Below, piece after piece: positions 1 through 38,146 of a stretch of 38,146 bases of DNA. The position numbers and the translations under genes are program-made. The notes under the pieces are model-generated. The model saw only the letters and a program-made list of their open reading frames with translations. It was not told the DNA's origin and made no database searches. How positions within the stretch are numbered: the first letter of the stretch is position 1; each line of letters opens with the position of its first letter. This DNA is from Candidatus Caldarchaeum sp. (GTDB lineage: Archaea; Thermoproteota; Nitrososphaeria_A; Caldarchaeales; Caldarchaeaceae): the NCBI GenBank assembly GCA_025054515.1, contig JANWZT010000002.1, positions 1-38,146 on the forward strand, in the 5' to 3' direction.

Positions 1-1
1 G

Positions 2-565
2 GAACTCGCCAAAACGGCTCCGAAAGTCAAGGTTGTGACCGCTTCGTGGCAGTCGCACTACGAATGCGTCAAGTCGGGACTGTCGGTCATTTCATTTGAA
101 CAAGCTCCGCATCCGGACATCTACCTCGACAGCTTCGACCAAGCAACATGGGAAGGCCACATGATAAAGGGAGGTGGAGGTGCCATGCTCCGCGAAAAAG
201 TTTTGGCTTCGGCGTCGCGTCGAAAGGTGTTCGTAGGCGAATCCGGCAAGCTCGTCGAAAGACTGTTTAAGCCGGTCCCCGTCGAAATCACGCCTTTCGC
301 ATATCCATATGTAATTGAGAAATTGACTGATTTAGGAGCACAGGTTGTTCTCCGCACATCGACCGCAAAAAACGGGCCCACAATCTCCGATAACTGCAAC
401 TTCATCGCAGACGCAGATTTCGGACCCATCCAAAACCCTGTCTCCCTTGAAAAAAAGCTTAGAAACATTCCAGGGCTCGTGGAAAACGGACTGTTCACAT
501 CATTAGCCGACGAAATAATCATCGTCGACGAAGACGGTAAAATCCATAAAAGAACATACCGCTAA
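2..565 (+). CDS. rpiA: Ribose-5-phosphate isomerase A, 5'-truncated by window edge
   Basis: Frame is open from base 2 (ELAKTAPKVKVVTASWQS...). RpiA-like motifs GGGGAMLREK, SDNCNFIADADFGPIQNP and a C-terminal IPGLVENGLFTSLADEIIIVDEDG. Confidence 0.9.
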   Translation, partial: ELAKTAPKVKVVTASWQSHYECVKSGLSVISFEQAPHPDIYLDSFDQATWEGHMIKGGGGAMLREKVLASASRRKVFVGESGKLVERLFKPVPVEITPFAYPYVIEKLTDLGAQVVLRTSTAKNGPTISDNCNFIADADFGPIQNPVSLEKKLRNIPGLVENGLFTSLADEIIIVDEDGKIHKRTYR

Positions 566-598
566 ACCTAATAACCCCCAAAAAAGTGGATAGCTGCC

Positions 599-1177
599 AT
601 GGCAGAAATAAGTCAAGCCAGGTTAATTGGCGGAATCGGATCAATTCTTCTCCTTCTCGGCATCGTTCCCAGCGTAGGACCGGTTCTCGGCATCGTCGGT
701 CTAATCCTCTTGTTGCTTGCTCTACGGTATGTTTCGACAGCTGTGCAGCAGCCACCGATTTTCCAAAACGCCCTCTACGCCGTCATCATCGGTATAATCG
801 GGACTGTCGTAGCTCTTGCTCTTGGGGGCGCGACGTTGTTCGGTGCTCTCGGGGGCGGGTTTATGGGCCCGGTGGGAGATGAGTTTGCGCCAGATTTGTT
901 TGCCCTGTTTGCGGGAATATTGGTGGCCGTTTTGGTCGCTTGGATTTTCGGGGTTGCATCAAGCTTCTTCCTAAGGAGGGCATTCAACTTGACCGGCGAC
1001 GCCCTTGGAATCAAACTCTTCAAAACGGCGGGACTTCTCGTCTTCCTTGGTGCGATACTCACCATCATCCTCGTTGGAGCCATCATAACACTCGTAGCCT
1101 ACGTCCTTCTCGCAGTAGCGTTCTTCCAAATACCTGCAGAGGGAAGACAGCCCCCGCCTCCTCCACCTCCACCCTAA
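599..1177 (+). CDS. DUF996-like multi-TM membrane protein with proline-rich C-terminal tail
   Basis: 192 aa, several hydrophobic helices, Gly-rich loops, C-terminus EGRQPPPPPPPP. Confidence 0.65.
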   Translation: MAEISQARLIGGIGSILLLLGIVPSVGPVLGIVGLILLLLALRYVSTAVQQPPIFQNALYAVIIGIIGTVVALALGGATLFGALGGGFMGPVGDEFAPDLFALFAGILVAVLVAWIFGVASSFFLRRAFNLTGDALGIKLFKTAGLLVFLGAILTIILVGAIITLVAYVLLAVAFFQIPAEGRQPPPPPPPP

Positions 1178-1938
1178 GACCCCACCAACTCTAGTAAAGA
1201 CCTCATAAGCGAAGACGAAAACCCCACGTCCTTCACCCATACAACGACCGGCTCGTCGTCGAGCGGCAGCCCAATCAGAGCCTCCCCACCCTTCGTCACC
1301 AAAACATCCAACAACACGGCGTTGCTGTAGAAAACCTCCGCTCCGATTTTCTTAAAAAACGAGCTATCGTCTTCGCTGACTTCAACCGAAGGATGAAGGA
1401 TAAAAACTATTTTCTTCCCCACAAGCCCCTCCACCAACTTTTTGAACTGTTCCTTCAGCTTCGCAGCCTTCCTCACCGCGAAAACAAATTCATCAGAACT
1501 ATTCGTCATCTCGAGAAGCTTTACGGCGACGGGCGACAACCCACGTAGGATAGATGCGTCGGCTTCCTCCGACACTCGGGCCTTGACCCTGTTGAGTAGC
1601 GAAAGAACATGTTTGAGGTTTTTCGTCTTCTCTTCGAAAGCCGCTTCGATTCTTTCCCTCTCCTGTCTTACAAAATTCGCTAACGCATGCGACGGGTCGA
1701 GAGCCACATAACCATTTCCAGATTTCTGGATAAACCCCAACTCACAGAGGCTTTCCAACACGTCATAAACTCTCGTAACAGGCACTCCCGATCTCCGCGC
1801 AATTTCCTTCGGCTTGGCAGCTCCCTTCAACACAGAAACATAGGCCTTAGCCTGATACCTGTTGAGCCCGAAATTTTCCCGAAGAGCTTTGACAACCGCA
1901 TTTGCCCCGGCTTCCACAATATTTGAGCAGTTAGGCAT
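1174..1938 (-). CDS. TrmB-family transcriptional regulator
   Basis: N-terminal winged helix (LNRYQAKAYVSVLKGAAKPKEIARRSGVPVTRVYDVLESLCELGFIQ) followed by coiled-coil and effector-like domain. Confidence 0.85.
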   Translation of the reverse strand: MPNCSNIVEAGANAVVKALRENFGLNRYQAKAYVSVLKGAAKPKEIARRSGVPVTRVYDVLESLCELGFIQKSGNGYVALDPSHALANFVRQERERIEAAFEEKTKNLKHVLSLLNRVKARVSEEADASILRGLSPVAVKLLEMTNSSDEFVFAVRKAAKLKEQFKKLVEGLVGKKIVFILHPSVEVSEDDSSFFKKIGAEVFYSNAVLLDVLVTKGGEALIGLPLDDEPVVVWVKDVGFSSSLMRSLLELVGS

Positions 1939-1974
1939 CGTTTAAATCATCGGTGCTTTATCGTCTTCCAGCCG

Positions 1975-2679
1975 ATGCGTGTTCGACGCTATGGCTTGGG
2001 GAAAGAATGGGGCAAGGTCGTAGCCGCCTTGCAGAACCTCGTTCAAGTCTATGACAGACTCAATCAGACCATTTCCTTCAATTCAGACCTAAAACTTCGG
2101 GCCGAATGCATCGACGGTAAAATAGAAAGCGGTCACAGGGTTTTGGACGCTGGATGTGGTAACGGAGTTTTTTCTCGTATTTTGTTTCAAAAACAGCCCG
2201 CGGTCGGCGAGGTTGTTCTTCTCGACGCCCTCGCCCCTATGCTAAGGCAGGCTGTCGCCAACATACCCGTCGCCAGGACGCACGCAGTTTTGGCGGTTTT
2301 CGAATACATGCCCTTCCGGGACAAGGCCTTCGATTCCGTGCTGATGGGGTTTTCTTTGCGGGATGCGATAGACATGGAGACTGCCATGTCTGAAGTGAAG
2401 AGGGTGACCAAAGAACGCGGCCGGCTTCTTATCGTCGACCTCGGTAAGCCAGCCAATTTTTTCAAAACATTTTTGATAAGTTTTTACTGGTTTGTTTTAG
2501 CCCCGTTTTTCGCCGTCCTTAGACTTGGAAAAGTGGGTTTGAATGTATCAGCAATACACACGACATACAAACGCCTACCGACAAACGGAGATTTGAAAAG
2601 ACTCGCCAACAAGTTTTTTCACCTTGTAGAGGTCCGAGAGAAAATGATGGGCGCGGCCATCATCATGTACGCCGAATAA
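1975..2679 (+). CDS. UbiE/MenG-like SAM-dependent methyltransferase
   Basis: VLDAGCGNGVFSRIL (motif I), then MGFSLRDAIDMETAMSEVKRVTKERGRLLIVDLGKP, closely resembling the UbiE/MenG post-motif region. Confidence 0.75.
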   Translation: MRVRRYGLGKEWGKVVAALQNLVQVYDRLNQTISFNSDLKLRAECIDGKIESGHRVLDAGCGNGVFSRILFQKQPAVGEVVLLDALAPMLRQAVANIPVARTHAVLAVFEYMPFRDKAFDSVLMGFSLRDAIDMETAMSEVKRVTKERGRLLIVDLGKPANFFKTFLISFYWFVLAPFFAVLRLGKVGLNVSAIHTTYKRLPTNGDLKRLANKFFHLVEVREKMMGAAIIMYAE

Positions 2680-2703
2680 ACAGCTTGAATTTCCTGCAAA
2701 AGA

Positions 2704-2710
2704 TTTTTAA
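2704..2710 (+). promoter_or_regulatory. Putative TATA box for the V4R/pseudo-KaiC gene
   Basis: tttttaa about 27 nt upstream of ATG 2737; spacing fits leaderless archaeal transcription. Confidence 0.4.
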
Positions 2711-2736
2711 CCCTCAAGGCACAACTAACAGCGTTA

Positions 2737-4200
2737 ATGGAAACGACCGACGTCGACAAACCACTTTTTTTAACCGGCCACTCCGTATTCGACCAGATTT
2801 TCTACCTCAGACGCGGTATGACCGTTCTTCTTTCTGACGAAACTTTCAGCGAAGGCCGTTCCTTTCTCCGCGTGCTTCTGAAAAACCATCGTTCATCAAT
2901 GTATGAACTTGTTTCAGCACGGTTCCATCTTGCGGAGTCAAACCAGTTTTCTGTACCCGTTGAATCGCTACAAGACCTTTCCATATACGTCAACCAAAAA
3001 AGGAGAACAGAAAAAGGAAAAATCTTTGTACATCTCTATCTGCCCGAACTGCTGATCCGCCACAGTCCCGAAGAAGTTCTTAAAGTCATGGAGCTATGGC
3101 AGAAGGACGTCCTCAACGCGGGAAACATCGAGTTCTACCTCCTTCCACGCAACACCTTCGCCGATTTTGAAAGAAAAGCACGGGCAATAGTCGACGCCGT
3201 TATCGACATTCAGGTTGTGAAACAGGAAACCCGGTTTCTTTACTACTTTACTCCGATGAGGTCTTGTTCCCCGAGACATCATCTCAAAGGTGTCCAGTTT
3301 GAAATTTCAGATTCTAAGCTGCTTATCGAATGGGAAGGCGTTCTCGTCGATTCGCTTCCCTCCAAGATCGTTACCGCGAGCGACATCAGGAAGAAAATCG
3401 AGACAAAAGAGAAGGAAATGGTTTTGAAAGTCAACAACATCGAACCCGACGTCCTGACGGTTAACGACTACGTTATACTCACCAGCTTGGATGGCATGCC
3501 GTTGTGGACGGTCAAGATGTTGTACCCCGATAGATGGCCTGAGGTGGAGGAGAAGATTATACAATGGGCTGTGAGCGGAGTTCTGGGCTTTGACGAAGCT
3601 AAGTCCGAGAAAGTATACGAAAGCCGAAAAGGCCTGAAGTTGAGGAATCGACTTCTTCTCAGCGTTCCTACACAAATTGCGTTGTATTTGGTTTCTTTGT
3701 CAAAGGGTTTCTTGGGAAAACGTGTGAGAACAGTACCCTTAGACGCCCACCTGGCTGTGCTCGAAGCCATGAAAAACATCGTCGACTTGGCTTCCGCCAA
3801 AAACCCGGAAGTGAAAAGGGAGGCGAAGCTGGCGACGAGATATTTTGGCGAATTGTCTGCGAGGAAGACTGCCCTCGAATATGTCATCAGGCTCGAGGGA
3901 ACCCCCTATACAAACTTCCGACTCGAGTATGCTCCGAAGCTGGTGGCCATCAGTTTGAAAGCGGGCTGGGGGCTGGACGTCAATTTTATCTCCGAAGAGA
4001 AAGATAGCTGGCTTTTCGAGATCAAAAAATGTCATCTCTGTGAAGATGCGCATAGCAATGAGCCGTTTTGCGATAAGTTTGTGTCGAGCGTTGTTTCGGG
4101 TGTTTTGGGTGTCTGTTTGAAAAGACAGGTCGAATGTCATGAGATAACATGCAGGGCCATGGGGTCTGATAAATGTACTTTTAGGGCGTCTCTGGTCTGA
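2737..4200 (+). CDS. Degenerate KaiC/RAD55-like domain fused to a C-terminal V4R (4-vinyl reductase) domain
   Basis: N-terminal region aligns by eye with the KaiC-like protein at 6256-7008 but lacks a Walker A (SDETFSEGRSFL). C-terminus CHLCEDAHSNEPFCDKF...VECHEITCRAMGSDKCTF is V4R-like. Confidence 0.65.
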   Translation: METTDVDKPLFLTGHSVFDQIFYLRRGMTVLLSDETFSEGRSFLRVLLKNHRSSMYELVSARFHLAESNQFSVPVESLQDLSIYVNQKRRTEKGKIFVHLYLPELLIRHSPEEVLKVMELWQKDVLNAGNIEFYLLPRNTFADFERKARAIVDAVIDIQVVKQETRFLYYFTPMRSCSPRHHLKGVQFEISDSKLLIEWEGVLVDSLPSKIVTASDIRKKIETKEKEMVLKVNNIEPDVLTVNDYVILTSLDGMPLWTVKMLYPDRWPEVEEKIIQWAVSGVLGFDEAKSEKVYESRKGLKLRNRLLLSVPTQIALYLVSLSKGFLGKRVRTVPLDAHLAVLEAMKNIVDLASAKNPEVKREAKLATRYFGELSARKTALEYVIRLEGTPYTNFRLEYAPKLVAISLKAGWGLDVNFISEEKDSWLFEIKKCHLCEDAHSNEPFCDKFVSSVVSGVLGVCLKRQVECHEITCRAMGSDKCTFRASLV

Positions 4201-4218
4201 AGCTGGTGATGTAAGGTT

Positions 4219-5070
4219 TTGAAGCTGTCGAGATGGGAGAAGATAAAGGGGATCGCGGCTCTTCCGAAATCCTATTTCTCTCTCTTTACATCGCCTTTGA
4301 TCGCTTCATCGACGATTTATGTAGTGACGGGCGGCGTCGTTGAAACAACCTTTTTACTCGGTATGTTTTTCTTTCTTTCAACGGCTTTTCTAAACTCCTT
4401 CAACAACATAATGGATACTAGGTCCGATCGCCTTACGAAGCAAAATTTCCCCCTTCCGAACGGTTTGGTAACTGTTAAACAGGCCGCGTTATTTTCGGCG
4501 GGCTTGTTTTCCGCGGCCTTTTTCGTCGCTACCGCCGGTTCGACACGATTCGCAACAACCAGCTACATTTTACTTTTCAATCTTTTGTTAGCGTTTCTAT
4601 ATTCAGCGCCGGTGATCAGGCTGAAACGCTATCCCATCGTCAAGGCCACGGTATTGATAGCACACACCGTTTTTCTACCCATGGCTGCGGCTGCGACGGC
4701 CGTCAACCGAGACATAACGTCGCACCTGCCTGTCGCGGCTCCCGTTTACCTGATGGGCCTCGCCATCCACACCATCCAAGACATCGGAGACGTCGCGGGC
4801 GATAGGCTGGTCGGCGACAAAACTTTTCCTATCCTTTTGGGAGTTAGGCGTTCGCTGGTCATCGTCTTGGCCCTGCTTCTCGGTGCAGGTGTTTCCGCTT
4901 GGTTTGTATCAGATAGTTTGCGATTTCCCGTCATGTTTGGTTTAGTCTCGATGGGTCTACTCGTATCCACGCTGTTCCTTCACCCCGGTCGGTGGAAGCA
5001 GGTGTTCTGGGGATGTTCGTTTTTGTCTTTTTTTGTCTTAATGCTGTTATTGGTCGAAACCTTTAGATGA
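4219..5070 (+). CDS. UbiA-family prenyltransferase
   Basis: Multi-TM protein with NNIMDTRSD (NxxxDxxxD) and DIGDVAGDRLVGDKTFPI (second Asp-rich motif). TTG start. Confidence 0.88.
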   Translation: MKLSRWEKIKGIAALPKSYFSLFTSPLIASSTIYVVTGGVVETTFLLGMFFFLSTAFLNSFNNIMDTRSDRLTKQNFPLPNGLVTVKQAALFSAGLFSAAFFVATAGSTRFATTSYILLFNLLLAFLYSAPVIRLKRYPIVKATVLIAHTVFLPMAAAATAVNRDITSHLPVAAPVYLMGLAIHTIQDIGDVAGDRLVGDKTFPILLGVRRSLVIVLALLLGAGVSAWFVSDSLRFPVMFGLVSMGLLVSTLFLHPGRWKQVFWGCSFLSFFVLMLLLVETFR

Positions 5071-6223
5071 GTTGCGAATAACGCATTAACTCCTTTGGGA
5101 CACGAGCCACGAGGAAGTCGAGGAAATGACTGGGGTTCTTTGATTTGAAGAACCACTTTCGAACCGTGAAGATCCGGAAGACGTTCATCGATGCGAGCAA
5201 GCTTTCTTGATTAAACGCTATGTATTTCGACGCTTGACGCAGATATTCAACTCCGAGAAGGTAGTGAAGGTCTCCAAGACGTATAGTATATCTTTTGAGG
5301 AGGTCGTTCGTCAGCGATTCTTCGGGGTTCGCGATGATCCCCAAATCTTTCCCGAGGTAGACGACGCTGTTCCAGATGCCGAGTTTCAGGTCTACTTCAA
5401 GGTCTGCGACGTCGTCGTAGTAGTTGGAGGATTTGAAGACGTAGTCGAAGCCTTTCCTGATGTATTCGAACCCTTTGTAATCGAGTTCGGTTTTTTCGCT
5501 GATGTGCTCGAGCATGCAGAGGTCAAGCCCGACCCAGACTCTTCCGACGCCTTTCTCGTTCATGTTCTTCAGGTAGTCGTGAATCGTCAGTTTATGCCTA
5601 ACCGCTTCATTCTGCTGTCGAAAAGTCGCGTTCTGTCCCGAAATATACAGTTCGAAGTCTTTGAAGAATGAATTGCGCATGACCGATGCTGTGTTGGTTT
5701 TTTTGTTAAGCCATTTGTTAACGAGTGCTGCAAGGGCTATGCAGGAATTTTCTGCTCTTCCTATGAAGTCGGTTTCTTCCGCTATGATGTATTGTCCGCG
5801 TGTTACCGCGTGCAGCTGTCGCTGAAGGGATGCTTCAGCCTGCTCTGTGGTGTGAAACGTGTCGTTGATGTTGTCGAGAACTTTGATGCTAAGTATCAGC
5901 GCCATCTTCGCTAAAACAGTTGAAAATATTTCGCTTCGAGATGCTTTCCTTTCCAGTAGCGGGTACGCCGAAATCGTCGCCATGTAGGCCGAATATGGAA
6001 GATATTTCTTTTTCATGACGCCAGCTGTCAGCATTTCGTCGTAGCTTGCTACGTGTTTGTTTTGGAGCATGGTGTGCATGCTCTTCTCGAAATAGGTCGA
6101 TGCCTCCCGGATTATCGAAAGCATATTTCTAAGGTTGGTTTTGTTGCCGGCGATGTACCGTAGCATGGCGAGTCCAGCTGATTTGGTAAAATAGTCTAAC
6201 CCCTCCCCCCTACTTTGGCTCAC
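5063..6223 (-). CDS. Divergent class-I isoprenoid-synthase-fold protein (terpene/prenyl synthase-like)
   Basis: All-alpha 386 aa protein with two Asp-rich motifs: KVLDNINDTFH and YYDDVADLEVDLKLGIWN. Neighbour of ubiA. Confidence 0.5.
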   Translation of the reverse strand: MSQSRGEGLDYFTKSAGLAMLRYIAGNKTNLRNMLSIIREASTYFEKSMHTMLQNKHVASYDEMLTAGVMKKKYLPYSAYMATISAYPLLERKASRSEIFSTVLAKMALILSIKVLDNINDTFHTTEQAEASLQRQLHAVTRGQYIIAEETDFIGRAENSCIALAALVNKWLNKKTNTASVMRNSFFKDFELYISGQNATFRQQNEAVRHKLTIHDYLKNMNEKGVGRVWVGLDLCMLEHISEKTELDYKGFEYIRKGFDYVFKSSNYYDDVADLEVDLKLGIWNSVVYLGKDLGIIANPEESLTNDLLKRYTIRLGDLHYLLGVEYLRQASKYIAFNQESLLASMNVFRIFTVRKWFFKSKNPSHFLDFLVARVPKELMRYSQLI

Positions 6224-6255
6224 GGAAGGAGGAGTTCGTCATCTCAATTAAGGAT

Positions 6256-7008
6256 TCATAAAACTTTCTCGGTTGGGAAGACTTCCAGCCCTCCCCGCGT
6301 AAACCGGTATGGATGCGGTTCGACGTTGTGGTTAACCCCTCTCATCTTCTCCACTTGGATGGACCTGACGATGGCTGAATTTTTGCCCTGTTTCCTCAAT
6401 ATGATCACGCCGTCTGCGAGGAATTCTTCAAACTGGTAGGGCCTGTCCATCCCGCTGAAGCGTAGCTCGGTTAGAAGGATGGTCGTGCAATTGAGTGGTG
6501 TGATTCCTTCCAAAAGTTCCATGAAAGCGGCTCTTCTTTCGGCGCCCCTCGGATACTGGATGAAGAAGGAAGTCAGAGAGTCTATGACGAGCCGTTTCGC
6601 GTTTATGTTGCGGACGTGGTTCGTGACCGCGGCGATGAGGGCCGCAAGTGAAAAATCTTTTTTACCGATCGATATGCCGCCGAGCTTAACCTCTCCGGGT
6701 ATCGTTCGGATTGGCGATGCATCAACTATCGATATGTTGCCTTTCTGGAGAAACTCGGTCAAATCTATTCCGAGGTTGAGGACGTTTCGCAACACGCTTT
6801 CCGGCCTTTCATCTAAGGTAACGTAGACTCCGTTTTCTCCGTTGAGACATCCGTAATAGAGAAACTGAAGGCCGAAAGTTGTCTTTCCCGACCCGGGCGA
6901 GCCCATCACGACGATGTTGAAGCCTGAGGGAAAACCTTTGTTCTCCAATAGAGCGTCCAACCCCATAATCCCCGTGGCGACAAACTGTAGCTTATCCGTC
7001 CTGTTCAC
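6256..7008 (-). CDS. KaiC-like RecA-superfamily ATPase, single domain
   Basis: GIMGLDALLENKGFPSGFNIVVMGSPGSGKTTFGLQFLY (Walker A), KRLVIDSLTSFF (Walker B), VEKMRGVNHNVEPHPYRFTRGGLEVF C-terminal KaiC signature. GTG start. Confidence 0.92.
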   Translation of the reverse strand: MNRTDKLQFVATGIMGLDALLENKGFPSGFNIVVMGSPGSGKTTFGLQFLYYGCLNGENGVYVTLDERPESVLRNVLNLGIDLTEFLQKGNISIVDASPIRTIPGEVKLGGISIGKKDFSLAALIAAVTNHVRNINAKRLVIDSLTSFFIQYPRGAERRAAFMELLEGITPLNCTTILLTELRFSGMDRPYQFEEFLADGVIILRKQGKNSAIVRSIQVEKMRGVNHNVEPHPYRFTRGGLEVFPTEKVL

Positions 7009-7080
7009 GTCATGTAGGGGATATGAGAGGAATATAAATTTGGCAAACCTTTAATCTCAACAAAGCCGTCTAATGCTGGG

Positions 7081-7899
7081 TTGCTCCGAACGTTTCATTT
7101 GGTTTATCCGGTTTTGGCCACTTTAGCGATGGCCGTGGTTTTTCAGTCCGTGGTGGAGGGAGTCATGCTTCCGCAGCCTCCGATCACACCTTTAGAGGAA
7201 TCGGGCGGCGGGATTACGGAGCTGGTTTCGCCGACACCGTACCTGAATACGTTGACTGTCTTGGCGGTTGTTTTTGCAGGGAGTATGTTGATGATTGCTT
7301 TAATGAAGTTCAGGCGGGTTCTAAGATTTTTCATTATGGCGGTTCTTTTCACAACGTCTTTTGCCGTAACTTTTTTCTATGTTCTCCTCGCTTTTGATGT
7401 CGACTTGAATATAGTTTCGCTTTTCTCTGGCCTCTTGGGTCTAGCCGTGGTTTTAGGCGTGTTCTCTTCCAAAGAATATGTGAATGTCTTGGCATCTGCT
7501 TATGTGGCTTCGTCATGCGGCGTCGTCTTCGGCTCCTCGATGCCGTTTTGGACTTCTCTCGTGCTTCTTGTGGCTATCGCCGTTTATGACTTTGTCGCGG
7601 TCTTCAAAGGCCATCTCAAAATGCTGGGCAAAATCGACATGAACGACGTAAAGGGCTTGGTCGTCAACTACCAAGGCCTTAGCATAGGTCTCGGCGACCT
7701 CTTTTTCTACACGGTTCTTTTCAGTTTCGTGACGACGAACTTCGGCTGGCTCCCGGGGGTAGCGTCGTTGGCTGGACTCGTAGCGGGCTATTTGCTCACG
7801 CTCAAGTTTGCGGAAAAAAGGCCCGTGTTCCCGGGTTTACCGATAACAATCATGACAGCCCTCGCGATATCACTCGTCATCTACTTTCTCATTTTATGA
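7081..7899 (+). CDS. Presenilin/signal-peptide-peptidase-type intramembrane aspartyl protease (PSH family)
   Basis: Polytopic membrane protein with VAIAVYDFVAVF (YD), GLSIGLGDLFFYTV (GxGD) and FPGLPITI (PAL-like). TTG start. Confidence 0.88.
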   Translation: MLRTFHLVYPVLATLAMAVVFQSVVEGVMLPQPPITPLEESGGGITELVSPTPYLNTLTVLAVVFAGSMLMIALMKFRRVLRFFIMAVLFTTSFAVTFFYVLLAFDVDLNIVSLFSGLLGLAVVLGVFSSKEYVNVLASAYVASSCGVVFGSSMPFWTSLVLLVAIAVYDFVAVFKGHLKMLGKIDMNDVKGLVVNYQGLSIGLGDLFFYTVLFSFVTTNFGWLPGVASLAGLVAGYLLTLKFAEKRPVFPGLPITIMTALAISLVIYFLIL

Positions 7900-8771
7900 C
7901 CATGTATTCCCCCGAAGAGATCGCCCGATGCTGCACTTCAGCCCTGCTGCTCGAGCTCGCCACCACCCCGAAGCCCGGGTTGGTTGACAGAAATTCGGCG
8001 CCGGAGCCTTATTCGCAGTTCATCGCATCCGCCGTGTCCCTTTACCGCCATTTTAGACAGGCCGCAGCCGGAGCTTCGGTCGGAAAAGTCGTTGTCCGCG
8101 CCGCGGAGGACATGATGAAAATACAGACCGGCGGAAACACCCATCTCGGAGCGCTTCTACTTCTCACACCGTTGGCAAAAGCCGCTGCTCGAACTGAGAA
8201 ATTTTCGGAACTGAGGCCTACGGTTTTAACTGTTTTAGAGAAGATGAACAGCGTTGACATGGCGCTGATTCTGCAGGCGGTTCGGGCTGTGAACCCGGGA
8301 GGGCTTGGACGCGTGGCCTTTCTCGACGTCAAATCACCGAGAACACGTAAAATCGTCCTCAAAAGGCGTCTATCTGTCCTCGACGGCTTCTCCCCTTACC
8401 GACGTATGGAGGTCGTAGCCCACGAATACACCACGGGTTACGAGGCAAGTTTCGTGCACGGATATCTGTACCTTAGAAGGAGGCTTCAACACGAGGACTG
8501 GAACACCGCCGGCGTAAACACTTTCCTCAACATCCTCAGCCATCTGCCCGACAGCCACATCTCCCGCAGGTTCGGGCCAGCGACCTCACGGATGATTTCA
8601 CGGCTCGCCAAACGTGTCCTTGACTCCGGAGGATACACGACTGATGAAGGCCGTAAAAACTACGAACAATTCGCGCAACGAATAAAAGCCGCAGGGTTCA
8701 AGCCGGCGGCCACGGCGGACCTTCTCGCCGTCTCCTACATGATTCTTCTTCTCAGCGGCTGGAGACCTTGA
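7896..8771 (+). CDS. CitG/MdcB-family (triphosphoribosyl-dephospho-CoA synthase-like) protein
   Basis: TPKPGLVDRNSAPEPYSQFIASA and GGNTHLGALLLLTPLA match CitG family motifs. ATGA overlap with the preceding gene. Confidence 0.8.
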   Translation: MTMYSPEEIARCCTSALLLELATTPKPGLVDRNSAPEPYSQFIASAVSLYRHFRQAAAGASVGKVVVRAAEDMMKIQTGGNTHLGALLLLTPLAKAAARTEKFSELRPTVLTVLEKMNSVDMALILQAVRAVNPGGLGRVAFLDVKSPRTRKIVLKRRLSVLDGFSPYRRMEVVAHEYTTGYEASFVHGYLYLRRRLQHEDWNTAGVNTFLNILSHLPDSHISRRFGPATSRMISRLAKRVLDSGGYTTDEGRKNYEQFAQRIKAAGFKPAATADLLAVSYMILLLSGWRP

Positions 8772-8783
8772 CCGTGGGGTTTG

Positions 8784-9074
8784 TTAGGCTCGAGATAGGT
8801 AGATGAATATCGTGAAGCCGGCGAACCCGATGATGTTCAGCATCAGCAGCGGCGTGGCGATGTGGACATGTTCAGAAAGTGAGAGAGACATCATGTAGAA
8901 GACGTAGGCGGCGTAGAGGTGCTGTACGAGGAAGACAGCGGTTAGGGCCACGAGGGCGTTGGTGAACTTGGTCCGCGCATACTTCCGCGTTAACAGATAG
9001 TTACGTAGGGAATAGAGAAGGCCTATCACTATCATCAAAGAGATGACGATGTTGGTCAGCCAGAATGGGCCCAT
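8784..9074 (-). CDS. Small membrane protein (about 3 TM)
   Basis: 96 aa, three hydrophobic stretches. Overlaps the 3' end of the HTH gene on the same strand. Confidence 0.6.
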   Translation of the reverse strand: MGPFWLTNIVISLMIVIGLLYSLRNYLLTRKYARTKFTNALVALTAVFLVQHLYAAYVFYMMSLSLSEHVHIATPLLMLNIIGFAGFTIFIYLSRA

Positions 9075-9382
9075 TTGACACGCGCCCTTGCTTTGAATGC
9101 TTCTTCGATGATTGAATCGAGGATGTCCATGTTTTCCAACACGATGGGTGCGAGTCGGTATTTGACATCGTATTTCCCTTCATCGGCCTCTACGAATTTG
9201 TTTTCGAGCAAGATTTCGAGATGGTGCTGGATGGTTTTGTAGTTGAGACGGAGTGATGCAGCTATTCTGTTGGCGTTGGCGGGACCGTCGCGGAGCTTCA
9301 TCAATATGAGAAGACGAGTAGGCCCGCCACGCGTGCCCGACAACACCCACCAGAAAAGCCTCCTTAACGGCCTATCAGCCAA
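9056..9382 (-). CDS. Winged helix-turn-helix transcriptional regulator (ArsR-like)
   Basis: TRLLILMKLRDGPANANRIAASLRLNYKTIQHHLEILLENKFVEADEGKYDVKYRLAP. Confidence 0.82.
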   Translation of the reverse strand: MADRPLRRLFWWVLSGTRGGPTRLLILMKLRDGPANANRIAASLRLNYKTIQHHLEILLENKFVEADEGKYDVKYRLAPIVLENMDILDSIIEEAFKARARVKWAHSG

Positions 9383-9409
9383 TTCACGTCAATAACGAGG
9401 GGTCGTCTC

Positions 9410-10225
9410 TTAAGGTTTTCCCTGATTCACCAAAGCGAAGGGCCTCACCAAAGAGCCCGTCCCACCGACGATTTTCAGCGGCGAAACCACCAGAACCGAC
9501 GTGTAGGCCTTGTCCTTGGCGAGTTCTTCGAGGTTCAGACTCTTCATCACGTGTATTCCGGCGTCGACCAAAAACATCAGATGAACGTTGAAAGGCTTCG
9601 GAACTGCCATGGCGAGGTTGTCGATTCCGAGAAGCGATATTTTCCTGTCAATCAGCCATTTGGCGCTTTCTTCGGTTATGCCGGCGAAATCGTGTAGATA
9701 TTTCTCTTTGTCGGTTGTGAAGTAGCGTGAATAACCGGTTCTTATCAGTGCTGCATCACCTTCGCGGAGTTCGACGTTTTGCATGGTCAGGCATTTTTCA
9801 AGGTCTGCGGCCGATATCTCGTACCTATGTGGAAGGATGTCGAGCCCTTTTGATGCGGGGACGTCGAACAGTATGGCCCTCTTTACGAATATTGGAATTT
9901 CTTCGGTGCCGTATTTGGTGTATCCGCTGTGTTTGACGATTTCGGATGCTTTGACGCCGTTGTGTAATGTGCCGTTCCGCGCCATGTGACATTTGGAGTC
10001 GATGTGTGTTCCCGAATGCATGCTGGTGATGACCAGTTCCATCGAATCCGAAAAACCCGGGGCTATTTTTTCGAAGATTTTCTTGGTGTATTCGTGGTAT
10101 CTGTAGATCACCATCGAATAGGGCGGGTCTTCGGGATGGACGGGCATGCCGTTGAAGTAAGGCTGGCCGAGGTCGTATATCTTGGCGTTAACGACATGGT
10201 TTACAAAATCTTCTAAAGAAATCAC
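9410..10225 (-). CDS. Cyclase family protein (kynurenine formamidase-like metal hydrolase)
   Basis: Motif MHSGTHIDSKCHM, plus GDAALIRTGYSRY and LLGIDNLAM. Confidence 0.85.
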   Translation of the reverse strand: MISLEDFVNHVVNAKIYDLGQPYFNGMPVHPEDPPYSMVIYRYHEYTKKIFEKIAPGFSDSMELVITSMHSGTHIDSKCHMARNGTLHNGVKASEIVKHSGYTKYGTEEIPIFVKRAILFDVPASKGLDILPHRYEISAADLEKCLTMQNVELREGDAALIRTGYSRYFTTDKEKYLHDFAGITEESAKWLIDRKISLLGIDNLAMAVPKPFNVHLMFLVDAGIHVMKSLNLEELAKDKAYTSVLVVSPLKIVGGTGSLVRPFALVNQGKP

Positions 10226-10259
10226 GTTCCATGTAGTCTAAAAGTCATATATATCGTTG

Positions 10260-11459
10260 TCATGCGCATTTAATCACTCCGCGAGTAATTAATTTCTTAA
10301 CCGCCTTCGATGAAAAACCCAGCCTGAGCAGGACTGCTTTTGTGTGCTCACCATGTCGTGGTGCCGTTCTGACGGCTGACGACCTGCCTTCAAACTGCGG
10401 CGTCGTTCTCACCACAGTCACTATTCCAAGGCCGGGATGTCGGACACGTGCGAAAATTCCGGCTGAGCGCAGAGCGTTGTCCTTAACGACTTCGTCAAGA
10501 GAACGGATAGGCCCCGCCGGTACGCCGGCCTTCTGAAACAGGTTTACCCAGTGCTTGACTGTTTTACGGGAAATGGCTTTTTCGATTTTGCGGATAATTT
10601 TATCACGGTTCGAAGGTATTATCCTGGACTGCATCGTGGCGAAGCGTGGATGTGCTTTTAATTCCTCAAGTTTCAAAATGTCACAAAGTTTTTGCCACTG
10701 TTCGTCGTTGCCGACAGCAACCACCAGCCAGCCGTCCTTCGCCTTGACAGGTTCATACGGCGCCAAAGCTGGATATCTATTCCCGAAGGGCGTTACCTTT
10801 TCTCCCGTGGATGCAGAGACGGTTATCCACTGGCTCATCGCGACGCATCCAGCCTGCAGAAGCGAGACATCTATTTTCACCGTGCGGCCGTTGTTACCTC
10901 GGTTGTAAAGGGCTGCGCATACAGCCGTCGCCGCGGTGAAGCCGGCCAAGATATCCAAAACCGGCACGGGCGCTCTCATGGGTTCGTCGACCGGTTTTCT
11001 GTTCATCCACATCAAGCCCGACATCGCCTGTGCGATCAAGTCATATCCTCGATAGTTACGATAACGACCTCGCCGACCAAATCCCGTGATGGAGCAGTAG
11101 ATAACTTTCCTGTTGATGCGTTTAACCACCTCGTACCCCAATCCAAGCCTTTCTAGAACGCCGGGCCGGAAATTTTCAACGACCACGTCGACTGTTTTGA
11201 GAAGCCGTTTGACGATTTCCACCCCTTCAGGTTTTTTTAGGTTTATGGCTATGCTCTGCTTGTTTCTGTTGTAGTTTATGAAGTAGAGGCTTTCACCTTT
11301 GACGACTTTCCCCATCTTTCTCGCATCATCGCCGGTTTCGGTGTCTTCGACTTTCACCACCTCGGCACCCAATTCGGCCAGAATCAACGTACAAAGCGGA
11401 CCCGCTATCGCCGACCCGAACTCCAGCACCCTTACACCGGACAAAGGCGCTTTGGACAC
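10260..11459 (-). CDS. CaiB/BaiF-family (class III) CoA transferase
   Basis: PLSGVRVLEFGSAIAGPLCTLILAELGAEVVKVEDTETGDDAR, VVVENFRPGVLERLGLGYE, YCSITGFGRRGRYRNYRGYDLIAQAMSGLM. Confidence 0.93.
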   Translation of the reverse strand: MSKAPLSGVRVLEFGSAIAGPLCTLILAELGAEVVKVEDTETGDDARKMGKVVKGESLYFINYNRNKQSIAINLKKPEGVEIVKRLLKTVDVVVENFRPGVLERLGLGYEVVKRINRKVIYCSITGFGRRGRYRNYRGYDLIAQAMSGLMWMNRKPVDEPMRAPVPVLDILAGFTAATAVCAALYNRGNNGRTVKIDVSLLQAGCVAMSQWITVSASTGEKVTPFGNRYPALAPYEPVKAKDGWLVVAVGNDEQWQKLCDILKLEELKAHPRFATMQSRIIPSNRDKIIRKIEKAISRKTVKHWVNLFQKAGVPAGPIRSLDEVVKDNALRSAGIFARVRHPGLGIVTVVRTTPQFEGRSSAVRTAPRHGEHTKAVLLRLGFSSKAVKKLITRGVIKCA

Positions 11460-11538
11460 GTCCCGAAGGCTTTGGCAGGGTCAAAATTAACTTAAGGTGT
11501 GGTCAAAGTTTAAAACTTCGGTAATCCGGTTTGAGGCG

Positions 11539-12336
11539 ATGAGCGAATACAAAAACATAATTTACCAGAAATTTCCCGACGACAAAATAGCGGTGATTAC
11601 TTTCAACAGGCCCGAGGCGAGGAACGCGATGAGCGTTGCCATGCTTACGGAGTTCAACGACGCTTTGCACAAGGCGGCGGATGACCCAGAGGTTTGGTCA
11701 ATCATAGTGACTGGCGCGGGGGACAAGGCCTTCTGCTCCGGCGGAGACGCCAAAGAGTTTCTCGCCAACGTCGAGGCGGGGAAAATCAGCGAAATAGAGA
11801 AGTTCAACCGGTTTAACCTTGACGTCTGGCGGTTCATGGAGAAGATGAGGAAACCGATCATAGCGGCGGTCAACGGCTTCTGCAACATAGAAGTCATTCA
11901 AGCAGTCGACATAGTGGTGGCCAGTCAGAACGCTCGGTTTGGTCTGCCGGAGGTGACCATCGGCGTCAGCCCTGGAGCCGGTATCACCGTGAGGATTCCG
12001 AGGTTTTTGAGCAAATACTGGGCCAAATATTTTCTGTTTACCGGAGAATGGGTGTCGGCGGAGGAAGGATATCGGCTGGGGTTCGTCAACAAGGTCGTCC
12101 CCCACGAGAAACTGATGGAGGAGGCCATGGCTTTGGCTCGGAAAATAAACAAGAACGCTCCCCTGGCGGTGGGAGCGACCAAGGCCTGCGTAAACCTCGG
12201 CGGAGAAATGCCCATCGACGAAGGTATGGAATACCAGCTTAAGGAATCGATTTTGATGTTTTACACCGACGACTTAAAGGAGGGCATACGTGCGAGGTTC
12301 TACGAGAAAAGAGAACCGCAGTTCCGTGGAAAATGA
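11539..12336 (+). CDS. Enoyl-CoA hydratase/isomerase family protein
   Basis: NRPEARNAMS, GAGDKAFCSGGDAKEF, FGLPEVTIGVSPGAG. ATG at 11539 preferred over the GTG at 11497. Confidence 0.92.
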   Translation: MSEYKNIIYQKFPDDKIAVITFNRPEARNAMSVAMLTEFNDALHKAADDPEVWSIIVTGAGDKAFCSGGDAKEFLANVEAGKISEIEKFNRFNLDVWRFMEKMRKPIIAAVNGFCNIEVIQAVDIVVASQNARFGLPEVTIGVSPGAGITVRIPRFLSKYWAKYFLFTGEWVSAEEGYRLGFVNKVVPHEKLMEEAMALARKINKNAPLAVGATKACVNLGGEMPIDEGMEYQLKESILMFYTDDLKEGIRARFYEKREPQFRGK

Positions 12337-12337
12337 G

Positions 12338-12934
12338 CTATTCTCGGGGAGCTGGCTCTCGGACAAACAACCTATATTTTTCCTCCCTGTTCTTAAGCTC
12401 CTGCATAATTCTTTTCACGATTGCCTCCACCGGGTTCGGCAGACCCGTTCTGTTTTTGATGTCGTCGAAGCTGGTGAACTTTGAGTTATCCCTCTCCTGC
12501 AAAAATTTTTGAAGCATCTTTTTGCCAATTCCGGGAACAAGTTCGAGGGCGTGCATCCGGGGGGTTAACAATCCGCTGTTGTTGATGAAGTCCAGAAACC
12601 TCTGAGGATTTTCTTCCACTATCCTGTATATCGCCGGCTCAAGATTCGCCACCGCCGTCTCCGTCAGGTCTTCGAAATTGATTCTCCGCACTATCCGCAG
12701 GATTTCCCGTGGGACATCGCGGCCGATGTAGAACCGCGTACCCGGCTTGGGTCTAAACCTTTCGTTGACCGCGACTTCGAGCAAGGTGAAGAATTCTTCG
12801 CCGAGAAGCTGAACGACGAATTCGTTTCGGTCTTGGAACAAACGCTGGCCCGATACCCGGTGCTGGGATGCGGGAAACACGTCTAAAACGTGTCCATAAT
12901 CTTCGTAACGTTTCTGACGCTGCATGTTATTCAC
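12338..12934 (-). CDS. DUF655 family putative RNA/nucleic-acid binding protein
   Basis: Central helix-hairpin-helix-like LELVPGIGKKMLQKFLQERD. Located downstream of rpoF as in many archaea. Confidence 0.85.
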   Translation of the reverse strand: MNNMQRQKRYEDYGHVLDVFPASQHRVSGQRLFQDRNEFVVQLLGEEFFTLLEVAVNERFRPKPGTRFYIGRDVPREILRIVRRINFEDLTETAVANLEPAIYRIVEENPQRFLDFINNSGLLTPRMHALELVPGIGKKMLQKFLQERDNSKFTSFDDIKNRTGLPNPVEAIVKRIMQELKNREEKYRLFVREPAPRE

Positions 12935-12939
12935 AAACT

Positions 12940-13296
12940 CTAACTCAAACGACCTGCGACAGCGTCTTCGATTAGCTTCAAAACCGCCCGCATTTTCTCC
13001 TCCGAAAACAGCAGGAACGATACGAGTCTTTTGTATCCGCTGAGGATGGCCCTGAGCTCCTCAACGTTGCGGGGGCAGGTATCAGCGACCTGCACCGCCT
13101 CTTCCCGCGTCAACCCCACATCGGCCATGAGCTTTTCGACAAGAAGGTTTGCCTGTTCGGGTGAAAGCTTCGAATATTTTGTTACGTAGGAAATCACCCT
13201 CGACTGGAGAACGTTCGGCTGCTCGGCTCTTTCTTGAATGAGCTTAGCTGCCACCGCCATGGGAATTTCAGTTTTCGAAATGATTTTCCTAACCAT
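12940..13296 (-). CDS. rpoF: DNA-directed RNA polymerase subunit F (Rpo4/Rpb4)
   Basis: 118 aa with LSPEQANLLVEKLMADVGLTREEAVQVADTCPRNVEELRAILSGY. Lies between L21e and DUF655. Confidence 0.88.
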   Translation of the reverse strand: MVRKIISKTEIPMAVAAKLIQERAEQPNVLQSRVISYVTKYSKLSPEQANLLVEKLMADVGLTREEAVQVADTCPRNVEELRAILSGYKRLVSFLLFSEEKMRAVLKLIEDAVAGRLS

Positions 13297-13299
13297 GCT

Positions 13300-13587
13300 C
13301 TATTTCACGGCTCCCCTGATGTGGTCGGGAAGAACTGATAACAATTTCCCTTCTTCGCCTACTTTGACCACGTATCCTCTTCCGCGTTTCTCGACTATTT
13401 CGCCGATTTTACCGTGGTAGCGGCGATGAGGGGAGCCTTTCTGAACAGACGGCTCTATCGCTATCAGAACTCTGTCGCCCGGTTTGTATTCCCGAAGATA
13501 GATGTCGGGGGACGGCCCGCTCCTCGAGCCCTTCTGCTTTTTAAGGTATCCCCTTGACTTTCTTCGGAAGCCTTTAGACTGCGGCAT
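13300..13587 (-). CDS. rpl21e: 50S ribosomal protein L21e
   Basis: MPQSKGFRRKSRGYLKK...YKPGDRVLIAIEPSVQKGSPHRRYHGKIGEIVEKRGRGYVVKV. Confidence 0.97.
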   Translation of the reverse strand: MPQSKGFRRKSRGYLKKQKGSRSGPSPDIYLREYKPGDRVLIAIEPSVQKGSPHRRYHGKIGEIVEKRGRGYVVKVGEEGKLLSVLPDHIRGAVK

Positions 13588-13623
13588 CTTCGTTCAAAAT
13601 GTTTTACACCATGATAAAAGCGT

Positions 13624-14928
13624 TTATGTTTCGACTTTTACGACGGTCAGCTCCATCGAAGCTGGAACCGCTCCCAAATATTCGGCGAAAGACGGACGTG
13701 TCCTACCGTTGTCGCCCGTCACCAGCTCCTTGACGTAAAGCCCTCCCTGACAACGGATGCGGAAAACAGCCGTCCGTCTGTCCGCGAGAACCGCCTCAAC
13801 CTCGTAAACCAATTTCTTACGCAACTTCTCGCGCCTACGCCTCAGCACACGGGTCGGCGTCAGCTGGTCAACGACCACATTCCTAAAACGCGTCTCCAAC
13901 GCCTTGACGGCCTGTTCGTCGAGGTCTACATCGTAGACCGCGGTCAGCAAATATGTTTTAGCCGTAGCCGGCGACGTAAGCTTGATCGCGCGAACTTCTT
14001 TCCTCGTCGAATAGCCTTCAAGTAAAACGGTCACGAGGCCTTTGGCGTTTTCGTTGATTTGTTTTTCGACTTCGTGTAGAGGAAGGTTGCGTTTGACGGG
14101 TTTTTTGAGTTCGAGGATGAAAGGCCTCCCTTCACCGGCGACGAGTGCGTCGACGTCTTCACGGCCTGCCGCGTGAAATTTGTAATCGACCGCTCCGTAG
14201 ATATGCTTCGCTGGTTCGCCCACCAGCTCAGCTACACTCAACGGATATTTGCGGCCTGTGTAGCCGCATTTTTCGCATCCTCGGCCCCAACAGTATCCGC
14301 AATGCCAAACCGACTGCGGAAGCTCTCTGCTGTGTTTGAGATACCGGCCCTTTACGAAGACGGGGTTGGGGAAAACATCTACCCTGTCCCGGAAAATGTC
14401 CACGGTAATCACCACATCCGGAGAAGCGTATTCGATTTTCTTGCCCGTCAATTCGGCGAATATTTTCGCGACCTCTCTTTTGACGTCGTTCCGTATGTCC
14501 TCTCCTTCGGATATGCCCACGACTGAACGTAGCCTGTCTTCCCGTTCGATCACTTCGGCGGAAGCTTTGGCGCCCACGAGAAAAGTCGTGAATTCGTGGG
14601 AGGTTAGCAGGTCTGCGGCCTTTTCGGCGAGGCCTTTGAATTTGGTTTCGTTCAGCAATCCTCCGCATATATCGCAGCCTTTTTTCGTCGTTTCGGTCAG
14701 GCGCAAATGATGGATGGCCTCGTCCAGTCCTCCGTTGGACGCGAGGAGAGTTATCAGTTCTTGTTCCTGTTTTTTCACCGCTTCGAGGAAAAGCGCGAGT
14801 TTTAAGGCCCGGCCTTTTTCTCTGTTGTTGATGGTCGGCGATATTCGGGCGAACTGTCGGCCGAGACAGTAGTCGCAGAGGGCCATGTTTCGCAGCAGCA
14901 GAGCTGTTTGCTCGAGAACCGTTTCCAA
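13624..14928 (-). CDS. pus10: tRNA pseudouridine synthase Pus10
   Basis: CDYCLGRQFARI, CDICGG zinc-binding motifs, AAGREDVDALVAGEGRPFILELKKPVKR, C-terminal RCQGGLYVKELVTGDNGRTRPSFAEYLG. Confidence 0.95.
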   Translation of the reverse strand: METVLEQTALLLRNMALCDYCLGRQFARISPTINNREKGRALKLALFLEAVKKQEQELITLLASNGGLDEAIHHLRLTETTKKGCDICGGLLNETKFKGLAEKAADLLTSHEFTTFLVGAKASAEVIEREDRLRSVVGISEGEDIRNDVKREVAKIFAELTGKKIEYASPDVVITVDIFRDRVDVFPNPVFVKGRYLKHSRELPQSVWHCGYCWGRGCEKCGYTGRKYPLSVAELVGEPAKHIYGAVDYKFHAAGREDVDALVAGEGRPFILELKKPVKRNLPLHEVEKQINENAKGLVTVLLEGYSTRKEVRAIKLTSPATAKTYLLTAVYDVDLDEQAVKALETRFRNVVVDQLTPTRVLRRRREKLRKKLVYEVEAVLADRRTAVFRIRCQGGLYVKELVTGDNGRTRPSFAEYLGAVPASMELTVVKVET

Positions 14929-16257
14929 CTATTCGAATCCCCTTGTTTTGAGGAGATGTCGCAGCTTTCTGTCTTTCAGCATTTTACGGGATGTCTGATA
15001 GCTTTTGAGGAGCTCTTTCACGTCCCTTTCGAGGACACCCGCTCCCCGCGAAATCCTTCTGATCCTCGAGCCATCGATTATGCCGGGTTCGGCCCTTTCC
15101 TCCGGAGTCATCGACTTGATAATGGCGGTCCATTTTTTTATCCGTTTTTCCGCTTCTTCCAGCTGTTCATCCGATAGGCCGTCGACCCCCGGCAGCGGCA
15201 GTTTTGAAAGGATTTTCCGGAGAGGCCCGAGTTTTGTGAGGCTGCTTACTTGGTTGACCATGTCTTCGAGGGTGAATTTGCCGGAAAGCATGGCCTTCAT
15301 TCTTTCTTCGTCGGTCGCCATTTCGGCGAGCTTGACTTTTTCGACGATGCTTTCGATGTCGGGCATTCCGAGGAGGGATGCGATGTACGCGGCGGGGTTG
15401 AAGGGCTGAAAATCTTCGACTGCTTCGCCGACTCCTATGAATTTTATCGCCGCGCCGGTTTCCGCGACGGCCGTCAAAGCTCCTCCGCCTTTCGCCGACG
15501 TGTCAAGCTTGGTTATGATTATCGAGCCGACGGGTGTGGCTTTGTGGAAGGCAGCCGCGTGTATTCCCGCCTGCTGGCCGATTGTTCCATCGATGACGAG
15601 GATGTTTTCGTCGGGCTTGAGGGTCTTCTCCAAGCTTTTCATCTCCTCCATAAGAGATTCCTGCTGGCGGTGTCGGCCGGCTGTGTCGATTATGACTACT
15701 TCTGTGTTTTGCTGTTTGAAGAACTGGAGGCCGTTTGCGGCTATTTTGACGGGGTCGTTGTTCGACGGTTCGCCGTAGACCGGTATCTGTCGTGGTTCAA
15801 GAAGTTGTTTCAGCTGTTGGAAGGCCGCGGGCCTGTAGGTGTCGGCGCAGACCACCCCGACCTTGTATCCTTCGACTTTGAGATAGTTGGCCAGCTTTGC
15901 GGCCGTGGTCGTTTTTCCGGTTCCCTGTATGCCGAGGAGCATTATAACGTAGGGTTTCTTCCCCGCCGTCGAAAATTTGGCCGGTTTTTCGCCGAGCAGG
16001 GCCGTCAGCTCTTCGTAGACGATTTTTGCGATGTTGTCTTTTCTGCTGACGCCGGGCGGAAGTTTTTCGCTGAAAGCCCTTTGACGAATCCGCTCCGAAA
16101 GCTTCTGAACCAGCTCCACCTTGACATCAGCCATCAAAAGCGACCGCTGAATCCCCCTTACAAGCTCCTCCACCGCGGCCTTGTCCGCCGAAGGCGCAGA
16201 AAGAAATCTGCTAAAAACATCTTTCAAAGTCCTGCCCAGCGAAGAAACCCCCGACAT
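14929..16257 (-). CDS. srp54: Signal recognition particle 54 kDa protein
   Basis: MLLGIQGTGKTTTAAKLA, DTYRPAAFQQLKQL, DTAGRHRQQESLMEEM, TKLDTSAKGGGALTAV and Met-rich M domain. Confidence 0.97.
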   Translation of the reverse strand: MSGVSSLGRTLKDVFSRFLSAPSADKAAVEELVRGIQRSLLMADVKVELVQKLSERIRQRAFSEKLPPGVSRKDNIAKIVYEELTALLGEKPAKFSTAGKKPYVIMLLGIQGTGKTTTAAKLANYLKVEGYKVGVVCADTYRPAAFQQLKQLLEPRQIPVYGEPSNNDPVKIAANGLQFFKQQNTEVVIIDTAGRHRQQESLMEEMKSLEKTLKPDENILVIDGTIGQQAGIHAAAFHKATPVGSIIITKLDTSAKGGGALTAVAETGAAIKFIGVGEAVEDFQPFNPAAYIASLLGMPDIESIVEKVKLAEMATDEERMKAMLSGKFTLEDMVNQVSSLTKLGPLRKILSKLPLPGVDGLSDEQLEEAEKRIKKWTAIIKSMTPEERAEPGIIDGSRIRRISRGAGVLERDVKELLKSYQTSRKMLKDRKLRHLLKTRGFE

Positions 16258-16330
16258 TACACCTTGCGTTAGAGAACGCCGGGATTATTTTAATCCTCAT
16301 TTAAATAATGGCCCACTCAAAAATTGGGTC

Positions 16331-17248
16331 GTGAGGATACTGGTTACGGGTTCTCAGGGATTTTTGGGAAAACATTTGACCGAATATCTTGCGTCGCGGA
16401 ATTATGAAGTGGTTTCGGCGGACGTCGCCGACGGAGCCGATGCACGTTTGGATGTGACGGTTTTCCGCGATGTTTTGGACATGTTTGAAAATACACATTT
16501 GGACGCTGTTGTTCATCTCGCCGCTGTCGCCGACATTCCCGAAAGCATGAAAGACCCGTACAGATGTTTTTCGGTGAACGTTTACGGCACTTTGAATGTT
16601 TTGGAAGCCTCTCGTCGGAAAAAAATCGGCAGGGTCGTCGTCTTCTCATCCGCAAACTACTACGGCGCGCCGTCTAAAGTTCCCGTCTCCGAAGAAGATT
16701 CACCGGCCCCGAGAACACCCTACGACTATTCGAAAGTCGCCCTCGAAAACATCGTATGGAGCTACTGGAGAAACCACGGCATACCGGTGGTGGTTTTGAG
16801 GCCTTGGAAAGCTTTCGGCGAATACGAGCCGCCGAATAAAATGGTTCCAAGGTTTGTTCAAGCATGCCTTTCTAACCAGCCTATTCCGCTCTTTAACGGG
16901 GGCGCCGACGTAACCGACCCATACCATGTCGACAACCTCTGCGACGTCGTGGAACTTTGCTTAACCAAGGATGAAGCGGTGGGCGAAGCCTTCAACGTCG
17001 GCGCCGGCAATCCAGTTTCGGTACGCCAACTCGCCGAACTCATCAAAAAAATGACCAACTCCTCCAGCGAGTTACAGCTTCTTCCACCCCGAACACCCGC
17101 CGAAGCAACCCCGATGAAAAGCATACCATCTATAGCAAAACTCACCCAAAAACTCGGCTACAAACCCAAAACAACCCTTGAAGAAGGCCTCAAAAAAGTG
17201 ATAAACTTTTATCGCTCAAAACAGCAAACAAACAAGGAGGGCCGGTAG
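16331..17248 (+). CDS. NAD-dependent sugar epimerase/dehydratase (extended SDR)
   Basis: RILVTGSQGFLGKHL Rossmann motif, YDYSKVALE (YxxxK), NVGAGNPVSVRQLAEL. GTG start at 16331; the ORF track extension upstream runs antisense into srp54. Confidence 0.88.
   Translation: MRILVTGSQGFLGKHLTEYLASRNYEVVSADVADGADARLDVTVFRDVLDMFENTHLDAVVHLAAVADIPESMKDPYRCFSVNVYGTLNVLEASRRKKIGRVVVFSSANYYGAPSKVPVSEEDSPAPRTPYDYSKVALENIVWSYWRNHGIPVVVLRPWKAFGEYEPPNKMVPRFVQACLSNQPIPLFNGGADVTDPYHVDNLCDVVELCLTKDEAVGEAFNVGAGNPVSVRQLAELIKKMTNSSSELQLLPPRTPAEATPMKSIPSIAKLTQKLGYKPKTTLEEGLKKVINFYRSKQQTNKEGR
17204..17212 (+). promoter_or_regulatory. Putative TATA box for tRNA-Ala, inside the epimerase CDS
   Basis: aacttttat about 27-35 nt upstream of the tRNA 5' end at 17239. 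Confidence 0.4.
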
Positions 17249-17312
17249 ATCAGACTGGAAGATCGTCCGCCTCGCACGCGGAAGGTCCGGGGTTCAAATC
17301 CCCGCCGGTCCA
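17239..17312 (+). tRNA. tRNA-Ala (anticodon CGC)
   Basis: Folded by eye: acceptor GGGCCGG/CCGGTCC, D-stem GATC/GATC, anticodon stem TCCGC/GCGGA with loop CTCGCAC, T-stem CGGGG/CCCCG with loop TTCAAAT, discriminator A. Confidence 0.96.
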
Positions 17313-17314
17313 AC

Positions 17315-18679
17315 TCATTCTGAGAAACGTCTCAGATAAGCGTTGATCCCGGGTTTTCGTTTGAGGCTTTCCTCAGTCATCTTACGGACTTTCCCGTAAA
17401 TCTTGGATTCGAAAAATGGTCTGTCGAATGCTCCGAAGCACCAGCTTATTCCGAGGTAGCTGTTGGGGTCGACGCCGTCGAGGCCGTATCTATCATTTAG
17501 GTAGACAGCATATTCGAACGCGGTTCGCGGATGCTCCGTCCATTCGATGATCTTTTTGCACCAGTACATGCGCATGTAGTTGTGGATTTTGCCGGTTCGG
17601 ACGAGCTCTGTCTGGGCGGCATTCCAGTATCTGTCGTGGGTTCGGGCTTTCTCCAGCTCCTTCAAGCTGTAAACATATTCACGTCGGTCCCCAACATGTG
17701 CTTCGAGAGTCTGTTTAGCCCATTCAGGAAGGCCGTCAAAAGTACCAAAACCCGGGTTGTAGACCGCGGCGTTGCGGGCCAACTCCCTCCAAACCACGAG
17801 CTCGTTGACAAGACTTTGTACATTCACGTCATCGAACCTGTAAACCCTGAAGACTTCACGCAACATTTGGACCGGGGAAATCATCCCCCACCTCAGATAA
17901 GGGCTCAGCTCCGAAGATGCTTCGACACCCGGGTCCGAACGGTTTTCGGCGTAAATCTTCAGCCTCTCCCCAACAAACAGGCTTAGTCGACGGAAAGCCT
18001 CGTCCTCTCCGCCGACAAAATAGTCGACCGGCTCCACCGTCAAGTCAACCTCCAAGCCCTTGACATAATCTTCGACGGATTCTTCGTCCCAACTCGGTAT
18101 GTCCAGCGACAGCGAAGAAATTTCAAGCCTTATGGTAGGGATGTCTTCGAGGAATTTTTCTAAGTTCTTCATTATTTTCGGCCTTATGGTTCGTGCGTAG
18201 GGCTCGGCCTTCTGGGAAACGACTTCGACGGGGACGACCACATCTCCTTCGACCATCGCAACTTCGGCCTCCGAATTTTCCACGACCGCGTCGATGAATT
18301 TTCTCTGGTGATTGAGGTAAGGCTTGTCGACAACCACGTAGGAAGCTTCTTTCAGCAACGGCAAGAAATCGTAGTTTTTGCGGACCACAAGCTTGACATT
18401 CCTTTTCCCGAGAGCGTCTCTCATTTTCAGTATGTTTTCTAGCATGAACCGGAACCTTCTCAGGTTGGGATGTGGTTTTTTCTCGATAACCGGAAAGATG
18501 ACAATTGCGGGTTTCTTCTGCTGGTTGGCCTTGTGTAAGGTGTATTCGAGGGCGTGGTTGTGATGTGTTCGATGCGATGCGTACATCACGTAGGCCACAA
18601 AATCTCCACGGCCGTCATCCGAAACATCCTTGAGAACACGAACCCGCTCAGGCCTCATCCAGCCCGGTGCGGCAGGCAT
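17315..18679 (-). CDS. phr: Class II CPD deoxyribodipyrimidine photolyase
   Basis: SELSPYLRWGMISP, YWNAAQTELVRTGKIHNYMRMYWCKKIIEW, DRYGLDGVDPNSYLGISWCFGAFDRPF. Confidence 0.92.
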   Translation of the reverse strand: MPAAPGWMRPERVRVLKDVSDDGRGDFVAYVMYASHRTHHNHALEYTLHKANQQKKPAIVIFPVIEKKPHPNLRRFRFMLENILKMRDALGKRNVKLVVRKNYDFLPLLKEASYVVVDKPYLNHQRKFIDAVVENSEAEVAMVEGDVVVPVEVVSQKAEPYARTIRPKIMKNLEKFLEDIPTIRLEISSLSLDIPSWDEESVEDYVKGLEVDLTVEPVDYFVGGEDEAFRRLSLFVGERLKIYAENRSDPGVEASSELSPYLRWGMISPVQMLREVFRVYRFDDVNVQSLVNELVVWRELARNAAVYNPGFGTFDGLPEWAKQTLEAHVGDRREYVYSLKELEKARTHDRYWNAAQTELVRTGKIHNYMRMYWCKKIIEWTEHPRTAFEYAVYLNDRYGLDGVDPNSYLGISWCFGAFDRPFFESKIYGKVRKMTEESLKRKPGINAYLRRFSE

Positions 18680-18728
18680 ATCACCGAAAAAAGAAGTCCG
18701 TCAAATAAACGCTACTTAGCGACGTAGA

Positions 18729-18803
18729 TGCTCCGGCCGGGATTTGAACCCGGGTCTGCGGCTCGAGAGGCCGCCATACTTGACCGGACTATACTACCGG
18801 AGC
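18729..18803 (-). tRNA. tRNA-Glu (anticodon CTC)
   Basis: Reverse complement GCTCCGG...GCGGC CTCTCGA GCCGC...CCCGGGTTCAAATCCCGG CCGGAGC A; full cloverleaf by eye. Confidence 0.95.
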
Positions 18804-18826
18804 CCATGAAATTGCCTGTTCAGCTG

Positions 18827-18836
18827 CTTTTAACTT
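18827..18836 (-). promoter_or_regulatory. Putative TATA box for tRNA-Glu, overlapping the GNAT gene 3' end
   Basis: agttaaaagc on the minus strand, 24-33 nt upstream of tRNA start 18803. Confidence 0.4.
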
Positions 18837-19306
18837 TCGCGTGCGTAGGTGCTGACTATTCCCCGGAACCCAAGGCGGCTATAAAATTCCACTGCTATCT
18901 CGTTAAGCGCCGGAAATTCCGCCGTAATAATATCGACTCGTTCTTTTAGAAGCTTTATCACGTAGTCCAGCATCGCCGCGCCCAGCTTCTTCCGACGATA
19001 TTCGGGCAGGAGATAAAACTCGACGATGTTCCCCTCTATCTTGGGCTCGTAGAAAAGTCTCTCCACCACGTCGGCCTTGATGAAGCCCACAACCCTACCG
19101 CCGTCTTCAGCCACCACGACCACCGAATCCGGCGAATTCAAAGCCCGTTGAAAATATTCCCTCGATTTTTCGACGATGTCTTCCCTCAGCTTGAAAAGCG
19201 GGTCAAACTCCTCGTTCAGCCTCTTCAGCCTTATGTTTAGCTCGATGAGTCTATCGATGTCTTTTTCGCTTGCCTTTCGGTAAACTATTCCGTTCATTTC
19301 AATCAA
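18830..19306 (-). CDS. GNAT-family N-acetyltransferase
   Basis: VVVVAEDGGRVVGFIKADV...IVEFYLLPEYRRKKLGAAMLDYVIKLLKE (acetyl-CoA binding motif A). Confidence 0.85.
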   Translation of the reverse strand: MIEMNGIVYRKASEKDIDRLIELNIRLKRLNEEFDPLFKLREDIVEKSREYFQRALNSPDSVVVVAEDGGRVVGFIKADVVERLFYEPKIEGNIVEFYLLPEYRRKKLGAAMLDYVIKLLKERVDIITAEFPALNEIAVEFYSRLGFRGIVSTYARES

Positions 19307-20621
19307 CCTTTGGAAGCGGTTTTATAAACCGTTGCTCCATCAAGGACATCAATATCTTTCGAGACCGCTGGATGATTTTCTTAGCCCGCACGAACTCCTC
19401 GTCGTAATGAAGCGGGTTTCGTGCAACGTTTTCAACCCTCGCCTGCTCGGCGACAGCAGCCGCAACATAGATGTAAACTTCCCATTCGTCCATGGTGGGG
19501 ATTATGTGGTCTGCGTTGAGCTTGTCCTCGGTCACGTAGTTGGCTAAAGCCTCGGCAGCCTTCAACATCATAGTGTCTGTGATAGTGCGAGCTCTAACGT
19601 CGAGGGCTCCGCGGAACACTGAAGGGAAGACAAGGCTGTTGTTAACTTGATTTGGGAAATCACTACGGCCTGTTGCGACAACCGCTGCTCCAGCCTCCTT
19701 CGCCTCCCAAGGCCACATCTCCGGAACCGGATTAGCCAGCAGGAAGGTGATGGGTTTATCAGCCATTTTCGCCACCCATTCTTTCTTGATCTTTCCCGGG
19801 CCGGGAGACGAAGCCGCAATAAGCACGTCCGCGCCTTCCAAAGCGTTCTCGGGCCCGCCGGTTACCTTGGCTCGGTTGGTCTTGAGGGCGAGCTCGTATT
19901 TCCACGGGTTGTGCAGCATCAGCTCGTCAATATCATCCCTCTCCGAATGGAGGATGCCCTTACTGTCGATTAGGATTAGTTTAGACATGTCCACGCCGGC
20001 TTTTTCAAAAATTCTCGCTGTCGCGATGTTTGACGCACCAGCTCCGAAAAGCACGATCGAAACCTTGTTCAGTTTTTTATCGACTAGCTTCAGCGCGTTG
20101 TAAAGTCCCGCCAGCGTGGCGGCCGCGGTTCCGAGTTGGTCGTCGTGCCAAACTGGGATGGACATTTCGCTCCGCAGCCTGTCGAGAATATAGAAACATT
20201 GGGGTGAAGAAATGTCTTCCAAGTTGATGCCGCCCAGCCCCGGCTCGAGCGTTTTAACTACTTCCACGAATTTCTCAGGGTCTGAAACGTTTAAACAGAT
20301 GGGGAAAGCGTCAACTCCGCCGAGGAATTTGAAGATGAGCGATTTTCCCTCCATCACCGGCAACGCGGCCTCGGGCCCTATGTTGCCGAGGCCGAGCACT
20401 CTTGAACCGTTGGTGACGACGGCTATGGTGTTCCACCGCCACGTATAGTCAAAACTGAGTTCTTTGTTCATGCTTATTGCCTTTGAAACGGCGGCGACTC
20501 CGGGGGTATACCATATGGAGAAATCTTCCAAAGACCTTACGGGAATTTTCGGTACAATTTCGAGCTTACCGCCGTAGTAGGGTGCCGATTTTACGGCTAA
20601 TTCGCTGCTTTTCTCTTTCAC
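19299..20621 (-). CDS. NAD(P)-dependent malic enzyme
   Basis: SIWYTPGVAAVSKAI, TNGSRVLGLGNIGPEAALPVMEGK, PVWHDDQLGTAA, VLFGAGASNIATAR, PNQVNNSLVFPSVFRGALD. Confidence 0.95.
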   Translation of the reverse strand: MKEKSSELAVKSAPYYGGKLEIVPKIPVRSLEDFSIWYTPGVAAVSKAISMNKELSFDYTWRWNTIAVVTNGSRVLGLGNIGPEAALPVMEGKSLIFKFLGGVDAFPICLNVSDPEKFVEVVKTLEPGLGGINLEDISSPQCFYILDRLRSEMSIPVWHDDQLGTAAATLAGLYNALKLVDKKLNKVSIVLFGAGASNIATARIFEKAGVDMSKLILIDSKGILHSERDDIDELMLHNPWKYELALKTNRAKVTGGPENALEGADVLIAASSPGPGKIKKEWVAKMADKPITFLLANPVPEMWPWEAKEAGAAVVATGRSDFPNQVNNSLVFPSVFRGALDVRARTITDTMMLKAAEALANYVTEDKLNADHIIPTMDEWEVYIYVAAAVAEQARVENVARNPLHYDEEFVRAKKIIQRSRKILMSLMEQRFIKPLPKVD

Positions 20622-20670
20622 GTTTCAGATACGTTAACCGAATTCATAAATCTTAATTAGGTTGGAAGAA

Positions 20671-20680
20671 GTATAAAAAT
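20671..20680 (+). promoter_or_regulatory. Putative TATA box for the EMO-etfBA operon
   Basis: gtataaaaat about 22-31 nt upstream of ATG 20702. Confidence 0.45.
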
Positions 20681-20701
20681 GAGATACAGTAACTTATACC
20701 G

Positions 20702-22720
20702 ATGGAGCCTGTCCGCGAAACCTACGGGTTGATGCCGGAAGGAACCGATGTTTTGATGTATCTTGTGCTGATTCCTTTTGCGTTGGTTTTTGTTTACGGC
20801 GTTTTCTATAGATTGCGTACGATAGGTGTCAGGAGCTTCCGCGAGCTTGTTTCAAACATCGTCTCGGGGTTGCCGGAGATGGCTCGGTATGGCCTGCTCC
20901 AGAGGAAGGTTGTGGGCGAAAAGCTTGCGGGAGCGATGCATCTTTTGATTTATTCGGGGATGATTGCGTTGTTCATCGGAACCACGCTGGTCTTCATCGA
21001 CTACGACATTCTCCGTCTTCTGGGATTGAGGATGCTACGGGGTGATTTTTACCTGCTGTACGAATTTGTTCTCGACGTCATGGGCCTAGCCCTACTTGGT
21101 GGGCTGTCGCTGCTGTTCTACAGACGTTTCATAAAGCATGAGGAAAGGCTTCGCAACAGGACTGAATATGCGATGGTTCTCGCTGGCTTGCTTTTTATCG
21201 GTGTGTCCGGCTACGTCCTCGAAGGCGTGAGGCTTGCTTTGGAGCCGAGGCCTTGGGGAGACTGGAGCTTCGTCGGCCAAAGCCTTTCGAAGGCCGTCTT
21301 CTCCTCTTTTCCAGCGCCTTTTCTCACGACCTTCTACCAAGGGATGTGGTGGAGCCACGCCGTCGTGGCCTTCGCCATGGTCGCCCTGCTACCATATTCA
21401 TCCCTCGGCCACCTCTTCTCCACACTACTCAACATCGCGGTCAATGCTCCGAAGCAGCTCCCGCTTGGAAAGATGAACACGCCGTTCCGCATCGACGAAC
21501 TCGACCCAACCGCTGAAATCAAACTCGGCTTCCGCACCATAGCGGAACTGAGCTGGATGCAGAAACTCGGCCTCGACGCATGCACCGACTGCGGAAGATG
21601 CGAAGCCGCCTGCCCTGCATACGCCGCCGGAACACCGCTTTCGCCACGGGACATCGTTCAAAAGCTCAAAAAAGCAATTTGGTCGGAGAACGGCGGAGAC
21701 AGGGATGTCTTTGCCTCCGGCCTCATCGACGAAGAGGAGGTGTGGGCTTGCACCACCTGCTCCGCCTGCATAGAAGCCTGCCCAGTTCTGATAAGGCCGA
21801 TGGACTACATCGTCGAAATGCGGAGGGCCTTGACTTTAGAGGGAAAACTCGACAAAAGAAAAACCGCGATGCTCACCAACCTGTCGAGATACGGCAACCC
21901 ATACGGTTTCGACCCGTCGGAGAAACAGAAGTTCTTCCAGGAACTCGCGGCGATGGGGGCGAAAACTTTGGACGAAAACCCAGACGCCGAATACGTCTAC
22001 TGGGTTGGATGCGCCTCGATATACGATTCCCGCGGCAGGGAAATCGCCAAAAATTTGGTCAAAATATTGGTTAAGGCGAATCTCTCTTTTGCCGTTTTGG
22101 GAGACGGTGAAACCTGCACCGGAGACCCTGCACGACGGATAGGTGAAGAAGGTCGTTTCCAGGAACTGGCCCTCCAAAACGTCGAAACATTCAAAACCCG
22201 TGGAATCCGGAAAATCATCGTCAACTGCCCCCACTGCTTCAACACCTTCAAAAAAGAATACAGAGATTTCGGGCTTCAGCTCGAAGTACTGCATCACAGT
22301 CAAATCATCGGAGAGCTGCTCCGAACGGGCCGCATCAAACCAGTCCGACCTTTGGCTGAAAAAATAACACTTCACGACTCCTGCTACGTCGGAAGAATCA
22401 ACGATGAATTCGATGCTCCGAGGCTTGCAGTCAAGTCGGCGGCAAGGCCCGGCGGGTTCGTTGAAATGAGGAGAGTCGGGCGTAATAGTTTCTGCTGTGG
22501 AGCGGGTGGTAGCACTTACTGGTATGAGGTGAAGCGCCGGGACCGTGAAAGCGTCATCCGGCTCCGCGAAGCTCTCGATACTGGAGCGGATGTTCTGGCT
22601 TTAGAATGTCCGTTCTGTATGCAGATGTTCGCCGACGCGGCGCGGATAACTGGGGCGGAGCAGAAGCTGAAGCTCAAAGACATCGCGGAAATTGTGGCGG
22701 AATCGCTGGAGCCGAGCTGA
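20702..22720 (+). CDS. Membrane Fe-S oxidoreductase (DsrM/NarI-like TM domain + HdrD-like CCG domains), EtfAB:quinone oxidoreductase (EMO/DUF224-type) candidate
   Basis: About 5-6 N-terminal TM helices with conserved-looking His (AMHLLIYSGM, WWSHAVVAF), two 4Fe-4S motifs CTDCGRCEAACP and CTTCSACIEACP, CCG-type motifs (CTGDPARR, CPHCF, DSCYVGR, FCCGAGG, CPFC). Followed by etfBA. Confidence 0.9.
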   Translation: MEPVRETYGLMPEGTDVLMYLVLIPFALVFVYGVFYRLRTIGVRSFRELVSNIVSGLPEMARYGLLQRKVVGEKLAGAMHLLIYSGMIALFIGTTLVFIDYDILRLLGLRMLRGDFYLLYEFVLDVMGLALLGGLSLLFYRRFIKHEERLRNRTEYAMVLAGLLFIGVSGYVLEGVRLALEPRPWGDWSFVGQSLSKAVFSSFPAPFLTTFYQGMWWSHAVVAFAMVALLPYSSLGHLFSTLLNIAVNAPKQLPLGKMNTPFRIDELDPTAEIKLGFRTIAELSWMQKLGLDACTDCGRCEAACPAYAAGTPLSPRDIVQKLKKAIWSENGGDRDVFASGLIDEEEVWACTTCSACIEACPVLIRPMDYIVEMRRALTLEGKLDKRKTAMLTNLSRYGNPYGFDPSEKQKFFQELAAMGAKTLDENPDAEYVYWVGCASIYDSRGREIAKNLVKILVKANLSFAVLGDGETCTGDPARRIGEEGRFQELALQNVETFKTRGIRKIIVNCPHCFNTFKKEYRDFGLQLEVLHHSQIIGELLRTGRIKPVRPLAEKITLHDSCYVGRINDEFDAPRLAVKSAARPGGFVEMRRVGRNSFCCGAGGSTYWYEVKRRDRESVIRLREALDTGADVLALECPFCMQMFADAARITGAEQKLKLKDIAEIVAESLEPS

Positions 22721-22773
22721 AGCTGGCTATAGTATTTATGGGGGGTTACCAGTCCTGTTCCGAGGAATCTGTC

Positions 22774-23559
22774 ATGCCTGACGTGGTTGTCTGCGTTAAA
22801 CAAACGGTCGACGTCTACCAGCTCAAACCTCATCCCGAAACCCTCGCTCCACAGATTGGACAAGCTCAGTGGAAGAACAGCGACTTCGACCTCAACGCCC
22901 TCGAAGAAGCCCTCAGGATACGGGAGAAACACGGCGGCAAAGTCTATGTCGTATCAGCCGGACACGACGTCAAACCGCTTCTCGTCCGGGAATGTTTGGC
23001 GATGGGAGCCGATGAAGCGTTCGTCCTTTCCGACCCATCCCTCGAAAAGGCCGACGGCTCAGCCACGGCCAAAGTTCTGTCATCAATCATCAAAGCGAAG
23101 ATTCCCAGATGGGATTTGATTCTCTGCGGCGAAGCTTCTCTGGACCAAAACAGCTACCAGACAGGGCCTCGGCTCGCGGAAATTTTCAACGTTCCTCATG
23201 TAAGCTACGTCACTAAGCTCGAAGTCGGAGGCGGCGGTATCAAAGCATGGAGAGCGGTTGAGGACGGGGTTGAAGTGGTTTCCTGCAACCTTCCCGCCGT
23301 CGTTACCGTCGGCCTCGAAATCAACACCCCCCGCCTTCCGAGCCTGCTAATGATTAGGGCGGCTCAGCGGAAGCCGTTGAACGAACTCAAGCTAAGCGAC
23401 GTGGGGTTGACGTCGAACGACGTGATGCCCAAAGCTGAAACGGTCGAAATCAAGGCCCTGAAAACCGAGCGGAAAAAACAAAAATTCGAAGGGAAGCCCG
23501 AAGAACTCGCTGAAAGACTTGCTGAACTCATAATCTCCAACGTAGGTGGACGAAGATGA
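22774..23559 (+). CDS. etfB: Electron transfer flavoprotein beta subunit
   Basis: MPDVVVCVKQTVDV, NSDFDLNALEEALRIREKHGGKVYVVSAG, CGEASLDQNSYQTGPRLAE. ATG at 22774 chosen over the ORF-track start 22606, which lies inside the preceding gene. Confidence 0.93.
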   Translation: MPDVVVCVKQTVDVYQLKPHPETLAPQIGQAQWKNSDFDLNALEEALRIREKHGGKVYVVSAGHDVKPLLVRECLAMGADEAFVLSDPSLEKADGSATAKVLSSIIKAKIPRWDLILCGEASLDQNSYQTGPRLAEIFNVPHVSYVTKLEVGGGGIKAWRAVEDGVEVVSCNLPAVVTVGLEINTPRLPSLLMIRAAQRKPLNELKLSDVGLTSNDVMPKAETVEIKALKTERKKQKFEGKPEELAERLAELIISNVGGRR

Positions 23560-24500
23560 AAGCGCTGGTTTTCGGGGAGAAGCCGGAGCAGACCGCGTCT
23601 TTGGCGGCATACCTGTCCAAATCAATCCAGCCCGAAACGACCTACGCCGCCGCCTTCACGGAATATTCTCCGACGGAGCTTGAGACGGTTGGGGGAGCTG
23701 GCGTAAAAAAAATCTATGTTCTCCCCGACAAAAACTGGCACGCTGGTCCGGCGTCGACGGCCCATGCGTTGTCTGAGCTGGCGAAGCAAAACGGAGTCGA
23801 CATCGTCGTCGTCTACGCTTCGAAGAAGGGTAACGAAATCGCGGCCCGAACCGCTCAGAGACTGGACGCCTCGTACGCGTCGGAAGTTATTTCGGTTGAA
23901 AGGTCTGGCGACGCGTTTCTCGTTAAGCGGCTGGTTTTGGGCGGAGGCTATGTCGCGTCCTTGCTGCTCAGACATAGGCCTTCGGTCGTTTCCATTAAGC
24001 CCGCCTCCGAAAATATCGTTCCCGGCGATAAGCCCGTTGTCGAGCGGCTCAACATCGTGAGCGACGCACCTGAAGTAAAGTTTCTCGAATCCATTAAGCC
24101 GGAAAAGGCACATGTTGATTTGGAGAAGGCTGGAGTTGTCGTTGCGGTTGGACGAGGGTTTAAGAAGAAAGAGGATTTGGCGATGGCTGAAGAGCTCGCC
24201 CGCATCATCGGAGCCGAAGTAGGCTGCAGCAGACCGATTTCGGGCGATTTGAAATGGCTTGAAGAAGAAAGACACATCGGGTTGTCGGGTAAAAGAGTGA
24301 GGCCGTCGCTCTACATCGCCCTCGGCATTTCCGGGCAGGTTCAGCACCTCGTCGGGATGCGCGACTCGAAAACAGTCATCGCTGTCAACACAGACCCCAA
24401 CGCGCCGATGGCTATTGAATCCGACTACTTCTTCGTCGCCGACCTCTACAAAATCCTGCCCATCACCATCGAAAGCCTGAAAAAGAAGCTGGTCAGCTGA
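23556..24500 (+). CDS. etfA: Electron transfer flavoprotein alpha subunit
   Basis: VVVAVGRGFKKKEDLAMAEELARIIGAEVGCSRPIS...LYIALGISGQVQHLVGMRDSKTVIAVNTDPNAPMAIESDYFFVADL. Confidence 0.96.
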   Translation: MKALVFGEKPEQTASLAAYLSKSIQPETTYAAAFTEYSPTELETVGGAGVKKIYVLPDKNWHAGPASTAHALSELAKQNGVDIVVVYASKKGNEIAARTAQRLDASYASEVISVERSGDAFLVKRLVLGGGYVASLLLRHRPSVVSIKPASENIVPGDKPVVERLNIVSDAPEVKFLESIKPEKAHVDLEKAGVVVAVGRGFKKKEDLAMAEELARIIGAEVGCSRPISGDLKWLEEERHIGLSGKRVRPSLYIALGISGQVQHLVGMRDSKTVIAVNTDPNAPMAIESDYFFVADLYKILPITIESLKKKLVS

Positions 24501-24503
24501 AAC

Positions 24504-25112
24504 ATGCGATATTCGACCGCGGTCTTCGCAAACTTTGGCCCAGGCGGCCGTAGAGGTTTAATTAAGATCAACAATAGACCGATGATAGAATATGTTCTCG
24601 AAGCTGTTCCAGACGATTCCGAGGAAATATTCATCCTGTCAGAGGCCGAAAGCAAAGAGTTGTACAGGGAATTAGCCCAACGCTATGACGCGAAGCTTGA
24701 CGAAACTGTCCCCGAGACGGTCGACATAAGGTTTCAGCTCGAGCCCTTCTTCCGGAAAACCGAATACGACGCGGTGCTCGCCCTGCCGTGCGACGCTCCT
24801 TTGCTGACCCGCGAAGTCACAAAATTTTTGACGGAAATTATTACGAAGTTTTCAGCCGGAATTCCGCGGCCTGTTTTCGACAAATCTGAGTTTGGCCTCG
24901 CCTCATACCGCGTAAATCCTTTCCTCGAGGCCATGAAGGAGCATCCCGCGATGAAGATGGCGGACCTGGTCAAACATGTGCACAACGTCCTCTATATCTC
25001 GGCTCAAAGCTTCCGAGTATTCGACGACAAGCTCCGTTTCTTGATGAGGGTGCAGAACCAGGCCGACGCCAGGAGGGTCGCGCACCTTCTCCAGTCTTTG
25101 GAAGAGACATGA
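24504..25112 (+). CDS. MobA-like NTP transferase (molybdopterin/cofactor nucleotidyltransferase family)
   Basis: N-terminal GPGGRRGLIKINNRPMIEYVLEAV resembles the nucleotidyltransferase loop; AVLALPCDAPLLTREVTKFL. Confidence 0.75.
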   Translation: MRYSTAVFANFGPGGRRGLIKINNRPMIEYVLEAVPDDSEEIFILSEAESKELYRELAQRYDAKLDETVPETVDIRFQLEPFFRKTEYDAVLALPCDAPLLTREVTKFLTEIITKFSAGIPRPVFDKSEFGLASYRVNPFLEAMKEHPAMKMADLVKHVHNVLYISAQSFRVFDDKLRFLMRVQNQADARRVAHLLQSLEET

Positions 25113-25115
25113 GAC

Positions 25116-26099
25116 ATGCTGCCCGTCGGCAAACTTCCCGAGAGGGTTCTGAAGAACATCGTGTTAAAGCGGGTCGGCGCGTTCAGGAAGGACGTAGTTG
25201 TCTGGCCGGGGTTCGGAGAAGACGCCGGAGCCGTCAAAACCCTCAGGGACGTTTACGTCTTCTCCATGGACCCTATCACTGGCTCGAAGAGTTTTATCGG
25301 ATGGCTTGCCGTCCACGCTTCAGCCAACGACGTCGCGGTTTCGGGAGGCCGTCCGGAATGGTTTTCATCGACCATCCTGTTGCCGAAGGGAACAGGCCCC
25401 GCCGACTTGAAGAAAATCGTCGCTCAGATCCATCGGGCTTGCAGGAAGCTGGGCGTCGCCGTCGTGACGGGCCATTCGGAGGTCGCTCCTTTCGTTTCCT
25501 CACCGATTGTGGTGGGCCACATGATGGGCCGTTTACTCGCCTCTAAACCAATCAAGAGCGCCGGAGCAAGGCCCGGCGACCAAATACTGATGGTTAAATC
25601 CGTTGCTTTGGAAGGGGCGGCCATAATTGCCACTGATTTCGCTGAAATTTTGAAGGCGAAAGGTTTCTCGGCTCGCGAACTGGTTCGGGCTTCTTCTTTC
25701 ATCATGAAGACGAGTGTGGTTGATGAGGCTTTGACGCTTGCAAAGACAGGTGTGCATTCCATGCATGACCCAACCGAAGGCGGGTTGGTCGGCGGCCTGT
25801 ATGAAATGGCTCAAGCCGCGGGAGTAGGGTTTGAAGTCGAGAGGTCGAAGGTGCTTGTTCATCCGTTGGTGGAAAAAATCTGCTCCAAGCTGGAAATCGA
25901 CCCCCTACGTCTCATCAGCTCCGGCACACTTATCGCGACAGCCCCCGAATTCGACCAAGCACTCGTCAAAAAACTCGGCGGAAAAATCATCGGAAAAATA
26001 GTTCCCCGCAGACACGGGATGAAAATCGTCGGAGCTGCTGTGGAGCAGGTTAAGGAGCCCGTGCAGGACGAGCTTTGGCGCCTCCTTTCGTCCAGCTAA
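25116..26099 (+). CDS. AIR synthase-related / HypE-like ATP-dependent enzyme
   Basis: DVVVWPGFGEDAGAV, VHASANDVAVSGGRPEWFSSTILLP, VVTGHSEVAP, GVHSMHDPTEGGLVGGLYEMA. Confidence 0.85.
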   Translation: MLPVGKLPERVLKNIVLKRVGAFRKDVVVWPGFGEDAGAVKTLRDVYVFSMDPITGSKSFIGWLAVHASANDVAVSGGRPEWFSSTILLPKGTGPADLKKIVAQIHRACRKLGVAVVTGHSEVAPFVSSPIVVGHMMGRLLASKPIKSAGARPGDQILMVKSVALEGAAIIATDFAEILKAKGFSARELVRASSFIMKTSVVDEALTLAKTGVHSMHDPTEGGLVGGLYEMAQAAGVGFEVERSKVLVHPLVEKICSKLEIDPLRLISSGTLIATAPEFDQALVKKLGGKIIGKIVPRRHGMKIVGAAVEQVKEPVQDELWRLLSSS

Positions 26100-26100
26100 C

Positions 26101-26108
26101 TATATATA
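26101..26108 (+). promoter_or_regulatory. Putative TATA box for the nitroreductase gene
   Basis: tatatata 23-30 nt before ATG 26131, immediately after the HypE-like stop codon. Confidence 0.5.
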
Positions 26109-26130
26109 CGGTGAGTCGCGGAAAAATTTC

Positions 26131-26637
26131 ATGGACGTCTTCGAAGCCATCAAAACGAGGCTCGAAGTTAGAGACTATTCATCCGAGCCCGTTCCTAAAG
26201 AGGTATTGAAAGAGGTCCTCGAAGCCGGCCGTCTGTCGCCAAGCGGCCTCAACACCCAGCACTGGCGGTTTATCGTCGTGGAAGACCGCAGGGATTTGCA
26301 GGAGCTCGCCGACATCAGCACTTCAGGCAAATGGGTCGCCGGCGCCGCGTTCGCGGTCGTCATATTGACCAATCCCAAGTATCCATGGCATCTGATCGAT
26401 GCAGGCCGCGTCGTAACACACATGCAGCTCGCCGCTTGGAACCGAAACCTCGGCTCATGCATCTACACCGGATACGATGAAAAAGCCATGCGCCAGAAAC
26501 TCAACATCCCGGAAAATTACCATATCGCATGTGTGGCCGGCTTCGGATATCCGCGTCGCCGCATAATCGGGAGAAAAAGGAGACTGCCGCTCGAATCAAT
26601 CGCTTTTTCGGGCAGGATGACCCAGCCGTTGACATGA
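26131..26637 (+). CDS. Nitroreductase family FMN protein
   Basis: MDVFEAIKTRLEVRDYSSEPVPKEVLKEVLEAGRLSPSGLNTQHWRFIVVED. Confidence 0.92.
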   Translation: MDVFEAIKTRLEVRDYSSEPVPKEVLKEVLEAGRLSPSGLNTQHWRFIVVEDRRDLQELADISTSGKWVAGAAFAVVILTNPKYPWHLIDAGRVVTHMQLAAWNRNLGSCIYTGYDEKAMRQKLNIPENYHIACVAGFGYPRRRIIGRKRRLPLESIAFSGRMTQPLT

Positions 26638-26688
26638 TGAATTTTTATCTATAAATTTAAAGACGACGTAGGTTGTTCTCCGAGACGA

Positions 26689-29600
26689 ATGGAATCGGCG
26701 GCTTCCAGACGATACAACCCCCGTCTCGTCGAAGAACAGGTGAGCAGGTACTGGGCCCAAAACAACATCATTAGAAAAGTTCTCGAAGCCAACCCAGACG
26801 GGCCTCTTTTCTCCTTCCTCGAAGGCCCTCCGACCGTCAACGGCTACATGCACATCGGCCACACTAGGGGACGCGTCTACAAAGACATAGTCCTCCGCTA
26901 CAAGACCATGAACGGCTTTAGGGTTTGGAGAAGGGCTGGATGGGATTGTCAAGGCCTTCCAACAGAAATCGAGGTGGAGAAAAAGCTCGGAATAACAAGC
27001 AAACGCGACATCGAAAAAATTGGAATGGAAAAGTTCGTTCAGGAGGCGTGGAACGTCGTCGACCACTACCTCAGCCACTGGAGGAAAGCGAGCGAAAGGC
27101 TTGGTCTCTGGCTTGACTACGACACAGCCTACGAAACACGCAAAGACGAATACATGGAACACGTATGGCACCTCCTCAAACAAGCACACCAGAACGGAGA
27201 CCTCGTCGAAAGCCTACGCGTCGTACCATCCTGCCCCCAGTGCGAAACAGCACTTTCACAGCATGAACTCGCCCAAGGATACGACGAAGTCGTCGACCCA
27301 TCGATATACGTCAAAATGCCTTTGACCGAAGGCGGATACGTCATCATCTGGACGACGACGCCTTGGACTCTTCCGGGAAACGAGGCCGTCGCCGTCAAGC
27401 CCGACGCCAAATACGTTGAGATACAGTATGACGGGGAAAGATGGTTCGTGGCCGAGCAGCTGCTGCCGAAGTTTGTGGACGAAACGAAGATAGCCGGGTT
27501 CAAGGTGAACCGAACGGTTGACGGCGGATATTTCATCGGCAAACGATACCGTCATCCACTACTCGAGGAGGTGCCAAACCACCTAAACGAAGAACACTAC
27601 ATAGTTCCATCCGAACACGTAACGCTTGAAGAAGGAACTGGCTTCGTCCACATCGCTCCAGCACACGGGCCCGAAGACTTTGAAATAGGGCAGCGACACG
27701 GCCTCAACATTTTCTGCCCCGTAAACCCTTCAGGATATTTCACCGCCCAAGGCGGGAGATACGCCGGGTTGAAAGTCTGGGACGCCTCAGAAAAAATCAT
27801 CGAAGACCTCGAAGCCAAACATCTTCTCGTCAAAAAACTGGAGATTCTACATAGCTACCCCCACTGCTGGCGATGCGGAAGCAAGCTCATCTATTTGACC
27901 AGTGTCCAGTGGTTTTTGAAGGTGGAGAGGATTAAGGAAAGGATGGTTGAAGAGAACAAGTCCGTAAAATGGTGGCCGGAATGGGCTGGCTCAAACCGGT
28001 TCGGCGACTGGCTCGTCAACGCACAGGACTGGTGTATTTCGAGGAGCAAAATCTGGGGAACTCCGCTGAACGTCTGGCGCTGCGAGTCGTGCGGCGAAAA
28101 AACCGTGGTTGGCTCCCGCGCTGAGCTGGAAGAAGCAGTAGAAAAGCCATCGGTCAAAAGGATGCACAGGCCATGGGTCGACGCATATGTCTTCCGCTGT
28201 CCCTCATGCGGCGGGATGATGAAGCGCATTCCCTTCGTCCTCGACACATGGCTCGACTCCGGAGTTGCCTTCTACGCAAGCGTAGACGCACTCAGACAAC
28301 AGCAACTGTTCAACCAAGTCTATCCATACGACTTCATCACCGAAGCCATCGACCAAACACGCGGCTGGTTCTACACCCTTCTCTTCACCTCAACATTGCT
28401 GATGGGCAAAACGCCTTTCAAATCGGTTCTAAATCAGGGACACGTTCTCGATGAATTCGGCAAAAAAATGTCCAAATCGAGGGGTAACGTCGTCTGGGCC
28501 GAAGACGCCTTCGATCGATACGGAGTCGACCCCATTCGGATATACCTGGTCAGCAAAGCCGAGCCGTGGAGCACCATAAACTTCGTCCCGTCCGAAGTCG
28601 AAGAAACCATCGAAGACCTCAACATCCTCTGGAACGTCTTCCAGTTCGCGTCGACATACCAGAAGCTGGACAACTTCGATCCATCCCGACACAGCCTTCA
28701 AAACTATCTTTCGCATCTGCGGCCAGAGGACAAATGGATTCTCGCCCGAATAAACGACGTCGTCGCCAAGACGTCGGCTTACCTTAATGAAATGGAAATC
28801 CACAAAGCCGTCAAGGAGATACTCTCCTTTGTCATAGATGACCTGAGCCGCACCTACCTGCGGAGTGTGAGAAGGATAGCGTGGTCCGAAGCGGAAACTC
28901 CTGAAAAATTCGCCGCCTACTCATGCCTATACTACGTCCTCAAGAAAACTCTTCTTGTTCTCGCGCCATTCGCGCCATACATAACTGAATACCTCTACCA
29001 AACAATCCGGACTTCCTCCGACAAAGAAACGATACATCTTGAATCGTGGCCCGAGGTCGACCAAATGTTTTACGACCGAAAACTCATCGCCCAGATGGAG
29101 CTGGTCAGAGATGTTTTGACATCGATTTTAGCCGCCCGGCAAAAAGGAGGAAGAAAACTCCGTTCACCGGTCACCCGCATCATCCTCGTTCCCAAAACAT
29201 CCGAAGCACACGAAGCCTTGAAGGTTTTTTCATCGTTTTTGATGGAAAGCAGCAACGCGGAAAACATCGAGATACGGCCTCTTGGCTCCGTCTTCGAAGA
29301 AGCTTCCTGGAAAGTTGAAGGGGATTTGGCTCAGCTCGGGCCCGTTTTGGGTAGAAGACTGCCCCAGCTACTGAACTACCTCAAGAACAGCGACGGAGCC
29401 TTGCTCAAAAAAGAGATTGAGACGAAGAATGGGCTAACAGTTCCTATCGACGACGGTGAACGATTTCTTCCGTCTACGATGTTCAACGTCATACGTGTCG
29501 TTCCCGAGTTCTATTCCTATGCGGAAAACCCGAACGCGGAAATTTACGTAGACATGAGGATGTCCGAGGAGCTTGAAGCCACGTCTTCAGCTAAAGAGGT

Positions 29601-29880
29601 CATCCGCAGAATACAGGTCATGCGCAAAGAAGCGGACTTGAACATTCTGGAGAAAATCGAATGCATCATTCAGACGGACGACGAATCTTTCAAAAAGCAT
29701 GTGGAGGTGAAAAAAGGGTACATCGAATCCGAAACCCGGGCCATAGTCAGGACGGCGAAGCTGGGAGACCCGGTTCCCGACGGCTTCTTTGTAAGGTCGT
29801 GGGATATCGACGGTGTGGCCGTAAGAATAGGCTTCAGACGAACAGCTAATAATATTTATAACTTCCCCGGCTCAGATTGA
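26689..29880 (+). CDS. ileS: Isoleucyl-tRNA synthetase
   Basis: HIGH motif GYMHIGHTRGRVYKD, GWDCQGLPTEIEVEK, KMSKS motif GKKMSKSRGNVVWAED. Confidence 0.98.
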   Translation: MESAASRRYNPRLVEEQVSRYWAQNNIIRKVLEANPDGPLFSFLEGPPTVNGYMHIGHTRGRVYKDIVLRYKTMNGFRVWRRAGWDCQGLPTEIEVEKKLGITSKRDIEKIGMEKFVQEAWNVVDHYLSHWRKASERLGLWLDYDTAYETRKDEYMEHVWHLLKQAHQNGDLVESLRVVPSCPQCETALSQHELAQGYDEVVDPSIYVKMPLTEGGYVIIWTTTPWTLPGNEAVAVKPDAKYVEIQYDGERWFVAEQLLPKFVDETKIAGFKVNRTVDGGYFIGKRYRHPLLEEVPNHLNEEHYIVPSEHVTLEEGTGFVHIAPAHGPEDFEIGQRHGLNIFCPVNPSGYFTAQGGRYAGLKVWDASEKIIEDLEAKHLLVKKLEILHSYPHCWRCGSKLIYLTSVQWFLKVERIKERMVEENKSVKWWPEWAGSNRFGDWLVNAQDWCISRSKIWGTPLNVWRCESCGEKTVVGSRAELEEAVEKPSVKRMHRPWVDAYVFRCPSCGGMMKRIPFVLDTWLDSGVAFYASVDALRQQQLFNQVYPYDFITEAIDQTRGWFYTLLFTSTLLMGKTPFKSVLNQGHVLDEFGKKMSKSRGNVVWAEDAFDRYGVDPIRIYLVSKAEPWSTINFVPSEVEETIEDLNILWNVFQFASTYQKLDNFDPSRHSLQNYLSHLRPEDKWILARINDVVAKTSAYLNEMEIHKAVKEILSFVIDDLSRTYLRSVRRIAWSEAETPEKFAAYSCLYYVLKKTLLVLAPFAPYITEYLYQTIRTSSDKETIHLESWPEVDQMFYDRKLIAQMELVRDVLTSILAARQKGGRKLRSPVTRIILVPKTSEAHEALKVFSSFLMESSNAENIEIRPLGSVFEEASWKVEGDLAQLGPVLGRRLPQLLNYLKNSDGALLKKEIETKNGLTVPIDDGERFLPSTMFNVIRVVPEFYSYAENPNAEIYVDMRMSEELEATSSAKEVIRRIQVMRKEADLNILEKIECIIQTDDESFKKHVEVKKGYIESETRAIVRTAKLGDPVPDGFFVRSWDIDGVAVRIGFRRTANNIYNFPGSD
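29851..29860 (+). promoter_or_regulatory. Putative TATA box for the zinc-ribbon membrane protein gene, inside ileS
   Basis: aatatttata 27-36 nt before ATG 29887. Confidence 0.5.
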
Positions 29881-29886
29881 GCCGCC

Positions 29887-30555
29887 ATGGTCAACCCAAA
29901 GATAGGCATAGCCATCGGCGTCGCCGGCGTCACCATAGTTCTTCTCCCCATACTCGCGTTATTTCTAACCGGGGGATACGATTCACCGATTCAAAAAATT
30001 TACGACACGCCTTTAGCCCCCGGGTTTTCTGCCGGGATACTCATCACGGCGGCGGGCGCCGCCACAACCGCAATCGGTTTGCTGCTTTTTGTCCGTGGAA
30101 TGAGAACGCTTTCACCATATTCACCTCCTGTAGCCCCTGTAAGAAGGCCCTTGAAAAGAGAGAATTCCTCCAACAGTGAGCTAGAGGAAATTGAACGGGA
30201 AATTTCGTCGATGCTCGATGAAAAAGGGCCGGCCATGGAGATCAGGACTGTTCCTCCCCGACCAGCCCGTCAGACGGCTCGGGAGCAGCAGACCGTCGTA
30301 GCTCAGCCGTCCTCGAATTCGAAAACTTTGGCGGTGGTGACGAAGGGGGTTGACATGGTCTGTAAATCTTGTGGCGCGGTCAACCCCATAGGCTCCAAGA
30401 TCTGCGGGTCTTGCGGCGCGGAATTGTTTGAGCCGAACCCTAAGGCAGTGGCTTGTCCTGTTTGTGGAGCTCCTGTCGACGAATCCTACAAAATCGGTGA
30501 GAACATCGTCTGCGGCATCTGCTTCAGCGAGCTTAAATACGAAAGCATAGTTTAA
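29887..30555 (+). CDS. Membrane protein with C-terminal double zinc ribbon
   Basis: Two N-terminal TM helices, then CKSCGAVNPIGSKICGSCG and CPVCGAPVDESYKIGENIVCGIC. Confidence 0.8.
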   Translation: MVNPKIGIAIGVAGVTIVLLPILALFLTGGYDSPIQKIYDTPLAPGFSAGILITAAGAATTAIGLLLFVRGMRTLSPYSPPVAPVRRPLKRENSSNSELEEIEREISSMLDEKGPAMEIRTVPPRPARQTAREQQTVVAQPSSNSKTLAVVTKGVDMVCKSCGAVNPIGSKICGSCGAELFEPNPKAVACPVCGAPVDESYKIGENIVCGICFSELKYESIV

Positions 30556-30563
30556 CTATTTTA
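30556..30563 (+). promoter_or_regulatory. Putative TATA box for the Sm-like gene
   Basis: ctatttta about 26-33 nt before GTG 30589, directly after the zinc-ribbon stop codon. Confidence 0.35.
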
Positions 30564-30588
30564 GAAACTGGAAAACGGTGCAGATAAC

Positions 30589-30819
30589 GTGGAATCGACG
30601 AAGCCTTTGACCACCATAATGCGGAACCTCAACAAAAGCGTCAAAGTGATTTTGAAAAACGACGCCCGCTACGAAGGAACGATGGTCGAATGCGATGGCT
30701 ATATGAACATGCTTCTTGAACACGTGGTCGAATATCTCGGTGACAGCAGGACAGCGGGTTACCCTAAAGTCTTGATTAGGGGAAATAACATTATGTACGT
30801 CATCTTTACCGAAAAGTAA
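30589..30819 (+). CDS. Sm-like archaeal protein (LSm/SmAP)
   Basis: VKVILKNDARYEGTMVECDGYMNMLLEHVVEY...PKVLIRGNNIMYVIF (Sm1/Sm2). GTG start. Confidence 0.95.
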   Translation: MESTKPLTTIMRNLNKSVKVILKNDARYEGTMVECDGYMNMLLEHVVEYLGDSRTAGYPKVLIRGNNIMYVIFTEK

Positions 30820-30868
30820 CCCGGAGGAAAGGGGATAAGAGGTTAATATTTAGGGGGTTTTCTGCAAA

Positions 30869-32110
30869 GTGGAGAAAATTATGAAGGCTTCGTTCGTGAC
30901 TGTCGAACATCTTGATAGAAAGCCCGTCGTCGAGCAGGAAATCGAGATGGTCGAGCGGAAAGGCCTCGGACATCCGGACTACATCATCGACAGCGCTTGC
31001 GAAGAGGCTTCGCTGATGCTGTCCCACTACTACGTTTCAAAATACGGATATGTTCTCCATCACAACGTCGACAAAGGCCTTCTCATCGGCGGTAGGGCCT
31101 ACAACACGTTTGGCTACGGCCGGCTTGAAGAGCCGATAACAATAATCATCGCGGGGAGGGCCTCGACATCGGTGAAAACGCCGACCGGCGAAGAAAAAAT
31201 TCCGTACAAGGAAATCATAACTGACGCGGTGAGGTCGATGATTAAAAGAAATTTCCGCTTCCTCGATTTTGACTCTCACGTGTCGCTTGAGGTGAGGGTT
31301 CGGGAAAGCAGCCCGGACCTTAAATCGGTCGTCGAACGTGAAAAAGAAATGCCTTTGGCGAACGACACGTCATACGGGGTCGCATTCTACCCGTTCACTC
31401 CGCTCGAATCACTCGTGCTGAATGTCGAAAGACATCTCAACTCCCCCTCGTTCAAGAGCCGTGTGAAGGAAAGCGGCGAAGACGTGAAGGTCATGGGGCT
31501 GCGGAAAGGGTCGAAAATCACCGTCACGGTTGCTGACGGGATAGTAAGCACTTTGACACGGGACAGAGAGCATTACATATCTGTGAAGGAGCAGATAAAG
31601 AGCGAGGTCGAAGACCTTGCGTCCCGGATAGTCGGCGACCATGACGTGACGGTTTATGTAAACACCGCTGACAAATATGGAACCAACATCCAGAACGAAA
31701 TCTTCTACCTTACTTTCACGGGAACCAGCGCGGAACACGGCGACGACGGAAACACAGGCCGGGGAAACAGGGCCAACGGCTTGATAACACCCAACCGCCA
31801 GATGTCCCTCGAAGCGACCGCGGGCAAAAACCCAATATCTCATGTGGGTAAAATCTACAACGTCTGCGCCGGGTTGACGGCGCGCCGCATATACGAAGAA
31901 ACAAAAAGGCTCAAGGAGGTTTACGTCCGGATGTTGAGCCAGATCGGGAAACCCATCAACCAACCGCTTTCGGTATCCGTTCAAGCAATCCCTGAAGACA
32001 AAATGGACACCGGCCTCATCAGAGACATAGAAGGGATAGTCTACGACGAAGTCGCTAACATCCGGAAAGTAACCGAGCTGATTCTGGCGCGGAAGGTTTC
32101 AGTCTTTTAG
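30869..32110 (+). CDS. mat: Archaeal-type S-adenosylmethionine synthetase
   Basis: [24 protein letters not shown] homolog, [58 protein letters not shown]. Confidence 0.97.
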
Positions 32111-32829
32111 ACATGGAAGTCTAACCCACGCTTTTTTCTCAGCACTTCCATACATGTCTTCGGCGTTAAGCATTTGAAGTCTATTCCGGAGGTTTTCAAC
32201 AGCGAGGCCGCGGTTCTCGTCACCGACGGGGCGGCGAGGATCGCGCGTGGTTTTCTGCCAAATTCTTGTCCAAGAACTTCGAGGTATCTCCGCAGTTGAT
32301 TAACGTCTTCTTCGTTGGCGGATTTTCTTTTCAGCTCCACCACGGTCAATTTGCCCTCTCGGTCAATTCCGAAGACGTCGACCCTGCCGACTCTGCCGGC
32401 TCTACGTTCTTCCTGAAAAGGCGTGAACCCGTCTTCGACCAGATTCGGCTCGAGCAAAACCGCTTCCTTCATCTCCGCCTCCGAAGCATACATCTCAAAC
32501 TCCGCATCGTCCAGCAAATCAAAAACCACTACTTCCGGCTCTTCGAGGAAGTAGATTTTGAGCAGTTCATTTCCCCTCGTGGCCCTGATGATCTTTGCGT
32601 CATCCTCTTCTCCGAACTCTATTTTGGATTTTTTGGGCTGCCAGTTGACTGGCTCGTGGCCGGTGGGCCTGTGGACGAGGATGCTCCGGTCTTTTTTTAT
32701 GATGACAAGCCTCTCGCCTTCGCCGAGTTTTGACGCGGCCCTTCCTTCGTAGTGTATGATGCACCGTCCGGCGAGAACGATGACAGAGCCGTTGGATAGG
32801 GCTTTCCGTGCTTTTTCTATCCACGTCAT
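32107..32829 (-). CDS. nucS: Endonuclease NucS
   Basis: GRVGRVDVFGIDREGKLTVVELKRKSANEEDVNQLRRYLE, N-terminal GSVIVLAGRCIIHYEGRA. Confidence 0.93.
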   Translation of the reverse strand: MTWIEKARKALSNGSVIVLAGRCIIHYEGRAASKLGEGERLVIIKKDRSILVHRPTGHEPVNWQPKKSKIEFGEEDDAKIIRATRGNELLKIYFLEEPEVVVFDLLDDAEFEMYASEAEMKEAVLLEPNLVEDGFTPFQEERRAGRVGRVDVFGIDREGKLTVVELKRKSANEEDVNQLRRYLEVLGQEFGRKPRAILAAPSVTRTAASLLKTSGIDFKCLTPKTCMEVLRKKRGLDFHV

Positions 32830-32830
32830 T

Positions 32831-34168
32831 TTATCTCGGCAGGTTTAGGAGTTCGAGGATGTGGATGTGGGTGTCCGATTTTACGGGGAAGTAGATGAAG
32901 AACCAAGCGAGCTGGACTAACGCGACCCCGTACAACACGGCCCGTGAAAACCTGTCGCCGCTCAATACGGTCGACAACCCGAGGGCCACGGCTGGAAGCG
33001 TGGGGAGAAAGTAAAACGTGTAGACCCATCTTTGGAGAAGGTGGCCGATTATGAAATATGGCCCGTAGCTCGCCAAAATCCACGTGAAAACGAAGGTCTG
33101 CACGGTGTCTCCGCCCCTTGTCTTGAAGGTGTAGTAGAGTGAGAAGACGAGGACGAGGACCGTCGTCCACCAATAGGGGCTGTAGATGCCGTAGTAGGCG
33201 ATTGGATGCCAAGTGCGTTCGCCGGCGGTTGCGGTTACGAGGAAGTAGGGGGCCGCGGCGAATGGTGAAATCGGTGATATCCAGCTCAAGGGCAGGTCGA
33301 CGGTTACGCGTCTTCCATCGTTTTCGACCACGGTGCATCTGAGGGGAAGCTCGTATTCGGAGCAGTTGTAACGTAGCTGGCTGTGGTAGTTTAGGATGTA
33401 GTCCAGGTGGGCGAACGGGCTGTTGAAGGCCCTGTAGTAAAAATCGTACGCGGCGAGGCCGGCGAGAAACACGGCCAGCCCGACGATGACCATTTTCTCG
33501 AAAATCGGAGACCATTCGGCGATGATTTCCGCTATTTTGCGTCTGTGGTTGTAGATGGTTATTAGGCTGAATAGGAGGAGGGCGGCGATGTTAAAGGCCA
33601 TCGATGTTTTGGAGAGGACGGCGGCGCCGAGGACGGCGGCTGCGGGAAGATATTGACGTCGTAGGTACAGGTATGTTCCGAGGAAGAGGAAGAAGAAGGC
33701 TGGGCCGTCGAGCATGGCTATCGTCCCGATGTTGAAGAACATCACGTCTGTCGCGATGAAGAAGGTTGTGAAGAAGGTGTGAGAACGATTTTGGGTCAGC
33801 CTCCACGCTATCAGCGGCAGCAAAGCCACAGCCGCAGACGACAGGACCGACGGGAAGAAACGCCAGCCCAGCGGGTTGTCCCCGAACAACATCATGGACA
33901 AGGCTATGAGCAGTTTCGAAAGTGGTGGATGCTCGTGGTTGACCGATTCACCTTTCAATAAACTTCTCACAGCGGGTATGTAATGTGCTTCGTCGAAAAC
34001 CATTCCTCCTTCCAGCTTCTTTTCTCCATCGACTTCGACAACCTCTGGATAAGGTGAGTTGATTATCATGAACCGAAGGCCGAGCAGGATTATGAAGACG
34101 GCTATCGCGAGTTTTTGATGGAACATCAGCATGTTGAAATGTTTGATGACCGGTAGCTGAATGGTCAT
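32831..34168 (-). CDS. Dolichyl-phosphate-mannose-protein mannosyltransferase-like (GT39/GT-C) membrane glycosyltransferase
   Basis: Polytopic; GGMVFDEAHYIPAVRSLLKGESVNHEHPPLSKLLIALS (DE and HEHPPL motifs), GTIAMLDGPAFFF. Confidence 0.9.
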   Translation of the reverse strand: MTIQLPVIKHFNMLMFHQKLAIAVFIILLGLRFMIINSPYPEVVEVDGEKKLEGGMVFDEAHYIPAVRSLLKGESVNHEHPPLSKLLIALSMMLFGDNPLGWRFFPSVLSSAAVALLPLIAWRLTQNRSHTFFTTFFIATDVMFFNIGTIAMLDGPAFFFLFLGTYLYLRRQYLPAAAVLGAAVLSKTSMAFNIAALLLFSLITIYNHRRKIAEIIAEWSPIFEKMVIVGLAVFLAGLAAYDFYYRAFNSPFAHLDYILNYHSQLRYNCSEYELPLRCTVVENDGRRVTVDLPLSWISPISPFAAAPYFLVTATAGERTWHPIAYYGIYSPYWWTTVLVLVFSLYYTFKTRGGDTVQTFVFTWILASYGPYFIIGHLLQRWVYTFYFLPTLPAVALGLSTVLSGDRFSRAVLYGVALVQLAWFFIYFPVKSDTHIHILELLNLPR

Positions 34169-35676
34169 CTGTTTTCACCGCGGTTTTTGACCATATATGG
34201 CCCGAAGAGCTTGTATCCGAGTTTGCGGTAGTAGTTGCGGACGCCGACGCCGCTGATAACAGCTACGCGTTCCAGCCCGTGTTCTTCGAAGATGATGCGT
34301 TCCGCCTCGCTCATCAAAGTTCTTCCAAACCCCCTGTGCTGCGATGTCATTTCGTCCGGCGGTGTTCCAACCGCCTTCATCGCGCCGTAGACGTGCAATT
34401 CCCGGACGAGGCCCGCCTCTTCAAGCTCGGGCCTCAAGGCTTTCGACGGAATCCTCACCCGAACAAACCCCAGCAAGGCGTCAGAATCAAAATCTTCTAC
34501 CGAAACAAAGTAATCCAAACCCCCCGACGAACGATAACGGATACGTCTTATCACTGCTTTTTCGGGGTTGACCTTTCTGTTGATGTGGCCGTGTTCTCGG
34601 CATCGGATGCATCTGCAGGAGTTGCCGACCGCTTTTTCCACGACCTGCCGCAAGTTCGGGATGTGAAGGCCGTCCAAGGCGGAATGGAGTGGGATTTCCC
34701 GCTGTATCCGGGTGATCCTGACGTAGGGCGGGACGCGGCGCATCAATTCCGCCAACATTTTGACCAGCTCTTCATCGGAATACGGTTTGTAAAGGCCTTT
34801 CCGCCAAAGAATTTCCAGACCCGTTCCGGGGAGAACCAGCGTGGGATATATTTTGAGCTGGTCGGGCCTGAACCGTTCATCTTCAAACATCGTCGTGAAC
34901 ATTTCAAGGTCTTTCGCCGGCGACGAGCCGGGAAGGTTTGGCATGATGTGGTAGCAAACTTTGAAAGCCGTGTCTTTGAGGTCGGCCGTTGCCTCGACCA
35001 CGTCTTGAACCGTGTGGCCTCTGTTGACAAAAGCCAGAATCTCATCGTCCAAGGCCTGCACACCGATTTCAACACGGGTTACGCCGTATTCAACGAGCTT
35101 GACGGCGATATCGCGTTTGGCCCAGTCGGGCTTGGTTTCGACCGTAATCCCCGAAACATGAACCGAAGACCTTTCACTAACATCAAGCGCTTCCTCCAAG
35201 CTTTTCGTCGAAACCCCGTGAAGGCCGTCGAGACATTCTTTGATGACGTGGCGCTGAAATTCGTCCGGCGTCGCAGTAAAAGTTCCCCCGATGATGATAA
35301 GCTCGACTTTATCGACGGAATGCCCCATTTTGCGCAGCTTCTGGACGGCGTTTTCGGCTTGTTTGCGTGGGTCATAGTCGTAGGAGGCTGCTGTTTTGAC
35401 GACAGCTTCTTCGCCGGTGTAGCTCTGCGGCGTTCCGAAGGGCTTGCCGCCCGGGCAGTAGATGCATTTGCCGTGTGGACAGCTAAAGATGGGTGCGACG
35501 ACCGTGACGACCGAGACGCCGGACAAAGTTTTCACCGGCTTTTTTCGAACGGTCGCGTTGAGCAGGACTGCCAGCTCTTCGTCGGACGGAAATTTCCGGA
35601 GTTGCATGGCTGACGCCAGTTGTTTCTTTAGCCTCTCCGCCTCCGTCCTCTGCAGTAGAGACGTTCCAGCGGTCAA
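34165..35676 (-). CDS. elp3: Elp3-type tRNA uridine(34) acetyltransferase (radical SAM + GNAT)
   Basis: CPHGKCIYCPGGKPFGTPQSYTGEEA, IIGGTFTATP, C-terminal acetyltransferase HRGFGRTLMSEAERIIFEEHG...GVRNYYRKLGYKLFGPYM. Confidence 0.95.
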   Translation of the reverse strand: MTAGTSLLQRTEAERLKKQLASAMQLRKFPSDEELAVLLNATVRKKPVKTLSGVSVVTVVAPIFSCPHGKCIYCPGGKPFGTPQSYTGEEAVVKTAASYDYDPRKQAENAVQKLRKMGHSVDKVELIIIGGTFTATPDEFQRHVIKECLDGLHGVSTKSLEEALDVSERSSVHVSGITVETKPDWAKRDIAVKLVEYGVTRVEIGVQALDDEILAFVNRGHTVQDVVEATADLKDTAFKVCYHIMPNLPGSSPAKDLEMFTTMFEDERFRPDQLKIYPTLVLPGTGLEILWRKGLYKPYSDEELVKMLAELMRRVPPYVRITRIQREIPLHSALDGLHIPNLRQVVEKAVGNSCRCIRCREHGHINRKVNPEKAVIRRIRYRSSGGLDYFVSVEDFDSDALLGFVRVRIPSKALRPELEEAGLVRELHVYGAMKAVGTPPDEMTSQHRGFGRTLMSEAERIIFEEHGLERVAVISGVGVRNYYRKLGYKLFGPYMVKNRGENR

Positions 35677-35677
35677 T

Positions 35678-36610
35678 CTAACGTCTCCTTCTCGCCGACC
35701 GACATATCGAAGCGATATTTTTAAGGGCTTTCACGTATCTCGGGCCTAAAGGCCCTGCAAAAACAACCTCATCATACCCCAAATCGATCACAGACGTAAC
35801 CAAATCATCAAGCTGCCGTCTGTTCCCCCAAAAGCTAAAAAAGCCAACCCAGTCTTTTCGTGCCACTCGGTAGAGCTCGTTCCAATTCCTCCGCGCCAAA
35901 ATTTCAGCAACCTTTTCCCTATAGTCCGGCGACACATCCGCCCGCTGAAGATGCTTTTCCGACGCACCGACCATCAAGTACGCGGCATAGGGAATCACCG
36001 TTTTCAAAGCTTTCTCCTCATCTTCGTGAATAGATGTTATCAAATAAGCGGCCTTAACGAAACCGGGCCTCGCCGGATTTGTGAGATGATTTATGGATTC
36101 TTTGAGCATTTCGGTGTTCGACCAGTTCACAAGAACGCCGTCCCCGATTTTCGCCGCGGCTTCCAGCATCCTTTCTCCTTGCGCGCCCAAGAAAATCTTG
36201 ACGTCAGAAATTTTGTAGGTGTCCAACGAGGCGAAGGACGAACGCATCGTTTCAACGGCCTCCACGACTTTTTCAACCGGCTTCGTCCTCACGTATCCGA
36301 GCCGCTGCAGCGAATGAGCATCGCCTGCTCCGACCGCATAACGCACCCTCCCCGGAGAAAGCTCCCAAAGCGTTGCCGCCTGCTGAGCCATCATAACCGG
36401 ATGAACCACATAAGGGTTAACGACAGCCGGCCCAAGCAATATTTTTCGGGTGTGTTTCGCGATGGTCGCGAGAGTAATCAACGAATTCCGGTTGAAAAAA
36501 TGTTCGCTGACCCAGACGCCGTCAAAACCGTTCTGCTCAACCAACACACCCGCTAACGCGAGCTTCCACAGCGGGTCCTTCGGAACAACCTCCACAGAAA
36601 AGAAACTCAT
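35678..36610 (-). CDS. LLM-class (MER-like) flavin/F420-dependent oxidoreductase
   Basis: GFDGVWVSEHFFNRNSLITLATIAKHTRKILLGPAVVNPYVVHPVMMAQQAATLWELSPGRVRYAVGAGD. Confidence 0.9.
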   Translation of the reverse strand: MSFFSVEVVPKDPLWKLALAGVLVEQNGFDGVWVSEHFFNRNSLITLATIAKHTRKILLGPAVVNPYVVHPVMMAQQAATLWELSPGRVRYAVGAGDAHSLQRLGYVRTKPVEKVVEAVETMRSSFASLDTYKISDVKIFLGAQGERMLEAAAKIGDGVLVNWSNTEMLKESINHLTNPARPGFVKAAYLITSIHEDEEKALKTVIPYAAYLMVGASEKHLQRADVSPDYREKVAEILARRNWNELYRVARKDWVGFFSFWGNRRQLDDLVTSVIDLGYDEVVFAGPLGPRYVKALKNIASICRSARRRR

Positions 36611-36819
36611 TTAAACACACCTTTCAAAGCCAAAGCCGTTTTCTCGGGTTCACACATTCTACATGCTTTGACCAAAAGGCGGAACCCTTCATCATCGTAG
36701 ATTTCCTGCGAATAGAATTTTTCGAAAACCCGCCAGCCCAGCTGTGGAGGAACCGCGTTGGAGTTGACGCTTGACATCAAAACCTCGAACAACTGCTCGA
36801 CTATTTCCCTTCTTTTCAT
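36607..36819 (-). CDS. Small conserved-looking protein of unknown function
   Basis: 70 aa; 4-nt ATGA-type overlap with the downstream LLM gene and 7-nt gap to the upstream hydrolase, indicating a real operon member. Confidence 0.6.
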   Translation of the reverse strand: MKRREIVEQLFEVLMSSVNSNAVPPQLGWRVFEKFYSQEIYDDEGFRLLVKACRMCEPEKTALALKGVFK

Positions 36820-36826
36820 GTCCCCG

Positions 36827-37648
36827 CTAACTCTTCAAAAAATCCAATATAACGTTGTTGACAAATTCGGGATTTTCTTCGTGAACTCCGTGGCCGGACT
36901 CCGGGTCAATCACAACTTTGGCTCCGATTCGTTCGGCGACATCTCTGTTCTTCTCATACGGAACCAGAGTATCGCGGCCGCCGAGAACAAACAAGACGGG
37001 ACAGCTCACCTTCGATAACAGCTCCAAGTTGAATTCCTGCATGATGTGGAAAGCGTCGAGTAGTGTTTTTCCCGAAAGTTTTATCGACTGGTAGTAGGCT
37101 TCGACCAGCTCCTCGTCCAGCATCGACTGCTTGACGTAAACCTGTTTTAGCGCATATCTGATGAAGGATTTGGATATAAAGAAGCGGCTGGCGATGTCGT
37201 AGAAAGGCCACATGGACAGAAGCTTCACCGGAGCTCTTCTTCTGCCCGCGCCCGCTCCGAAAAGAGCTGGGTTGACGAGAACGAGCTTCGAAACTTTTTC
37301 GGGGTTGTTGACGGCGTAATAAACCGAAACAGGCCCTCCCATGGACATGCCGACGAGGGCGAAACTGTCAACGCCGATTTTCTCGAAGAATCTGTTCAGA
37401 TGGTCGTTCAAAGGTTTGAGGCGGAGACCTTGCGGAAGCTTTTGGGAAAGCCCGAAGCCGGGTAAATCCAACGCTATGACGCGAAAATGCTGAGAAAGGG
37501 TGGGGAGGTTGTGACGCCACGAATACGAGCTCGAAGCCCAGCCATGCAGCAGCACCAAAGGCCTTCCATTTCCACGCTCCACGTAAAAAACCTCAACTCC
37601 ATCAACGTCAGCCCTTGACCCGGATGCGACGTGTTGCGACCAGTTCAC
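36827..37648 (-). CDS. Alpha/beta hydrolase
   Basis: RPLVLLHGWASSSYSWRHNLPTLSQHFRVIALDLPGFGLS, nucleophile elbow GMSMGG, PVLFVLGGRDTLVP, GHGVHEENPEFV. Confidence 0.92.
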   Translation of the reverse strand: MNWSQHVASGSRADVDGVEVFYVERGNGRPLVLLHGWASSSYSWRHNLPTLSQHFRVIALDLPGFGLSQKLPQGLRLKPLNDHLNRFFEKIGVDSFALVGMSMGGPVSVYYAVNNPEKVSKLVLVNPALFGAGAGRRRAPVKLLSMWPFYDIASRFFISKSFIRYALKQVYVKQSMLDEELVEAYYQSIKLSGKTLLDAFHIMQEFNLELLSKVSCPVLFVLGGRDTLVPYEKNRDVAERIGAKVVIDPESGHGVHEENPEFVNNVILDFLKS

Positions 37649-37737
37649 AGGCTCAGTGGGTGGCTAATCACGCTCTTTGATAAAGATAAGCGAGGCAAAG
37701 AGAAAAAAATATATACGTATTGTGGAGGGGAAGGTTA

Positions 37738-38146
37738 ATGTCGGGCTTCATCTCCCCTCGCGCCAAAATAGCAGGAATGGTTTCCAATGAAAGCCAGATC
37801 TACGGCTGCACCGAAGTAGGGGAGGGAAGCTTCATCGACGAAGAGGTTACGCTTGGTTATCCAACGCGTCAACGCCTTCTAAAGTCGATACAGCGCGGCA
37901 TCAAAACATCCTTAGAATGTGTGGAGAACGCCAGTTTGGGTAGCTTCATAGGGCCGCGTTGCATCGTCCGGAGAGGCTGCATCATCTACGACGAAGTAAT
38001 AATCGAAGGAGACGTAGAGCTTGGTCACAACGTGTTGATTAGGTCAGGCTCGATCGTGCGGAGCAGTTCGCGTATCGGGAGCAACACAGTCCTCGACGGA
38101 GCAGTCCTAATCGGAAAAGAAGTCAACATCCAGTCGAACGTCTACA
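37738..38146 (+). CDS. Left-handed beta-helix (hexapeptide repeat) acyltransferase-like protein, 3'-truncated by window edge
   Basis: My translation from ATG 37738: MSGFISPRAKIAGMVSNESQIYGCTEVGEGSFIDEEVTLGYPTRQR...ASLGSFIGPRCIVRRGCIIYDEVIIEGDVELGHNVLIRSGSIV; open to window end. Missing from the supplied ORF track because it lacks a stop. Confidence 0.8.
   Translation, partial: MSGFISPRAKIAGMVSNESQIYGCTEVGEGSFIDEEVTLGYPTRQRLLKSIQRGIKTSLECVENASLGSFIGPRCIVRRGCIIYDEVIIEGDVELGHNVLIRSGSIVRSSSRIGSNTVLDGAVLIGKEVNIQSNVY

Follow-up and report, generated by a model that had tools for sequence, protein, structure and literature searches.

What does a KaiC-like domain do once it has apparently lost its ATP-binding motif and become fused to a V4R domain, and with which partner does it work? 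This question is raised by an open reading frame encoding 487 amino acids at positions 2737–4200, on the forward strand of a 38,146-nucleotide stretch of Candidatus Caldarchaeum DNA, the whole of which is called the window here. The product, designated KV4R hereafter, was characterized through the reading frame itself, an alignment of its 19-member family and an AlphaFold model, and appears to be an inactivated KaiC-like (iKaiC) protein joined to V4R. A first-pass annotation had described it as a RecA/KaiC-fold protein that is catalytically dead and carries a V4R domain. This is borne out by the fold of the model, by the comparison of profiles, and by the absence of the P-loop lysine throughout the family; structure prediction places a RecA-type fold at the N-terminus and a V4R fold at the C-terminus. 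Full-length homologues occur within the Caldarchaeum genus and family at 62, 62, and 47% identity, and more distant ones are scattered across the phylum at 24–30% identity, the lineages being Caldarchaeum subterraneum, archaeon HR01, Terraquivivens, Methanomethylicota/Methanomethylicales, Bathyarchaeota, and Hecatella. Differences from the nearest relative amount to 0.29/0.18/0.62 at the three codon positions and thus fall mainly on position 3. The open reading frame is therefore a real gene, and its product is a protein under selection. In one of the 19 members, Pfam also gives a match to the death domain of TNFRSF11B at E 1.7e-4, which does not reach the cut-off and is regarded as chance.

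The N-terminal domain, covering residues about 10–205 (2764–3351, forward strand), was delimited from pLDDT values, Foldseek, and hhalign. In the AlphaFold model built on the family alignment, pLDDT in this region is mostly near 90, and the top 30 or so Foldseek matches in the PDB are KaiC-like or closely related proteins. The best one is the KaiC-like protein 2zts (E 1.4e-7, target TM 0.65), followed by entries such as the KaiC CI domain and FlaH (4yds), with RecA and Elp456 lower down. Sequence searches are far less telling: phmmer of KV4R against the PDB gave no match, and the Pfam models for KaiC, MEDS, and DUF835 match the N-terminal half of none of the 19 members. An intact KaiC-like ATPase is encoded nearby on the reverse strand (6256–7008; PF06745, E 9.7e-60). 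The first-pass annotation had aligned KV4R with this protein in two blocks, TGHSVFDQIF with TGIMGLDALL and MRSCSPRHH with EKMRGVNHN. Pairwise BLASTP is blank in these blocks, so that the likeness is not demonstrable from the two sequences alone, while hhalign places both pairs in the same register as had been proposed. In that comparison, the N-domain profile of the KV4R family and that of 28 KaiC-like proteins align end to end over 185 columns with a score of 24.2; the nominal E-value of 0.0085 is weak, yet the score lies above all of 150 column shuffles used as control (mean 14.0, maximum 20.1). The broader KaiC set is needed for this result, since with only ten KaiC sequences the C-terminal hairpin alone is aligned (E 0.01–0.02). 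A KaiC-like fold of the N-terminus is thus supported, and much more clearly by the predicted structure than by the profile match.

The P-loop region has degenerated throughout the family. At the place of Walker A, residues 33–42 read SDETFSEGRS (2833–2862, forward strand) instead of GxxGxGKT, as the first-pass annotation had noticed, and the family alignment columns confirm the loss: the P-loop lysine is missing in 19 of 19 members, Asp34 is invariant, and position 39 is Glu or Asp. In the AlphaFold model, the strand ending at Asp34 and the helix starting from residue 38 sit where KaiC has beta-1, P-loop, and alpha-1. In an ungapped register, Asp34 and Glu39 fall on P-loop glycine positions, with the Asp at the first glycine; hhalign favors a gap at this loop, which makes the exact register unsure, and the lysine is lost in either register. 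Furthermore, an invariant His99 occupies the presumed position of the Walker B Asp, in a register assigned by eye. With the lysine lost in all members, and with acidic residues and His99 at the presumed motif positions, normal ATP binding by KV4R is unlikely as far as the sequences tell. The KaiC at 6256–7008, which has in common with KV4R the fold and the weak profile similarity, differs in being a single-domain protein with an intact Walker A (GSPGSGKTT) and no V4R.

Inactivated relatives of KaiC are already known: the MEDS and DUF835 domains have been labeled iKaiC in the study that cites the proposal of KaiC as a hub (PMC5847659). KV4R resembles them (MEDS, PF14417; DUF835, PF05763) in combining a KaiC-like fold, loss of the ATPase motifs, and fusion to signaling domains, and judging from sequence and model it would belong to this class while matching no listed family. 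Unlike them, it is fused to V4R and linked to a terpene-synthase-fold gene (see below), and it matches neither model. Membership in MEDS was rejected by hhalign against six MEDS domains, although KaiC and MEDS do show some mutual similarity.

The C-terminal part carries a V4R/Bet3-type domain at residues about 335–486 (3739–4194, forward strand), which was recognized from PF02830, an HMM match to MJ1460, and homology to stand-alone V4R proteins. PF02830 scores 36.3 bits at residues 427–484 (E 6e-9; cut-off 31), and a V4R match is found in 18 of the 19 members at E 0.1 or better. Searches with the family profile also find MJ1460 (2osd, E 3.4e-7) and, at profile positions 425–467, a weak match to the phenol sensor MopR (E 0.4–0.6). 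The first-pass annotation was right about the presence of V4R but put it at residues 400–487, whereas the fold seems to begin at about 335. Within the domain, five cysteines and one glutamate arranged as C432-x2-C435, C445, E469-x2-C472, and C480 (4030–4176, forward strand) are invariant in 19 of 19 members, forming a putative V4R-type zinc site plus an extra CxxC. C445, E469, C472, and C480 line up with MopR residues; in DmpR, the zinc ligands are three cysteines and one glutamate (PMC7264223), and the spacing of C206, C232, and C240, which are MsvR cysteines, agrees with that in KV4R to within one residue (PMC3729527). KV4R shares with V4R sensors (MsvR, MopR/DmpR/PoxR, and the stand-alone MJ1460 type) a C-terminal V4R with a MopR-like Cys/Glu pattern. 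It is unlike them in the additional invariant CxxC and in its output part, where an inactivated KaiC-like domain takes the place of an active AAA+ or a DNA-binding one. When the V4R matches of 61 genomes were compared, open reading frames of 440–520 amino acids were found only for the KV4R family and its paralogue. The equivalog model of BchJ (TIGR02019) gives 21.1 bits against a curated 74.3.

Between the two domains lies a small unit of residues about 236–290 (3442–3606, forward strand), which the AlphaFold secondary structure shows as helix-helix-helix-strand and which has no Pfam match. Since this arrangement at 242–287 fits a winged helix in the model, the unit is possibly winged-helix-like, and KV4R might then be a transcription regulator comparable to MsvR or DmpR, in which V4R is the sensor and the surrounding isoprenoid genes are the target. 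A precedent for such an arrangement is given by MsvR and DmpR, whose V4R is fused to a DNA-binding or an AAA+ domain. We nevertheless regard it as unlikely: KV4R has no match to DNA-binding families, its score against the MsvR equivalog (NF053755) is 20.6 bits against a curated 220 with the MsvR matches confined to V4R, and the operon in Caldarchaeum is already headed by a separate regulator of the TrmB family (1174–1938, reverse strand; PF01978, E 1.8e-14), which is divergent from the next gene, encoding a UbiE-type methyltransferase, and is kept in the Caldarchaeum family.

The main conserved partner of KV4R is a different gene, overlooked in the first-pass annotation and kept in nearly all lineages. 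It lies 0.9 kb downstream of the KV4R gene (5063–6223, reverse strand) and encodes a 386-residue protein, termed P3 here. Of 400 genomes sampled from the phylum, 16 encode full-length KV4R and 16 encode full-length P3, and the two sets are identical; they represent six families, and both proteins are absent from close relatives such as the genomes G004 and G007. The two genes lie within 1.4 kb of each other in 16 of the 16 genomes, with varied relative orientation, and overlap by 4 bp at one locus (L027). A scan of genome contigs with a single protein as query found nothing, while the same scan with the P3 alignment found 17 loci. Further linked cases in Bathyarchaeota and Hecatella are L082, L084, L085, and L091, with L093 cut by a contig end; L086, where the contig ends beside P3, was left out of the adjacency count. 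The gene trees of KV4R and P3 are congruent (distance correlation 0.89, reached in 0 of 2000 permutations), to which species descent contributes. The linkage is near-obligatory, and neither protein is strictly needed for the other, because one Bathyarchaeota genome (G400, locus L083) has P3 and lacks KV4R, and a paralogue of KV4R is found with no P3 beside it. In the former, a geranylgeranyl-reductase-family gene directly follows P3 (L083:7845–10591), and KV4R is found nowhere in the assembly. The latter is flanked in Caldarchaeum genomes by complex I genes of the NuoM and NuoL types (L033:6551–7957, L034:6682–8019, and L035:8036–9514), and a paralogue of the same type is found on contig C255 of the source genome. 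In Caldarchaeales, Methanomethylicia, Bathyarchaeia, and Hecatella alike, an inactivated KaiC is linked to one particular predicted enzyme.

P3 has no family match in Pfam, NCBIfam, or PDB sequences, and its assignment comes from the predicted structure. The AlphaFold model (pLDDT 91.8, pTM 0.91) is all-helical, and its top Foldseek matches, 9kgb (E 1.3e-5), 7e4o, 7e4n, and 5nx5, are all class I terpene synthases; lower matches include 5yo8, a large-terpene enzyme, and class IB enzymes, 6loo among them. A threshold of E 0.001 is passed by seven matches, and TM-scores are about 0.5–0.66, so that P3 is likely to have the class I terpenoid synthase fold as a distant member. P3 also has two Asp-rich motifs. 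The first, of the metal-binding type, is L116-D117-N118-x-N120-D121 (5861–5878, reverse strand), which is DDxxD-like and invariant in 16 members; the second is Y269-D270-D271-xx-D274-xxx-D278 (5390–5419, reverse strand), whose invariant residues have the spacing of the NSE/DTE triad. In bacterial terpene synthases, the NSE triad is usually preceded by a pyrophosphate-sensor Arg at a distance of 46 residues and followed, 8–9 residues on, by a conserved Asn (PMC8450962). In P3, an invariant Lys224 is located exactly 46 residues before D270, and a near-invariant N285 and an invariant S286 follow D278 by 7 and 8 residues, respectively. The motifs are in the expected order and spacing, but their letters, DNxND and DDxxDxxxD, differ from the canonical DDxxD and NDxxSxxxE (NSE/DTE); as this first motif is unusual, and so is the substitution of Lys for the sensor Arg, P3 could be inactive. 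P3 further departs from known class I terpene synthases in being archaeal and without a sequence family match. A full-text search of open-licence papers found no description of either a KaiC-V4R architecture or archaeal class I terpene synthases. If the model is correct, P3 would represent an archaeal class I terpene-synthase-fold family outside current family libraries, which is more surprising than KV4R itself. The possibility that P3 is the sole prenyl diphosphate synthase of the cell was ruled out, since canonical polyprenyl synthases are encoded separately in the genome, which also has six UbiA matches.

The genes around the pair share an isoprenoid theme. In the window, a UbiE/MenG-type methyltransferase gene (1975–2679; PF01209, E 2.3e-18) lies 57 bp upstream of KV4R and a UbiA-family prenyltransferase gene (4219–5070; PF01040, E 2.7e-27) 18 bp downstream of it, both on the forward strand like KV4R; these two neighbors are conserved in the Caldarchaeum family only. 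A geranylgeranyl-reductase-family gene is located between P3 and KV4R at L061 and L085, that is, in genome G229 and one Bathyarchaeota locus. The source genome also encodes a stand-alone V4R protein at a distance of about 2 kb from a further gene of the UbiA family (L066:2930–4261 and 6492–6905).

Taking these results together, we propose, with a probability of about one half, that KV4R is an ATP-independent sensor of a prenyl or terpenoid ligand, or an accessory subunit, for the archaeal terpene-synthase-fold enzyme P3. Because the ATP site is lost, V4R is of a kind that binds greasy molecules, and P3 adjoins, KV4R is probably a sensor or handler of a membrane-lipid-type molecule and not an ATP user. 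It would act with P3 in signaling or as an accessory protein, with an inactivated KaiC-like domain as its base: its V4R pocket may bind a prenyl or terpenoid molecule that is the substrate or product of P3, and the KaiC-like domain may offer an oligomerization or docking surface. Ligand binding would then be relayed to P3 through direct contact, or to the neighboring KaiC or TrmB regulator, and the output in Caldarchaeum would go into a UbiE/UbiA branch, for example one that leads to a quinone with an isoprenoid chain or to a different prenylated lipid. We infer here the ligand, a KV4R–P3 complex, catalysis, and regulation alike. Several points tell against the proposal: the shared gene histories partly reflect species descent, each protein has been found without the other (P3 at L083, the paralogue at L033–L035), the atypical motif and Lys leave room for an inactive P3, and the UbiA/UbiE link is limited to one family. 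More tentatively, KV4R and P3 may constitute a two-component module of the TACK group, in which V4R senses or channels the isoprenoid of P3 and the synthesis of membrane terpenoids or quinones is set by ligand and not by nucleotide. KaiC-like ATPases have been proposed as central signaling hubs in archaea, and inactivated versions are found in signaling proteins; KV4R would supply a concrete partner and a ligand class for one of these.

A link to quinone chemistry is also possible from respiratory genes near the module, namely a NuoL-type gene about 2 kb away in HR01 (L025:12945–14852) and succinate dehydrogenase genes about 4 kb away in Terraquivivens (L026:2463–5725). Together with the place of the paralogue between nuoM- and nuoL-type genes, these would suit a KV4R that is mainly a redox sensor, whose invariant cysteines respond to oxidation and report the respiratory or quinone state. 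Cysteines of the MsvR V4R do act in redox switching (PMC3729527), and all five of KV4R, with the glutamate, are strictly kept. Such a role is nonetheless improbable, as the same Cys/Glu positions match the zinc site of MopR/DmpR, and the strongest linkage of KV4R is to the terpene-synthase-fold gene.

What, then, of the intact KaiC next door, with which the first-pass annotation had suggested a regulatory heteromer? A KaiC gene is near the KV4R/P3 module in about three of six clades, i.e., the Caldarchaeum family, Methanomethylicia, and a clade of G060 plus Hecatella, which are sisters in both the KV4R and P3 gene trees. This proximity exceeds chance (P about 0.002, a Poisson estimate), and in Caldarchaeum, HR01, G060, and G122 no other KaiC of the genome matches better than the module-linked one. 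Rings are commonly formed by KaiC-fold proteins, and Elp456, one of the structural matches of KV4R, is a RecA-like heteromer. KV4R might accordingly join the intact KaiC in a mixed ring as a non-hydrolyzing, ligand-controlling subunit. The Terraquivivens and Bathyarchaeota loci, however, have no module-linked KaiC despite KaiC copies elsewhere in those genomes. The linkage is suggestive and not universal, which lends the heteromer weak support, and we consider it doubtful in comparison with a partnership of KV4R and P3.

Some other genes recur around the module. HAD phosphatase genes are found beside it in Terraquivivens, Methanomethylicia, Bathyarchaeota, G060, and Hecatella (L026:8748–9479, L029:8867–9535, L062:10502–11296, L063:8220–8915, and L091:10826–11482); they belong to different subfamilies, IB and IA, and were rejected as a part of the module. 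In the window, a gene for a presenilin/signal-peptide-peptidase-like protein overlaps by 4 bp with a CitG-family gene (7081–8771, forward strand), and both are kept beside the module in the genus.

Follow-up and report, generated by a model that had tools for sequence, protein, structure and literature searches.

Genomic locus and protein family

The window analyzed here is the whole 38,146-nucleotide stretch formed by positions 1 to 38,146 of contig JANWZT010000002.1 (assembly GCA_025054515.1), from a MAG of a Caldarchaeales-type archaeon, Candidatus Caldarchaeum sp. (1.54 Mb, 349 contigs, 82% complete). A prediction made from the nucleotide sequence alone had placed a highly divergent class I isoprenoid synthase-like protein at positions 5063 to 6223, next to ubiA, and had left the strand unstated. 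The predicted open reading frame is real. It lies on the minus strand, encodes 386 amino acids (aa), and begins with a GTG codon that aligns with the ATG of close relatives. Its neighbor is indeed a gene for a UbiA-family membrane prenyltransferase (4219 to 5070, plus strand; PF01040, E = 2.7e-27), and the two genes are arranged tail to tail, their 3' ends overlapping by 8 bp. The 386-aa protein, here called the target, contains no membrane-like segment (maximum Kyte-Doolittle-19 value of 1.67 versus 2.38 for UbiA). On the far side of ubiA lies a partner gene (2737 to 4200, plus strand) encoding a protein of ∼487 aa with a C-terminal, Cys-rich V4R domain (PF02830) and an unannotated N-terminal two-thirds, next to a gene for a UbiE/COQ5-like methyltransferase (1975 to 2679, plus strand). 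Upstream of the target, on the same strand and after a gap of 32 nucleotides, is a gene for a KaiC-family ATPase (6256 to 7008, minus strand).

Profile searches of 398 Thermoproteota genomes recovered a target family of 16 members, distributed over 7 of 163 genera and at least six families and sharing 26 to 70% identity with the target. The nearest public relative, at 70% identity, is annotated as Candidatus Caldarchaeum subterraneum. Values of dN/dS ranged from 0.06 to 0.17 in close family pairs with unsaturated Ks, and the family is under strong purifying selection. No family member has a meaningful Pfam match, even at E = 10; the target has no NCBIfam match; neither its single sequence nor the family profile matched any PDB chain; and two scans of viral contigs found no relatives. 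The family is conserved in archaea yet unannotated.

The V4R partner and gene neighborhood

A V4R protein of ∼480 aa is encoded beside the target, either adjacent to it or one gene away, at all 16 loci, with varying relative orientation. Across the 398 genomes, full-length copies of the partner are present in all 16 that carry the target and absent from all 382 others. Protein distances of target and partner are correlated, with r = 0.96 over all pairs and 0.33 between families. Hydrophobic ligand binding and signaling have been proposed for V4R domains (PMC2253512). The relatives of the partner found by sequence in the PDB are MJ1460 and, weakly, MopR. Its N-terminal region bears a weak likeness to a P-loop-less or degenerate KaiC domain; at a nonsignificant hhalign P value of 0.06, this assignment is only suggestive. 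A second V4R partner paralogue is encoded in three of the 16 target-bearing genomes. Where it occurs in Caldarchaeum (L136, 551 to 1957; L137, 537 to 2015), this paralogue lies tail to tail with a gene that we named by eye as a putative NADH-dehydrogenase (NuoL-type) subunit gene.

The genes that accompany the pair differ between lineages. Eight loci have a gene between target and partner, which encodes UbiA in four, an HAD phosphatase in three, and a GGR-superfamily flavoenzyme in one; at the remaining eight, an HAD phosphatase gene lies beside the V4R partner. These phosphatases belong to two subfamilies (PGP-like and PSP-like) in four lineages and are found, for instance, at L098 (9220 to 9915), L096 (10802 to 11596), L094 (10923 to 11699), and L089 (5867 to 6535). 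The UbiE/COQ5-like methyltransferase gene is conserved at the four UbiA-type loci, and a KaiC-family ATPase gene is near the target at 8 of the 16.

Elsewhere, the source genome encodes two canonical polyprenyl synthases and one squalene/phytoene synthase (SQS_PSY), and its UbiA hits number six, the one beside the target included. Since canonical synthases are already present, the target comes on top of the housekeeping enzymes. The SQS_PSY gene (G000:C335, 2898 to 4477) has another ubiA gene directly after it, with which it may form a carotenoid-type pair, and lies apart from the target locus.

Conserved residues and motifs

The alignment of the 16 family members has 39 invariant columns, with the core of conservation in two Asp motifs. 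Both had been quoted correctly in the original prediction, as LDNINDTFH (residues 116 to 124) and YYDDVADLEVDLKLGIWN (residues 268 to 285). The first has the family consensus K114-x-L-D117-N118-[IL]-N120-D121 and reads L116-D117-N118-I-N120-D121 in the target (5861 to 5878, minus strand; KxLDN[IL]ND, invariant). The second has the consensus F263-K264-x4-Y269-D270-D271-[VI]-x-D274-x3-D278; in the target, D270-D271-V-A-D274-x-x-x-D278 (5390 to 5416, minus strand) shows NSE/DTE spacing. Because the Asp positions of both motifs are invariant in 16 of 16 members, the motifs are not chance runs of Asp.

Several further invariant residues fall into short blocks, all encoded on the minus strand. K71-x-K73 (6005 to 6013) lies 46 residues before D117, at the position of the basic GGKR cluster of polyprenyl synthases. 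A157-E158-N159 (5747 to 5755) is placed by hhalign on the polyprenyl synthase AGN motif and precedes Q197 by 38 residues (canonically 37 to 39), and G196-Q197 (5633 to 5638) aligns with the GQ motif. K224 (5552 to 5554) aligns with the Lys of the KT motif and lies 46 residues before D270 (44 to 48 across the family), where class I enzymes have their diphosphate sensor. A basic motif, R350-x-F-x-x-R355-K356 (5156 to 5176), follows near the C terminus. K106, D189, G227, W230, and D234 are likewise invariant.

Comparison with trans-isoprenyl diphosphate synthases

The target was compared with 28 canonical archaeal polyprenyl synthases (PF00348) from its own clade. In these enzymes, the landmarks GGKR, DDxxD..RR, AGN, GQ, KT, and FQxQDD follow one another at spacings of 39, 29, 37 to 39, 26, and 40 to 41 residues; the corresponding series in the target is K71-46-D117-42-N159-38-Q197-27-K224-46-D270. 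The best local hhalign alignment, computed unguided, simultaneously placed AEN on AGN, GQ on GQ, K224 on the Lys of KT, and D270-D271 on the second DD. When the invariant blocks were scattered at random in a Monte Carlo simulation, the K-D-Q-K-DD spacing, with the AEN step left out, fell within ∼20% of the canonical one in 8 of 100,000 trials (8e-5). This simulation was devised after the motif had been seen, and the landmark spacing therefore counts as support rather than proof.

Overall similarity scores gave no comparable signal. The hhalign score of the target against polyprenyl synthases was reached by 51 of 150 column shuffles and is not above chance; the same holds for the scores against SQS_PSY (31 of 150) and against the class IB enzyme YtpB (55 of 150). 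Searched with the profile hidden Markov models (HMMs) of polyprenyl synthases and SQS_PSY, family members scored at best 2.7 and 5.4 bits, in the wrong register. Although the polyprenyl and squalene profiles both ranked the target family at the top of 76 clusters, the bit scores were negligible and the register was wrong, and we do not count the ranking as proof.

The target thus resembles PF00348 members in being soluble and predicted to be helical and in the order and near-spacing of the basic cluster, first Asp motif, A(G/E)N, GQ, Lys, and DDxxD; the collinearity of the basic cluster, GQ, and KT landmarks was recognized post hoc. It differs from them in having no Pfam, NCBIfam, or HMM match and no significant profile-profile similarity, in 13 extra residues between the first motif and AEN, and in the additional D278 and RxFxxRK. 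The first motif is DNxxD without the RRG that follows the FARM DDx2-4D, and no FQ precedes the second. The original prediction had held that the canonical DDxxD/FQIxDDxxD pair is lacking; this applies to the FQ prefix and to the first motif, whereas D270-D271-V-A-D274 does fit a simple, SARM-type DDxxD. By its residues, the landmark order of the target is closest to that of trans-isoprenyl diphosphate synthases.

Comparison with terpene synthases, UbiA, and SQS_PSY

In class I terpene synthases, the basic residue that senses the diphosphate lies 46 residues before the NSE motif (PMC8450962), the distance at which K224 stands from the second motif in the target. The second motif, DD[VI]xDxxxD, likewise has the (N/D)D(L/I/V) start and four-residue spacing of the triad ND(L,I,V)xSxx(K,R)E. 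The target departs from these enzymes in its DNxxD first motif, in Asp residues at the S/T and E positions of the triad, and in the absence of an HMM match; relative to the DDxx(x)D plus NSE/DTE pair, the spacing is right and the residues are variant.

Motif-level likeness is also shared with class IB terpene synthases and tetraprenyl-beta-curcumene synthases (YtpB and BalTS; PF10776), whose motifs are DYLDNLxD and DY(F,L,W)IDxxED (PMC11234867; PMC7839719). The LDN[LI]xD core and the D...D..(E)D arrangement are common to both, so that LDN[IL]ND and DDxxDxx(E)D agree with the class IB motifs at most fixed positions. Both groups also have an Asn seven residues past the last Asp of the second motif, and the two motifs lie 153 residues apart in the target versus 161 in class IB. 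In the target, an invariant Lys replaces the first Asp of motif 1 and an Asp replaces the Tyr of motif 2, and there is no HMM or profile match. PF10776 did not match the target and yielded only weak fragments, none over the cutoff, in the 398 Thermoproteota genomes. Given this and the nonsignificant profile comparison, we do not file the target in any of the families compared.

UbiA proteins (PF01040) also have DxxxD and (N/D)DxxDxxxD motifs. In the target, their order is reversed, and the protein has neither membrane segments nor a PF01040 match. Squalene/phytoene synthases (PF00494) are helical proteins with two Asp motifs, an arrangement predicted for the target as well; the target has no PF00494 HMM match. 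None of the named families tried in Pfam, NCBIfam, and the PDB, with single sequences and with the profile, matched.

Predicted structure

The single-sequence AlphaFold model of the target had a pLDDT of 35. A model built from two sequences, the target and one relative, reached a pLDDT of 47 and a pTM of 0.46 and is helical throughout; the low-confidence models are thus consistent with the all-alpha fold proposed in the original prediction. Foldseek searches with the two-sequence model returned no significant match (E > 0.3). Among the 50 best matches listed, none of them significant, nearly all of those with the higher probabilities were terpene synthases, led by a diterpene synthase (7e4o, 0.51), a class IB enzyme (6loo, 0.44), and ent-kaurene synthase (4w4r, 0.41). 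The single-sequence model, used as a control, gave no terpene synthase signal and three polyprenyl synthases at probabilities of ≤0.10. We read the terpene synthase matches as no more than a hint.

These leads bear on whether the target might be a noncanonical terpene synthase, a cyclase of class IB-like or another noncanonical class that makes an archaeal terpene. The resemblance of KxLDN[IL]ND and DDxxDxxED to the class IB motifs, the sensor at −46, the 7e4o and 6loo matches, and HAD phosphatases or UbiA as potential tailoring neighbors would all fit such an enzyme. The PF10776 and YtpB comparisons described above speak against it, as do the invariant K71/K73 and GQ, which are features of trans-prenyltransferases. 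We regard cyclization as possible though less probable than not, a subdivision of the broader assignment to class I isoprenoid synthase-type enzymes.

A more radical alternative is that the target is no isoprenoid synthase at all but a metalloprotein or ligand-binding protein of an unrelated, all-alpha type, with Asp motifs that hold metal for another purpose. Its structure models are poor, and no method tried gave statistically significant homology, as would be expected of such a protein. It would leave as coincidences the landmark order and spacing shared with trans-isoprenyl diphosphate synthases, their simultaneous register in the best hhalign alignment, the Foldseek leads, and the isoprenoid-related neighbors, and of the explanations weighed here we find it the least probable.

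Proposed function

We conclude that the target is probably a highly divergent, soluble, active enzyme of the class I isoprenoid synthase type. Its reaction may be cyclization, chain elongation, or head-to-head condensation. What stands of the class I assignment in the original prediction is the motif anatomy, the sensor spacing, the landmark order (8e-5 in the simulation above), and the isoprenoid neighbors; against it, the profile-profile scores do not rise above those of shuffled columns.

Whether the protein is catalytic is a separate question. A noncatalytic relative that binds isoprenoid diphosphates, a pseudoenzyme or a regulatory subunit like those of heteromeric prenyl synthases, could sense isoprenoid status together with the V4R partner. 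The obligate pairing with a protein whose domain is credited with hydrophobic ligands and signaling (PMC2253512) would suit that role, as would DNxxD in place of DDxxD, the two canonical polyprenyl synthases and the SQS_PSY already in the genome, and the KaiC-family ATPase near the target in half of the loci. Known noncatalytic small subunits, however, lack the DDxxD motif (PMC7839719), and in this family the metal- and diphosphate-type residues are all invariant across very divergent members. The invariance of all metal and basic landmarks argues mildly against a pseudoenzyme, which we consider unlikely.

For an active class I enzyme, the conserved residues suggest the following mechanism. 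D117 and D121 on one helix and D270, D274, and D278 on another would coordinate Mg2+ and bind an allylic prenyl diphosphate by its diphosphate group, which the metal would activate, while Q197, K224, and R355/K356 of the C-terminal RxFxxRK would contact the leaving diphosphate. After ionization, the allylic cation would be trapped by a second prenyl unit (condensation), whose diphosphate K71/K73 may bind, or would cyclize. The V4R protein (2737 to 4200) most likely would bind the hydrophobic isoprenoid product or an intermediate, and a neighboring step would fall, according to lineage, to UbiA, a GGR-like enzyme, or an HAD phosphatase.

Because the target gene always lies beside that of the V4R protein or one gene away, we suggest that the two genes form an isoprenoid module, apparently undescribed. 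More tentatively, and with considerable doubt, the pair might represent a hitherto undescribed archaeal class of isoprenoid synthase, in which a dedicated V4R protein always accompanies the enzyme and, as carrier or sensor, binds the isoprenoid that it makes. The two would then form a synthase-receptor pair of Thermoproteota. To our knowledge, the ligands of archaeal V4R domains are largely unknown; the one-to-one tie would make isoprenoids a concrete candidate ligand class. Archaeal membranes, quinones, and terpenes are all built on isoprenoid chemistry. Noncanonical terpene and prenyl synthases missed by sequence searches are known mainly from bacteria and fungi; if the assignment is true, their chemistry would extend to archaea, through a family that has class I anatomy and no model match. 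A phrase search of the open literature found no paper that links terpene synthases to Caldarchaeum or names archaeal terpene synthases.

Other genes in the window

Beyond the KaiC-family gene, positions 7081 to 7899 (plus strand) encode an intramembrane protease of the presenilin/signal peptide peptidase type (PF01080 and PF06550) that diverges from the NCBIfam PSH model (35 bits versus a cutoff of 125). Its gene overlaps by 4 bp with the next (7896 to 8771, plus strand), which encodes an archaeal CitG-type protein of the triphosphoribosyl-dephospho-CoA synthase family (PF01874). Farther along, the protein encoded at positions 17315 to 18679 (minus strand) carries the N-terminal domain of DNA photolyases (PF00875).
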